Translations under genes and position numbers: made by a program
Assembly (NCBI GenBank): GCA_945925985.1
Contig: CAMELV010000015.1
Location: forward strand, 1-64,000
Origin: Comamonas sp. lk
GTDB lineage: Bacteria > Pseudomonadota > Gammaproteobacteria > Burkholderiales > Burkholderiaceae_C
DNA length: 64,000 nucleotides
Reading direction: 5' to 3'
The notes under the pieces: generated by a model
The model's database searches: none
Seen by the model: the letters and a program-made list of their open reading frames with translations, nothing else
Told to the model about the DNA's origin: nothing
Shown: in pieces, positions 1 to 64,000 of the stretch
How the letters are laid out: every line of letters starts with the position of its first letter
Numbering within the stretch: the stretch's first letter is position 1

Positions 1-154
1 CGCCCAGCAGCAGCCAGTAACCGGGCCCGGGCTCGATGTCTAGGCTCTCCACCTGCTGGTTGCGGTACAGCATCAGACCCCGGGACCAGGTGGGGTCGTC
101 CACGAGCCGCTGCAGCGAGCGGGGGTCAAACCACAGACCGTTGCCCAGCATCAT
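1..154 (-). CDS. Partial CDS running off the left edge (N-terminus [26 protein letters not shown]...), product unknown
   Basis: Open minus-strand frame from ATG at 154 to position 1; start overlaps the lipA stop codon as ATGA (+ strand tcat 151-154). Confidence 0.45.
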
Positions 155-1134
155 TGGCCCATGGCATGCCCAGCCTGCTGGTCGGCGTGGTAGCTGCTGC
201 GTACCATGGCGCCGACTGCCGCATGCTTGAAGCCCATAGCGTAGGCCTCGGTCTCGAACATCTTGAAGGTGTCGGGGTGCACATAGCGTTTCACCGTCAG
301 GTGCGAGCTGCTGGGCGCCAGGTACTGGCCGATGGTCAGCATGTCGATCTGGTGCGCCCGCATGTCGCGCATCACCGCCAGGATTTCCTCATCGGTTTCG
401 CCCAGACCCACCATCAGGCCGCTTTTGGTCGGTATCTGGGGAAACATGGCCTTGAACTTTTTCAGGAGGTTGAGCGAGAACTGGTAGTCGCTGCCCGGGC
501 GCGCCTCTTTGTACAGGCGCGGCACGGTCTCCAGGTTGTGGTTCATCACATCGGGCGGCGCAGCTTTCAGGATCTCCAGCGCCCGGTCGTCGCGGCCGCG
601 AAAGTCGGGCACCAGCACCTCGATCTGGGTCGTGGGTGAGAGGGCGCGGGTCTTTTGAATGCAATCCACAAAATGGCCGGCGCCACCGTCGCGCAGGTCA
701 TCGCGGTCGACGCTGGTGATCACCACGTACTTGAGCTTGAGCTGGGCAATGGTTTTAGCCAGGTTGTCAGGCTCGTTCACATCGAGCGGGTCGGGTCGGC
801 CGTGGCCGACGTCGCAGAACGGGCAGCGCCGGGTGCACTTGTCACCCATGATCATGAAGGTGGCCGTGCCCTTGCCAAAGCACTCGCCGATGTTGGGGCA
901 GGAGGCCTCTTCACACACCGTCACCAGCTTGTTGGTGCGCAGGATGTCCTTGATCTCATAAAACCGGGTGCTCGGGCTGCCGGCCTTGACGCGAATCCAC
1001 TCGGGCTTTTTCAGCACCTCGCCGGGTTGCACCTTGATCGGGATGCGTGACAGTTTGGCGCCGGCCTTTTGCTTGGCGCTGGCGTCGTAGCTGGCGGTGC
1101 TTTGTGCGTCACGCACGGTGATGGGGGTGGTCAT
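151..1134 (-). CDS. lipA: Lipoyl synthase (radical SAM)
   Basis: [13 protein letters not shown] and [15 protein letters not shown] (both Fe-S motifs); start taken at MTTPITV rather than the upstream ORF extension. Confidence 0.97.
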
Positions 1135-1162
1135 TCGAGTCCTGCGGTGAGGGATGGGGCCA

Positions 1163-1861
1163 TCAGGGCGCCAGGTAAGCAGCCAGCTTGCGACCCAGCA
1201 GGTCAGCGGCCTCCTGCCAGGGCACCGAGACGCCAATTGTAGAAAGGTCCACCGTGGCCAGGCCAGCATAGCCACAGGGGTTGATGCGCGAGTAGGGTTC
1301 TAGGTCCATCGCCACATTCAGCGCTACCCCATGGTAGGTGCAGTGGCGGCTGACCTTGATGCCCAGCGCGGCAATTTTGCCCAGCCCGGTGAAAACCGGC
1401 GCCGCGGCCGGGCCGTCGGTTTTGGCGGGGCGTTGCGGCAGCAGGGCGTGTGAGCCCGGGTCGTCCAACCGGACGTAGATGCCAGGCGCGCCACCCACCC
1501 GGTGGCCGGTCACGCCCAGGTGGGTCAGGGTGCGGATCACCGCCTCTTCAAGACGGTAGACGTATTCTTTGACAAAGTAACCGGCACGCTGCAGGTCCAG
1601 CAGTGGGTAGGCCACCACCTGGCCCGGGCCGTGGTAGGTGACCTGACCGCCGCGGTTGGTCTGCACCACGGGAATGGTCCCTGGGTTGAAGATATGCTCG
1701 GTTTTGCCCGCCAGACCTTGTGTATAAACGCTCGGATGCTCACAAATCCATAGCTGATCCGGCGTTTCGGCGCCGCGATCGGCGGTGAAGGCCTGCATCG
1801 CCTCCACGGTGGGCAGGTAAGGAACCTGGCCTAGGGTTTGGGGCGAGAGCGCCACGTCCAT
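1163..1861 (-). CDS. lipB: Lipoyl(octanoyl) transferase
   Basis: [21 protein letters not shown] and NPCGYAGL motifs; adjacent to lipA. Confidence 0.96.
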
Positions 1862-1867
1862 GGTGCG

Positions 1868-2158
1868 CTAGAGCACCACCTTCACCATCGGGTGGGTGGA
1901 CAGGGTGCGGTACAGCTCGTCGAGCTGTTCCCGGCTGGTGGCAGTGATGGTGACCGTGACCCCCAGGTACTTGCCGCCCTTGCTTTCACGCAGCTCGATG
2001 GTGCTGGCGTCAAAGTTGGGGTCAAAAGCCAGCGCAATGGTGGTGACGGCGTGCACCAGGCCCTCCACCTTGACGCCCATCACCTTGATCGGAAAGCTCG
2101 ACGGGTAGGTGATCAGCGACGGTTGGGGCGTCGCATCGGGCGGGACCGGAGAAGTCAT
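1868..2158 (-). CDS. YbeD/DUF493 family protein
   Basis: ~96 aa, YPSSFPIKVMGVKVEGLVHAV; position next to lipB. Confidence 0.85.
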   Translation of the reverse strand: MTSPVPPDATPQPSLITYPSSFPIKVMGVKVEGLVHAVTTIALAFDPNFDASTIELRESKGGKYLGVTVTITATSREQLDELYRTLSTHPMVKVVL

Positions 2159-2166
2159 GGCGGCAT

Positions 2167-3072
2167 TTACGCAGCGGTGGTCAACGCGGTGCCCGAGGCC
2201 TGCTTGGCCAACTGGTAGCCAGCATACAGCCGCTCACCCACCGGGCCGGGTCGGCCGTTGCCAACCGGTTGGCCGTCGAGGGTGGTGATGGCGAGTACTT
2301 CTTTGCTGGCGCTGGACAGCAGCAGTTCGTCGGCCTGCAGTACTTCGGCCCGGCTGATGCGGCGCAGCTCAAACCCGATGCCCTGCTGCTGGCACAGCTC
2401 CTCGATCAGCCCGTAGCGTATGCCCTCCAGCACCAGGTTGTCCTTGGGCGTGCCCAGCAGTCGGCCGTTCTTCACCACCCACACATTGCTGGCGGCGGCC
2501 TCACTCAGATTACCGTCGCGGAACATCACGGTTTCAGTGGCGCCGGCGTCAAAGCTGATCTGACGCGAAAACACGGCGCCGAGCAGGCTGGTGCTCTTGA
2601 TGTGGGCTTTTTCCCAGCGGAAGTCATCGGCGCTGACGCAGGCCACGCCCTGCTGGCGCACGGCCTCACTGGGCACGCTCATCTTGTTGCTCATGACAAA
2701 CACGGTGGGCGTGATGTTTTCTGGCATGACGTGGTCGCGCATGGCCACCCCGCGGCTCACCTGGATGTAGATCATCTGGGCATCATTTTGGTCGCTAGCC
2801 CCCGTGGATTGGGCATAGTCCGCTATCAATTTGGATGCAATGGCGGCCCACTCAGCCCGACTCATCGGGTTGGCGATGCGCAGCTCCGCCAGGCTGCGCT
2901 CGAGCCGTGCCATGTGCTGGGCAAAGCGGAAAGGCTGGCCGCCATAGACCGGCACCACCTCGTAGATGCCGTCGCCGAAGATAAAGCCCCGGTCCATCAC
3001 GCTGATTTTGGCGTTTTGAAGCTGGGTAAATTCGCCGTTAAGGTAGCAAGGGAGGGAGGGTAGGTTGTTCAT
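2167..3072 (-). CDS. D-amino-acid aminotransferase (class IV PLP aminotransferase)
   Basis: YLNGEFTQLQNAKISVMDRGFIFGDGIYEVVPVYGG and class IV features. Confidence 0.9.
   Translation of the reverse strand: MNNLPSLPCYLNGEFTQLQNAKISVMDRGFIFGDGIYEVVPVYGGQPFRFAQHMARLERSLAELRIANPMSRAEWAAIASKLIADYAQSTGASDQNDAQMIYIQVSRGVAMRDHVMPENITPTVFVMSNKMSVPSEAVRQQGVACVSADDFRWEKAHIKSTSLLGAVFSRQISFDAGATETVMFRDGNLSEAAASNVWVVKNGRLLGTPKDNLVLEGIRYGLIEELCQQQGIGFELRRISRAEVLQADELLLSSASKEVLAITTLDGQPVGNGRPGPVGERLYAGYQLAKQASGTALTTAA
2782..2840 (-). repeat. Dispersed ~59-bp repeat, copy D (inside the aminotransferase CDS, in frame)
   Basis: Minus strand: ttgcatccaaattgatagcggactatgcccaatccacgggggctagcgaccaaaatgat; aligns in register with copies at 17409, 41983 and 61699. 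Confidence 0.6.
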
Positions 3073-3189
3073 CCTGCCATTATGCCGGGCGGATTTGAGG
3101 GTTTAACACTAGCGGGCGGCCCGCTCTGAGGCGATAAACTGCTGTGGCGAAACGTCCACACCCGTCTCAATCCATTCAGGAGATCACCC

Positions 3190-4086
3190 ATGAAGACCCT
3201 ACTTTCCGCCGTGGCCGCCGCCGCACTGCTGCTCGGCGCCGCTGGCCTGCAGGCCCAAACCCTAGACAAGATTCGCAAGGATGGCGCCATCACCATCGGC
3301 CACCGCGACTCCTCCATCCCCTTCTCGTACCTCAATGACAAGCAGGAGCCCATCGGTTATTCGATGGACATCTGCCTGAAGATTGCCGATGCGGTGAAGG
3401 CTGAGCTCAAGCTGCCCAACCTGGCGGTCAAAATGGCGCCTGTGACCTCGGCCACCCGCATCCCGCTGATGGCCAATGGCACGATTGACCTGGAGTGCGG
3501 CTCCACCACCAACAATGCCGACCGGCAAAAGCAGGTGGCCTACGCGCCCACCACCTTCATCACCGCCAACCGTTTCGTCACCAAGAAGGCCGCCAATGTG
3601 GCCAACTTTGACGGGCTCAAGGGCAAGACCATCGTCTCTACCTCGGGCTCGACCAACATCAAACAGGCCACCGAACTTAACGCCGCGCGCAACCTGGGCA
3701 TGAACATCATGGCCGCCAAGGACCATGCTGAGGCCTTTTTGATGGTCGAGACCGGCCGCGCCGTCGCCTTTGTGATGGACGACATCCTGTTGTACTCCCT
3801 GGTGGCCACGGCCAAGACGCCCGCCGACTATGTGGTGTCGGCCGAAGCCTTGTCGACCGAGCCCTACGGCATCATGCTGCGCCGCGACGACCCCAGCTTC
3901 AAAGCCCTGGTCGACCGCACGGTGTCGGGCCTGATGCAGAGCGGCGAGATCGAAAAAATCTACGCCAAATGGTTCCTGGCCCCGGTGCCGCCGAAAAATG
4001 TCAACCTGAACCTGCCGATCAGCACGGCGCTCAAGCGGACGTTTGCCAAACCCACCGACTCCCCAGAACCCAAGGTTTACGAATAA
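3190..4086 (+). CDS. gltI: Glutamate/aspartate-type ABC transporter substrate-binding protein
   Basis: Signal peptide; TLDKIRKDGAITIGHRDSSIPFSYLNDKQEPIGYSMDIC; followed by two permeases and an ATPase. Confidence 0.92.
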   Translation: MKTLLSAVAAAALLLGAAGLQAQTLDKIRKDGAITIGHRDSSIPFSYLNDKQEPIGYSMDICLKIADAVKAELKLPNLAVKMAPVTSATRIPLMANGTIDLECGSTTNNADRQKQVAYAPTTFITANRFVTKKAANVANFDGLKGKTIVSTSGSTNIKQATELNAARNLGMNIMAAKDHAEAFLMVETGRAVAFVMDDILLYSLVATAKTPADYVVSAEALSTEPYGIMLRRDDPSFKALVDRTVSGLMQSGEIEKIYAKWFLAPVPPKNVNLNLPISTALKRTFAKPTDSPEPKVYE

Positions 4087-4128
4087 GTTTGGGGCGGCGG
4101 CTCTGGCCGCCGAATCGGGCAGCCGTCG

Positions 4129-4875
4129 GTGAATTACAAGTGGAATTGGGGCATATTCTGGGCGGATAACCCGGAAGGCTCGGGCACGTTTTTTTCTACC
4201 CTGGTCTCAGGACTGGGCTGGACGCTGGGCACCGCCCTGTGCGCCTGGACCATGGCCCTGCTGCTGGGGACCGTGGTGGGCGTGGCCCGCACCATGCCCA
4301 AGCCCTGGCTGGTGCGCCTCGGCAATGCCTACGTCGAGCTGTTCCGCAACATCCCCTTGTTGGTGCAAATGTTCCTGTGGTTTTTTGTCTTGCCCGAGTT
4401 GCTGCCGGTGCGTTGGGGCGACGCGCTCAAGCAGATGCCCAATGCCCCGTTTTTCACCGCGGTGGTCTGCCTGGGCTGCTTCACCTCGGTGCGCATCGCC
4501 GAGCAACTCAAGGCCGGCATCCAGTCACTGCCGCGCGGTCAGGCCATGGCCGGCACCGCGCTGGGTTTGACGCTGCCGGCCACCTACCGCTACGTGCTGC
4601 TGCCGCAGGCCTTTCGCATCATCCTGCCGCCGTTGACCAGCGAGTTCCTCAACATCATCAAGAACACCTCGGTGGCGCTGACGGTGGGGCTGATGGAGCT
4701 CACCGCCCGCACCCGGGCGATGCAGGAGTACACCTTTCAAGTGTTCGAGGCTTTTGCCGCCGCCACCGTGATTTACCTGCTGGTCAACCTGGTGGTGGTG
4801 CAGGGCATGCGCCGGCTCGAGCGCCGGGTGGCAGTGCCTGGCCTGATTGCCGGCAGCGCAACGGGCGGCCACTGA
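4129..4875 (+). CDS. gltJ: Amino acid ABC transporter permease
   Basis: VELFRNIPLLVQMFLWFFVLPELLP; EAA loop; operon position. Confidence 0.92.
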   Translation: MNYKWNWGIFWADNPEGSGTFFSTLVSGLGWTLGTALCAWTMALLLGTVVGVARTMPKPWLVRLGNAYVELFRNIPLLVQMFLWFFVLPELLPVRWGDALKQMPNAPFFTAVVCLGCFTSVRIAEQLKAGIQSLPRGQAMAGTALGLTLPATYRYVLLPQAFRIILPPLTSEFLNIIKNTSVALTVGLMELTARTRAMQEYTFQVFEAFAAATVIYLLVNLVVVQGMRRLERRVAVPGLIAGSATGGH

Positions 4876-4893
4876 GCAGCACAGGCAGCCATC

Positions 4894-5586
4894 ATGTTCA
4901 GCCAGTTCGACTTCAACGTCATCGAGCGCAGTTGGCACTACCTGTTTTTTACGGGGATGACCTTCACGCTGCAGCTCACGGTGATGGCCATGAGCGGTGG
5001 CATCGTCCTGGGCACACTGCTGGCTCTGGCCCGGCTGTCGAGCTTTCGGGCGTTGTCGATGGTGGCGGGCGCCTATGTCAACCTGATGCGCGGCATTCCG
5101 CTGATTTTGGTGATCTTCTGGTTTTATTTTCTGGTGCCCTACATCGGCCAGTGGGTGACCGGGGCGGACCAGCCGGTGCGCGTGGGGGCCTTCGCCTCTT
5201 GCCTGATCACCTTCATCCTGTTTGAGGCCTGTTATTACTGCGAAATCATGCGCGCCGGCATCCAGTCCATCCCGCGTGGGCAGGTGGCCGCCGGCTATGC
5301 ACTGGGCCTGAACTACTGGCAGTGCATGGGCAATGTGGTGTTGCCACAGGCCTTTCGCAATATGGCGCCCCTGCTGTTGACACAGACCATCGTACTGTTC
5401 CAGGATGTGTCGCTGGTGTACGTGCTGTCAATGCCCGACTTTCTGGGCGCCGCCTCCAAAGTGGCGCAGCGCGACGGCCGCTTGGTCGAGATGTACCTGT
5501 TTGTCGCCCTGGTTTACTTTGTCATGTCTTACGCCCTGTCCAGTCTGGTCAAACGGCTGGAAAGCCGCATTGCCATCATCCGCTGA
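4894..5586 (+). CDS. gltK: Amino acid ABC transporter permease
   Basis: VNLMRGIPLILVIFWFYFLVPYIG; AGIQSIPRGQVAAGYALGL. Confidence 0.92.
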   Translation: MFSQFDFNVIERSWHYLFFTGMTFTLQLTVMAMSGGIVLGTLLALARLSSFRALSMVAGAYVNLMRGIPLILVIFWFYFLVPYIGQWVTGADQPVRVGAFASCLITFILFEACYYCEIMRAGIQSIPRGQVAAGYALGLNYWQCMGNVVLPQAFRNMAPLLLTQTIVLFQDVSLVYVLSMPDFLGAASKVAQRDGRLVEMYLFVALVYFVMSYALSSLVKRLESRIAIIR

Positions 5587-5613
5587 ACCCCAGAACCTGT
5601 TTACCAGCCCGTC

Positions 5614-6348
5614 ATGATTCAAATCAACAATGTCAGCAAGTGGTACGGCAGCTTTCAGGTGCTGGCCGACATCAGCACGGTGGTCAACAAGGGCGATGTG
5701 GTGGTGGTCTGCGGGCCCTCCGGTTCGGGTAAATCCACCCTGATCAAGGCCGTCAATGGGCTCGAGCCCTTCCAGCAGGGCGACATTCAGCTCAACGGCG
5801 TCTCGGTGGGCGACCGGTCCACCAATTTGCCAGCCCTCCGTGCCAAGGTCGGCATGGTGTTCCAGAACTTCGAGCTGTTTCCGCACATGAGCGTGCTCAA
5901 AAACCTCACTTTCGCCCAGGTCAAGGTACTGGGCCGCAGCCAGGACGAAGCCGCTGAGCGCGGGCTCAAGTATCTGGACAGGGTCGGCCTGCTGGCGCAG
6001 CGCGACAAGTTCCCGGGTCAGCTCTCGGGCGGTCAGCAGCAGCGCGTGGCGATCGCCCGAGCCTTGTCGATGGACCCGGTGTGTATGCTGTTTGACGAGC
6101 CCACTTCGGCGCTGGACCCGGAGATGGTGGGCGAGGTGTTGGATGTGATGGTGCAATTGGCGCAAGAGGGCATGACCATGATGTGCGTCACCCATGAGAT
6201 GGGCTTTGCGCGCAAGGTCTCCAACCGGGTGGTGTTCATGGACCAGGGGCGCATCGTCGAAGACTGCGCGACCGAAGCCTTCTTCGGACAGCCGCAGGAG
6301 CGCCACGAGCGGGCACGTAATTTTCTTTCAAAAATCTTGCAGTACTAG
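5614..6348 (+). CDS. gltL: Amino acid ABC transporter ATP-binding protein
   Basis: Walker [11 protein letters not shown], signature [15 protein letters not shown], Walker [12 protein letters not shown]. Confidence 0.95.
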
Positions 6349-6500
6349 GTCGACACACCAGGCGTCTCCAGCAGCGCGATGGGGCGGGTGTGACTGCAAC
6401 GCCATGAGGGCTTCCTGAACACCTTGCCGATACACCGGGTTATTACGTATACTCCAAGGCTTTGTGACAATCGCCTGCTGTAACCTGGGTGTAATTTGAA

Positions 6501-7004
6501 ATGCCGATAATCGGGCTTGCAAATGGCTTTGACACTGAAGAGCCCGGAGTCTCCCAGAGTCGAGCGCTGACCGCTGAAGAGGCGCAGGCTCTGCGTGAGA
6601 GAGATCCGTCTGTGTCGGCGTGGCAGGTGCTGCGCTGGCAAGGATTGACAGCGGTGCTGGTGGCCTTGGCCACATGGGGCCTGACGCAGAGCGCTGCAGC
6701 GGCATGGTCGGCGGCTTACGGTGGTTTGGCGGTGGTTCTGCCCGCGGCGCTTTTTGCGCGGGGCTTGTTGAGTCGTGTGGCGCTGAGTAGTCCGGGGGCG
6801 GCAGTGGCGGGGTTTTTTGTGTGGGAAATGGTCAAGATCGGCTTGACGCTGGCGATGCTGGTTGCCGCGCCCAAGTTGGTGTCAGGACTGAGCTGGCCAG
6901 CCATGCTGGTGGGCTTGGTGGTGACGATGAAGGTGTATTGGGTGGCGCTGTTGGTGCGTCCAAAAAATAATGAAGCAGGTGCCCTGACGGGCGCCTCTAA
7001 CTGA
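6501..7004 (+). CDS. atpI: ATP synthase subunit I
   Basis: Small hydrophobic protein directly upstream of atpB. Confidence 0.85.
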   Translation: MPIIGLANGFDTEEPGVSQSRALTAEEAQALRERDPSVSAWQVLRWQGLTAVLVALATWGLTQSAAAAWSAAYGGLAVVLPAALFARGLLSRVALSSPGAAVAGFFVWEMVKIGLTLAMLVAAPKLVSGLSWPAMLVGLVVTMKVYWVALLVRPKNNEAGALTGASN

Positions 7005-7019
7005 ACAACGAGAAAACAG

Positions 7020-7877
7020 ATGGCTGCTGAACACGGACCGACTGCAGGTGAATACATTGGTCACCACCTGACGCATCTGCAAAACCAGCCCATGAAGGGT
7101 GTGATCGATTTCTCGGTTTACAACCTCGATTCCATTTTTTGGTCGGTGTTGCTGGGAGTACTGGGCACTTTCATCCTCTGGCGGGCCGCCAAATCAGCGA
7201 CCGCTGGGGTGCCAGGCCGGTTCCAGGCCGCGGTCGAGATATTGGTTGAAATGGTCGACACCCAAGCGAAGGGCATCATTCACAACGCCGAAAGTCGAAA
7301 GCTGGTGGCCCCGTTGGCTCTGACGGTGTTTGTCTGGATCTTCCTGCTCAATGCCATGGACTTTCTGCCGGTCGATCTCATCCCGAAAATCTGGGAGCTG
7401 ATCTACGGCGCTGCTGGCCATGACCCTCACCATGCCTATATGCGCGTTGTGCCCACCGCAGACCTGTCCACCACGCTCGGCCTGTCCACGTCGGTGCTGT
7501 TGGTGTGCCTGTTCTACAACATCAAGATCAAGGGTTTTGGCGGCTGGGTGCACGAATTGTTCACCGCCCCGTTTGGCGCGCACCCTTTGCTTTGGCCCGT
7601 CAACTTCCTGATGCAGATGATCGAGTTCGCTGCCAAGACGGTTTCGCACGGCATGCGATTGTTCGGCAACATGTACGCCGGCGAACTGGTGTTCATGCTG
7701 ATCGCCTTGATGGGTGGCGGTGCGGCGCTGTCTTTGTCGGGTATTCTGCTGCCCATCGGCCAGGTTATCGTTGGCTCGATCTGGGCCATCTTCCACATTC
7801 TGATCGTCGCCCTGCAAGCCTTTATTTTCATGATGTTGACCCTGGTGTACGTGGGTCAAGCCCATGACGCGCACTGA
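7020..7877 (+). CDS. atpB: F0 ATP synthase subunit a
   Basis: [20 protein letters not shown]; operon position. Confidence 0.97.
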
Positions 7878-7941
7878 TTGACATCTTTCCCCAGAGTTTC
7901 CCTTTCCCTTTAACCATTAACTTTATCCTCAGGAGCTATAA

Positions 7942-8190
<249 letters not shown>

Positions 8191-8230
8191 TCGGCGGCTT
8201 TTTTACCCAACTGACTGAAAGGGTGTTGCT

Positions 8231-8701
8231 GTGAGTATCAACGCAACCCTGTTCGTCCAAGCCATCGTTTTCGCGATCCTGGTGTGGTTCACGATGAAAT
8301 TCGTGTGGCCGCCCATCGCTACCGCGCTGGACGAACGTGCCAAGAAAATCTCTGACGGTCTCGCTGCCGCCGACCGGGCTAAAGCCGAACTCTCATCTGC
8401 CAACAAGCGGGTGGAGGACGAGTTGGTCAAATCGCGCACCGAGAACGCTGCCCGTTTGGCTGACGCCGAGCGGCGAGCCCTTGCCATCATTGAAGAGGCG
8501 AAGGCGCGCGCGGCAGACGAGGGCGGCAAAATTGTGGCTGCCGCCAAGGCAGAAGCCGAGCAGCAGACCGTCAAGGCGCGTGAAGCCCTGCGTGAGCAGG
8601 TAGCCGCACTAGCGGTCAAGGGTGCCGAGCAGATCCTGCGCCGAGAAGTCAATGCCAGCGTGCATGCCGACTTGCTGGGCCGCTTGAAGACTGAGCTGTA
8701 A
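8231..8701 (+). CDS. atpF: F0 ATP synthase subunit b
   Basis: N-terminal TM then charged coiled coil; operon position. Confidence 0.96.
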
Positions 8702-8711
8702 GAGGACAACC

Positions 8712-9242
8712 ATGGCCGAACTCGCCACCATTGCCCGTCCTTACGCTGAGGCCCTTTTCAAGGCCACCTCGGCAGACCTCGCAGCCGCGTCGGTCTGGGT
8801 CGAAGCCCTGAAGGACATCGCCGGCAATGCGCAACTGCAGCAATTTGCCGACAGCCCGAACGTGACCGTTGCGCAGGTCTATGACTTGATCATCGGTGTC
8901 GCCAAGGTCGCGATGCCGGACATGGCGCAGAACTTCTTGCGCACCGTGATTGAGAACGGCCGCTTGAGTGTCCTGCCGGAGATCGCGGTTCAGTTTAGGG
9001 CACTCAAAAACGCCCAGAGTGGCTCGTCCGATGCCGTGGTGCACAGCGCTTTTGCCATCGACAGCGCTGCTTTGGCTGAGCTCGGCAGCACGCTGGAAAA
9101 GCGGTTTGCGCGAAAGCTCAATCTGTCTGTCGAACTGCAGCCCGAGTTGATCGGCGGCATTCGTGTGGTGGTGGGGGACGAGGTCCTTGACTGTTCGGTC
9201 AAAGCCCGTCTGGAACAAATGAAAGTGGCATTGACAGCCTGA
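8712..9242 (+). CDS. atpH: F1 ATP synthase subunit delta
   Basis: [12 protein letters not shown]...; C-terminal [21 protein letters not shown]. Confidence 0.96.
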
Positions 9243-9291
9243 GGCCCAAAGCCCGGATTGCCAGCCCAACTAAAGAAAGAAGGAAAGAGTC

Positions 9292-10845
9292 ATGCAACTC
9301 AATCCCGCAGAAATCTCTGAACTGATCAAGAGCCGGATCGAAGGCCTGTCCGCCAGTGCCAATGTCCGCAACCAGGGCACGGTCGTGTCCGTGACCGACG
9401 GCATCTGCCGCATCCACGGCTTGTCCGACGTGATGCAGGGCGAAATGCTGGAATTCCCTGCCGGTAGCGACGGTATGCCCACCTACGGCCTCGCACTCAA
9501 CCTGGAGCGCGACTCGGTCGGTGCTGTGGTGCTCGGTGCCTACGAACACATTTCGGAAGGCGACACCGTCAAATGCACGGGCCGTATTCTTGAAGTACCC
9601 GTGGGCCCAGAGCTCAAAGGCCGCGTGGTGAACGCACTTGGCCAGCCGATCGACGGCAAAGGCCCGATCAATGCCAAAATGACCGACGTGATCGAAAAGG
9701 TCGCACCTGGCGTGATTGCGCGCGAGTCGGTGAGCCAGCCGATGCAGACCGGCCTCAAGTCGATTGACTCCATGGTGCCTGTGGGCCGTGGTCAACGCGA
9801 GCTGATCATTGGTGACCGGCAGACCGGCAAGACTGCGGTCGCCATTGACGCCATCATCAACCAAAAGGGTCAGAACATGACCTGCGTTTATGTCGCGATT
9901 GGCCAAAAGGCCTCCAGCGTCAAAAACGTGGTGCGCTCGCTGGAACAGGCTGGCGCCATGGAATACACCATTGTGGTGGCTGCCACCGCATCCGAGTCCG
10001 CCGCCATGCAGTACGTCAGCGCCTATTCGGGTTGCACCATGGGCGAGTATTTCCGTGACCGTGGTGAAGACGCGCTGATCGTGTATGACGACCTGTCTAA
10101 GCAAGCCGTGGCCTACCGCCAGGTGTCCTTGTTGCTGCGTCGCCCGCCAGGCCGCGAAGCCTACCCGGGCGATGTGTTCTATTTGCACAGCCGTTTGCTG
10201 GAGCGCGCCGCCCGTGTCAATGCCGATTATGTCGAGGCCTTCACCAAAGGCGCCGTCAAAGGCAAAACTGGTTCGTTGACCGCGCTGCCGATTATTGAGA
10301 CCCAGGCTGGCGACGTCTCCGCCTTCGTGCCCACCAACGTGATCTCGATCACCGACGGCCAGATCTTCTTGGAGACTTCGCTGTTCAACGCGGGTATTCG
10401 GCCCGCCATCAACGCGGGCATCTCGGTGTCCCGCGTCGGTGGTGCTGCGCAGACCAAGCTGATCAAAAACCTCTCTGGCGGTATCCGGACCGACCTGGCT
10501 CAGTACCGTGAGTTGGCGGCATTTGCCCAGTTTGCCTCCGATCTGGATGAAGCCACACGCAAGCAGCTTGACCGCGGTGCCCGCGTGACTGAGCTGCTCA
10601 AGCAGGCCCAGTACAGCCCGCTGTCTGTGTCGCTGATGGGTTCCACCCTGTTTGCGGTCAATAAGGGCTTCCTCGATGACATCGCTGTCAACAAGGTATT
10701 GGCGTTTGAGCACGGCTTGCATGCTCACCTCAAGGACAAGCATGCCGCGCTGCTGGCCAAGCTCGAAGCCGCCAAGGCCATGGACAAGGACGCTGAGGCT
10801 GAATTGAACACCGCCATCGCTGCCTTCAAAAAGTCTTTCGCCTGA
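9292..10845 (+). CDS. atpA: F1 ATP synthase subunit alpha
   Basis: [32 protein letters not shown]. Confidence 0.99.
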
Positions 10846-10879
10846 AAGCCCCCTGAAGTAACAGCGAAGGAGCCTTTTT

Positions 10880-11776
10880 ATGGCAACAGGCAAGGAAATA
10901 CGCGGCAAGATCAAAAACTTCGAGAGCACGAAGAAGATCACCAAGGCCATGGAGATGATCTCTGTGTCCAAGATGCGCAAAGCACAGGAGCGCATGCGGG
11001 CAGCACGCCCGTATGCGGAAAAGGTGCGAAACATCGCCGCCAATCTGGGTAAGGCTAACCCTGAGTACGTGCATGCCTTCATGAAGGCCAACGACGCACG
11101 GGTAGCTGGCATGATTGTGGTTACCACTGACAAGGGCCTGTGCGGTGGTCTTAACACCAACGTGCTGCGGGTTGTCACCCACAAGTTGCGCGAAATGCAG
11201 GCAGCCGGTGTGGCCGTCCAAGCGGTGGCCATTGGCAATAAGGGCTTTGGCTTCTTGAACCGCATTGGCGCCAAGGTGGTGTCGCATGTGACGCAGTTGG
11301 GTGACAAGCCGCACTTGGAGCGTCTGATCGGTCCCGTGAAGGTTTTGCTCGACGCCTACGGACGCGGCGAGATCAATGCGGTTTATCTGTCATACACACG
11401 TTTCATCAACACCATGAAACAAGAAGTGGTGCTGGAACAGCTGTTGCCCTTGTCAGCCGAGAAGATGCAGGCGGATTCCAACGCCAGCGAGACCGCCGCC
11501 GGCACCAAACATGGCTGGGACTACATCTATGAGCCCGATGCCCAGGCGGTGATCGACGACCTTCTGGTGCGCTATGTTGAGGCATTGGTGTACCAGGCCG
11601 TGGCCGAAAACATGGCGTCTGAGCACGCGGCCCGCATGGTGGCCATGAAAGCCGCTACCGACAATGCGGGCAACGTGATCGGCGAATTGAAGCTGATCTA
11701 CAACAAAACCCGTCAAGCAGCGATCACCAAGGAATTGTCCGAGATCGTCTCAGGCGCTGCGGCGATTGGGGCTTAG
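10880..11776 (+). CDS. atpG: F1 ATP synthase subunit gamma
   Basis: [42 protein letters not shown]. Confidence 0.98.
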
Positions 11777-13231
<1,455 letters not shown>

Positions 13232-13243
13232 AGGACGGCGCGA

Positions 13244-13660
13244 ATGAACACCATCCACGTCGATGTGGTCAGCGCAGAAGAGTCCATCTTCTCGGGCGAG
13301 GCACGCTTTGTCGCATTGCCCGGCGAGGCGGGCGAACTGGGCATCTACCCGCGCCACACGCCACTGATCTCGCGCATCAAGGCGGGCTCGGTGCGCATTG
13401 AAATGGCCGACGGCAGCGAGGAGTTCGTGTTCGTCGCCGGCGGCATTTTGGAAGTCCAGCCTGATTGTGTGACCGTGCTGTCCGACACCGCCATTCGCGG
13501 CAAGGACCTGGACGACGAGAAAGCCAATGCCGCCAAACTGGCCGCGCAAGAAGCGGTCAAGAATGCCAAGACCGAGCTCGATTTGGCTCGGGCGACGTCC
13601 GAGCTGGCTGTCATGGCTGCGCAGATCGCCGCGTTGCGCAAATACCGTCAGAAAAAATAA
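13244..13660 (+). CDS. atpC: F1 ATP synthase subunit epsilon
   Basis: [39 protein letters not shown]. Confidence 0.97.
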
Positions 13661-13668
13661 GACCGGTA

Positions 13669-14196
13669 TCAGCCCAGATGGGGCTGGTCGGGCAGTTCGT
13701 TGGGGTTGTTGGCGCCGGCTTCCAGGGCAAAGTGTTGCTGAAGCAGCGCTGACACCTGCTCGATCGCTCGCGTCAGGCCGGTCTCGAAGTCCCCCTCGGC
13801 AAACGCAGCCCCCATCCGCGACACCACGCTTTGCCACACCTCGCCCGGAACACGTTCGCTCAGTCCCCGGTCTGCCAAGACCTCGATGCGACGCTCTGCC
13901 AGCAACAGGTAGATCAGTACCCCATTGTTCTGCGCTGTGTCCCAGACCCGTAGCTTGCCAAACTGTGAAATTGCCCGTTGGCGAATGAGTTGCGCCAATG
14001 GCGCGTCGTGCCAGAGGTAGCTCAGTGGCAGGCCAGCCTCCACCATGACGCGGATTTCGCCAGAATGCTGCTCTTCGCTGGCGCTCACCTGTTGCGCAAG
14101 GCGCGACAGCAGGGCTTCAGGCAGGCTGTTTCGGGCTAAGGTGGCCTCGCGCCAACGGTGCTTCAACAGCAGTGACAGGCGGGCCATCATTACCAA
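13669..14196 (-). CDS. TPM-domain protein without signal peptide
   Basis: HSGEIRVMVEAGLPL; FGKLRVWDTAQNNGVLIYLLLAERRIEVLADRGL. Confidence 0.8.
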   Translation of the reverse strand: MVMMARLSLLLKHRWREATLARNSLPEALLSRLAQQVSASEEQHSGEIRVMVEAGLPLSYLWHDAPLAQLIRQRAISQFGKLRVWDTAQNNGVLIYLLLAERRIEVLADRGLSERVPGEVWQSVVSRMGAAFAEGDFETGLTRAIEQVSALLQQHFALEAGANNPNELPDQPHLG

Positions 14197-15125
14197 CGCC
14201 CCGAGGCGCCGCCGCCTCCAAAATCACCACCTCCGCCCGAACGCATGCCACCCACCGAGCTGCCTCCGAGGCCACCACCACGGCCACCCGCTGACCAGCC
14301 GCCGGGGCCGCCCCCGCCACGACGCCAGCCTTGTGACTTGATAGCGCTACTGGCACCCGAGACCAAAGTCAGCACCATGGCCAGCAAGGACGCCAGGAGC
14401 GCCAGAATAAGGCTGGCTGTACCCAGATAAACGACAAAGCCCATCAGTCCGCCGGTCGCTATAGCGCCAGGTAAGGCGCCAAGCGTTCGGCGTGCCATTG
14501 AACCCAACACCGGCATAGCGACGAAGAGGAAAATTAGCAAATCCATCCATTGAAAGCTATCACCGGAGCGTTCTTTTGAAGGCGTGGGCAGAGGCAGTTT
14601 CTCACCTGTAACATGCGCCATCAGTTGGTCCACGCCGGCGTTAAGACCGCCCAGATAGTCGGCTTGTTTAAAGGCTGGCGTAATGGCGGTGTCGATGATG
14701 CGCATGGCGGCCAAGTCGGGGATCGCCCCTTCAAGGGTCTTGGCGACTTCAATCCGGACCTTACGGTCGTTAAGGGCCACAACCAGCAGCAGTCCATCGC
14801 CAATATCGCGGCGCCCGATCTTCCAGGTGTTGGCAACCCGGTTGGCGTAGCTGGCGATATCCTCAGGCTGGGTGGACGGCACCATCAGCACCACGATCTG
14901 GGTGCCGCGTAGCTGCTCAAAGGCGGCGAGCTTAAGCGCCATCTGCTGCTGCGCCTGAGCCGACAGGGTCGCTGTGGTGTCGACCACATGGCCGCTGAGC
15001 ACCGGCACGGTCAATTGAGCCCAAGCCGGCGAGACCGCCAGCAGACAGAGCAGCGACAGGGCCAAAGCCCATCCCGCGAGCCAGTGAGTCTGACGCCTAA
15101 AACCAAGCAGAGTCAGTAGCCGCAA
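14190..15125 (-). CDS. TPM-domain (YgcG-like) membrane protein with Gly-rich tail
   Basis: LSGHVVDTTATLSAQAQQQMALKLAAFEQLRGTQIVVLMVPST; C-terminal GGGGDFGGGGASGRW. Confidence 0.85.
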   Translation of the reverse strand: MRLLTLLGFRRQTHWLAGWALALSLLCLLAVSPAWAQLTVPVLSGHVVDTTATLSAQAQQQMALKLAAFEQLRGTQIVVLMVPSTQPEDIASYANRVANTWKIGRRDIGDGLLLVVALNDRKVRIEVAKTLEGAIPDLAAMRIIDTAITPAFKQADYLGGLNAGVDQLMAHVTGEKLPLPTPSKERSGDSFQWMDLLIFLFVAMPVLGSMARRTLGALPGAIATGGLMGFVVYLGTASLILALLASLLAMVLTLVSGASSAIKSQGWRRGGGGPGGWSAGGRGGGLGGSSVGGMRSGGGGDFGGGGASGRW

Positions 15126-15130
15126 GGGGC

Positions 15131-15718
15131 CTACCTCTTGGTGAAATCAACCACCGGCGGCACGCTGATGGTGGCTTCATTCGCTACCGTAAACGCCGGC
15201 TTGGGTGGGTAGCTGAATACCATCGCCGTCAGGTTGCTTGGGAAGCTGCGAGCCAGAACGTTGTAGGCCTGCACCGCCTGGATATAACGGTTACGCGCCA
15301 CCGTGACCCGGTTCTCGGTGCCTTCCAACTGCACCCGAAGGTCTCGAAAGCCCTCATTGGCCTTCAGGCTCGGGTACTGCTCTGACACCACCATCAAGCG
15401 GCTCAGGGCCGAACCGAGTTCGCCCTGCACGGCCTGAAACTTCTGAAATGAGGACGGGTCGTTCAGGGTATCGGGGGTCACCTGGATCGAGGTGGCCTTG
15501 GCTCTCGCCTCAATCACCCGGGTCAGGGTCTCTTGCTCAAAGGCAGCCTCGCCCTTCACGGTAGCCACAATATTGGGGACCAGGTCGGCTCGCCGCTGGT
15601 ACTGGTTCAGTACCTCGCTCCAAGCCGATTTGGTCTGCTCATCGAGCCGCTGAAAATCGTTATAGCCGCAGCCCGCCAAGCCGAACATCGCGGCGAGGAG
15701 CAAAAACCAACGTGTCAT
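15131..15718 (-). CDS. LemA family protein
   Basis: YNDFQRLDEQTKSAWSEVLNQYQRRADLVPNIVATVKG; internal ATG chosen at MTRWFLLLAAMFGLAGCG. Confidence 0.9.
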   Translation of the reverse strand: MTRWFLLLAAMFGLAGCGYNDFQRLDEQTKSAWSEVLNQYQRRADLVPNIVATVKGEAAFEQETLTRVIEARAKATSIQVTPDTLNDPSSFQKFQAVQGELGSALSRLMVVSEQYPSLKANEGFRDLRVQLEGTENRVTVARNRYIQAVQAYNVLARSFPSNLTAMVFSYPPKPAFTVANEATISVPPVVDFTKR

Positions 15719-15905
15719 GACGCACTCCATAGCATTGAACCGGAAGTTAGCATACACCGGACGGCATAAACTTGCGCCAGCGTAAGGCGATGCCTTATTG
15801 GCCCCGCGGTGGCGCCCAAGGCCGGGCGAAAATATTGAGATGTATCCTGGGCCAGTTGGACCAGTAAATCGGACTCCAACTCTTATCCACATTGGCTTTT
15901 CAGCT

Positions 15906-16874
15906 ATGAACTATATAGCGCCGCACTGGCTGCCAGGCGGCAACCTCCAAACCATCTGGCCGGCGCTCTGCGCGCAGCGCGTGGTCGGTGAGCCGGTGCG
16001 CTACCAGCGCGAGCGCTGGACGGCCCCGGACGGCGATTTTGTTGATGTGGACTGGCTCAATACGCCGGCTGCCGAGACCCTGCTGGTGCTGTTCCATGGT
16101 CTTGAAGGCTCATCGCGAAGCCATTACGCCGAAGCCTTTGCCGGATATGCCCGTGCCCGTGGTTTTGCCTACGCGGTGCCGCACTTTCGCGGCTGTAGTG
16201 GCGAACTCAACCTGGGCCCGCGGGCCTACCACTCCGGCGATTTTGAAGAAATCGCCTGGATTCTGGCGCGTCTTCGCCAACAACACACCGGCCCAATCTT
16301 TGCTGTCGGCATGTCGCTGGGGGGTAATGCCCTGCTGCGGTGGGCCGAAGAAATGGGCGAGCAGGCCGCCCGGGTGGTGCAGGCGGTAGCCAGCGTGTCA
16401 GCGCCGATTGATTTGGCTGCCAGCGGCTGGGCCATTGGGCGAGGTTTTAACCGGCAGGTCTACACCCGCATGTTCCTGAACACCATGAAACCCAAGGCCC
16501 TGCGCAAACTGGCCCAATACCCGGGCTTGTTTGACGCCACAGCGCTGCGTGCGGCGCGCGACCTGTATGAGTTTGACAACCTTTTCACCGCGCCGCTGCA
16601 CGGTTTTCAAAATACCGACGACTACTGGGCACGCGCTTCGGCCAAGCCGCATCTGAACAGCATCAGGGTGCCCACCCTGGTACTCAATGCCTTGAATGAC
16701 CCCTTTGTGCCTGCCTGGAGTTTGCCAGAGCAGCAGCAGGCCACACCGTGGGTTAAGCTGCTGCAACCGGCGCACGGTGGCCATCTTGGTTTTGCGCAGG
16801 GCCGTTGGCCCGGCCATGTTCATCAGCTGCCCGAAACCGTCGGCGCTTGGCTGGCAGATCAACTTTCCTTGTGA
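15906..16874 (+). CDS. YheT-like alpha/beta hydrolase
   Basis: HWLPGGNLQTIWPAL; LFHGLEGSSRSHY; GMSLGGNALLRWAEE. Confidence 0.9.
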   Translation: MNYIAPHWLPGGNLQTIWPALCAQRVVGEPVRYQRERWTAPDGDFVDVDWLNTPAAETLLVLFHGLEGSSRSHYAEAFAGYARARGFAYAVPHFRGCSGELNLGPRAYHSGDFEEIAWILARLRQQHTGPIFAVGMSLGGNALLRWAEEMGEQAARVVQAVASVSAPIDLAASGWAIGRGFNRQVYTRMFLNTMKPKALRKLAQYPGLFDATALRAARDLYEFDNLFTAPLHGFQNTDDYWARASAKPHLNSIRVPTLVLNALNDPFVPAWSLPEQQQATPWVKLLQPAHGGHLGFAQGRWPGHVHQLPETVGAWLADQLSL

Positions 16875-16886
16875 TGGCACCGCACC

Positions 16887-17426
16887 ATGGACGATATCGT
16901 CAAACAGGCTCTCGCCAAATGGCCCAACGTACCAGACTGCTACGGCTGGCTCGGTCTCGATGCCCGCGGTCATTGGTACATGCGTGACGACCGGGCCCAA
17001 GCACTGGGACCCTTTGCGGCTGGCAGCCCGCAAAGCAAGGGCTCCCAATTGCGGCATGAGAGGCTGATTGATTTCATCGGCCGCAATTACCAGGCGGACC
17101 CGTCGGGACAGTGGTATTTTCAAAATGGACCGCAGCGCGTCTTTGTCGAACTGGAAGCCACGCCCCTGATCTGGCGTGTCGAGACCGATGCGTCGGTGCA
17201 CGACCACACCGGTCGGCCGGCACGGGTGCAGCGTTGCCTGTTAGACGAGCGGGGCCGCCTTTATCTCGAGACTGACACTGGTTTTGGATTGGTCCATACC
17301 ATGGACATGGGGCAGGCGGCGGATGCGGTTGAGGCCGGACTGTGGGTGCCGCAGGACGTCTTTGCCCCCGATTTGCCGGCACGCTATCGCTACTGCCCTA
17401 GCCCGAATTTGATACAAAAAAAGTAG
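16887..17426 (+). CDS. Conserved hypothetical protein (possibly DUF2946; family not confirmed)
   Basis: Complete ORF directly after the YheT-like gene; stop codon lies within repeat copy A. Confidence 0.6.
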   Translation: MDDIVKQALAKWPNVPDCYGWLGLDARGHWYMRDDRAQALGPFAAGSPQSKGSQLRHERLIDFIGRNYQADPSGQWYFQNGPQRVFVELEATPLIWRVETDASVHDHTGRPARVQRCLLDERGRLYLETDTGFGLVHTMDMGQAADAVEAGLWVPQDVFAPDLPARYRYCPSPNLIQKK

Positions 17427-17466
17427 CTAATCTTTATATTTGACGGGGCCTAGAGGCCAAAAAGAC
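17409..17466 (+). repeat. Dispersed ~59-bp repeat, copy A
   Basis: ttgatacaaaaaaagtagctaatctttatatttgacggggcctagaggccaaaaagac; aligns with copies B, C, D. Confidence 0.55.
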
Positions 17467-17469
17467 ATA

Positions 17470-17496
17470 AAAAAGCCGGCTTCAAACCGGCTTTTT
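17470..17496. terminator. Bidirectional rho-independent terminator
   Basis: AAAAGCCGG-CTTCAAA-CCGGCTTTTT between converging genes. Confidence 0.8.
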
Positions 17497-17517
17497 GCTG
17501 GCGCTGTGTGCGGCGCT

Positions 17518-18048
17518 TTACTTGGCCGGCTCAGCAGCTGGGGCGGCCTTGGGCTCGTCGAACTTACCCCCGCTGCCGTTGGCCATATAAACAACGGCCC
17601 GGCCGATTTCAAGTGCTTCAAGGTCTCCACCGCCTTGGGCGCCCATGGCACCTTTGCCCTTAACGGCCGAAGTCAGCAAGGCCTCGTAGCCGGTCTTGAC
17701 GCGCGGTGCCCAAGCCGCAACATCGCCAAACTTGGGCGCGCCGGCTGCACCGGACGTGTGACAAGCAGAGCACTGAGCCTTGAACACTTCTTCACCGGTC
17801 TTGAGCTGGCGATTGGCATCGCGTATATCTACGACGCCGATTTTTTGAATACGTTCAGCAATGGCCTTTTCCATATTGACAGCGCCAGCCGCGGGCTTTT
17901 TGTCAGAGGTGACAAAGTAGACCAAGCCGATGATGGCGAAGACCGGCACCACAAACGAGTAGAAAACTGCCAGCAACAGCTGCTTTGGGTTTTTGACGGG
18001 ACCGGTATGGTCCTCTTCGTGCACGTTGGCTTGGCTGGTGTCGCTCAT
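17518..18048 (-). CDS. Cytochrome c5-like c-type cytochrome
   Basis: N-terminal TM helix; haem motif CSACH; EEVFKAQCSACHTSGAAGAPKFGD. Confidence 0.88.
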   Translation of the reverse strand: MSDTSQANVHEEDHTGPVKNPKQLLLAVFYSFVVPVFAIIGLVYFVTSDKKPAAGAVNMEKAIAERIQKIGVVDIRDANRQLKTGEEVFKAQCSACHTSGAAGAPKFGDVAAWAPRVKTGYEALLTSAVKGKGAMGAQGGGDLEALEIGRAVVYMANGSGGKFDEPKAAPAAEPAK

Positions 18049-18135
18049 GGTGTCCTCAAAAAACTGCTAGCCGAAATCAGGCTCTGATTATAGCCGCCAC
18101 CCCTCTGAAAGCACCTACAATCAAAAGCTGGAGTT

Positions 18136-18194
18136 GCGGCTGTAGCTCAGTGGATCGAGTATTGGCCACCGAAGGCTATGGTCATCCAGGCCGC
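18136..18194 (+). pseudogene. Degenerate tandem tRNA-Arg copy
   Basis: GCGGCTGTAGCTCAGTGGATCGAGTATTGGCCACCGAAGGC matches the 5' half of the intact tRNA at 18230; U33 position reads A, T-arm lost. Confidence 0.75.
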
Positions 18195-18229
18195 AGGCGA
18201 AAATTTGAGTATTGGTCTTTTTTAGAGTT

Positions 18230-18305
18230 GCGGCTGTAGCTCAGTGGATAGAGTATTGGCCTCCGAAGCCAAGGGTCGTGGGTTCGATCCCCGCCAGCCG
18301 CACCA
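18230..18305 (+). tRNA. tRNA-Arg (anticodon CCG), CCA encoded
   Basis: Cloverleaf: acceptor GCGGCTG/CAGCCGC, anticodon loop CTCCGAA, T-arm GTGGG TTCGATC CCCGC, 3' CCA. Confidence 0.95.
18265..18298 (+). repeat. Putative att core within tRNA-Arg (direct repeat with 30326-30359)
   Basis: gaagccaagggtcgtgggttcgatccccgccagc; 32/34 identical to 30326-30359. Confidence 0.8.
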
Positions 18306-18839
18306 ATCAAGGCTTTGCCTGTGAGTGATCATTCACATTGCTGTTTGGTTGCCAACCGAAAATGCGTCAACAGGACGCTGCCGTGGCACAGCCATGGCAC
18401 AGCACGCAGGCGGGGCAATGGTCACCATCGTCGCCATCCAACTGTCTGTGCCCTGGGTATGCAACTTGTGCCCGGCACCGCTGAGGAATGCCCGGGTTTT
18501 CGGTCTCCGTGACCATTGCCTCGGCTGAGCGATGTGGCCGAAGCAGTTTCCGACAAATACGTGCAATGGCCCGGCTACATCTGCGAGGTGGTGCTCGAGA
18601 ACATCGGAGTACAGCGCAATCCGGTGGTGGATGAGGGGGCGACTTGCTTGCTAGCAGCGGGGCCCGTTGATCTACGCCATCGTTGTGCGCCAGAGTCGTG
18701 GCCGGGGTATTGATTTGCCTATGGCCCACTTTCCGATAGCTGGGCACGCCTCGGGACGGCGGGGCTGTCGACGCTTTATGGCTTCTTTGCTGACACAATG
18801 CAGATAGAAAAAGGACATAATTAAGCTGATGGCAGATAC

Positions 18840-18853
18840 AATGTGGTCACATT
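18840..18853. promoter_or_regulatory. Perfect inverted repeat upstream of the antitoxin gene, candidate TA operator
   Basis: AATGTG-GT-CACATT, 15 nt before ATG at 18869. Confidence 0.5.
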
Positions 18854-18868
18854 TACTGGAGGCCCAAT

Positions 18869-19135
18869 ATGTCTGTTGCTGTTCGCGAACTCAAGGCCAG
18901 CCTCTCGCGGGTGCTTTCGCGCGCCCAGCATGGCGAAATCATCGAGGTGACCTCGCACAACAAGCCCATCGCCCGCATCATCGGTATTCCTGAGCAAACC
19001 GAGGACGGACTGCGCAGGCTTATCGCCAGCGGCGCCGTGTCCTGGCGTGGTGGCAAGCCTCGGCACGAGTTGCCGGTGCAGGTTACATCACGCGGAGCGT
19101 CCGTCAGTCAAATGGCGCTGGAGGACCGTCGGTGA
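18869..19135 (+). CDS. Phd/YefM-family antitoxin
   Basis: VAVRELKASLSRVLSRAQHGEIIEVTSHNKPIARIIGI; overlaps downstream PIN toxin by 4 nt. Confidence 0.9.
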   Translation: MSVAVRELKASLSRVLSRAQHGEIIEVTSHNKPIARIIGIPEQTEDGLRRLIASGAVSWRGGKPRHELPVQVTSRGASVSQMALEDRR

Positions 19136-19557
19136 TCCTGTTCTGCGACACCTCTGCACTGGTAAAGCTCTACATCCTCGAGGATTCGAGCCGCGAAATG
19201 CAGACTCTGGCTGGCGCGGCCAGCGCGATCGCGGTCTGTCGGATTGCATGGGCAGAGATGATGGCTGCCCTGGCGCGTCGCGACCGCGAATTCCCCAACG
19301 ACGCCGTTGCGATCGAAATGGTCCGAAAACGCCTGAGAACTGACTGGCCGAGGTATGTGGTCGTTGAGGTAACTCAAGCGCTCGTGGAACTGGCCGGTGA
19401 GTATGCCGACACTTTCGCCTTGCGCGGTTACGACAGCGTGCAACTCGCGGCCGCGCGGACTTTGCAGGACATGGCGGGGGAGGAAGTTCAATTTGCCTGC
19501 TTCGACATCCGCATGGGCAAAGCGGCGCGGATGCTCGGGATGCCAGGTTCCACCTGA
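19132..19557 (+). CDS. PIN-domain toxin (VapC-like)
   Basis: Acidic residues in MILFCDTSALVKLY, AWAEMMAAL, RGYDSVQLAAA, FACFDIRMGKAA; GTG start overlapping the antitoxin stop. Confidence 0.9.
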   Translation: MILFCDTSALVKLYILEDSSREMQTLAGAASAIAVCRIAWAEMMAALARRDREFPNDAVAIEMVRKRLRTDWPRYVVVEVTQALVELAGEYADTFALRGYDSVQLAAARTLQDMAGEEVQFACFDIRMGKAARMLGMPGST

Positions 19558-19769
19558 TTGGGCAGTCGGAAGCCACATGGGCGCCAGGACGTGAAGAGCC
19601 TACCCGTCCGCTCTGGCTCGGCGTCTGGACGGGAGCACAGCGCACGGCCATCACCGATACCTTCCTTGACTGACAAAAAGCCACCAAATATTGGTCTTTG
19701 CTGCGATCGCAGATTTATTGTTCTCTAAGGCAGACAATTCCAACTTTAGAAAAATTCGAAACCAGTTGT

Positions 19770-21518
19770 ATGAATAGCACCCCTGCGCTCTCCTTCACTG
19801 CCCTCATGCAACAGGCGCACCCCGGCTTGCTGATGAATCTCACTCCCGACCCGGAGCAGGCCCGCCATGCGCCCAATAAGACCGCACGCCAAGTAAAGTC
19901 CGGTCATTACGTTGAGGTACGCCCGACCTCACTGCCCGCGCCCCGCTACGTCATTCACAGCCAAGCCATGTTTCAGGCATTGGGGTTGGCAGACAAGGTC
20001 GCCAGTGACCCTGCTTTTATGCAGTTCTTCACGGGTGATCTGGACTCAGGCGTGGAGGCAGCCAACGCCGACAGCTTGTCTACTGCCTTGCGCCCCAAAG
20101 GCTGGGCGACCGGCTACGCACTCAGCATTTACGGGCAGGAAATGGTGAACAACTGCCCTTTCAGAACCGGCAATGGCTACGGCGACGGACGCGCCATTTC
20201 AGTGCTGGAGGTGCTGCTTGCCGATGGGCAGCATTGGGAGTTCCAGCTCAAGGGCGGTGGCACCACCCCATATTGCCGCGGTGGTGACGGCCGTGCCGTG
20301 CTGCGCTCCAGCATCCGTGAATTTTTGGCCTCGGAAGCCATGGCGGCCCTGCGAGTGCCAAGCGCGCGGGCCCTGTGCCTCTTTGCCTCGGGCAGTGAAA
20401 CGGTGACACGTCCTTGGTATTCACCAGGTGCCAAAACCGAGGAGCCCGACCGCATGGTGGTCGAGCCGGCGGCTATCACTACCCGTGCAGCCCCTTCTTT
20501 CTTACGGGTCGGTCAAGTCGAATTGTTTGGTCGGCGGGCCAGGCACACCGCACACCCGCGTGCGCTGGCCGAGCTGGAGGCGATTTTTCTGCATGCACTC
20601 GACCGCGAATATCCAGACTTGGCCGCCGCCCTGCAGGGCCCTGAGGTCACGCTAGCGGACAAAGTTGTCGCCATGGCACGTGAGTTTGGTGTGCGTTTGT
20701 CGCATTTGGTGGCCCACTGGATTCGCGTGGGGTACTGCCAAGGCAACTTCAACAGCGACAACTGTGCATTGGGGGGGCGCACGCTGGACTACGGTCCCTT
20801 TGGTTTCATGGAAGCCTATGACCCCGCGTTTCAAATGTGGATTGGTGGCGGGGAGCATTTCGCGTTTATGAACCAGCCCAAGGCTGCAATGGTCAATTTC
20901 AAGATGTTCTGCATCGCCATGGCCCCCTTACTGGGACAGGACACCCGCGCCATTGAGGCCATGGACGCGGTGATGCAGGCGCTGCCGGACCGCATGACGG
21001 AGACTTTGCACGCCATGTGGGCACAAAAAATGGGCTTGATCGAATTTCGTGCGGAGTTATTTGCCGAGTTGCACACCCTCATGGCACAAACCCCGGTGGA
21101 CTACACGATCTTCTGGCGGGAACTGTCCAACCTACCCAAGCAGGTGGCGGACTTGCGTCCCTGCTTTTACGCCAACCGTGGGGCTTATGGCCAAGACCCA
21201 GCGGTGATGGAGGCTCGCTGGGGCGCGTGGCTGCATAAGTGGCACGCGGCATTAATGCAAGAAGGACGTGATCCCTTGGCGGTGTCGGTGGCCATGAAGC
21301 AGGTCAACCCCAAGTACATCGCAAGGGAGTGGATGCTGGTAGAGGCCTACCGCAGCGCCACGGACGCTGGGGACTTCACGCTGGTGCGGCGCCTGCACGC
21401 CTTGCTGGCAGACCCCTACAGCGAACAGTCGCCAGAACTCGCCGCGCTGTACTACACCAAGAAGCGGGATGAGTACTTTGACTTAGGCGGTACCTCGCAC
21501 TGCAGTTGCTCGTCGTAG
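19770..21518 (+). CDS. selO: Protein adenylyltransferase SelO (UPF0061/YdiU)
   Basis: RGGDGRAVLRSSIREFLASEAM; YCQGNFNSDNCALGGRTLDYGPFGFMEAYDP; C-terminal CSCSS. Confidence 0.93.
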   Translation: MNSTPALSFTALMQQAHPGLLMNLTPDPEQARHAPNKTARQVKSGHYVEVRPTSLPAPRYVIHSQAMFQALGLADKVASDPAFMQFFTGDLDSGVEAANADSLSTALRPKGWATGYALSIYGQEMVNNCPFRTGNGYGDGRAISVLEVLLADGQHWEFQLKGGGTTPYCRGGDGRAVLRSSIREFLASEAMAALRVPSARALCLFASGSETVTRPWYSPGAKTEEPDRMVVEPAAITTRAAPSFLRVGQVELFGRRARHTAHPRALAELEAIFLHALDREYPDLAAALQGPEVTLADKVVAMAREFGVRLSHLVAHWIRVGYCQGNFNSDNCALGGRTLDYGPFGFMEAYDPAFQMWIGGGEHFAFMNQPKAAMVNFKMFCIAMAPLLGQDTRAIEAMDAVMQALPDRMTETLHAMWAQKMGLIEFRAELFAELHTLMAQTPVDYTIFWRELSNLPKQVADLRPCFYANRGAYGQDPAVMEARWGAWLHKWHAALMQEGRDPLAVSVAMKQVNPKYIAREWMLVEAYRSATDAGDFTLVRRLHALLADPYSEQSPELAALYYTKKRDEYFDLGGTSHCSCSS

Positions 21519-21570
21519 AACAGGGTTTATTGCGAACCGACCCTCCAACCAACCCTCAGAAGTCAGCCCC

Positions 21571-22770
21571 TTGCTCAATCTCGGCCCCTACAAAACCCTT
21601 TTCTCTGACCGCGAACTCAAGCGCATAGTGTTGGCCTCCATCCTGCCGCGCCTGCCGGCGGGCATCAATGGCCTGTCGCTGACTTTGATGTTGCAATCGC
21701 TTTACGGCTCGTTTTCCATCGGTGGCAGCGTCAGCGCCGCCTACTTGATCGCCTTGGGCGTGGCGTCGCCTTTGTTAGGGCGATTCGTGGACCAGCGTGG
21801 CCCTCGTGCGGCCATGCTGCCGTTTGGTATTGCGCACGCCATTGCCTTAGTGCTGCTGGTGATTGCCGCGCTACAGCGGGTATCGCCGTCGCTCCTGATG
21901 GTGTTTGCGCTGTTAGCCGGGATGACGTTTCCCCCGGTATCGATGACCGTGCGTGCGATGTGGCGCAAGTCGAAATTGCCCGACGCCACGAAGCAGCTGG
22001 GGTTTGGGCTGGAGGGTGTGATCATGGAAACCATTTTTGTGTGCGGCCCCTTGATCGTCAGCTTCTTTCTGTTTTTTGAGGCCCCCGCCGTTGCATTACT
22101 GTTTTCTGCCTGCGCCACCTTGCTGGGCATTGTGCTGTTTGCGCGCTCGGGTGCGCTTGAGCGCTGGGGTGAGGTCGAACTGGGTGAGCGTCATTGGCTG
22201 GGGCCACTCAAGCTCTTGGGCGTGCGCCGTGCCTTGGTCGTCTCCATGCTGTTGGGGGCTAGTTTTGGCTTGCAGGAAATCGGCATGATGGCCGCGGCTA
22301 AAACGGCTGGCAGCCAGGCTGCTGTGGGCTGGCTGTACGCTGCCTACTCCGTCCCGTCTGCGATCGCCGGCTTGATGTACGGCACGCGCCAGTTTTCCTG
22401 GTCGCTCAACCGCCAAATGGCCTTGGGGCATGTGTGGATCGCCGTGCTGAGTTTGCTGCTGACCCAAGTGTCCTCGCTGTGGGTGTTTGCGCTAGGCTGT
22501 GCGGTGTGTGGCATGGCGGTTGGGCCGGCCATTACTGCGAGCCAGATGCAGTTAGGCAAATTGACCACGGTCGAGTACACGACCGAGGCTTTCACTTGGA
22601 GCATGACCCTGTTTATGGTGGCACTAGGCGCAGCATTTGCCTGCGGCGGCTGGCTCGTGGAGACCTATGGGGTGGGTGCGCCCATGTTCTGCGCAGCTTG
22701 TACTGCAGGTTTGGGTGCATTGATGTGTATGCGGGTGCCAGAAACATTTGCGACACCAGCGAACAGCTAG
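21571..22770 (+). CDS. MFS transporter
   Basis: ~12 hydrophobic segments; LLGRFVDQRGPRAAML. Confidence 0.85.
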   Translation: MLNLGPYKTLFSDRELKRIVLASILPRLPAGINGLSLTLMLQSLYGSFSIGGSVSAAYLIALGVASPLLGRFVDQRGPRAAMLPFGIAHAIALVLLVIAALQRVSPSLLMVFALLAGMTFPPVSMTVRAMWRKSKLPDATKQLGFGLEGVIMETIFVCGPLIVSFFLFFEAPAVALLFSACATLLGIVLFARSGALERWGEVELGERHWLGPLKLLGVRRALVVSMLLGASFGLQEIGMMAAAKTAGSQAAVGWLYAAYSVPSAIAGLMYGTRQFSWSLNRQMALGHVWIAVLSLLLTQVSSLWVFALGCAVCGMAVGPAITASQMQLGKLTTVEYTTEAFTWSMTLFMVALGAAFACGGWLVETYGVGAPMFCAACTAGLGALMCMRVPETFATPANS

Positions 22771-22813
22771 AACCTTCGCCCCCGGAAATGTTGTGACGCC
22801 CAGCGTCGTCGGC

Positions 22814-23290
22814 TCAGGCAGCGTCGAGGCCGCGTAAGCTTCCCGCATCGAGTTCGGTCAGCAGAACGCCCAGGGCCTGCGCGTTCTGCGCGTCGGTGGC
22901 GCTGTCCAACGCATCCTGTAGCACATCGCGAATATGGTCGCTCGTAACAAGTTCCATATCCCAGTCGGGGAACAGGCGCTCACGGACATCTTCCACCTCG
23001 CTCAGCAGCACGATGCTGTCATGGCGGCGGTCGGTGCGCAACCGAGCCATCAGCGCCATGACGTTGTCGCGCGGGCCTTCTAGCCACTGGAAAAAGATGC
23101 CGCTGCCGAAGACCAACATGCCCGTCACGCCATGCTCAGGGTTCCAGCGGCGCGCGGTGGCGATGATGCGCTGTACAGCGGCTTCGTCCACGTCAGGCGT
23201 GGCGCGGCTGCAATAAACCACGTTGTAAAGCGCCGGGAAGGCGGGGCCGAAACCTGGCTCGTCGCCATAGAGATGAAGAATTGAGGTCAT
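22814..23290 (-). CDS. BLUF-domain blue-light photoreceptor
   Basis: LYNVVYCSRATPD (Tyr), RRWNPEHGVTG (Asn), GIFFQWLEGPRDNVMALMARLRTDRRH (Gln), FPDWDMELV (Trp/Met). Confidence 0.9.
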   Translation of the reverse strand: MTSILHLYGDEPGFGPAFPALYNVVYCSRATPDVDEAAVQRIIATARRWNPEHGVTGMLVFGSGIFFQWLEGPRDNVMALMARLRTDRRHDSIVLLSEVEDVRERLFPDWDMELVTSDHIRDVLQDALDSATDAQNAQALGVLLTELDAGSLRGLDAA

Positions 23291-23291
23291 G

Positions 23292-23366
23292 TATAAATCC
23301 TTGGGCGGAGTATGCGGCACAAATCAACCGCGCGTCTGCTGCCTCGGGCGTGAGACTGAGATCAGA
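23292..23366 (+). repeat. 75-bp direct repeat, copy 1 (pairs with 30250-30324)
   Basis: 70/75 identical by eye: tataaatcc..gcggagtatgcgg.acaaatcaaccgcgcgtctgc.gcctcgggcgtgagactgagatcaga. Confidence 0.9.
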
Positions 23367-23381
23367 CGGCGACCAGGCTAG

Positions 23382-23728
23382 TTGCCAGCGCAGGAACAAC
23401 AGGATCGGTCCCTTGTCAATCGGCTTGGTGAAATCAGACCAACGCCAGAGAATCTTATCAAGAGGGATTTCCATACGCAGGTCCCTAATGAGAAGTGGCT
23501 GACCGATATGACGAAATTCCATACCCCGGCTGGGAAGCTAAAACTATCGCCCATGGTCGACTGCCTCGATGAATTGGTGGCCAGATGGACGATTGGCACA
23601 CGCCCGGGTGCCGAGCTGGTGAATACGATGGTGGATGGAGCTATTGAGGCGGTAGCCAAGTTCGAAAATCGGCCCGTCATTCACTCGGATCCAGGCGCCC
23701 AATATCGATGGCCCGGCTGCCTCTCACG
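23382..23728 (+). mobile_element. IS3-family transposase (orfB) internal fragment
   Basis: LGEIRPTPENLIKRDFHTQVPNEKWLTDMTKFHTPAGKLKLSPMVDCLDELVARWTIGTRPGAELVNTM; truncated both sides. Confidence 0.85.
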
Positions 23729-23796
23729 GATACACAACGCCACGCTAATTCGATCGACGCCGGGTCACACAAAACTTGGGACGCCTACTCGCTTTT

Positions 23797-24324
23797 TCAG
23801 CCTCGCAGGACCTGTAAGGCGAGTTCGTACGTGGCCGCGTGGTATCGGGCATAACCGGTGCAGCGGCATACGTGGGCGCCAAGAGCATCCTCGATGGCCT
23901 CGTCCAGGCGCTCCACCGGCACCGGCTGTGCCTTCAGGCGCGCGAGCAGTGCCACTGTAGCCATCACAAAGCCTGGCGTGCAATAGCCGCATTGGAAGGA
24001 GAAGTGCGCCAGAAAAGCCTGCTGCACCAATGCCAGTCCGTTTGGGCCGGAAACGCCCTCTACAGTGTCGATCAACTGGCCGTCCAGTGCACTCACCGGC
24101 GTCACACAGGCCAGCAGGGGCTCTGCTAGGGCCGTGGGCGCACTGCGAGCCAGCACCGTACAAGCTTGGCACACGCCGAGGCCACAGCAAAACTTGGTGC
24201 CGGTCAGACCAAGATCCTCATGCAGAAAGTCGATGAGCTTTAGGTCTGGCGCCACCTCTCGACACAACGACCTGCCATTGATGCACAAGTTGATCACTAG
24301 ATTAGGTGGGGTCGTAGGTGTCAT
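23797..24324 (-). CDS. [2Fe-2S] subunit of xanthine-dehydrogenase-family molybdo-hydroxylase
   Basis: KFCCGLGVCQACTVL, FQCGYCTPGFVM, CRCTGYARY. Confidence 0.93.
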   Translation of the reverse strand: MTPTTPPNLVINLCINGRSLCREVAPDLKLIDFLHEDLGLTGTKFCCGLGVCQACTVLARSAPTALAEPLLACVTPVSALDGQLIDTVEGVSGPNGLALVQQAFLAHFSFQCGYCTPGFVMATVALLARLKAQPVPVERLDEAIEDALGAHVCRCTGYARYHAATYELALQVLRG

Positions 24325-27107
24325 ATGCGAGAGCTTAAGGCGGCCTTGATCTGCTCGGCCGTGATCGGAAGGCTGCGAAACCGATGGCCCGTGGCATCGG
24401 CCACGGCATTGGCCACCGCTGGCGCGATGGGGCTGAGCGCAGCCTCGGCGATGCCGCGGCTACCGGGTTCGGTAGTGGACAAAAGGTGCAGTCGAAGGTG
24501 TTTTAAGGGCACGTCCGCCGACCGGGCCACGCTGTATCGGTGCAGGTTCCAGTCCCCTTCGCCAGCACCTCCAGCGAGCGGTGGCAATTGCTCCAACAAG
24601 GCGTATCCAATGCCCATGGCCACCGCGCCCTGCACCTGCCCTTCCAACAGATCGGGCTGCAGCACCCGCCCAGCCTCCAAGTAGGACTCCACAGCCACCA
24701 CCTGGGCGGTACCGGTTGCCGAATCAATGCGTACTGCTACCAAAGCACCCGAGGGCGTGTAAAGGCTGCGTCCATAACGCGCAGACTCGAGCAGCGGCGG
24801 CTGGGTGTGCGTGCGGTAGTGGCTACGCCAGTGCGCCGCGCCAGCCAGCCGGGTGGCCAGACCGTCTAACGGTAGCGTTTCATGCCAGCCGTCCACTTGG
24901 TACTGGGCCTGCACCCAGCGCCCCTGGAAAACCGCATGTACCATGACTGCGACAGGCAGCTGCAAGACGTAGAGTCTTTGAGCCAGTTCGGCCAGGCTAA
25001 GCGGCCTCAACGCTGGTTGCCCAGGTACGTGCAGCAGGCCCGTCCGCCAAAGCGCCGTCCGGCGCAAGGCCTCCACCGGCTGCTCCCACAGGCTAGCGGC
25101 GGCGGGCAGCAAGGCGCTGTGCAAGAGCACCCGGGTAGCCTGCTCCACCACATGCACCTGGTGGTGTGCCGTTATGCAGGCACTGGAAGATAACGCAAAC
25201 GACGCGGTCCAGCGCGGGTTGTCCCACTGTGGCTGCTTGGCCGGAAGTGTCAGGTCGAACCCCAGAGAAGCCTCAAAGTGCGAGGTCGCGCCCATTTCTA
25301 CATTGGTCGCGTTGGAGCCTGCATGGCTGGCGGTGCTAATCGCCAGCACTGTCGCCGAGCCATTGCCCATATCTACACTGTTACTGCGCATCGTCAGCGC
25401 GCCATCGGGTCCGATGGCCACCTCGGCCATCACCCCGTCCACGCCCGTACCGTAGGCCTGGTTAGCCAGCGCAAAGCCAACCCCATAGAGCTTGCCGGCG
25501 GCGGCGGCTTGGGCCCGGGCGGCTGGCCGGTCTCGCCACAGTGCACTTGCAGCGGCTAGGCGGCAGATTTCCGCCAAGCCGATGGTCTGCGTCAGCGGCG
25601 CACCGGTAATGCTACGGTCGCCCTGACGAAGCGCGTTCTGGGCCCGCAGTTCGATCGGATCCCGGCCCAGGGCCTGGGCAGCTTCATCAATCAATGACTC
25701 TATCGCAAAGTGGGCCTGAGTGCCGCCAAAGCCGCGCATCGAACCTGCCAGCACACCCGCGGTGGGCAGCGTAACCGCATCAACTGCCGCGCAGTCAACG
25801 CGGTATGCGCCGGTCCCGCTGTAGGCCGCCAGTCGAGCCACATGCTGGCTGTAGTTCTCCAAGCCACCGGTGCGGAGCGTGAGCCGGCTCTCGATGGCCA
25901 GCAACTGGCCACGGCTGTCCAGTGCAATCCGTTGAATGGCCGTCGAATCCAGCTGCTTAAGGCCGACCTGGAATTGCTCGAAGCGGTCGTAGGCTAACCG
26001 CACCGCGCGCTGGCCCCGCTGCGAAGCATAGGCCGCTGCTAGCGCCAGCAGGAGCGGAAACATCGATATGTCGCGACCCCCGAAGCCGCCACCCGGGTAG
26101 CAGGCGTTCAGCTCGATCTGGCGCACCGGCAAGGTGCAACCCGTTGCCGAGAATAACTGCGCAATGCCAGCTATATCGCCGTTGGTGGACTGGGTGCTCA
26201 TCACTAGGTGCAGGGTCTGCCGTGGGCTATCCAGCCAGGCCAGGCCTGCCTCAGGCTCCATGAACATCGGGTCCACCACCTGGGTGTCATACTGACCATC
26301 GACCACTCGGACGTCTGGCCGCTCGAAAACCCGCCCGATTTGGTCCCTAACCCGCAGCGCATCATCGTCCACTGCTGACGGATGGCTGGCCAACGGATCG
26401 GATGGACCCTGCCCAACACGCGAGAAGAGATCTTTCCCATTTTCTGCATAACGCGTTAATCGTGTGGCGTGCGATTCGGCCCAGGATGCAGCGGGGGTCA
26501 TGACCGCATTCCCATATTGCACGACTTCGGCATTGAATTGCAGTAGGGCCTTCGCTTGTTTGAAAACATGGTGGTTGTCGAACAGCAGGATAGCCACAGG
26601 CTGGCCAAGATAGATCGGGCGGTGGCCCGGCATGACCAGTAAGCCACTGGGCCACGCCTCAGGAGATGAAAAGCCATAGGGTACTGCCACACCATCAGCC
26701 TTCAACCGATCTCCGGTGACCACGGTCAGGGGCTGCAGTTCGGCCGGCAGCATGGCCAATTTGATGCCTAGAAATGTGCGGCTGAAATCGGTGGCTCGCA
26801 ACACCAGGGCTATGCATTCGCGACTAGGCCAGCCTGGCATGTCAGCTGCGCGGAAATCGCGTGCGTAGATTTTCTGTCCGGTGACCTTTGCCTCGCCCTC
26901 GATGCGGTGACGGGCCCGGCCCGGCCCGTCGCCCCAGCCAAGCCCGGCCTGCGGCGAGGCTGCCGCTGCCAGTCGGTTCTGTAGGAGCATTACGCCGGCA
27001 GCGCCGGCCATTCGAATGAAGCTGCGCCTGGAGAGTTCAAAGTAGGGTTTCAAGGAGCTGTCGTCAGTTGCAGAAATAGATCGTTCCAACTTAGTGATGT
27101 TCTGCAT
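24321..27107 (-). CDS. Molybdopterin-binding large subunit, xanthine dehydrogenase family, Tat-exported
   Basis: Tat motif SRRSFIRMAG; GGGFGGRDISMFP; SMRGFGGTQAHFAIESLIDEAA; C-terminal GIAEAALSPIAPAVANAV; 4-nt overlap with the 2Fe-2S subunit. Confidence 0.92.
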   Translation of the reverse strand: MQNITKLERSISATDDSSLKPYFELSRRSFIRMAGAAGVMLLQNRLAAAASPQAGLGWGDGPGRARHRIEGEAKVTGQKIYARDFRAADMPGWPSRECIALVLRATDFSRTFLGIKLAMLPAELQPLTVVTGDRLKADGVAVPYGFSSPEAWPSGLLVMPGHRPIYLGQPVAILLFDNHHVFKQAKALLQFNAEVVQYGNAVMTPAASWAESHATRLTRYAENGKDLFSRVGQGPSDPLASHPSAVDDDALRVRDQIGRVFERPDVRVVDGQYDTQVVDPMFMEPEAGLAWLDSPRQTLHLVMSTQSTNGDIAGIAQLFSATGCTLPVRQIELNACYPGGGFGGRDISMFPLLLALAAAYASQRGQRAVRLAYDRFEQFQVGLKQLDSTAIQRIALDSRGQLLAIESRLTLRTGGLENYSQHVARLAAYSGTGAYRVDCAAVDAVTLPTAGVLAGSMRGFGGTQAHFAIESLIDEAAQALGRDPIELRAQNALRQGDRSITGAPLTQTIGLAEICRLAAASALWRDRPAARAQAAAAGKLYGVGFALANQAYGTGVDGVMAEVAIGPDGALTMRSNSVDMGNGSATVLAISTASHAGSNATNVEMGATSHFEASLGFDLTLPAKQPQWDNPRWTASFALSSSACITAHHQVHVVEQATRVLLHSALLPAAASLWEQPVEALRRTALWRTGLLHVPGQPALRPLSLAELAQRLYVLQLPVAVMVHAVFQGRWVQAQYQVDGWHETLPLDGLATRLAGAAHWRSHYRTHTQPPLLESARYGRSLYTPSGALVAVRIDSATGTAQVVAVESYLEAGRVLQPDLLEGQVQGAVAMGIGYALLEQLPPLAGGAGEGDWNLHRYSVARSADVPLKHLRLHLLSTTEPGSRGIAEAALSPIAPAVANAVADATGHRFRSLPITAEQIKAALSSRI

Positions 27108-27119
27108 AACCCGCTCCCG

Positions 27120-27449
27120 TCCCCCTGATTAAGGCGAACCCGCAGGACAGTGGATTTATCGGCTAGTCTGGTGAACTCGGGCAGTTGTGCAAACTCCCGG
27201 CACATGTGTACATCGAAGAAGTCCTCTTCCATGGCCTTGCTAAGACAGGGCGAACCAAAGCTGACGGGAGTGGTCGCGCAGCATGGTCTAGAGAGAAAAG
27301 GGCGAACGGTCATTCATGCCCTTGGGGGAGTAAGGCGTAATCGGCGCTACAAGTTCAGTCCGCAGCACCACACTCGCCAACTGTTCCACGAAGTCGGTAC
27401 TGCCGGTGTTCTCTACGTTAAGGCGCAGCAGTGAGGAGACTTTTTTCAT
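27120..27449 (-). pseudogene. IS5-family transposase N-terminal remnant with stops and frameshift
   Basis: Pieced from frames: LVAPITPYSPKGMNDRSPFSL*TMLRDHSRQLWFALS* then MEEDFFDVHMCREFAQLPEFTRLADKSTVLRVR. Confidence 0.7.
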
Positions 27450-27647
27450 GCTATGTATTTTGTAGCATCTGAGAGTTTTCTACAGGGCATAAATCGGGGA
27501 TGCGGGGCTTCCCTAGCAAATCAATAATCGTTGCCGGGCAGAGTTTACCAACGAGGACGGTGGCTAGGCGCCAGCTATTTAAGACCGACGCACTGAGTAA
27601 GAAGGGAGCATGGGTAGAGACCGCCGACCGACATTTATACTGTCGTC

Positions 27648-28736
27648 ATGGCATACACGATGGTGCAGTCTGCTTTTCAGCAAACGATTTTGGGCTGGTA
27701 CACGATAGTGCTGGGACTGGCGCTTGGGGCCCTGAGTAGCGGCCCCAGCCACGGGGCGCCGGCTCCGGTATCGGTGATCCCCTCCTGCACTTTGATCGAT
27801 ACTGACTTCGACCTAGACGACTTGATGGCCATACCGCTGGTGATCGGCCACCGTCACGTGGCGGCGATCCTAGTGACTGAAGGTGTGGTCAAGGCCGACA
27901 TCGGCGCAGCGGCGCTTGCGCGCCTCATTGCGGAGCCCCAGCAACGGCAGTTGCCGGTGATCATTGGCGCCGCGACGCAGGTACCAGACGTAGAGATCGA
28001 CCGGCAATGGGGTCACTTTCTGCCCGACTCGCGCCGCATGATGCACCGCGGCCTAGGGCTGGGTCTGCCGGAGCTACGGCCCAACACGCCTGCCGGCGCG
28101 TTCAAGGGGCAGCTGGTGCAGGAGGCGCTGGCGCCCTGCGAGCAGGTGGACGTCCTGTTGCTCGGGCCGTATTCGAGCTTTGTTGTCTACAGCCCTTTGA
28201 TTCGGCAGAAGATCGGCCAAGTGGTATTCATGGGCAAACGCGATACGGGCGAGGTGCCCCGTGTGCCGAACAAACCATCGTTCAATTGCGGCTACGACTT
28301 GGTAGCCTGCCGACAAGTCACGGCTGAGCAACTGCCCGGACTGCGCTACGCATTTGTGGACCTCCCGCGCACGCCGTATGACGCCAGCCCGCGCGGCCTT
28401 GAGCGACAGGTGTATGGACCTACCTCGGACATGGTAAGCGCCTTGGCACCGACCGGGTTGCCCAACACGCTTCGACAAGCGCTGACGGGCAATGTTCCCT
28501 TCGGCTCCTTGGGCGAGGCCGTGCCAGGCGCGGAATACTGGGCCATTGACTGCTGTCTGCGCCGTGATGGCAAGTCGCTAATGTGGGACCAGATGGCAGC
28601 GCTGTACCTGATTTATCCCGAGCTGTTCACAGAGGTGGGCGGCCCGGGGGGGCACTTCGAGACCTACTTGTCACCGCAGGCCATTCGCCAAGTTTGGACT
28701 GAAGCGACCAACCGCGCCGTTAAGATTTACCCTTAA
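27648..28736 (+). CDS. Nucleoside hydrolase-like protein with N-terminal signal/TM
   Basis: IDTDFDLDDLMAIPLVI (DTDxDxDD-type Ca site); LLLGPYSSFV; DQMAALYLIYPELF. Confidence 0.75.
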   Translation: MAYTMVQSAFQQTILGWYTIVLGLALGALSSGPSHGAPAPVSVIPSCTLIDTDFDLDDLMAIPLVIGHRHVAAILVTEGVVKADIGAAALARLIAEPQQRQLPVIIGAATQVPDVEIDRQWGHFLPDSRRMMHRGLGLGLPELRPNTPAGAFKGQLVQEALAPCEQVDVLLLGPYSSFVVYSPLIRQKIGQVVFMGKRDTGEVPRVPNKPSFNCGYDLVACRQVTAEQLPGLRYAFVDLPRTPYDASPRGLERQVYGPTSDMVSALAPTGLPNTLRQALTGNVPFGSLGEAVPGAEYWAIDCCLRRDGKSLMWDQMAALYLIYPELFTEVGGPGGHFETYLSPQAIRQVWTEATNRAVKIYP

Positions 28737-28767
28737 GCTTGGGTGACCTGCTCGCATGTCGGCGCAT

Positions 28768-29355
28768 TCATGCCCGTTGAACGTCAATGTGGTACAGACC
28801 CCATGGACATAAACCAAATCGCTCATTAACGGGTTTGGCAGACATATCCGCAAAGCGGTCAGCATCGTAGACCGCCCAAAGTGGGCCCAAGCCACCCAAA
28901 GGCATTGGGTTACCGTCCAGATGCGTCGCAACAATGAAGCGGTACTTGCGCGCGTCGTTTGCGCTAATCGCGATGTTGTAACCATCCGTGGCGCGCAATA
29001 GAAAGCGCGTTCCATCTGTCGCAGAGCCTGCAGCTCGAACAACGTCCGTAAGTAAGGGCCCAGACAACTTGTGCACTTTGCTGTCATATTCCAGTGTCGG
29101 TTTAATTTCGATTCTGGGCAATGCCGCAATGGCGGCAAAATCAAAAACAAAAGCCTTGTCAAACGAAATTTTTTGCTTCACCATCATCTGGTCTAGCGCC
29201 GTGTCCAATGCGCCCCTGTTTCCCTTTCCAATGGCGCCAGTGACCGTCAATAGCACCGGGGTGCGCAAGCTCTTTGGAGTTTGCTGGGCAAAAAGTTGAG
29301 ATGGAAGGATGGAGGTTCCAACAGCAGTTACCGCTAAAAAGTCGCGCTTTTTCAT
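28768..29355 (-). CDS. Molybdopterin-dependent oxidoreductase-like (sulfite-oxidase-fold) exported protein
   Basis: Signal peptide MKKRDFLAVTAVGTSILPSQLFAQ; LLRATDGYNIAISANDARKYRFIVATHLDG; terminal WGLYHIDVQ. Confidence 0.65.
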   Translation of the reverse strand: MKKRDFLAVTAVGTSILPSQLFAQQTPKSLRTPVLLTVTGAIGKGNRGALDTALDQMMVKQKISFDKAFVFDFAAIAALPRIEIKPTLEYDSKVHKLSGPLLTDVVRAAGSATDGTRFLLRATDGYNIAISANDARKYRFIVATHLDGNPMPLGGLGPLWAVYDADRFADMSAKPVNERFGLCPWGLYHIDVQRA

Positions 29356-29530
29356 GATTCACCCCTTCGGATTTGATGGTGATAAGGTTGCAGGTCATCT
29401 CGGTCGGGTAACAGTTCGCTTGTTACCCACGCAATTTCGAATGATCTTATCGGAAGCCTAACAATACTGCACTGGTAACTGCGCAATTTTTCTAGGCTGA
29501 ATTGCCCCGGATTTTGAGGAGGCTGATTAG

Positions 29531-29815
29531 TTAAATTGAAACCGGAGTTTCGGTCTTCTCGGCAAGTTGCCGAAAGTAGTTTGCCTCAGCCTCGGCCGGG
29601 GGAATATACCTAATCGGCTCCAGCAGTCGGTGGTGGTTGAACCATGACACCCATTCAAGGGTGGCCAGTTCCAGTGACGCCTTAGTTTTGCAGGGCACAC
29701 GGCGGTGGATCAATTCGGTCTTGGACAGCCCATTGATCGTTTCAGCCAGGGCGTTGTCGTAACTGTCACTACGACTGCCGACTGAGGGTTCTATGCCGGC
29801 TTGGACGACCCGCAG
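29531..29815 (-). mobile_element. IS3-family transposase C-terminal fragment
   Basis: EPSVGSRSDSYDNALAETINGLSKTELIHRR...ATLEWVSWFNHHRLLEPIRYIPPAEAEANYFRQ. Confidence 0.9.
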
Positions 29816-29820
29816 GATGG

Positions 29821-30249
29821 ATGAAGCCGTTGACTGGCAGAGACGCGATGCGATCTCCAGGAGCAACATCGCATCGGCGAGAGGTCGAGCGTCAGTTCTG
29901 GATTCAGATTGCAACCGGCATCACAAGTGAGAAGGCCGCCGAAGCCGTTGGCGTGTCGCGGGAAGTCGGTTCTCGCTGGTTCCGGCATCGTGGCGGCATG
30001 CCATTATTCATGTCGAAACCTGTATCAGACAGGTATCTGTCGTTCGCGGAACGAGAAGAGATCGGAATCCTTCGGGCGCAAGATCTTGGTGTGCGGGAGA
30101 TTGCTCGTCGCGTTGATGGCAGCCCCTCGACCGTATCACGGGAGCTGAATCGCAACGCTGCGACCCGCGGTGGCAAGCTCGAGTACCGTACGTCAGTCGC
30201 GCAGTGGAAGTCTGAGCTTATGGCCAGAGGCCCCAAGCCAGCGGTGATA
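29821..30249 (+). mobile_element. IS30-family transposase N-terminal fragment
   Basis: FWIQIATGITSEKAAEAVGVSREVGSRWFRHRGGMP...RYLSFAEREEIGILRAQDLGVREIARRVDGSPSTVSRELNRNA; truncated at the 75-bp repeat. Confidence 0.88.
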
Positions 30250-30324
30250 TATAAATCCTGCTGCGGAGTATGCGGTACAAATCAACCGCGCGTCTGCCGC
30301 CTCGGGCGTGAGACTGAGATCAGA
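30250..30324 (+). repeat. 75-bp direct repeat, copy 2
   Basis: Matches 23292-23366; ends 1 nt before the tRNA 3' fragment. Confidence 0.9.
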
Positions 30325-30325
30325 T

Positions 30326-30359
30326 GAAGGCAAGGGTCGTGGGTTCGATGCCCGCCAGC
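30326..30359 (+). repeat. tRNA-Arg 3'-half fragment (putative distal att site)
   Basis: gaaggcaagggtcgtgggttcgatgcccgccagc, 2 mismatches to tRNA 18265-18298. Confidence 0.85.
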
Positions 30360-30448
30360 ACAACGATGAGGTTTTTGCTGTGGCCGCCTTGCTGGGCGCT
30401 TATGGGTCTGCGCACTAAATCGTCATCCTGCAGGCCCACAATGCCACC

Positions 30449-30769
30449 ATGCGCGCCACCCACCATGTCTACGTGATCGAGTTGTCCAAAGACGTCCTGT
30501 ACGACGCCAAGTTCATGAAGTCCAATCCTGGGTACCTGCCGGGCATGCCCTGTGTTTACGTCGGAATGACGGGGCTGGACCCGGATGTCCGCTTTGACAA
30601 CCACAAGGCCGGAATCCGCGCCAACAAGTACGCCAAGCGCTTTGGGCTTCGATTGATGACGGAACTGTTCGAGCACCTCAACCCCATGCCCTATGGCGAC
30701 GCCCAGTACATGGAGGTGGACCTCGGCATCCGCTTGCGAGCCCAGGGCTTCGGTGTTTGGCAAAGTTAG
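30449..30769 (+). CDS. Small GIY-YIG-like protein
   Basis: HVYVIELSKDVL...GMPCVYVGMTGLDPDVRFDNHKAGIRANKYAKRFGLRL. Confidence 0.65.
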   Translation: MRATHHVYVIELSKDVLYDAKFMKSNPGYLPGMPCVYVGMTGLDPDVRFDNHKAGIRANKYAKRFGLRLMTELFEHLNPMPYGDAQYMEVDLGIRLRAQGFGVWQS

Positions 30770-30823
30770 CGTCCGTTCCTCTATTGCCCTACCGTGTGAC
30801 TCTCTTTGGCAGCCACACTTATA

Positions 30824-30839
30824 CTGTATGCATGAACAG
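30824..30839 (+). promoter_or_regulatory. LexA (SOS) box overlapping the umuD start codon
   Basis: CTGTATGCATGAACAG, matches CTGT-N8-ACAG; ATG at 30832-30834 is inside it. Confidence 0.85.
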
Positions 30840-31272
30840 CTCATTGATTTCGGCTACACCCATTCTGGCAGGTGACGGGGCACTGCCAGCCACCTTTTTG
30901 CGCGGCAGCGTCCAGGCCGGTTTCCCCTCACCAGCAGAAGACCTGGGCGCGCAGCGCATTGACCTGGCCCAGTTGCTGATCAAGCACAGCCAGGCCACCT
31001 ACTTTTTGCGCGCCAGTGGCCACTCCATGACCGGGGCCGGCATCTTCGACAACGACATTCTGGTGGTGGACCGTGCCATCAAGCCGCGCAACACCCACAT
31101 CGTGGTGGCTATCGTGGATGGGGACTTTACCGTCAAGCAGCTGTACCAACGCGCCGGGCGCGTCAAGCTCAAGGCCGCCAACCCAACCTACCCGGACATC
31201 ACACCGAAGGACGGCCAGACGATCGAGATCTGGGGCGTGGTGACCAGTGCCATCAAGCAGTTCACGGTTTAG
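30832..31272 (+). CDS. umuD: UmuD-like S24 autoprotease
   Basis: FPSPAEDLGAQRIDLAQLLIKHSQATYFLRASGHSMTGAGIFDNDILVVDR; KLKAANPTYPDI. Confidence 0.95.
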   Translation: MNSSLISATPILAGDGALPATFLRGSVQAGFPSPAEDLGAQRIDLAQLLIKHSQATYFLRASGHSMTGAGIFDNDILVVDRAIKPRNTHIVVAIVDGDFTVKQLYQRAGRVKLKAANPTYPDITPKDGQTIEIWGVVTSAIKQFTV

Positions 31273-31328
31273 CGGACCAAGGTTGAGCGGCACAGCATTC
31301 AGCAATCAAGCTGTCATGGAGTCCCCTG

Positions 31329-32657
31329 GTGTACGCCCTGGTTGACGGCAACAACTTCTACGTCAGTTGCGAGCGCATCTTCCGGCCCAGCCTCAATGGG
31401 ATTGCCGCCGTGGTGCTAAGCAACAACGATGGTTGCGCCATTGCCCGCAGTAACGAGGCCAAGGCGCTGGGCATCAAGATGGGCGCACCCTGGTTTCAGA
31501 TCCGGCACCTGGTGGAATCCGACGGCCTGGTGGCACTCTCAGCCAATTTTGCCCTTTACGGCGACATCAGCGACCGCATGATGAGCCTGGCCGCCGGCTT
31601 AGGTCCCACCCAAGAGGTTTACAGCATCGACGAGTCCTTTATCGGCCTCGACGGGGTGCGTGGCGACCTGGTGGCACGCAGCCACAAGGTCCGTTCCCGC
31701 ATCCTGCAATGGGTGGGCATTCCCTGCGGCATTGGCATTGGCGCTACCAAGACCCTGGCCAAGCTGGCTAACCACATTGCCAAAACGGCGGAGCGCAAGC
31801 CCGGCGTCTATCCGGATCACCTGGCCCAGGTGTGCAATCTGGCCGCCTTGGCCCCGTGCGAATTGCAGGTGGTGTTCGAGGCCACCGACGTCGGCGAAGT
31901 TTGGGGTATCGGGCGGCGCATCAGCCAGCAGCTGCGCGAAGGCGGCATCCAGACGGTGCAGGACCTGGTGCACATGGACCCGGCCACGGTTCGGCGAGCC
32001 TGGTCGGTGGTGCTGGAGCGCACCGTGCGCGAATTGCAAGGCATGCCCTGCATTGGCCTGGACGATGCACCACAGCCCAAGAAAGAGATTGCCTGCACCC
32101 GCTCCTTCGGCCACCCGGTGCTGGATCTGGCTGGATTGACCCAGGCCGTCACAGAGTTTGCCAGCCGGGCGGCGGAGAAGCTGCGCAAGCAGCACTCCTT
32201 GGCCTCAGAAGTCATGGTCTTCATCCGCACCAGCCCGTTCCGACAGGATGCGCAGTACAGCCGCTCGGTGGTGGTGCCGCTGGTGCGTCCGGCAGCGGAT
32301 ACCGGTGCCATCGTGCAGGCCGCCGTGCTGGGCTTGCGCGCCATCTACCGGGACGGCTTCAAGTACGCCAAGGCCGGGGTCATGCTGTTGGAACTGCAGC
32401 CGGACTCGGTGCGGCAAGGTGAGCTGGACTGGGGTGATACGGACAACGTAAGTGACTGTCTCAGTCTGGCGCAAGCGGACGACAAGACTCGACTCATGAG
32501 CGCGCTGGACAGCATCAACCAGCGTTTTGGCAAGGGCACCATGAAGATGGCCAGTGCCGGGCTTGAGGGGGACCGCCGGGTCTGGTCGATGAAGCAGGAG
32601 CGGCGCACGCCGGCCTACACCACCTGCTGGGCGGATATTCCGGTGGCGCGGGCTTGA
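31329..32657 (+). CDS. umuC: Y-family DNA polymerase V catalytic subunit
   Basis: YALVDGNNFYVSCERIFRPSLNGIAAVVLSNNDGCAIARSNEAKALGIKMG; VYSIDESFIGLDG. Confidence 0.96.
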   Translation: MYALVDGNNFYVSCERIFRPSLNGIAAVVLSNNDGCAIARSNEAKALGIKMGAPWFQIRHLVESDGLVALSANFALYGDISDRMMSLAAGLGPTQEVYSIDESFIGLDGVRGDLVARSHKVRSRILQWVGIPCGIGIGATKTLAKLANHIAKTAERKPGVYPDHLAQVCNLAALAPCELQVVFEATDVGEVWGIGRRISQQLREGGIQTVQDLVHMDPATVRRAWSVVLERTVRELQGMPCIGLDDAPQPKKEIACTRSFGHPVLDLAGLTQAVTEFASRAAEKLRKQHSLASEVMVFIRTSPFRQDAQYSRSVVVPLVRPAADTGAIVQAAVLGLRAIYRDGFKYAKAGVMLLELQPDSVRQGELDWGDTDNVSDCLSLAQADDKTRLMSALDSINQRFGKGTMKMASAGLEGDRRVWSMKQERRTPAYTTCWADIPVARA

Positions 32658-32676
32658 TGAGATTGATTAACTGAAC

Positions 32677-33420
32677 ATGGCAGCTGAAGGCCCTGTCCAT
32701 TTGAAACGGGTACACGCCCAGCGCCTGCGCGAGGTGTACCGCTCGGCCGGCTGGCCCTACCAGGACACGGTTGAGCTCGAGCTGCTGGCGGCCGGTTTAC
32801 TGGAGCGCCTGGGCGACGGCCAAGCTCAGGAACTGATTCGAGTGACGCAAGCCGGGCTAATCTACCTGGCCGATGCGCTGGCGGGCAACCGGCAGGCGTT
32901 CTCGGCGCATGCGGCGCTGGTGGGCCAGGTGGCACAAGCCATGCTGCGCGACGGCCGCATCGTCTGGACGGCGCTGGAGTTGAGGGCCAGGCTGCCCGAC
33001 AGCCCGGATACGCCCTCGGGCTGGAAGACCTGCAAGCCCGATGTGTACTCCATCCGCAACAGCTCACGCCCGGACCACCTGGAGCCCATCGTGCATGAGA
33101 TCAAGGTCAGCCGGGCCGACCTGCTGGGTGACCTCAAACGCCCGCAAAAGCGCCAGGCCTATCTGGATGTGGGTGGCCAGTGCTGGTACGTGCTGGGCTG
33201 CGACAGTCGTGGCCGAGACATCGCCAGTGCCGACGAGATTCCAATCGAATGCGGGGTCATGCTGTGCAAAGACCAGCGACTGAGCGTGCTGCGGGCGGCG
33301 CCCAAACGGCCGGTGCGGCATCTGCCCTTTGGCGTCTGGATGGCGTTGGCCAAGGCGACGCCAGTGAAGGCGCATGCCGTGATGGTTGATGGCTTGCGGG
33401 ATCAGGCGCCGTTGGTATAA
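32677..33420 (+). CDS. Putative PD-(D/E)XK nuclease-fold protein (MmcB-like motif), umuC-adjacent
   Basis: KPDVYSI...PIVHEIKVSRADLLGDLKRPQKRQAYLDVGGQCWYVL (D...ExK pattern); begins 19 nt after umuC. Confidence 0.6.
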   Translation: MAAEGPVHLKRVHAQRLREVYRSAGWPYQDTVELELLAAGLLERLGDGQAQELIRVTQAGLIYLADALAGNRQAFSAHAALVGQVAQAMLRDGRIVWTALELRARLPDSPDTPSGWKTCKPDVYSIRNSSRPDHLEPIVHEIKVSRADLLGDLKRPQKRQAYLDVGGQCWYVLGCDSRGRDIASADEIPIECGVMLCKDQRLSVLRAAPKRPVRHLPFGVWMALAKATPVKAHAVMVDGLRDQAPLV

Positions 33421-33480
33421 GGCCAAACACCCAAAACGCGGCCAAGTCCGAAATTGGTCTATCCTGCGTGACCCAACACC

Positions 33481-34230
33481 ATGAAGACAGACATCAAAAC
33501 TTCCAGCTCCAGCCTGGCGCGGCGCACGATGCTCACCGGGCTCGCTCTCCTGGCCGGCGCTGTCGGCTGGCGGGCGTTGCCAGGCCGGGCAGGTGAAGCG
33601 GCTGCTCTTGTTCCGCCACTCATTGACACGACTGAGCTTCCACCTGCAGCGGGCACCAGCACGTCTGACACCGCCGTCCTCGCCGGCGGTTGCTTTTGGG
33701 GCGTTCAGGGTGTCTTCCAGCACGTTCTGGGCGTCACCCGCGCCGTCTCGGGCTACGCCGGTGGTGATGCCAGCACCGCCAACTACGACGCCGTAGGTTC
33801 CGGCAGCACCGGTCATGCCGAGGCCGTGCGCATTAGCTTTGACCCGAGACTGGTGAGTTTTGCGCAATTGCTGCAGATTTACTTTTCTGTCGCGCACGAC
33901 CCAACTCAGCTCAATCGTCAGGGGCCGGACAGCGGCACGCAGTACCGGTCTGCCGTGTTTGCGCAGAACGCTGAACAGGGACGTGTCGCCCGGGCCTATA
34001 TTGCGCAGTTAAACCAGACAAACGTTTTCGGCACACGCATCGTGACCACGGTGGAGTTGAACAAATCGTTCTTTGATGCCGAGGCTTACCATCAGGATTA
34101 CCTGATGCTGAACCCCGAAGAACCCTACATCGTGATCTACGACTTGCCGAAGGTCGGCAATCTAAAAAGCTGGTTCCCCAAGCACTACCGCGCCAAACCT
34201 GTGCTGGTAGGTTCGCAAGCAATGCCTTGA
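33481..34230 (+). CDS. msrA: Peptide-methionine (S)-S-oxide reductase MsrA, with N-terminal export signal
   Basis: GGCFWGVQGVFQHVLGVTRAVSGYAGGDA; RRTMLTGLALLAGAVG leader. Confidence 0.93.
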   Translation: MKTDIKTSSSSLARRTMLTGLALLAGAVGWRALPGRAGEAAALVPPLIDTTELPPAAGTSTSDTAVLAGGCFWGVQGVFQHVLGVTRAVSGYAGGDASTANYDAVGSGSTGHAEAVRISFDPRLVSFAQLLQIYFSVAHDPTQLNRQGPDSGTQYRSAVFAQNAEQGRVARAYIAQLNQTNVFGTRIVTTVELNKSFFDAEAYHQDYLMLNPEEPYIVIYDLPKVGNLKSWFPKHYRAKPVLVGSQAMP

Positions 34231-34309
34231 GAACCCTGAGTGCGGCCATGAGCTACAGCAAGGGTTGAGCCATGGGTGCCGCTGGCCTACCCGGTTATCC
34301 TCTAAGCCC

Positions 34310-34867
34310 ATGACGATGATGGATCCCGACCAACTGGCGATGGCCCGTGCCCAGTGGCGCTGGCGGGGCACGGGGCGCCCACCGTTCGCCGACCTGCCCG
34401 GGCCAGGGCAGATGTCCGTCTGGGACTTTCCGCGCCCGCCAGAGCTGGTGCACGACCCGCGCGACATCGTGGTGCACTGGGGCGAGCGCGAGATTGCACG
34501 AACCTGCGGCGCCTGGGCAGTGCTAGAGACCGCGCATCCCCCGACCTTCTACCTGCCGCTGGCCGACGTGGCGCGTGAGCTGCTCCAGCCAGCGGGGAAT
34601 GGCTCGTTCTGCGAATGGAAAGGCCCGGCGCGCTACTGGCATCTGGTGGACGACGATCGCCGCCTGGCCATGGTCGCCTGGAGCTACCCGCAGCCCCTGC
34701 CGGGCGCTGAGCCGTTGGCCGATTGCGTGGCCTTCTACGCTCACCATCTCGACTGCAGCGTTGGTGGCGCCAGGGTGACGCCCCAGGAAGGCGATTTCTA
34801 TGGCGGCTGGATCACCCCCGACTTGGCCGGGCCCTTCAAGGGCGGACCCGGCAGCGGCAATTGGTAA
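34310..34867 (+). CDS. DUF427-family protein
   Basis: RDIVVHWGEREIARTCGAWAVLETAHPPTFYLPLADV; WSYPQPL. Confidence 0.85.
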   Translation: MTMMDPDQLAMARAQWRWRGTGRPPFADLPGPGQMSVWDFPRPPELVHDPRDIVVHWGEREIARTCGAWAVLETAHPPTFYLPLADVARELLQPAGNGSFCEWKGPARYWHLVDDDRRLAMVAWSYPQPLPGAEPLADCVAFYAHHLDCSVGGARVTPQEGDFYGGWITPDLAGPFKGGPGSGNW

Positions 34868-34905
34868 TCAAGCTGGCTCAGCGCTGAGCCGTAGCCCCGG
34901 CACCG

Positions 34906-35967
34906 TCAGGCATTGGCAGCGGGTGGCAGCGGCGTTATGGCAGACGCCGGGGGAGGCCCGAGCGGCCTGCGCAGATGCGCGATGCCGCGCTGTTCCACGA
35001 ATTGGGTGGTGGTGTCCCACAGATGGTCACCAAAGTAGAAGGGGGCGAAGGGCTTGGCCCCTGCCAGCGGCAGCGGCGCAATGACGGCGTCAACCCCAGC
35101 CTCATAGAAAAACGGGATGGAATGCCGTTCACGCCCATTTCCCAGCACCCGGTGAACCGTCGCACGGATGGCCCCGCCGGTCCAGCGCTCCAGCACCTTG
35201 CCAAAGTTGACAGCGAGGGAGGCTTCCTCGGGCGTAACGTCTATCCAGGTGCCGTCCAGATGCTGGGCCTGCAGGCCGTCCACCCCGTCTTGCGCCAGCA
35301 GGGTGATAAAGCCAGTGTCGACATGAGCCCGCGCCAGCAGGTAATGGGCGTTGCCCTGATGGACGGCCCAGACCTCGGCGGCGGCGCCTTCGAAAGACTC
35401 TGGCGGCCGCACCGGGTAATGCAGCAGGCGCAAGGTTGAAACACCGCCCTTGAAAGCGGCGTCAAAGCAGTGTTCGGGCAGTCCGAGCCCGCGTGCCACC
35501 GAATGCATCAGCGCCTCGGACAGGCGGATCATGGCCAGGTAGTAGTCCCGGGCGCAGGCATGCCAACCCGGCAGCCTGTCCTCGGGCGGCAAGGGCGTGG
35601 CCTCGCGCAGCGGATCGCGGGGGTCCACCACACCGGGCCCGTAGGCGATGTCCGGCCCCATGTCGATGCCCTGCTTATAGGTAGGCAGACCGTTCTGCAG
35701 CGGAAACCAACCCCGGTAGACATTGGCTTGCGCCGGGTCGAAGTTCCAGCGCCACAATTTTCGGATGTCGGCCTCGGGCAGTGCGAACAGGCTGAGCAGC
35801 AGGCGCCGCCGGGTCGGGCTGAGCACGGCCCAGTGGGGCAAGCCGGTGATGACCAGCATGCCCTCAGATCGGGCGGCCGTCAGAATGGCCTGATCCACCG
35901 CAGAGCGGGCCGCCAGGTCTTGCCCGAACAGGGCGCTGATGTCGATCCGCGGGATGTTGTGTTCCAA
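34906..35967 (-). CDS. 2-oxoglutarate/Fe(II) oxygenase, isopenicillin N synthase-like
   Basis: ARAHVDTGFITLL (HxD), RATVHRV (distal H), RHSIPFF (RxS). Confidence 0.88.
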   Translation of the reverse strand: MEHNIPRIDISALFGQDLAARSAVDQAILTAARSEGMLVITGLPHWAVLSPTRRRLLLSLFALPEADIRKLWRWNFDPAQANVYRGWFPLQNGLPTYKQGIDMGPDIAYGPGVVDPRDPLREATPLPPEDRLPGWHACARDYYLAMIRLSEALMHSVARGLGLPEHCFDAAFKGGVSTLRLLHYPVRPPESFEGAAAEVWAVHQGNAHYLLARAHVDTGFITLLAQDGVDGLQAQHLDGTWIDVTPEEASLAVNFGKVLERWTGGAIRATVHRVLGNGRERHSIPFFYEAGVDAVIAPLPLAGAKPFAPFYFGDHLWDTTTQFVEQRGIAHLRRPLGPPPASAITPLPPAANA

Positions 35968-36013
35968 AGGGGCCTCGCAGTGATTGGGGGTGGCGTTGTT
36001 AGCTTTGCAAGAC

Positions 36014-38101
<2,088 letters not shown>

Positions 38102-38169
38102 TCATGAGTGCCCCTGCTCGTGCAAGCAGACTTCTATACTTGCATTACCAAGCAAAGAGTGACCTGCCC

Positions 38170-38766
38170 ATGACCCAACCTAGCCCAATGCAACTCGGCA
38201 ACGCCTCCGTCGAAGACCGTGCTAAGGCCATGGAGCAGGCGCTGGAGGCTCGCGGCTGGGAGCCAGCAAACTTTGTGGGAGAGCAGGGACAGCTGATTGA
38301 CGAGCAGTGGTTGCCGGCCAACGGGGCAAGGGTTGTCGCCAGAGCCTGGACCGATTCGCCATTTCGACAACGCTTGCTCAGCAATGGCCGCGCGGCCGTG
38401 GCTGAACTCGGGCTGGGCATGCCGCCGCACCACCGGCATTTGGTGGCGCTGGAAAACACCCCCACCGTGCATAACGTGATCTGCTGCACCCTGTGCTCGT
38501 GCACCGCTTTTACCATCATCGGCATCCCACCCGACTGGTACAAAGACCTTGAATACCGGGCCCGCGTGGTGCGGCAGTCCCGCACGGTGCTCAAAGAGAT
38601 GGGCCTGACACTGCCGCCCGAGACTGAAATCCGGGTGTGGGACACCACAGCCGATACCCGTTACATCGTGTTGCCCGAACAGCCGCCCAACACGCGGGGC
38701 TGGCCGCTGGAACGGTTGGCCGAATTGGTCACCCGTGACGGCATGATCGGCGTGGCGCGCCTCTAA
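38170..38766 (+). CDS. Nitrile hydratase alpha subunit
   Basis: Metal site VICCTLCSCTAFTIIGIPPDWYK; EYRARVVRQSR; DTTADTRYIVLPEQP. Confidence 0.93.
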   Translation: MTQPSPMQLGNASVEDRAKAMEQALEARGWEPANFVGEQGQLIDEQWLPANGARVVARAWTDSPFRQRLLSNGRAAVAELGLGMPPHHRHLVALENTPTVHNVICCTLCSCTAFTIIGIPPDWYKDLEYRARVVRQSRTVLKEMGLTLPPETEIRVWDTTADTRYIVLPEQPPNTRGWPLERLAELVTRDGMIGVARL

Positions 38767-38779
38767 AAGGAGTCAGACC

Positions 38780-39394
38780 ATGGACGGCATGCATGATTTA
38801 GGTGGCAAACAGGGTTTTGGACCGGTTCGTTATGCGCCAGAGGCGGCGGCTTTTCATGCGCCTTGGGAGAGGCGAGTCAACGCGCTGTACTCACTGGCGG
38901 TCAGGCGGGGGCTATTCAATATGGACGAGTACCGGCATGCGATCGAACGCATGGAGCCGCGCCATTACCTCAACGCCAGCTATTACGAGCGGACCCTGAC
39001 CAGCCTGGCTACGTTATGCGTTGAAAAATCGGTGGTGAGCCTGGCTGAGCTAGAGCAGCTCGCTCAAGGCGCATTTCCGCTGGCGCTGCCCAGTGCCGAT
39101 GGGCGCAGTAACGTGGCCGACCGTGAAGTCTTCAAACTGGGGGACTCGGTGCGGGTCAGAGCCGACTTGGTGCCCGGTCATGTGCGCATGCCGGCCTACA
39201 TCCGTGGCAAGGTCGGCGTGGTGGTGGGCGAGTCGCCAGCCTACCCGTTCCCAGACGCGCACGCTCATGGTGTGGTGGCATCTGATGAGCCGACCTACGA
39301 TGTGCGTTTTGACGCCCTGCACCTGTGGCCCGACTCAGCCGACCCGGCGTTTGTGCATGTTGGGTTGTTCCAGAGCTATCTGGAGCGGCCCTGA
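38780..39394 (+). CDS. Nitrile hydratase beta subunit
   Basis: MDGMHDLGGKQGFGPV; GDSVRVRADLVPGHVRMPAYIRGKVGVVV. Confidence 0.93.
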   Translation: MDGMHDLGGKQGFGPVRYAPEAAAFHAPWERRVNALYSLAVRRGLFNMDEYRHAIERMEPRHYLNASYYERTLTSLATLCVEKSVVSLAELEQLAQGAFPLALPSADGRSNVADREVFKLGDSVRVRADLVPGHVRMPAYIRGKVGVVVGESPAYPFPDAHAHGVVASDEPTYDVRFDALHLWPDSADPAFVHVGLFQSYLERP

Positions 39395-39419
39395 TGCCTG
39401 TGCACCAGGGATAGACAGC

Positions 39420-40394
39420 TCAGGCCAGGTACTTGGCGAACTGGGCAATGTCGATGTTGCCGCCTGAAATGAGCACGCCCACGCGCTTGCCGCGCACGTC
39501 CACCACGCCTTGCATGGCTGCGGCCATGGCCAGCGCCCCCGTGGGCTCGATCACCATCTTCATGCGCGCTGCTGCAAAGCGCATCGCGTCAACCAGCTGC
39601 GCATCGCTGACAGTCACGATGTCATCCACCAGGGTTTGAATCACTGGAAAGGTGAGCTGCCCGACCTGCTGCGTCTGGGCCCCGTCGGCAATCGTTCGGG
39701 GCGTGTCAATTTTCACCATGCGACCCAGCTGTTTGCTTTGCTGCACATCGTTGCCGGCTTCGGGTTCGACCCCGATCACCCGGCAATCCGGGCTCAGCTG
39801 CTGCGCCACCACTGCGCAGCCAGAGAGCAGCCCGCCGCCACCCAGGCAGACCAGCAACAGGTCCAGTGGCCCTGTGTCTTCAAACAACTCGATGGCGGCC
39901 GTGCCCTGGCCGGCCATCACGTGGGCATGGTCATAGGGGGGTATGAGCGTCATGCCACGCTCTTGTGCCAGTTGCCGCCCGATCGCTTCGCGGTCTTGCG
40001 TGTAGCGGTCATAGGTGATCACTTCGGCGCCATAGCCGCGTGTTGCTGTCATCTTGACGGCGGGCGAGTCCAGTGGCATGACGATGGCAGCCGGAATGCC
40101 CAGCACTTGCGCCGACAGTGCCAGGCCCTGCGCGTGATTACCTGAACTGAACGCGCACACGCCGCTTTTCCGCTGTTCTGGCGTGAATTGCGCCAGGGCG
40201 TTGTAGGCGCCGCGAAACTTGAAGGCGCCCATGCGTTGGAAGTTTTCGCATTTAAAAAACAGTTGTGCCCCAGTGAGCGCGTTCGCGGTTTGGGACGTAT
40301 GCACCGGGGTGCGGTGCGCCACGCCCTGTAGTCGGGCGTGTGCCGCGGCCACATCGGCGTAGTTAATGGCCAGTTGTGTGGCGGGCGACCTCAT
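39420..40394 (-). CDS. Threonine/serine dehydratase (PLP fold type II)
   Basis: FKFRGAYNAL PLP-Lys motif; SSGNHAQGLAL; LGGGGLLSG. Confidence 0.9.
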   Translation of the reverse strand: MRSPATQLAINYADVAAAHARLQGVAHRTPVHTSQTANALTGAQLFFKCENFQRMGAFKFRGAYNALAQFTPEQRKSGVCAFSSGNHAQGLALSAQVLGIPAAIVMPLDSPAVKMTATRGYGAEVITYDRYTQDREAIGRQLAQERGMTLIPPYDHAHVMAGQGTAAIELFEDTGPLDLLLVCLGGGGLLSGCAVVAQQLSPDCRVIGVEPEAGNDVQQSKQLGRMVKIDTPRTIADGAQTQQVGQLTFPVIQTLVDDIVTVSDAQLVDAMRFAAARMKMVIEPTGALAMAAAMQGVVDVRGKRVGVLISGGNIDIAQFAKYLA

Positions 40395-40837
40395 TTGGCA
40401 AACAGGGATTGCGGGTTTTGAAACGCCTTGAATTCGATCGCATTGCCGAACGGATCAAGAAAAAACAGCGTCGCCTGCTCGCCGGGCTCCCCCTTGAAGC
40501 GGGTGTACGGTTCGATGATGAACTTGGTACCCAGCGCCTTGAGCTTGCTGGCCAGCGCTTCCCAGTCGGGCATGGTCAAGACCATGCCAAAGTGGCGCAC
40601 CGGGACGCCGTGCCCGTCGACCTCGCTGCGCGCCGAGCTGGCGTCCATCGAAGCGCATAAGTGGGCCACGATTTGGTGGCCGTAAAAATCAAAATCCACC
40701 CAATCGGCGCTGCTGCGCCCTTCCGGGCAGCCCAGCACACCGCCATAAAAGGCGCGAGCGGTTTCAAGGTTGGTGACGGGGAAGGCAAGGTGAAAGGGCT
40801 GCATAGTAAATCTCCAAACTTGACAAGATGCTAACAA
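40391..40837 (-). CDS. VOC-family (glyoxalase-like) protein
   Basis: FHLAFPVTNLETARAFYGGVLGCPEGR; FFLDPFGNAIEFK. Confidence 0.85.
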   Translation of the reverse strand: MLASCQVWRFTMQPFHLAFPVTNLETARAFYGGVLGCPEGRSSADWVDFDFYGHQIVAHLCASMDASSARSEVDGHGVPVRHFGMVLTMPDWEALASKLKALGTKFIIEPYTRFKGEPGEQATLFFLDPFGNAIEFKAFQNPQSLFAK

Positions 40838-40877
40838 ACCACGGCTTTGGCTAACGCTAACGGTCCATGGGTTGCCG

Positions 40878-41783
40878 TTACCGCCTGCGCAGACCGAGGA
40901 CCATCACGGTGCCCACGACCAGCAGCGCGCCGGCGACCTGCAGTGGCGCAATGGTCTGGCCCAAAATCAGCCCGGCCAAGATAAGGGCAAACACAGGCTC
41001 AACATTCATGATCGCCGAATTGCCGGCCACCCCCAGCTTGGGCAGCACAGTGAACATGATGGTAAAGGCCGTACCGTACAAAAAGGTGAGCGCAGCCAGG
41101 CCCCACCAACCTGGCGCGGCCACAGGAAAATGAAAGCCGCCCTGCACGCCCACGGTCGTCAGGGCGACCAGGCCTGCCATAGCCATGGTCGAGGCGGTGC
41201 GCAGCCGGCCATCTAGATCGCCGGCTTCGTGCTGGGTCAGTATCATGGCCAGGCCAAAGGTGGCCGAAGCTGCCAGCGCAAAGGCCACGCCACTGCCAAT
41301 TTGCCCCCATTGGCCAGCGGCGCCCAGGCCCGAGGCCGCACCCAACACATCAAGCGCCATGGCCAGCCCCGCCAGAATGACAGGCATGGCCAGCAGGACG
41401 GCGCGCTCTGGCTGACGCCGGTAAAGCAGCCTGTCCCAGACCGCTGCCCACAAGGGGTAGCTGTTGAAAGCGAGCAGCGCGAGCGCCACGGGCAGGCGAG
41501 CCACGGCCGAGTACAGACACAGACCCTGCACCCCGATCAACAGGCCGATCAGTGGCAAAAAACGGCGGTGCCGATGTGTCAGTTGCAGCGAGACGCCCTG
41601 CACCAGCACCAAGGCTGTGACCACCAGCGCCGTGGTCGTGCTGCGAAAAGCCGCGGCTGTAGCCACGTCCACCCCATGGTTGAACGCCAGGCGCGCGGCC
41701 ACATGGTTGGCGCCCATCATCAGGGCGATCAGCAGCAGGGTGGCAAATGCTGTGCCGCTCAGGGCACGCGGCCGGGGGGTCAT
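40878..41783 (-). CDS. EamA/DMT-family transporter
   Basis: ~10 TM segments; EPVFALILAGLILGQTIAPLQVAGALLVV. Confidence 0.85.
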   Translation of the reverse strand: MTPRPRALSGTAFATLLLIALMMGANHVAARLAFNHGVDVATAAAFRSTTTALVVTALVLVQGVSLQLTHRHRRFLPLIGLLIGVQGLCLYSAVARLPVALALLAFNSYPLWAAVWDRLLYRRQPERAVLLAMPVILAGLAMALDVLGAASGLGAAGQWGQIGSGVAFALAASATFGLAMILTQHEAGDLDGRLRTASTMAMAGLVALTTVGVQGGFHFPVAAPGWWGLAALTFLYGTAFTIMFTVLPKLGVAGNSAIMNVEPVFALILAGLILGQTIAPLQVAGALLVVGTVMVLGLRRR

Positions 41784-41982
41784 GACACGAGGCAGAGCAA
41801 AGGAACTCCAGGTATTGCAGCGGCCGTCAAAGCCGGCCCGCCGGGTGCGGTCTTGCCGTTGATTCTGCAGCATGAATCAGTGATCTTGCGGCGTCGCGAG
41901 CGAGCAAAGGCTGAATCGACGCAAAATCTACCGGCGTTGACCTGCCAACACGCAAGATCCCTCGGCACCCTGCCCAGAGATA

Positions 41983-42041
41983 TTGCTATATTTTTCATAG
42001 CTACAAACCCAATAAAGACGGGGTCTAGCATCACTTTTTAT
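41983..42041 (+). repeat. Dispersed ~59-bp repeat, copy B (intergenic)
   Basis: ttgctatatttttcatagctacaaacccaataaagacggggtctagcatcactttttat. Confidence 0.55.
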
Positions 42042-42052
42042 AAGGAATAATC

Positions 42053-42490
42053 ATGTTGAAACCGATTCTCTTGGCGGCGCTGATGGCCCTCGCTAACCAA
42101 GTCCAAAGTGCAGACACGCCGCCGGCGGCGCCGGTTGACGCGGAATTGCAGCGGGCACGCGCACTGATCAGTCAAAAAAACTGGCCTGCTGCAGTGGTTG
42201 TGCTGGAGCCGTATGTGGTGACCAAGCCCAAAAGTGCCGACGGCTTTAATCTGCTTGGCTACAGCTACCGCAATTTGAAGCGACTCGATGAGGCTTTGCT
42301 GGCCTACAACAAGGCACTGAGCCTTGACCCCGACCACCGTGGCGCGCATGAATACATCGGTATGGCTTACCTCCAACTGGGGCAAATGGACAAGGCCCGG
42401 CAGCATCTCGGCGCGCTCGACAAGCTGTGTCGGTTCTCTTGCGAGGAATATCGAGATCTTAAAAAAGCCATTGAAACAGCGGCCAAGTGA
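42053..42490 (+). CDS. TPR-repeat exported protein
   Basis: Signal peptide; GYSYRNLKRLDEALLAYNKALSLDPDHRGAHEYIGMAYLQLGQMDKA. Confidence 0.85.
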   Translation: MLKPILLAALMALANQVQSADTPPAAPVDAELQRARALISQKNWPAAVVVLEPYVVTKPKSADGFNLLGYSYRNLKRLDEALLAYNKALSLDPDHRGAHEYIGMAYLQLGQMDKARQHLGALDKLCRFSCEEYRDLKKAIETAAK

Positions 42491-42598
42491 GGTCAACCCT
42501 GAGGCCGAGTGCGCTCCGATACACTGCGCCTTCCGAGCCAATCCATTGCGCTGCCGCCTTGGAGCTCGTCTGACCGCTCACTCCAACCACGAACCACC

Positions 42599-43207
42599 AT
42601 GCCAATTTCCACCCAAGCGCTTGCTGCCATTCAGGCTGCTGGTGCAGCCGTATTTTCTGCAGATGACCAACTTAAGTCCGTCGCCCAGTCGTATGCAAAC
42701 AGCGTGAATACTGCGATGCAGGCCAACCCGTTCGATCTTGCCAACGACAGTTTGTTCGAAGACTGGAAGTCGGTGGCCCGCTTGAGTCAGGCCTTGGCCC
42801 GAATCGAAAGTGAGCTCAAGCAGGTGTATGAACTCGCCATCAGCCTGAACAACGGCGCCAAACCTGTGGGTTCGGCTCGCTTGCGCGCCTTGGCTGGGCC
42901 ATTAACCGGGCCCCGGGCCGGGGCGGCCGAACACCCTGATCTGATTCAGGCGATTGATGCGACCGACGTTCGCGTCAAAAAGGCCCCGCGCCGGGGCAAG
43001 AAGCCGACTGTTTTGGCCGGCAATGCCGCCAAACTATTGGCCCAGCTGCAGCAGGTGCTGACGGCGCAGGACTTTGTCAAACTCAACCGCTCCCGGCTCG
43101 CTCTGAGCGGGGGCCTGCCCAAGGGCTCCATCAATGCGGCCATTCGCAAGCTGCTGGCGGAGGGCCGGCTGCTTCAAAATGCGGCGGGGGCCCTCAAGCT
43201 CGTGTAA
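42599..43207 (+). CDS. Conserved hypothetical protein
   Basis: Complete ORF from MPISTQALAAIQ; no family recognised. Confidence 0.6.
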   Translation: MPISTQALAAIQAAGAAVFSADDQLKSVAQSYANSVNTAMQANPFDLANDSLFEDWKSVARLSQALARIESELKQVYELAISLNNGAKPVGSARLRALAGPLTGPRAGAAEHPDLIQAIDATDVRVKKAPRRGKKPTVLAGNAAKLLAQLQQVLTAQDFVKLNRSRLALSGGLPKGSINAAIRKLLAEGRLLQNAAGALKLV

Positions 43208-43301
43208 CTTGATCACCCTGCCGGTGGCCTGGCCGTCGGCTTCATTAGAATCATTCTGAGGGTCTGCCTGCGCAAACCCCAACCAGCCTGGGGACAGCGA
43301 C

Positions 43302-45647
43302 ATGGACAGTAATAATGCCCGATTTGGAAGTGGCCACGCGGTGCTCCGCATCGAAGACGACAAGCTGCTCAAGGGGCAGGGGCGGTTCACTGACGACATC
43401 ACAGATGACACTGAGTACAGCGTTCACCTGCGCCTGTGTTTTGTCAGGTCGGTGTACCCGCATGCCCGTATTCTGAGCATTGACAAGAGCGCCGCTCTGG
43501 CCATGCCAGGGGTGGTGGCCGTTTTTGACGGCGCTGATCTGGTGGCTGCCGGGGTCAAACCGATTCCTGGCCCGGCCGCGTTCAAACGCGCTGGCGGTGC
43601 ACCCAGTGTCACCCCCCTGCGCCGGCCGCTGGCCTTCGAGCGGGTGCGCTACGTTGGCGAGGCTGTGGCGGTGGTGCTCGCCAGCACGCTGGAGCAGGCC
43701 CGCGACGCCGCCGAAGCGGTGATGGTCGACTACGATGAACTGCCGATGGTGGTGGACCTGCACCAAGCGTTGGCCGCCGGCGCGTCGGTGGTGTGCGACG
43801 AGGCCCCCGACAATATTTCTGCCGAAATGCGCCACGGTGACGCCGATGCGACCGCCCGGGCCTTCTCCGGTGCGGCACATGTGGTGGGCCTGTCGCTCAG
43901 CAACCAACGCCTGGCGGCGCTGACGCTGGAGCCGCGATCGGTTTTTGCACTGGTCGACCCGAGCGATGGCCGTCTGGTGCTGCGTATGAGCACCCAGATG
44001 CCCTCGGGTATCAAGACCTCGCTGTGCAAGGATGTGCTGGGCCTGTCGCGCGATCAGGTGCGCGTGACGGTGGGCGATGTGGGCGGTGGCTTTGGCATGA
44101 AAGGCGGGATCCACCCCGAGGATGCGGTGACCGCCTGGTGTGCCTGGACGCTCAAACGCCCAGTGAAATGGATTGCCGAACGCAGTGAAGAGTTTCTCAG
44201 CGGTGCCCCCGGCCGTGATATCGACACCAAGGCTGAGTTGGCCTTGGCGGCTGACGGCCGTCTTCTGGCCCTGCGCGTGCACACCCTGGCCAATGTCGGC
44301 GCTTATGCCACTGGCACCGGCGTGGCCATCCAGCTGCTAATTGGTCCCTGGGTGCAGACCAGCGTCTATGACATCCAGACCGTTGATTTTTATTTCAAGG
44401 CGGTGCTCACCAACACCGCGTCGGTGGGCGCGTACCGGGGTGCCGGTCGGCCTGAGGCGATTTACATCATGGAACGCTTGATGGACGAGGCGGCGCGCCA
44501 GACCGGCATCGACCGCATCGCGCTGCGTCGGCACAACATGATTCGCCCCGAACAGATGCCCTACAAGAACCCGATGGCGCAGGTGTATGACAGTGGCCGC
44601 TTTGAGCACGTGCTAGACCAGGGTCTGGCACTGGCCGACTGGGACGGTTTTGCCGCTCGCGAGGCCGAGTCGGTGCGGAACGGAAAATGGCGCGGCCAGG
44701 GCATTGCCACTTTTCTGGAGTGGACCGGTGGCAATGTCTTTGAAGAGCGCATGACGGTCACGGTACTGGCCGACGGTGTCATTGAAGTCTTTTCTGCTGT
44801 AAATGGCATGGGGCAGGGCATTGCAACCTCACTCGCGCAGCTGGTGGTGGACGTGTTTGATGTGCCGCTTGAGCAAGTGCGGGTGGTGTTGGGAGACACC
44901 GACCTGGGCGAGGGGTTTGGCAGCGCCGGCTCGCGCTCGATCTTTGTCGGTGGCTCGGCGGTCAAGGTGGGCGCGCAGCGCACCGTGGAGCATGTCCGCG
45001 CCATGGCCGCCAGCACGCTGGAGGCCGCGGTGCAAGACATCGACTACCTGGCCGGGCGCTTCCAGGTCAAGGGCACAGACTTGAGCGTTGGCCTATTTGA
45101 GTTGGCGGCTAAGCAGCCCGGCGGCCAAATTTTCTTCGAATCCACCAGCGCGGTCAGCGGGCCGTCCTGGCCCAATGGCTGCCACGTGTGCGAGATCGAG
45201 CTCACGCCCGAGACCGGCGAGGTCGCGGTGGTGGCCTATGCCTCGGTCAACGATGTAGGCAAGGTGGTTAACCCCGCCATCGTGATCGGGCAGCTCGACG
45301 GCGGCGCCATGCAGGGTATCGGGCAGGCGCTGATTGAGCAGGTGGTCTACGACCCGCAAAGCGGCCAGTTGCTGACCGGCAGCCTGATGGACTATGCCGC
45401 GCCGCGCGCCGATATGACACCACCGTTTCGTACCGCGATGGACCAGTCAACCCCTTGCCTGAACAACCCGCTGGGTGTCAAGGGTGTTGGCGAGCTCGGC
45501 ACGATTGGCGCCACGCCTTGTGTGGTCAATGCCGTGGCGGATGCCCTGGCCCGCCATGGCCATGGCCACCTTACAGGGCAACTGCAGATGCCGCTGACAT
45601 CGGCGCGTCTGTGGACTTTGCTCCAAACCCCTGGCACTGGGCATTAG
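43302..45647 (+). CDS. Molybdopterin-binding xanthine-dehydrogenase/CoxL form-II-like large subunit
   Basis: GDVGGGFGMKGG; active-site loop AYRGAGRPE; C-terminal GVGELGTIGATP; no adjacent FAD or 2Fe-2S subunits. Confidence 0.9.
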   Translation: MDSNNARFGSGHAVLRIEDDKLLKGQGRFTDDITDDTEYSVHLRLCFVRSVYPHARILSIDKSAALAMPGVVAVFDGADLVAAGVKPIPGPAAFKRAGGAPSVTPLRRPLAFERVRYVGEAVAVVLASTLEQARDAAEAVMVDYDELPMVVDLHQALAAGASVVCDEAPDNISAEMRHGDADATARAFSGAAHVVGLSLSNQRLAALTLEPRSVFALVDPSDGRLVLRMSTQMPSGIKTSLCKDVLGLSRDQVRVTVGDVGGGFGMKGGIHPEDAVTAWCAWTLKRPVKWIAERSEEFLSGAPGRDIDTKAELALAADGRLLALRVHTLANVGAYATGTGVAIQLLIGPWVQTSVYDIQTVDFYFKAVLTNTASVGAYRGAGRPEAIYIMERLMDEAARQTGIDRIALRRHNMIRPEQMPYKNPMAQVYDSGRFEHVLDQGLALADWDGFAAREAESVRNGKWRGQGIATFLEWTGGNVFEERMTVTVLADGVIEVFSAVNGMGQGIATSLAQLVVDVFDVPLEQVRVVLGDTDLGEGFGSAGSRSIFVGGSAVKVGAQRTVEHVRAMAASTLEAAVQDIDYLAGRFQVKGTDLSVGLFELAAKQPGGQIFFESTSAVSGPSWPNGCHVCEIELTPETGEVAVVAYASVNDVGKVVNPAIVIGQLDGGAMQGIGQALIEQVVYDPQSGQLLTGSLMDYAAPRADMTPPFRTAMDQSTPCLNNPLGVKGVGELGTIGATPCVVNAVADALARHGHGHLTGQLQMPLTSARLWTLLQTPGTGH

Positions 45648-45686
45648 AGCCCTATTGAGTCCGGATTCAATTCAAGAAAGTAAGCG

Positions 45687-46064
45687 ATGGCGATCAGCAA
45701 ACAACGGGTTATTTTTGTTTTGGCCGGGTTTGTCGTGGTGGTTTCGCTGTTATTGACAGCCTACGTGGCCATCGCCCTGAGCTGGAGCTATTCCACGGGC
45801 GAGCGTGCGGGTTATTTGCAGAAACTGTCGTCCAAGGGCTGGATTTGCAAAACCTGGGAGGGCGAGCAGTCTCTGGTGTCGCTGCCGGGGGCTACGCCCG
45901 AGAAGTTCCTGTTTACCGTCCGTGACGATGCGGTTGTGGCGCAACTGAATGCGGCCATGGGCAAGCGGGTGACGCTAACTTATGAGCAGCACAAGGGCTT
46001 GCCTACCAGCTGCTTTGGCGAAACCGAGTACTTTGTGACTGGCATGAAAGAAGTGGCTCCCTGA
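45687..46064 (+). CDS. Small membrane-anchored conserved hypothetical
   Basis: N-terminal TM then ALSWSYSTGERAGYLQKLSSKGWICKTWEGE. Confidence 0.65.
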   Translation: MAISKQRVIFVLAGFVVVVSLLLTAYVAIALSWSYSTGERAGYLQKLSSKGWICKTWEGEQSLVSLPGATPEKFLFTVRDDAVVAQLNAAMGKRVTLTYEQHKGLPTSCFGETEYFVTGMKEVAP

Positions 46065-46107
46065 AGGGCATATCTCCGCTGCCAAGAAATTTCGTCGAGG
46101 TGGTACT

Positions 46108-46908
46108 GTGCCCCGCATCAAGCCGACTCGCTTCGTTTTTCAAGCCGTGCAACTGGTTCGACCCTGTGAAGTGGTGGCCTACCGCATCACCGAGGCCATC
46201 CGGGCGGGCGATGTTAAGGTAGGCGAACGGCTGCCGTCGGAGCAGAGTCTGTCCGAGCAGTTGGGCGTGAGTCGGCCGACGCTGCGCGAAGCCACCAAGT
46301 TGCTGGCCCAAGCGGGCGTTGTCCAAGTATTGCCTGGTTCGTCAGGTGGCATTTTTGTCATCAGTGAAGCGGTGCCTCCCGAGCTGTGCGGTTACCCCCT
46401 GCCCAACCTGCCGTTGGATGACATCGACAGTGTGCTGGAGGCGCGGCGCTTGTTTGAGCCCCGCGTTGCGCGACTGGCGTCGATCTACGCGACGCCGACT
46501 GATTTTGAACGTATGCGCGACGCGGTCAGGCTCAGCGAAGCAACGGTGGTTCAATTTAAAAAGAGGAAGATCACCCAAGCCGGTGCGCAAGTAATGACCA
46601 TGGCCAGCACGCGCTTCAATATTGCAGTTGCAAGAGCCACACAAAACACCATGATCGTTCAGATGATGGAGGTGATGTTGCGGCGCCTTGAGCTGGTACG
46701 TACCCTGGCCGTGCGCGAACTCAGTGACATTGCCCTATCGACCCGGACCCTCCACGACAGTTTGCTGGCCATCGAAAGCGGGGACCCGGATCAAATTGAC
46801 GCAGCCACGCTGGCCCGCATCGGCTTGCTGGAGACCGCTTGGGAGCAGGCCGTGGGCAAACCACTGCGCCGCCGGGCGATCCTGCCGAGCGCCTTGAAAA
46901 GAGCTTGA
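46108..46908 (+). CDS. GntR/FadR-family (FCD) transcriptional regulator
   Basis: VGERLPSEQSLSEQLGVSRPTLREATKLLAQAGVVQVLPGSSGGIFV. Confidence 0.92.
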   Translation: MPRIKPTRFVFQAVQLVRPCEVVAYRITEAIRAGDVKVGERLPSEQSLSEQLGVSRPTLREATKLLAQAGVVQVLPGSSGGIFVISEAVPPELCGYPLPNLPLDDIDSVLEARRLFEPRVARLASIYATPTDFERMRDAVRLSEATVVQFKKRKITQAGAQVMTMASTRFNIAVARATQNTMIVQMMEVMLRRLELVRTLAVRELSDIALSTRTLHDSLLAIESGDPDQIDAATLARIGLLETAWEQAVGKPLRRRAILPSALKRA

Positions 46909-46941
46909 CAGCGTGTGCACCGCATCAAATAATGGTTAACA

Positions 46942-46961
46942 TTGGTATATAAAAATACCAA
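46942..46961. promoter_or_regulatory. Perfect 7+7 inverted repeat, candidate FadR-family operator
   Basis: TTGGTAT-ATAAAA-ATACCAA, 34 nt after the regulator gene and ahead of the downstream cluster. Confidence 0.7.
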
Positions 46962-47024
46962 ATTCAGACAATTAACACATCGAAATCATGGTCGGTTCAA
47001 GCGGCCCAAACTGGAAGACTCGAC

Positions 47025-47379
47025 CTTGACCTTGCCTGCCGATGAGTTTGAGCTGTATGACCTGCGCGTTGAGGTGGTCGTCCATGATGACCGCAATATC
47101 CAGTGCGGGGCAAAGGCGGGCGACTATTTTGAGGCGCGTGGTGAGATGTTGCACTTCCCGCCAGGGCAGGGCTTTTCCCTGTACTCACTGGCAGCGCTGC
47201 TGCCGCTGCTACCCGCTAAGCAGCGTGTTACGCAGCCGGCAGACTGGATGAGCACCGATGCTGAAGTGGCCTGTCCGGACCCGCATTGCCCCACCCGCTT
47301 TCGCATCACCCGGCTGGGCAAGCGCCTGTTCAAACACAGTGACACCACGGCGGTGCCGTTGCCAGCTGGTCTGTCATGA
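47025..47379 (+). CDS. TIGR04076-family protein (start uncertain)
   Basis: ELYDLRVEVVVHDDRNIQCGAKAGDYFEARGEMLHFPPGQGFSLYSLAALLPLLPAKQR; stop overlaps next ATG. Confidence 0.7.
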
Positions 47380-48425
47380 TGACTGCCGCCGCTGTTGAAA
47401 CCGTCACGCTCGCACCCGGCTACCGGATCCCCCGCATCATCCGTGGTGGCTGGCAGCTCGCTGGTGACCATGGCCCGGTTGAGCGCCACCGCGCCATTGC
47501 TGACATGGCCGCGTTTCTCGCGGCCGGGTTCAACACGGTGGATGGTGCTGACATCTACACCGGCGTCGAGGACATGTATGGTGAGTTCAACGCCCACCAG
47601 CGTGCGGCTGGCCTAGCCACCATGCAGGTTCACACCAAGTGCGTCCCTGATTACGCCGACCTTGACCAGCTCCACGCTGCCGATTTGCGGCGTACCATCA
47701 CACGCTCGCTGCAGCGCCTGCGCACCGACCGGCTCGACTTGGTGCAGTTCCATTGGTGGGACTACAACCGGGGCAACTACCTGGAAGCCGCGGCAGCCTT
47801 GCAGCAAATGCAACAGGAGGGCCTGATTGCCCGAATTGGCGGCACCAACTTTGATACCGCCCACGCCCGGGCGCTGATCGAGGCGGGTGTCTCCCTGACC
47901 AGCATGCAAACCCAGTTCTCACTGCTGGACCGGCGTCCCCGCACCGGCTTGGCCGACCTTGCGGCGCAGCACGGCATGCACCTGCTGTGCTACGGCACCC
48001 TGGCCGGCGGATTTCTGACTGAGCACTGGTTGGGACAGTCCGAGCCAGTCCAGACGCTCACCAACCGCTCCTTGGTGAAGTACCAATTGATCATCGACGA
48101 GTTCGGCGGTTGGAGCGCCTTTCAGGCACTGCTGCGGGCCTTGAAAACCATCGCCGACCGGCATGGGGTTGCGCTCTCAAGCGTGGCCGTTCGCTGGGTG
48201 CTGGACCAGCCCGGTGTGGCAGCTGCCATTGTCGGCGCCCGTTATGCAGACAAGCTCGCCAGTACGCTGGAGGTGTTTGCCTTCCAACTGAGCCAAGCGG
48301 ACCATGCTCTGATCGCGCCGCTGCTGGCCGCAGCGCCCGGCCCTGCGGGCGAACCCTACAGACTGGAGCGCGACAAGACGGGCCGACACGGCCGCATCAT
48401 GAAGTACGAACTGAACAAAACCTGA
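47376..48425 (+). CDS. Aldo/keto reductase
   Basis: Tetrad residues in DGADIYTG, VHTKCVPD, VQFHWWDY. Confidence 0.9.
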   Translation: MMTAAAVETVTLAPGYRIPRIIRGGWQLAGDHGPVERHRAIADMAAFLAAGFNTVDGADIYTGVEDMYGEFNAHQRAAGLATMQVHTKCVPDYADLDQLHAADLRRTITRSLQRLRTDRLDLVQFHWWDYNRGNYLEAAAALQQMQQEGLIARIGGTNFDTAHARALIEAGVSLTSMQTQFSLLDRRPRTGLADLAAQHGMHLLCYGTLAGGFLTEHWLGQSEPVQTLTNRSLVKYQLIIDEFGGWSAFQALLRALKTIADRHGVALSSVAVRWVLDQPGVAAAIVGARYADKLASTLEVFAFQLSQADHALIAPLLAAAPGPAGEPYRLERDKTGRHGRIMKYELNKT

Positions 48426-48452
48426 TTTCAACCCACCCTGGAGATTTCCACC

Positions 48453-49733
48453 ATGCGACACCTGCTTTCCACCACCGCCCTAGCTGCGATTGCCACGCTG
48501 GGCACGTCGTCCTCGTTTGCCCAAACGCCGTCTTGCACCCACACGGTGGGCATGGTGGTATCGCTCACCGGGGCCGCTGGTCGTTTCGGTCAGGCCGCGA
48601 GCAAATCGGTCGAGCTGGCCTTCAGTGAGTTGAACAAGGCGGCCGGAGCGCAAGGCATTGCCGGCTGCAAGCTCGCTTTTGACCTGCGCGACGCGCAAAG
48701 CCAGGGCTCCGTGGCAGTCGACCAGGCCCGGCAACTGGTGGATCTGAAAAAAGTGCCGGCCATCATTGGTGGCATCATCAGCTCGGTCTCGATCCCGATG
48801 GTGACGTCAGTCACCGGCCCGGCTGGCGTGGTGCAGATTTCACCAGCCTCTTCGTCACCCACCCTGACCAAACTGGCCGTGGAGGGCAAGACCAATGGCT
48901 GGTTCTTCCGCACCATCACCAGCGACGCCTTGCAGGGCACGGCCGCGGCCAAGTACGCTCTGGACCAGGGCATGAAAACCCTCACCGTGATCCATGTGAA
49001 CAATGATTTCGGCGTCAACATGCTGGCGGAATTCCGCCGGGCCTACGAGGCACTGGGCGGCAAGATCATCGACGTCACGCCGTACAACCCCGAGCAGTCC
49101 TCCTACAACGCCGAGGTGACCAAGGCGCTCAAGGGCGATCCGGCGGCGCTGTATTTCGTCGGCTATCCCGGCGACGGCACCACCATCATCCGCACCTGGG
49201 TGCAGCAGGGCGGGCCACAGCGCTTCCTGTTCAACGACGGCATGAATTCGGCCGATTTCATCAAGGGCGTTGGTGCCCAGTACCTGAAGAATGCGATTGG
49301 CACATCTTCCGGTACAACCAAGACCGAATCCACCGCCTACTTTGACAAGGCCTACCCGGCCATGAGCGGTGGTTTTGACGGTGGCGCACCGGCTGCCGTA
49401 CAGGGCTTTGATGCCGCCGCCATCCTTGGGCTGGCGGTCGCCCAGGCCGGCAAGTTTGACGCCGCCTCGATTCGCGATGGCATCCGCAAGGTCACGGCCT
49501 CGGGCGGCGAGGTGATCCACGCGGGACCGCAGGGCTTTGCCCGCGCGCTGGAACTGATCAAGCAAAAGAAACCCATCCGCTATGTGGGGGTGATTGGCCC
49601 AGTCCAGTTTGACAAAAATGGTGACATTGCCGGTCCGTTCCGCACCTGGAAGATTGCCGATGGCGAGGTGGTCACTGCGGGTCAGATATCCACCGAAGAC
49701 GTGCAAGCCATCCAGGCCAAGATGGTCAAATGA
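48453..49733 (+). CDS. Branched-chain amino acid-type ABC transporter substrate-binding protein
   Basis: Signal peptide; HTVGMVVSLTGAAGRFGQ; ALYFVGYPGDGTTIIR. Confidence 0.92.
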   Translation: MRHLLSTTALAAIATLGTSSSFAQTPSCTHTVGMVVSLTGAAGRFGQAASKSVELAFSELNKAAGAQGIAGCKLAFDLRDAQSQGSVAVDQARQLVDLKKVPAIIGGIISSVSIPMVTSVTGPAGVVQISPASSSPTLTKLAVEGKTNGWFFRTITSDALQGTAAAKYALDQGMKTLTVIHVNNDFGVNMLAEFRRAYEALGGKIIDVTPYNPEQSSYNAEVTKALKGDPAALYFVGYPGDGTTIIRTWVQQGGPQRFLFNDGMNSADFIKGVGAQYLKNAIGTSSGTTKTESTAYFDKAYPAMSGGFDGGAPAAVQGFDAAAILGLAVAQAGKFDAASIRDGIRKVTASGGEVIHAGPQGFARALELIKQKKPIRYVGVIGPVQFDKNGDIAGPFRTWKIADGEVVTAGQISTEDVQAIQAKMVK

Positions 49734-51229
49734 ATCAGGGCATCGCTGCGTTGAAACCGCTTGGTCGGCCACAACGCACGGCGCTGGCCCCGGGCCTGGA
49801 GATCTCGCGCCTAGTCACCGGCTTGTGGCAGGTGGCAGACATGGAGCGCGGTGGCACCCTGATCGATCCAATGAAGGGTGCTGCCGATCTGGCGGCCTAT
49901 GCCGCACAAGGCTTTGACACCTTTGACATGGCCGATCACTACGGCTCGGCCGAGGTCATCGCCGGCACCCTGCTGGCGTCCAAGGCACAGCCCCAGGTAC
50001 GAGCCTTCACCAAGTGGTGCCCGCCACCGGGGCCGATGAGTGCGGCCGTGGTCCGCGAGGGCGTGCAGCGCTCGCTGGACCGCTTGCGGGTCAACTGCAT
50101 CGACCTGTTGCAGTTTCATTGGTGGACGTTTGAGCATCCTGGCTACATTGACGCGATGCAGGAGCTGGCCAAACTGCGCCAGCAAGGCTTGATTGCGCAC
50201 CTTGGGCTGGCGAATTTTGATACGGCGCACCTGCGGGTGCTGCTCAATGAAGGTGTTCCGGTGGCCAGCAACCAGGTCTGCATGTCGCTGCTGGACCGCC
50301 GCGGCACTGAGGACATGACGGCGCTGTGCCTGCAATCTGGCGTTAAGCTGCTGACCTATGGTGTGCTCGGTGGCGGTTTTTTGAGTGAGCGCTGGGCCGG
50401 CGCCGCTGCGCCGGCCGAAGTGCACGACTGGAGCAAGATGAAATACCAGCGCTTCATCCAGGCTGTGGGCGGTTGGGACGCGCTGCAAACCGTGCTGAAG
50501 GCTGCTCAGACCATTGCACGCAAGCACCAGGTGTCAGTTTCCAATGTAGCCACCCGCTGGGTGCTGGAGCAAGCAGCTGTAGCTGCGGTGATTGTGGGTG
50601 CCCGGCTGGGTGAGTCCGAGCACCGGGCCGACAACCTTCGGCCGTTCGAGTTTCAGCTCGATGCCGACGACCATGCCGTGCTCGATCAGGCCTTTGTCAT
50701 GACCCGTCGCCTCAGCGGTGACTGCGGTGACGAATACCGCCAACCGCCGTTCCTGACCGCCTCGGGCGACCTCAGCCACCACCTTGATACGGTGGCGCCG
50801 CTGTGGCCGCGTCAGCCGGTGCCGGGCTACAACCAGCGCTGGACAATTGACAGCGGCAGCGCCTGGGAGCCGATTGCCGGCTACTCGCGGGCGGTGCGTC
50901 TGGGTGATCGCATCCTGGTCTCGGGCACCACCGCCACCCATGGCCAGGGCCAATTGATCGGCCGCGGTGACGCTGCCGTGCAGGCCACCTACATCCTCGA
51001 CAAGATTGCGGCCAGCATCAAGGCGCTGGGTGGCAAACTGCAGGACGTGGTGCGCACCCGGGTCTACCTGCAAAACGCGGCCGACTGCGAAGCGGTCAGC
51101 CGGGTGCACGGCAAGTACTTTGGTGCCATCCGCCCGGCCAACACCCTGCTGGAGGTCTCGGCGTTGATCGGAGAAGGCTACCTGGTCGAGATTGAGGCCG
51201 AGGCTGTGGCCGCCGCGGGCGCCGCCTGA
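49730..51229 (+). CDS. Fusion protein: aldo/keto reductase + C-terminal Rid (YjgF/YER057c/UK114) domain
   Basis: AKR motifs DMADHYGSAE, AFTKWCPP, LQFHWWTF; C-terminal GDRILVSGTTATHGQG...GGKLQDVVRTRVYLQN...RPANTLLEVSALIGEGYLVEIEAEAV in one continuous frame. Confidence 0.9.
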   Translation: MNQGIAALKPLGRPQRTALAPGLEISRLVTGLWQVADMERGGTLIDPMKGAADLAAYAAQGFDTFDMADHYGSAEVIAGTLLASKAQPQVRAFTKWCPPPGPMSAAVVREGVQRSLDRLRVNCIDLLQFHWWTFEHPGYIDAMQELAKLRQQGLIAHLGLANFDTAHLRVLLNEGVPVASNQVCMSLLDRRGTEDMTALCLQSGVKLLTYGVLGGGFLSERWAGAAAPAEVHDWSKMKYQRFIQAVGGWDALQTVLKAAQTIARKHQVSVSNVATRWVLEQAAVAAVIVGARLGESEHRADNLRPFEFQLDADDHAVLDQAFVMTRRLSGDCGDEYRQPPFLTASGDLSHHLDTVAPLWPRQPVPGYNQRWTIDSGSAWEPIAGYSRAVRLGDRILVSGTTATHGQGQLIGRGDAAVQATYILDKIAASIKALGGKLQDVVRTRVYLQNAADCEAVSRVHGKYFGAIRPANTLLEVSALIGEGYLVEIEAEAVAAAGAA

Positions 51230-51235
51230 TCGGCC

Positions 51236-52039
51236 ATGGCTGAACCGAGGCCGGCAAACACAGACGGGCCGTCAGAGGATGGGCTGCTGGTGGTGGACGC
51301 CCTGTCCAAAAATTTCGGCGGCCACCAGGCGGTCAACCAGGTCTCATTTGCCTTGAAGGCGGGCGTTATTGGCGGTTTGATCGGCCCCAATGGGGCGGGC
51401 AAGACCACGCTCTTTAATTGTCTGACCGGCTTCATGCCGGCCTCGTCCGGCCAGGTGCTGCTGGATGGCGTGTCCATTTCCGGACGGCCCGCCAACGCTG
51501 TGTTTGCCGCCGGATTGGCCAGAACCTTCCAGATCCCGCGCCCGTTCCCCGAGATGAGCGTGTTGGAGAACGTGATGGTGGCGCCGCGCGGCCAGATCGG
51601 CGAGCGGTTCTGGACCAACTGGCTGCGCCCGGCCGTGGTGGCCCGTCAAGAGCGCCAGACGTTGGCTGCTGCGCGTCATTGGCTGGATTTCGTGGGTCTT
51701 TCCGGCCTGGTGCATGAGCCGGCTCGGATACTCTCGGGCGGGCAGCGCAAGCTGCTGGAGCTGGCGCGTGTGATGGTGGCCGAACCCAAAATCGTGCTGC
51801 TGGATGAACCCGGTGCCGGCGTGAACCCGGCGCTGCTGGACCAGATCGTCAACAAGGTGCGGGCCCTCAACGCAAAGGGCACCACTTTCCTCATCATCGA
51901 GCACAACATGGACCTCGTGGCCACGCTGTGTCACCCGGTGATGGTGATGGCTGAAGGCCGTTTGCTGATGTCTGGGTCGGCGCAGACGGTGCTCAGCGAT
52001 GCGCGGGTGGTGGAAGCCTACCTGGGCAGCCCGGCATGA
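51236..52039 (+). CDS. Branched-chain amino acid-type ABC transporter ATPase (LivG-like)
   Basis: GPNGAGKTTLFNCLTGF; LSGGQRKLLELARVM. Confidence 0.94.
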   Translation: MAEPRPANTDGPSEDGLLVVDALSKNFGGHQAVNQVSFALKAGVIGGLIGPNGAGKTTLFNCLTGFMPASSGQVLLDGVSISGRPANAVFAAGLARTFQIPRPFPEMSVLENVMVAPRGQIGERFWTNWLRPAVVARQERQTLAAARHWLDFVGLSGLVHEPARILSGGQRKLLELARVMVAEPKIVLLDEPGAGVNPALLDQIVNKVRALNAKGTTFLIIEHNMDLVATLCHPVMVMAEGRLLMSGSAQTVLSDARVVEAYLGSPA

Positions 52040-52785
52040 GCAGCCCCCCGGTCCTGGTCATTGAATCGCTGGAGGCTGGCTACGAGCCCAGCCTCCCGAT
52101 TGTGCGAAACGCCTGCCTGACGGTCCAACCTGGTGAGATCTTCGCCATCCTCGGCCCCAACGGTGCGGGCAAATCGTCGCTGGTGAAAGCCGTGGCCGGG
52201 CTGGTGCCTGTCAGCAGCGGCCGCGTGCTGCTCAATGGCCGCGACATCACCCGCACCCCGGCTCACCGCATGGTGTTCGAGGGCCTGGCCTTCGTGCCGC
52301 AAACCGAGAACGTGTTTATCAACCTCAGTGTGGCCGAGAACCTGGAACTTGCGGCCGCCATCGTCAAGGCCCCGCGCCACGACAGCCTGGCGCCGGTTTA
52401 CGCCATGTTTCCCGACCTGCTGCGCCAGCGCAAGTTGCCAGCGGGTCAGCTGTCGGGCGGGCAACGCCAGATGCTGGCCGTGGCACGCGCCTTGATTGCG
52501 CGGCCCGGTCTGCTGATTCTGGATGAGCCCTCGGCTGGCTTGAGCCCGCTGCTGGTCGGCCAGGTGTTTGGCAAACTGCGCGAGGTGCGCGATGCCGGCA
52601 TCACTGTCTTGCTGGTGGAGCAGAACGTCAAGGCTGCGCTGGGCTTGGCCGACCGCGCGGCCGTGCTGGTGGAGGGCAAAGAGCGTATTGTTGGCAGCAG
52701 CGCCGAGCTGCTGGGCGATGCGCGTATCGCCGCCTTGTATTTGGGCCGCCATGCCGGCACGCCGGCGCCTGGGAGGACTGGCTGA
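52036..52785 (+). CDS. Branched-chain amino acid-type ABC transporter ATPase (LivF-like)
   Basis: GPNGAGKSSLVKAVAG; LSGGQRQMLAVARALI. Confidence 0.94.
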   Translation: MSSPPVLVIESLEAGYEPSLPIVRNACLTVQPGEIFAILGPNGAGKSSLVKAVAGLVPVSSGRVLLNGRDITRTPAHRMVFEGLAFVPQTENVFINLSVAENLELAAAIVKAPRHDSLAPVYAMFPDLLRQRKLPAGQLSGGQRQMLAVARALIARPGLLILDEPSAGLSPLLVGQVFGKLREVRDAGITVLLVEQNVKAALGLADRAAVLVEGKERIVGSSAELLGDARIAALYLGRHAGTPAPGRTG

Positions 52786-53702
52786 TGTTGCAGATTTTGG
52801 CTGACGGCCTGATCATCGGCTCGGTGGTGGCGCTGGGCGCGATTGGCCTGAGCATGACCCTGTCGATCGTGCGTTTTTCCAATTTCAGCCACGGCGAGCT
52901 GCTGGGTTGGGGTGCTTATCTGGCTCTGGTGGCCTCCACCGCCCTGACCGCCACCAGCCAGGCGCTGGCAGCACCGATCGCACCCTTCTCCTTTGGGTGG
53001 GGCTTGTTGGCCAGCCTGCTGCTGGCCTGTCTCCTGACTGCGTTGCTGGCCTTGGGGCTGGACACGCTGTTATTCAAGCGCCTGCGCAAGGCGGGCTCCA
53101 TCACCTTGGTGATTGCCAGTTTCGGCGCAGCGCTGGCGCTGCGAAATTTGCTGCTGTTCTGGCAGGGTGGTATACCGCGCTACTACTCGGATAACCTGCA
53201 GATCGCCGTCACCTTTGTCCCGCGCAGCGTCTGGGGCGGGCTGCGGGTCACGCCGGATCAGATCTTTGTGTTGGCACTGACGCTGGCTACCGTGACCGGG
53301 CTGCACCTGTTCTTGCGCCACAGCACACTGGGCCGCTCGATGCGCGCCACAGCCCTCAACCCAGGGCTGGCGCGGGTCACTGGCATCGACCCGGAACGGG
53401 TGTTGCGCGCCACCTGGCTTATCGGCGGGGTGCTGGCGGCCGTGGCGGGCGTATTTGCCGGTTTGACGGTTCAGCTGCGGCCCAACATGGGTGTGGAGCT
53501 GCTGCTGCCCCTGTTCGCGGCCGTCATTCTGGGTGGGGTGGGCTCGATTTGGGGCGCTGTGCTGGGGGGCTTGATCGTGGGGCTGGCCGAAAGCGCCTCT
53601 GTCACCTTGGTCGGGGCCGAATACCGCTCAGCCGCCGCCTTTGCGGTACTGATCGCGATTTTGATGGTGCGGCCCAGGGGCCTGTTCGGGGAGCAGCACT
53701 GA
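52785..53702 (+). CDS. Branched-chain amino acid-type ABC permease (LivH-like)
   Basis: LADGLIIGSVVALGAIGLSMTLSIVRFSNFSHGELLGWGAY. Confidence 0.93.
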   Translation: MLQILADGLIIGSVVALGAIGLSMTLSIVRFSNFSHGELLGWGAYLALVASTALTATSQALAAPIAPFSFGWGLLASLLLACLLTALLALGLDTLLFKRLRKAGSITLVIASFGAALALRNLLLFWQGGIPRYYSDNLQIAVTFVPRSVWGGLRVTPDQIFVLALTLATVTGLHLFLRHSTLGRSMRATALNPGLARVTGIDPERVLRATWLIGGVLAAVAGVFAGLTVQLRPNMGVELLLPLFAAVILGGVGSIWGAVLGGLIVGLAESASVTLVGAEYRSAAAFAVLIAILMVRPRGLFGEQH

Positions 53703-54646
53703 TGGTGGATTTGACCGGCGCCTTGTCCTATGCCAGTTTCTTTCTGGTGTTTGCGACCGCCTACGCCATCATCAGCCTCGGGCTCAACCTGCAATGGGGC
53801 TTCACCGGCCTGTTCAATGTCGGGGTGGCCGGTTTCGTCGCCATCGGCGCTTACACCTCGGCCCTGCTCACCACCCCGGCGGCCAGCGACCGGTTGGCCG
53901 GCCTGGGCCTGCCGGTGGCGGTGGGCATGCTGGCCGCCATGGCGGTGACAGGCCTGGTTGGCCTGTTGGTGGGCGCTTTAGCCCTGCGGCTGCGGCAGGA
54001 CTACCTGGCCATCACCACCTTTGGAATCGCCGTCACCATCCAACTGATCGCCAACAACGCCACGCGACTGACCGGCGGGCCCTTCGGCGTGCAGTTCATT
54101 CCCAAGCCGATGCAGGCCTGGTTCGGTACCGGTCTGCCCTGGACGCTGGCCTACCTGGTCCTGTCGCTGTCGCTGCTGCTGTTGGCCTACCTGGCCATCG
54201 AGAAGCTGGTGAACAGCCCCTGGGGCCGGGTGCTGCGCGCCATCCGTGAGGATGAAGACGCCGCAAGCGCCCTGGGCAAGCGGTCGTTCGCTTTCCGGCT
54301 ACAAAGTTTTGTCATTGGCAGCATGCTGATGGGTCTGGGTGGTGCCCTTTATGCGCACTTTGTAGGCTTCATTGCACCAGATGATTTTTTACCGATCCTG
54401 ACCTTCCAGCTCTGGGCCATGTTGATCGTCGGTGGTTCGGGCAACAATCGCGGTGCCATTTTGGGCGCCTATGTGGTTTGGGGTTTCTGGACTGCTGCGG
54501 GTGGGCTGATGCGCGGCTGGATTCCACAGGCTGAACAAGCCCGGGCGGCCGCCTTGCAAGTGGTGCTCATCGGCTGCCTGATCGCGCTGATGCTGGTCTT
54601 GCGTCCGCGCGGCATGCTGGGTGATACCAAGGTCGTCGCCCGGTGA
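53702..54646 (+). CDS. Branched-chain amino acid-type ABC permease (LivM-like)
   Basis: LGLNLQWGFTGLFNVGVAGFVAIGAYTSALL; RAIREDEDAASALGK; start set at MVDLTGAL. Confidence 0.92.
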   Translation: MVDLTGALSYASFFLVFATAYAIISLGLNLQWGFTGLFNVGVAGFVAIGAYTSALLTTPAASDRLAGLGLPVAVGMLAAMAVTGLVGLLVGALALRLRQDYLAITTFGIAVTIQLIANNATRLTGGPFGVQFIPKPMQAWFGTGLPWTLAYLVLSLSLLLLAYLAIEKLVNSPWGRVLRAIREDEDAASALGKRSFAFRLQSFVIGSMLMGLGGALYAHFVGFIAPDDFLPILTFQLWAMLIVGGSGNNRGAILGAYVVWGFWTAAGGLMRGWIPQAEQARAAALQVVLIGCLIALMLVLRPRGMLGDTKVVAR

Positions 54647-54708
54647 CCGGTCTGCGAGCCGCCGCCATGGTACCCGGCCTAGTTGCTACTAACCGACTCA
54701 ACCAGGCT

Positions 54709-55625
54709 TTATGACGCGCCCTTCTTCAGGCTCAGCGCAGCCTCATACAGGGCATTGCGCGGGGCGCCGGTGATCTCGGCGGCCAGTCGAACCGCCGTTT
54801 TCAAGGGTAGCTCGGCCAGTAACAATTGCAGCACGCGCTGGTCCTCGCCGCTATCGGCCGGTACCGCAACCGGGTGCAGCACCAGCACAAATTCGCCGCG
54901 ACACCGGTTCGGGTCAGCAGCCAGCCAAGCCCCAAAGCCCGCCGCTGGCAATTGAGCGATCTCCTCAAATTGTTTCGTCAGTTCGCGCCCGACCGTCACA
55001 CCACGCTCTCCCAGCACCGCCAGCGCCCCGGCCAGGGCTTCAATGCGGTGGGGAGCCTCCAGCAACACCACGGCGCGCGTCTGTTGGGCCAACGCTGCCA
55101 CGGCCTGAGCGCGTTCACCAGCTTTGCTGGGCAAGAAACCGGCAAAGACAAAGCCACTCGCTGCTGCCTCAGTGCTAGCCATGCCTGCCACGCTGAGTGC
55201 CGCCGTGACGCTGCTGGCGCCCGGCAGCGGTACCACCGGCCTGGTCGCTGCTCGGGCCGCTGCCACCAGGCGAGCCCCGGGGTCGCTAATGGCTGGCGTG
55301 CCGGCATCGCTGACATAGGCCACCCGCTGCCCCTGAACCATGCGGTGCACCAGTTCTTCAGAGGCTTGCGTCTCATTGTGCTCATGCACTGCCAGTAACT
55401 GGGCTGCCGACTTGTCGATGCCATAGGCGCGCAGCAGGGCCTGGGTGTGGCGGGTGTCCTCGCAGGCGACCGTATCCGCCAACGCCAGCACGTGCAGGGC
55501 GCGCAGTGTGATGTCGGCCAGGTTGCCGATCGGGGTGGCGACCACATACAGCGCGCCGGGCGGATAATTCTGTCCAGCAGCGGCGTCAGCGGCGGCGTTT
55601 AAGGCATGGGCATAGGTGGAGCTCA

Positions 55626-55626
<1 letters not shown>
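54709..55626 (-). CDS. rsmI: 16S rRNA 2'-O-ribose (C1402) methyltransferase
   Basis: GALYVVATPIGNLADITLRALHVLALADTVACEDTRHTQALLRAYGI. Confidence 0.95.
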
Positions 55627-57266
<1,640 letters not shown>

Positions 57267-57281
57267 GGGCGCTTAGGCCAT

Positions 57282-58196
57282 CTATTTCAGGCGCTTGATC
57301 AGGCTGGAGGTGTCCCAGCGCTGGCCACCCATTTGCTGCACATCGGCATAGAACTGGTCGACCACCGCAGTGACCGGCAAACGCGCACCGTTGCGTTTGG
57401 CCTCATCGAGCACCAATCCGAGGTCCTTGCGCATCCAGTCCACCGCAAAGCCGAAATCAAACTTGCCCGCGACCATGGTCTTGCCGCGGTTGTCCATTTG
57501 CCAACTTTGTGCCGCACCCTTGCCGATCACGTCCAGCACCTGGAGCATGTTTAGGCCTGCCTTTTCACCGAAGGCGATGGCTTCGCTGAGGCCCTGGACC
57601 AGACCAGCAATGCAAATCTGGTTCACCATTTTGGCCAATTGCCCGGCGCCACTCTCGCCCAGCAGCGTGAACGCGCGGGAAAAAGCCATGGCCACCGGTT
57701 GGGCTGCGTCAAACGCCGCCTGGTCACCGCCGCACATGACGGTCAGCAGGCCGTTCTGCGCGCCACCCTGGCCGCCAGAGACCGGAGCGTCGACAAAGTG
57801 CAACCCCAGGGTTTTGGCGGCGCCGTAGAGCTCGCGTGCCACGCTGGCGGATGCCGTGGTGTGGTCGACGAAGGTGGTCCCGGCTTGCATGCCGGCAAAA
57901 GCGCCGTCGGCGCCCAAGGTCACGCCGCGCAGGTCGTCGTCATTGCCGACACAGCAGAACACCAGTTCGGCCCCCTGCGCTGCCAGTCGAGGTGTCGCGG
58001 CGTGCTTGAGGGCGCTTGCTCCGGCAAATTCAGCACACCAGGCGCTGGATTTGCTCGCAGTTCGGTTGTACACCGTGACCTGGTGTCCGGCTCGCGCCAG
58101 GTGCCCGGCCATCGGGTAGCCCATGACGCCCAGGCCTAGGAAGGCGACTTTACGGCTCGGGGTACTGGCGTAATCTTTGTGGTTGATGCTGCTCAT
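57282..58196 (-). CDS. NAD(P)-dependent beta-hydroxyacid dehydrogenase
   Basis: VAFLGLGVMGYPMAGHLARAGHQVTVYNRT; FVDAPVSGGQGGA. Confidence 0.9.
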   Translation of the reverse strand: MSSINHKDYASTPSRKVAFLGLGVMGYPMAGHLARAGHQVTVYNRTASKSSAWCAEFAGASALKHAATPRLAAQGAELVFCCVGNDDDLRGVTLGADGAFAGMQAGTTFVDHTTASASVARELYGAAKTLGLHFVDAPVSGGQGGAQNGLLTVMCGGDQAAFDAAQPVAMAFSRAFTLLGESGAGQLAKMVNQICIAGLVQGLSEAIAFGEKAGLNMLQVLDVIGKGAAQSWQMDNRGKTMVAGKFDFGFAVDWMRKDLGLVLDEAKRNGARLPVTAVVDQFYADVQQMGGQRWDTSSLIKRLK

Positions 58197-58280
58197 AGGT
58201 GCTCGCTAGAGGGGTTGAAATATAAAAAAATGCCTCCGGACCGCGGCCGTTTGGGGCCGCCGCGCCCTGGGGCTAGGTTA

Positions 58281-59417
58281 CTAAACGATCGCGAAATTCT
58301 CGGTGCCGGCGTTCAGGTCGGTGGACTTAACCCGTTGGCTGTTAAGTTTGATCTGTAGCCGCAGGTCGTTGACCGAGTCGGCATTGCGCAGGGCATCTTC
58401 GTAGTTGATGCTGTTGGCCTCAAAAGCGTCAAACAGGGCTTGGTCGAAAGTTTGCATGCCCATGTTGCGGCTTTTCTTCATGATCTCCTTGATCTCGGTC
58501 ACATGACCTTTGAAGATCAAGTCGGAAATCAGGGGAGAGTTCAGCAGGATTTCCACGATGGCAGCGCGACCCTTGCCGTCCTGCTTGGGCACCAAGCGCT
58601 GGGAGATCACGGCTTTAAGGTTAAGCGACAAATCCATCAGCAGTTGAGAGCGCCGTTCTTCTGGAAAGAAGTTGATGATGCGGTCTAGCGCCTGATTGGC
58701 GCTGTTGGCGTGCAGTGTGGCCAGGCACAGATGCCCGGTTTCCGCAAAGGCCACGGCATGCTCCATCGTTTCGTGGCCGCGGATTTCACCCATCAGAATC
58801 ACGTCAGGGGCTTGGCGCAGCGTGTTTTTCAGGGCGGCGTCCCAATTGTCGGTGTCGAGCCCGACCTCGCGCTGGGTCACCATACAGTTTTTATGCGGGT
58901 GAACAAACTCGATCGGGTCTTCAATTGTGATGATATGGCCGTAAGTTTGCTCATTGCGCCAGTCCACCATGGCGGCCAGGGTGGTCGACTTGCCGGAGCC
59001 GGTCGCGCCGACCAGGATGCAGAGGCCCCGCTTGGCGGTGACCACTTCCTTGAGGACCTGTGGCACGCCCAAGCCGTTGATCGTGGGCACAGTGGTCGGG
59101 ATCATGCGCATGACCATACCGGCCTTGCCCTGCTGCACAAAAGCATTCACCCGAAATCGGCCGATGCCTTCTGGCGCGATAGCAAAATTACATTCCTTTG
59201 TGGTCTCAAATTCGGCGGCCTGGCGTTCGCTCATGATGGAGCGGACCAGAGCCGCAGTCTGCGCGCCAGACAGCCTGTCCGTTGACATTTTGGTGAGTTT
59301 GCCATCGATCTTGATGGCCGGCGGGAAGTCGGCCGTGATGAACATGTCGCTGCTTTTTCGGCTGAGCATCAGCTTCAGCAATTCCCCGACAAACTGTCCG
59401 GCTTGGTTGAGTTCCAT
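58281..59417 (-). CDS. pilU: Twitching motility ATPase PilU
   Basis: LVGATGSGKSTTLAAMVDWRN; second PilT-like ATPase adjacent to pilT. Confidence 0.9.
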   Translation of the reverse strand: MELNQAGQFVGELLKLMLSRKSSDMFITADFPPAIKIDGKLTKMSTDRLSGAQTAALVRSIMSERQAAEFETTKECNFAIAPEGIGRFRVNAFVQQGKAGMVMRMIPTTVPTINGLGVPQVLKEVVTAKRGLCILVGATGSGKSTTLAAMVDWRNEQTYGHIITIEDPIEFVHPHKNCMVTQREVGLDTDNWDAALKNTLRQAPDVILMGEIRGHETMEHAVAFAETGHLCLATLHANSANQALDRIINFFPEERRSQLLMDLSLNLKAVISQRLVPKQDGKGRAAIVEILLNSPLISDLIFKGHVTEIKEIMKKSRNMGMQTFDQALFDAFEANSINYEDALRNADSVNDLRLQIKLNSQRVKSTDLNAGTENFAIV

Positions 59418-59453
59418 GATGGCAGGGGTTCAGAGGTTTCGGGGTTCAAGGGT

Positions 59454-60080
59454 TTAGCTTCGTTCGCTCAGGCGGGCACCGACCACCCGCAGTCGCAAGG
59501 ATATCTTGCGGGCCAACACGGTCATCAGGCAGGCGGCCAGGTAGGCATCTTCCGTCACCATACCGTTCATGGCGTCGGTCGTCAGTACCGCCATGTCGCA
59601 CTTGGTCTGTGTGATGCAGGCTGAAAACCGCAGCCCCTGGTCGAGCAGTGACATTTCTCCCAGCATTTCGCCGGGACCGGCCTCCGAAAGCCGAAGGCGC
59701 TCGCCCCAGGTTTGGATCCGATCCACTGCAACCTGACCTTTGAGCAAGATCACCAGGAAGTTGCCATGTTCGTCCTGATGAATGAACTCCTGCTCGGCCG
59801 GGACCTGGGTGAAAAGCATGTATTTCGTCAAGCGGGCAAGGGTCTGCTCGGGAATTTGCTTCATTTGTTTGTCATTGCTCCAAAGCAACTGCAGCTGGCG
59901 CATGGCGGAGGCGGAGTCCAATTCGGCGGCGCCGATTTGGGTCGCCCGGGCAGACCATGGCACCGCACGTCCTTCGGCCTCTGGCCCATTGATACTGGCA
60001 TCAAACAGCCTGGAGTCACTTGCTTGCGGCGGCTCTTCAATCCCCATTTTTTGCATTAAATGATTGAAAAAATTTTTCAT
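59454..60080 (-). CDS. Cyclic nucleotide-binding domain protein
   Basis: PGEMLGEMSLLDQGLRFSACITQTKC (phosphate-binding cassette with Arg); located between pilT and pilU. Confidence 0.85.
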   Translation of the reverse strand: MKNFFNHLMQKMGIEEPPQASDSRLFDASINGPEAEGRAVPWSARATQIGAAELDSASAMRQLQLLWSNDKQMKQIPEQTLARLTKYMLFTQVPAEQEFIHQDEHGNFLVILLKGQVAVDRIQTWGERLRLSEAGPGEMLGEMSLLDQGLRFSACITQTKCDMAVLTTDAMNGMVTEDAYLAACLMTVLARKISLRLRVVGARLSERS

Positions 60081-60105
60081 AAGGCGTGTTGAAGATCGCG
60101 GCGTC

Positions 60106-61149
60106 TTAGCCGGGGAAGTTTTCCGGAATTTTGGCTTTGGTCCGTGCCTCGGCGGCACTGATCACATTGCGTTTGACCAGGTCGGTCAGGTTCTGGTCCA
60201 GCGTTTGCATACCCACACTGTTGCCGGTCTGGATGCTGGAGTACATCTGCGCGATCTTGGCTTCACGGATTAGATTGCGAATGGCGTTGGTGCCCAGCAT
60301 GATCTCGTGGGCCGCCACACGGCCCTGGCCGTCCTTGGTCTTGCACAGCGTCTGCGAGATCACGGCCTGAAGCGACTCCGACAGCATGGCCCGCACCATT
60401 TCTTTCTCTTCGGCTGGGAACACGTCAATGATCCGGTCGATGGTCTTGGCCGCACTGGAGGTGTGCAGCGTGCCAAACACCAGGTGGCCGGTTTCGGCGG
60501 CCGTCATGGCCAGCCGGATGGTTTCAAGGTCACGCATTTCGCCCACCAGGATAGCGTCCGGGTCTTCGCGCAGCGCTGAGCGCAGGGCCGAGGCAAAGCT
60601 CAGCGTGTGCGGGCCGACCTCCCGTTGGTTGATCAGGCATTTTTTGGATTCGTGCACGAATTCGATCGGGTCTTCTACCGTCAGGATGTGGCCGTACTCG
60701 TTTTCGTTGAGGTAATTGACCATGGCCGCCAGTGTGGTCGATTTACCCGAGCCGGTGGGGCCAGTCACCAACACCATGCCACGCGGCTTGAGCGCGAGTT
60801 CGGCCAATATTTTGGGGGCATTGAGCTGTTCCAGCGACAGGATTTTGCTGGGGATGGTCCGCAGCACCGCGCCGGCGCCCCGGTTGTGGTTGAAAGCATT
60901 GACCCGAAAACGCGCCAAGCCAACGATGTCGAAGGAAAAGTCGATTTCCAGGAATTCTTCAAAGGCCTTGCGTTGGCCATCGTTCATGATGTCGTACACC
61001 ATGGCGTGCACTTGTTTGTGGTCCAGCGGCTCCACATTCAGGCGGCGCACATCGCCGTGCACTCGGATCATCGGCGGCAGGCCGGCCGACAAATGCAGGT
61101 CAGAGGCCTTGTTCTTGACGCTGAATGCCAGCAATTGGGTGATATCCAC
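60106..61149 (-). CDS. pilT: Twitching motility ATPase PilT
   Basis: VTGPTGSGKSTTLAAMVNYLNE; AIRNLIREAKIAQMYSSIQTG. Confidence 0.95.
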   Translation of the reverse strand: MDITQLLAFSVKNKASDLHLSAGLPPMIRVHGDVRRLNVEPLDHKQVHAMVYDIMNDGQRKAFEEFLEIDFSFDIVGLARFRVNAFNHNRGAGAVLRTIPSKILSLEQLNAPKILAELALKPRGMVLVTGPTGSGKSTTLAAMVNYLNENEYGHILTVEDPIEFVHESKKCLINQREVGPHTLSFASALRSALREDPDAILVGEMRDLETIRLAMTAAETGHLVFGTLHTSSAAKTIDRIIDVFPAEEKEMVRAMLSESLQAVISQTLCKTKDGQGRVAAHEIMLGTNAIRNLIREAKIAQMYSSIQTGNSVGMQTLDQNLTDLVKRNVISAAEARTKAKIPENFPG

Positions 61150-61169
61150 AGGTATCCTGTTGGTTTGTT

Positions 61170-61883
61170 ATGTTTGGAACCATTATGACGATCATTCAGA
61201 TCAATTTGCAGCAAGTTCAAGCCCGAATGGCAGCGGCCTGCCAGGCCGCAGGGCGTGACCCGGGCACGGTCAGCCTGCTGGCGGTGTCCAAGACCTTCGG
61301 CCCCGAGACGGTGCAGTCTGCCTGGGCCGCGGGGCAGACCGCCTTCGGCGAAAACTACATCCAGGAGGCGGTGCAAAAGATCACAGCATTACGGCAGTTG
61401 CCGGACGCCAACCGGGCGCCCCTGCAATGGCACTGCATCGGCCCGATCCAGAGCAACAAGACCCGCTTGGTCGCCGAGCATTTCGACTGGGTTCACACCG
61501 TGGACCGGCTGAAGATCGCCGAGCGCCTGAGCGAGCAGCGGCCAGCCGGTTTGGCGCCGCTGCAGGTTTGTATCCAGGTCAACGTCGATGGCGGTCCCAC
61601 CAAGTCGGGGGTGCTGCCGCAGGAGGCGTTGGCCTTGGCGCTGCAGGTGGCAGCGCTGCCCGGGCTGCGCTTGCGCGGCCTGATGAGCATTCCTGAGCTT
61701 GCTACTGATTTTGTAGCTGCAACGCAAGTATTCATGAGGGTTAAGACCCTATTTGATGCCTTGAATGGGAGCGGTTTGGCACTTGACACCTTGTCTATGG
61801 GGATGAGCGCCGATCTGGAGGCGGCGATCCACGGCGGCAGCACCATGGTACGGGTGGGCAGCGCTATTTTTGGGGCGCGGTAG
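61170..61883 (+). CDS. YggS-family PLP homeostasis protein
   Basis: LLAVSKTFGPETVQSAWAAGQTAFGENYIQEAVQK; LSMGMSADLEAAIHGGSTMVRVGSAIFG. Confidence 0.94.
   Translation: MFGTIMTIIQINLQQVQARMAAACQAAGRDPGTVSLLAVSKTFGPETVQSAWAAGQTAFGENYIQEAVQKITALRQLPDANRAPLQWHCIGPIQSNKTRLVAEHFDWVHTVDRLKIAERLSEQRPAGLAPLQVCIQVNVDGGPTKSGVLPQEALALALQVAALPGLRLRGLMSIPELATDFVAATQVFMRVKTLFDALNGSGLALDTLSMGMSADLEAAIHGGSTMVRVGSAIFGAR
61699..61757 (+). repeat. Dispersed ~59-bp repeat, copy C (inside yggS-like CDS, in frame)
   Basis: ttgctactgattttgtagctgcaacgcaagtattcatgagggttaagaccctatttgat. Confidence 0.55.
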
Positions 61884-61929
61884 TTGGGAGGCTCTCGCTC
61901 GGCCTTTGACGATGCGGTTCCCAAATGCC

Positions 61930-62424
61930 CTATGAAGGCCCGGCGATAGAGGGATCTGTACGCACGACGTTGAGCGGAAAACGCTGACCCGCTAAATAGT
62001 CTTCCATGCATTGCAACAGCAAGGGGCTGCGGTGGCGGTCTCGTGCGGCACGGACTTCGTCGGGGCTGAGCCATAAGGTGCGGACAATGCCGGTGTCAAG
62101 TGCTCGCTTGGATTCGTGGAGACCCAACTCGCCACAAAAGGCGAAGCGCAGGTAAGTGATGTCCTGCGCCGCACAGGCCATGGTCGCGGGTCGCTGAAAA
62201 CGCGCCAAATAGACCCCGATCAGTGCGGTCGGCCGAAAGTGGTAAGCGGTCTCTTCCAGAGTTTCGCGGGCACAGCCCTCCGCCGGAGATTCGCCCGGGT
62301 CCAGGTGGCCGGCCGGGTTGTTCAGGCGCAGGCCCTCGGGGGTGTGCTCCTCGACCAATAAAAAGCGGCCGTTCCGCTCAATCACGGCGGCCACGGTGAC
62401 GCTGGGTTTCCATCGAATGTCCAT
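61930..62424 (-). CDS. NUDIX hydrolase
   Basis: GHLDPGESPAEGCARETLEETAY (Nudix box). Confidence 0.9.
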   Translation of the reverse strand: MDIRWKPSVTVAAVIERNGRFLLVEEHTPEGLRLNNPAGHLDPGESPAEGCARETLEETAYHFRPTALIGVYLARFQRPATMACAAQDITYLRFAFCGELGLHESKRALDTGIVRTLWLSPDEVRAARDRHRSPLLLQCMEDYLAGQRFPLNVVRTDPSIAGPS

Positions 62425-62498
62425 TCAAGATTATCCCCATGTAAACTCTTGGACGTTGCTGATTCGTCTCCTACCCAACCCAACGCGAGGACTCGCCC

Positions 62499-63626
62499 AT
62501 GCTGATTGGCGTACCCACTGAAACCACCACAGGCGAAACCCGGGTGGCTGTCACCCCCGAAACGGCCAAAAAACTCAAGGCCCAGGGGCACACGATTCGA
62601 GTCCAGGCCGGCGCCGGTGTGGCTGCTAGCGTGACCGACGAAGCCTATGTCGCCGCCGGTGCTGAGATCACCGATGCCGCCGGTGCGCTGGGTTGCGACC
62701 TGGTGCTCAAGGTCCGCACCCCGAATGACCACGAGGCGGCGCAGATGAAGGCGGGCGCGGCACTGGTCGGCATGCTCAACCCCTTTGACGCCACGGGTCT
62801 GCAGCGCTTGGCCGGCGCCGGCCTGACCAGCTTTGCGCTCGAAGCTGCCCCCCGCACCACCCGGGCCCAGAGCATGGACGTGCTGTCCAGCCAGGCCAAC
62901 ATCGCCGGCTACAAGGCGGTGATCATGGCGGCGGACAAGTACCAACGCTTCTTCCCGATGCTGATGACCGCTGCCGGCACCGTCAAGGCGGCGCGGGTGG
63001 TGATTCTGGGCGTCGGCGTGGCCGGCCTGCAGGCCATTGCCACCGCCAAACGACTGGGCGCGGTGATCGAGGCGTCCGACGTGCGCCCCAGCGTCAAAGA
63101 GCAGGTGGAGTCTCTCGGCGGCAAATTTATCGAGGTGTCCTACGACACGCCAGAAGAAAAAGAGGCTGCGGTGGGCGTGGGCGGCTATGCCCGGCCCATG
63201 CCGCAGAGCTGGCTGGAGCGCCAGAAGGTCGAAGTTGCCAAGCGCGTGGCGCAGGCCGACATCGTGATCAGCACCGCGCTGATTCCGGGCCGACCGGCCC
63301 CGGTGCTGGTGACCGAAGACATGGTCAAGTCCATGAAACCGGGTTCGGTCATCATTGACCTGGCAGCCGGGCGCGGGCCAGGCGGCGGTGGCAACTGCCC
63401 GCTGACCGAGACCGACCGCACCGTGGTCAAGCATGGCGTGACCCTGGTCGGCGAAACCAACCTGCCGGCGCTGGTGGCGGCCGACGCCTCGGCCCTGTAC
63501 GCCCGCAATGTCCTTGACTTCCTCAAACTGGTGCTGGGCAAGGACGGCGGCCTGCAGGTCGACCTGAATGACGACATCGTGGCCGCCTGCCTGATGACCC
63601 AGGGCGGCGAGGTCAAGCGCAAATAA
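62499..63626 (+). CDS. pntA: NAD(P) transhydrogenase subunit alpha part 1
   Basis: VPTETTTGETRVAVTPETAKKL; VVILGVGVAGLQAIATAKRLGAVIEASDVRP. Confidence 0.95.
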   Translation: MLIGVPTETTTGETRVAVTPETAKKLKAQGHTIRVQAGAGVAASVTDEAYVAAGAEITDAAGALGCDLVLKVRTPNDHEAAQMKAGAALVGMLNPFDATGLQRLAGAGLTSFALEAAPRTTRAQSMDVLSSQANIAGYKAVIMAADKYQRFFPMLMTAAGTVKAARVVILGVGVAGLQAIATAKRLGAVIEASDVRPSVKEQVESLGGKFIEVSYDTPEEKEAAVGVGGYARPMPQSWLERQKVEVAKRVAQADIVISTALIPGRPAPVLVTEDMVKSMKPGSVIIDLAAGRGPGGGGNCPLTETDRTVVKHGVTLVGETNLPALVAADASALYARNVLDFLKLVLGKDGGLQVDLNDDIVAACLMTQGGEVKRK

Positions 63627-63650
63627 AACAGCTCAACAGGACTGCACACC

Positions 63651-63971
63651 ATGGACATTCTTTCTCCCACGATCACCAACCTGATTATCTTCGTGCTGGC
63701 CATCTACGTGGGTTACCACGTGGTCTGGACCGTGACACCGGCACTGCACACCCCGCTGATGGCAGTGACCAACGCCATCTCGGCCATCGTCATCGTCGGC
63801 GCTATGTTGGCGGCGGCACTCACTGAAACCCCGCTCGGCAAAACTATGGGTGTGCTCGCGGTGGCGCTGGCGGCGGTCAATGTATTTGGCGGCTTCATGG
63901 TGACCCGTCGCATGCTGGAGATGTTCAGAAAGAAAGAGCGCCCGGCGGCGGCCAAGGGAGACACCAAATGA
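63651..63971 (+). CDS. NAD(P) transhydrogenase subunit alpha part 2
   Basis: VVWTVTPALHTPLMAVTNAISAIVIVGA; GGFMVTRRMLEMFRKKE. Confidence 0.94.
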   Translation: MDILSPTITNLIIFVLAIYVGYHVVWTVTPALHTPLMAVTNAISAIVIVGAMLAAALTETPLGKTMGVLAVALAAVNVFGGFMVTRRMLEMFRKKERPAAAKGDTK

Positions 63972-64000
63972 GCATGGACCTCGTCACCCTGCTGTATTTG
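63968..64000 (+). CDS. pntB: NAD(P) transhydrogenase subunit beta, N-terminal fragment (runs off the window)
   Basis: atgagcatggacctc overlapping the previous stop; synteny. Confidence 0.75.
   Translation, partial: MSMDLVTLLYL

Follow-up and report, generated by a model that had tools for sequence, protein, structure and literature searches.

An aldo-keto reductase–Rid fusion with an invariant asparagine at the RidA Arg105 position in a LIV-type transporter operon of Comamonas sp. lk

A fusion gene within a transporter operon

We analysed a stretch of 64,000 nucleotides from Comamonas sp. lk (the window), in which a gene encoding an aldo-keto reductase (AKR) fused to a Rid domain lies in a cluster of the order GntR/FCD - TIGR04076 - AKR1 - SBP - AKR-Rid - LivG - LivF - LivH - LivM (Table 1). 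The genes between 46942 and 54646 are tightly packed, with 4-base overlaps at the TIGR04076/AKR1, SBP/AKR-Rid and LivG/LivF boundaries.

Table 1. Features of the AKR-Rid gene and its operon, in positions of the window.
Feature	Position	Strand	Basis
GntR/FCD-family regulator, at the start of the cluster	46108..46908	+	Pfam
TIGR04076 family protein, TTG start uncertain	46942..47379	+	NCBIfam match
AKR1, second AKR, lacking a Rid domain; 43% identity with the fused AKR	47376..48425	+	Pfam; 4-base overlap with the TIGR04076 gene
LIV-type ABC substrate-binding protein (SBP)	48453..49733	+	Pfam, PDB similarity; 4-base ATGA overlap with the AKR-Rid start
AKR-Rid fusion protein, 499 aa	49730..51229	+	Open frame, Pfam, full-length homologues
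AKR domain PF00248, residues 28-320	49811..50689	+	Pfam Aldo_ket_red E=1.3e-57; Foldseek matches to Tas, AKR11/12-type AKRs
Junction motif SGDCGDEYRQPPFLTASGDLSHHL, residues 329-352	50714..50785	+	19/24 columns invariant, most conserved stretch of AKR-Rid
Rid domain PF01042, residues 377-493	50858..51208	+	Pfam Ribonuc_L-PSP E=8.1e-24; AF2 domain model
Asn471 codon AAC, RidA Arg105 position	51140..51142	+	Alignment
LivG-like ATPase	51236..52039	+	Profile matches
LivF-like ATPase	52036..52785	+	Position, overlap with LivG, homologues
LivH-like permease	52785..53702	+	Profile matches
LivM-like permease, ATG at 53702 preferred	53702..54646	+	Profile matches

The AKR-Rid frame contains no internal stop and Pfam finds both domains in it, which bears out the first-pass annotation in its description of an uninterrupted 499-aa frame with AKR motifs and a full Rid domain. 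The N-terminal half belongs to the AKR superfamily by its PF00248 TIM-barrel domain, recognised by Pfam and Foldseek, and by the tetrad D66/Y71/K95/H130, which sits in the motifs DMADHY, AFTK and QFHWW and is invariant among the aligned fusions. A TIM barrel with the full tetrad is shared with AKR11, AKR12 and Tas, whereas an identity of only ~24%, the C-terminal Rid domain and a distinctive junction motif set AKR-Rid apart from them. The C-terminal half is a member of the Rid (YjgF/YER057c/UK114) superfamily by its PF01042 domain (Pfam) and by its fold, as seen when its model was compared with 3i7t and with RutC and RidA structures. The AKR and Rid domains are each already known, and their fusion is a new variant; no paper describing it was found among 5.39 million open-access papers.

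Because full-length homologues exist in independent genomes, a frameshift or chimera is excluded as the source of the fusion, which is genuine and no sequencing artefact. Full-length fusions with 54-96% identity were found in ~100 Alpha- and Betaproteobacterial loci, both on GTDB contigs (60-96% identity; 80 loci retained out of 141 confirmed matches) and on plasmids (54-66% identity; 17 records), where the label 'aldo/keto reductase' conceals the Rid half. Among 399 sampled Pseudomonadota genomes seven, Comamonas sp. lk included, encode the full-length protein, as does one of 41 genomes of the host genus, and the gene is therefore patchy and accessory. When AKR1 served as query in two order-level searches, open frames of 485 aa or more enclosed 56 of 57 AKR-Rid-type matches, and the remaining one lay at a contig edge; these frames run from stop to stop and give an indirect indication for matches outside the alignment.

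The operon context is the informative part of the locus and was absent from the first-pass annotation. The set from GntR/FCD to LivM recurs in Burkholderiales, Rhizobiales and Rhodobacterales, shuffled into divergent blocks. In 85 AKR-Rid loci, many of which end at contig edges, we counted the SBP in 74, AKR1 in 72, TIGR04076 in 70 and LivG in 77, and a small DUF4440 or S6PP_C-like gene often accompanies the operon. PDB similarity of the SBP returned generic LIV-type binding proteins as the sole matches and named no ligand. No informative literature on TIGR04076 or on DUF3830, a protein family encoded in related operons described below, was found among the same open-access papers.

Several other genes lie upstream in the window. 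A xanthine/aldehyde dehydrogenase-type molybdopterin subunit (43302-45647, +), below all NCBIfam equivalog cut-offs, was considered as an operon member and rejected, as this XdhA-like gene is kept only in the close relatives L008, L009 and L030. Outside the operon are also the nitrile hydratase alpha and beta subunits (38104-39394, +; PF02979, PF21006/PF02211), an unrelated Old-yellow-enzyme/FAD oxidoreductase protein with Oxidored_FMN and Pyr_redox_2 domains (36014-38089, -) and, ~9 kb from AKR-Rid, a PALP-family PLP enzyme resembling threonine/serine dehydratase (39420-40394, -), a classic source of 2-aminoacrylate.

Asn471 and the origin of the Rid half

In an alignment with E. coli K-12 proteins, the column that holds the Arg in RidA, RutC and YoaB holds Asn471 in AKR-Rid and Trp in YjgH. 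This confirms the replacement of Arg by Asn proposed at first pass, as well as the retention of the downstream Glu (RidA Glu120 is Glu487). The Asn is not private to Comamonas sp. lk: it is fixed in 86 of 86 aligned fusions, in which P469 and A470 are also invariant, and was present likewise in every further fusion inspected. The Rid half has the fold of RidA and RutC and equivalents of their Tyr17 and Glu120, but it carries an invariant Asn instead of the catalytic Arg105 that marks RidA and the Rid1-3 proteins, and it falls into a separate clade.

In a 47-sequence Rid tree, which has some long branches and an arbitrary root, the fused Rids group together as a single clade (support 100/97), which is nested among Arg-less stand-alone Rids (clade support 99/99), apart from RidA and RutC. 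The stand-alone clade includes M. tuberculosis Rv2704 and has mostly Thr, and in no sampled member Arg, at the site; Rv2704 was previously noted to lack Arg105, suggesting a different role (PMC5038272). Those closest to the Rid half, at 39-51% identity, have Thr, Asp, Cys or Leu there and never Arg. Rv2704-type Rids are also closest to the Rid half in sequence (phmmer E=9.6e-21) and fold: the Rid domain alone was modelled well by AF2, and its top PDB match by Foldseek was 3i7t, the structure of Rv2704 (43% identity, rmsd 2.0 Å). Both groups share the GYSRAV and VEIEA motifs and the missing Arg. Unlike AKR-Rid, the Rv2704-type proteins stand alone, are ~130 aa long and have mostly Thr at the site, and those sampled have no AKR in the fetched flanks; none of the 12 regions fetched showed a possible pre-fusion state with a stand-alone sister Rid next to an AKR. 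The Rid half belongs to this Rv2704-like clade, which probably corresponds to the annotated group Rid6, although we treat that name as a lead only. Since the fused Rids nest within the Arg-less clade, the Arg was probably absent before the fusion, and its loss would then not be a consequence of the fusion event. Judged from the sequences compared, what sets the fusion apart is that the Asn is fixed.

Arg105 is needed for RidA activity, which an Arg-to-Ala change nearly abolishes, and the function of Rid4-Rid7, the groups without the catalytic Arg, has been called mysterious (PMC4433059). Rid4-7 proteins assayed so far showed no imine deaminase activity (PMC4433059, PMC9714295). The host genome encodes four further Rid proteins, three of which bear the Arg, and ordinary RidA duty is therefore probably covered. 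On these grounds the earlier suggestion that the Rid half is no 2-aminoacrylate hydrolase is reasonable; the Asn itself is no peculiar loss, being fixed family-wide within an Arg-less clade. We consider it very doubtful that the Rid half is a plain RidA-type imine/enamine deaminase that guards against reactive intermediates, with Asn471 or Arg387 substituting for Arg105. Such a function would fit the retention of Glu487 and Tyr/Phe385, an Arg387 that all aligned fusions keep and that is frequent elsewhere in the Arg-less clade, and the dehydratase-like PLP enzyme in the window. The latter, however, lies outside the operon, the same genome encodes canonical Rids with the Arg, and the effect of the Arg-to-Ala change and the inactivity of the assayed Arg-less Rids argue against it (PMC4433059, PMC9714295).

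Constraint on both halves and on the junction

Nei-Gojobori (NG86) comparison with six relatives put dN/dS between 0.09 and 0.17 in the AKR half and between 0.02 and 0.19 in the Rid half; the linker values are based on few codons. Both domains are under purifying selection. Within the Rid half, W379, E380, R387, T400-T403, H460, N471 and E487 stay near-invariant, and the domain is therefore not degenerating; together with the dN/dS values, this rules out a decaying Rid half. The most conserved stretch of the protein is the junction between the halves, with the consensus xGDCGDEYRxPPFLTASGDLSHHL over columns 329-352. In a 46-sequence set, 79% of these columns are invariant, compared with 26% in the AKR and 24% in the Rid domain. 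A fusion whose junction is its best-conserved part is unusual, and the segment may represent the C-terminal part of the AKR, closing over the active site or docking the Rid half. The full-length AF2 model is confident (pLDDT 87.7, pTM 0.89), with low confidence at residues 384-386, beside the RidA Tyr17 position; like the model of the Rid domain, it is a monomer.

These features bear on the possibility that the Rid half is a non-catalytic module which trimerises the fusion, provides the AKR with a binding pocket or lid, or both. This is close to the earlier view that the Rid half binds or channels a substrate for the AKR, and we regard it as rather unlikely, though a serious competitor. The Arg essential in RidA is gone and Rid proteins are typically trimers (PMC4433059), and the conserved junction, along with the pTM of the monomer model, would suggest a defined domain arrangement. 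On the other hand, pocket-type residues are invariant, including Glu487 and the Asn471 loop, and unfused Rids occur in like LIV/AKR1 operons (L170 with Asn and L163 with Ser at the site), which a mere oligomerisation tag leaves unexplained.

Sister operons and a candidate role

We then compared sister loci, defined by the presence of AKR1 and the absence of AKR-Rid. Among those whose operons share AKR1, TIGR04076, SBP and LivGFHM, nine (L095, L149, L154-L160) encode a DAO-family FAD oxidase together with DUF3830; the oxidase gene lies just 3' of livM in seven of the nine and on the SBP side in L149 and L160. At L175, DUF3830 and a class-IV aminotransferase follow livM, and at L150 an aspartate-dehydrogenase-like gene follows the SBP. 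None of these enzyme types was identified near AKR1 at L161, L162, L164, L165, L171-L174 and L176. DUF3830 was found in 0 of 85 AKR-Rid loci versus 8 of 21 AKR-Rid-negative loci of the genome survey (Fisher p=7e-7, a value that is overstated because relatedness is uncorrected and the two locus sets were sampled differently), and the AKR-Rid loci held only two DAO instances, at 29% identity. Because DUF3830 accompanies DAO and never AKR-Rid, the swap between the two is not one for one. Outside the LIV operon, at L177, L179 and L180, AKR-Rid adjoins GcvPA/GcvPB and a polar amino-acid ABC transporter. At L181 the surroundings are non-amine, with a sugar-epimerase-like protein beside a MocR-type regulator.

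Based on these neighbourhoods, we tentatively favour, at somewhat less than an even chance, a role of AKR-Rid in processing an imported nitrogen compound, its two domains combining AKR redox chemistry with imine/enamine handling by the Arg-less Rid on the same substrate or product. The LIV-type transporter of this patchily distributed, presumably catabolic operon would import the nitrogen-containing compound. The AKR half, predicted to be a catalytically competent NAD(P)(H) oxidoreductase, would carry out redox on a C=O or C=N intermediate, and the Rid half would handle an imine or enamine of the same substrate or product, either by hydrolysis or by keeping it in place for the AKR. With an invariant Asn replacing the Arg that clamps the carboxylate, its substrate would be something other than 2-aminoacrylate or simple 2-imino acids. 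Acting jointly, the AKR and Rid halves might match the FAD amine oxidase of the sister operons in taking an amine-level carbon to the carbonyl. The amine-processing neighbours support this role, and the recurring operon and the completeness and constraint of both domains are also in its favour; invariant pocket-type residues in such a neighbourhood suit imine/enamine handling at least as well as the binding or channelling proposed earlier.

Precedents for parts of this scheme exist. For a Rid6 protein encoded in a nicotine cluster, the predicted task is to dispose of the imine arising in an amine-oxidising step (PMC7688666), and DadY partners an FAD dehydrogenase by like logic, but has the Arg (PMC9714295). 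In the opium-poppy REPI/STORR fusion, the AKR domain reduces the iminium 1,2-dehydroreticuline, whose imine-type bond is formed by the P450 partner (PMC10813097); as a plant enzyme joined to a P450, it differs from AKR-Rid and serves as an analogy only. AmnE was considered as an active Arg-less precedent and rejected, as its conserved pocket list contains Arg117. Against the proposed role stand the inactivity of all Arg-less Rids assayed, the usual action of AKRs on C=O, the non-amine L181, the AKR1 loci at which none of the amine-processing enzymes was identified and the generic SBP matches, and the DAO, aminotransferase and aspartate-dehydrogenase operons may serve differing substrates.

It is also conceivable that the operon serves a nitrogen-free sugar, aldehyde or xenobiotic and that its amine-type neighbours are there by coincidence. 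AKRs mostly reduce carbonyls, the AKR half resembles AKR11/AKR12, Tas and DON-detoxifying AKRs, and some loci lie near sugar or tartrate genes. We nevertheless judge this quite unlikely, given that several types of amine- or imine-handling enzyme are found repeatedly at the equivalent operon position or next to the fusion and that the transporters are of amino-acid classes.

In a more specific form of the proposed role, which we consider improbable but worth stating, a single polypeptide would act as an NAD(P)-dependent oxidative deaminase that needs no flavin: the AKR would interconvert an amine or alcohol with the imine or carbonyl, while the Rid half would hydrolyse the imine via its Asn-based pocket, replacing the FAD amine oxidase. 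If true, an Arg-less Rid domain would thereby gain a defined role for the first time. More generally, the conserved fusion and its amine-type sister operons suggest a role that can be tested for a type of Rid domain lacking a known function. The link between such a domain, a predicted competent oxidoreductase, an importer and alternative amine-processing enzymes limits where that role has to be sought. The ligand of the SBP would reveal the substrate of AKR-Rid, and the two halves can be assayed apart.

We also observed that the split glycine-decarboxylase paralogues GcvPA and GcvPB lie beside AKR-Rid or AKR1 genes at L151 as well as at L177, L179 and L180, and that this occurs in bacteria and in a haloarchaeon, where TIGR04076, AKR1, GcvPB and GcvPA are found together.
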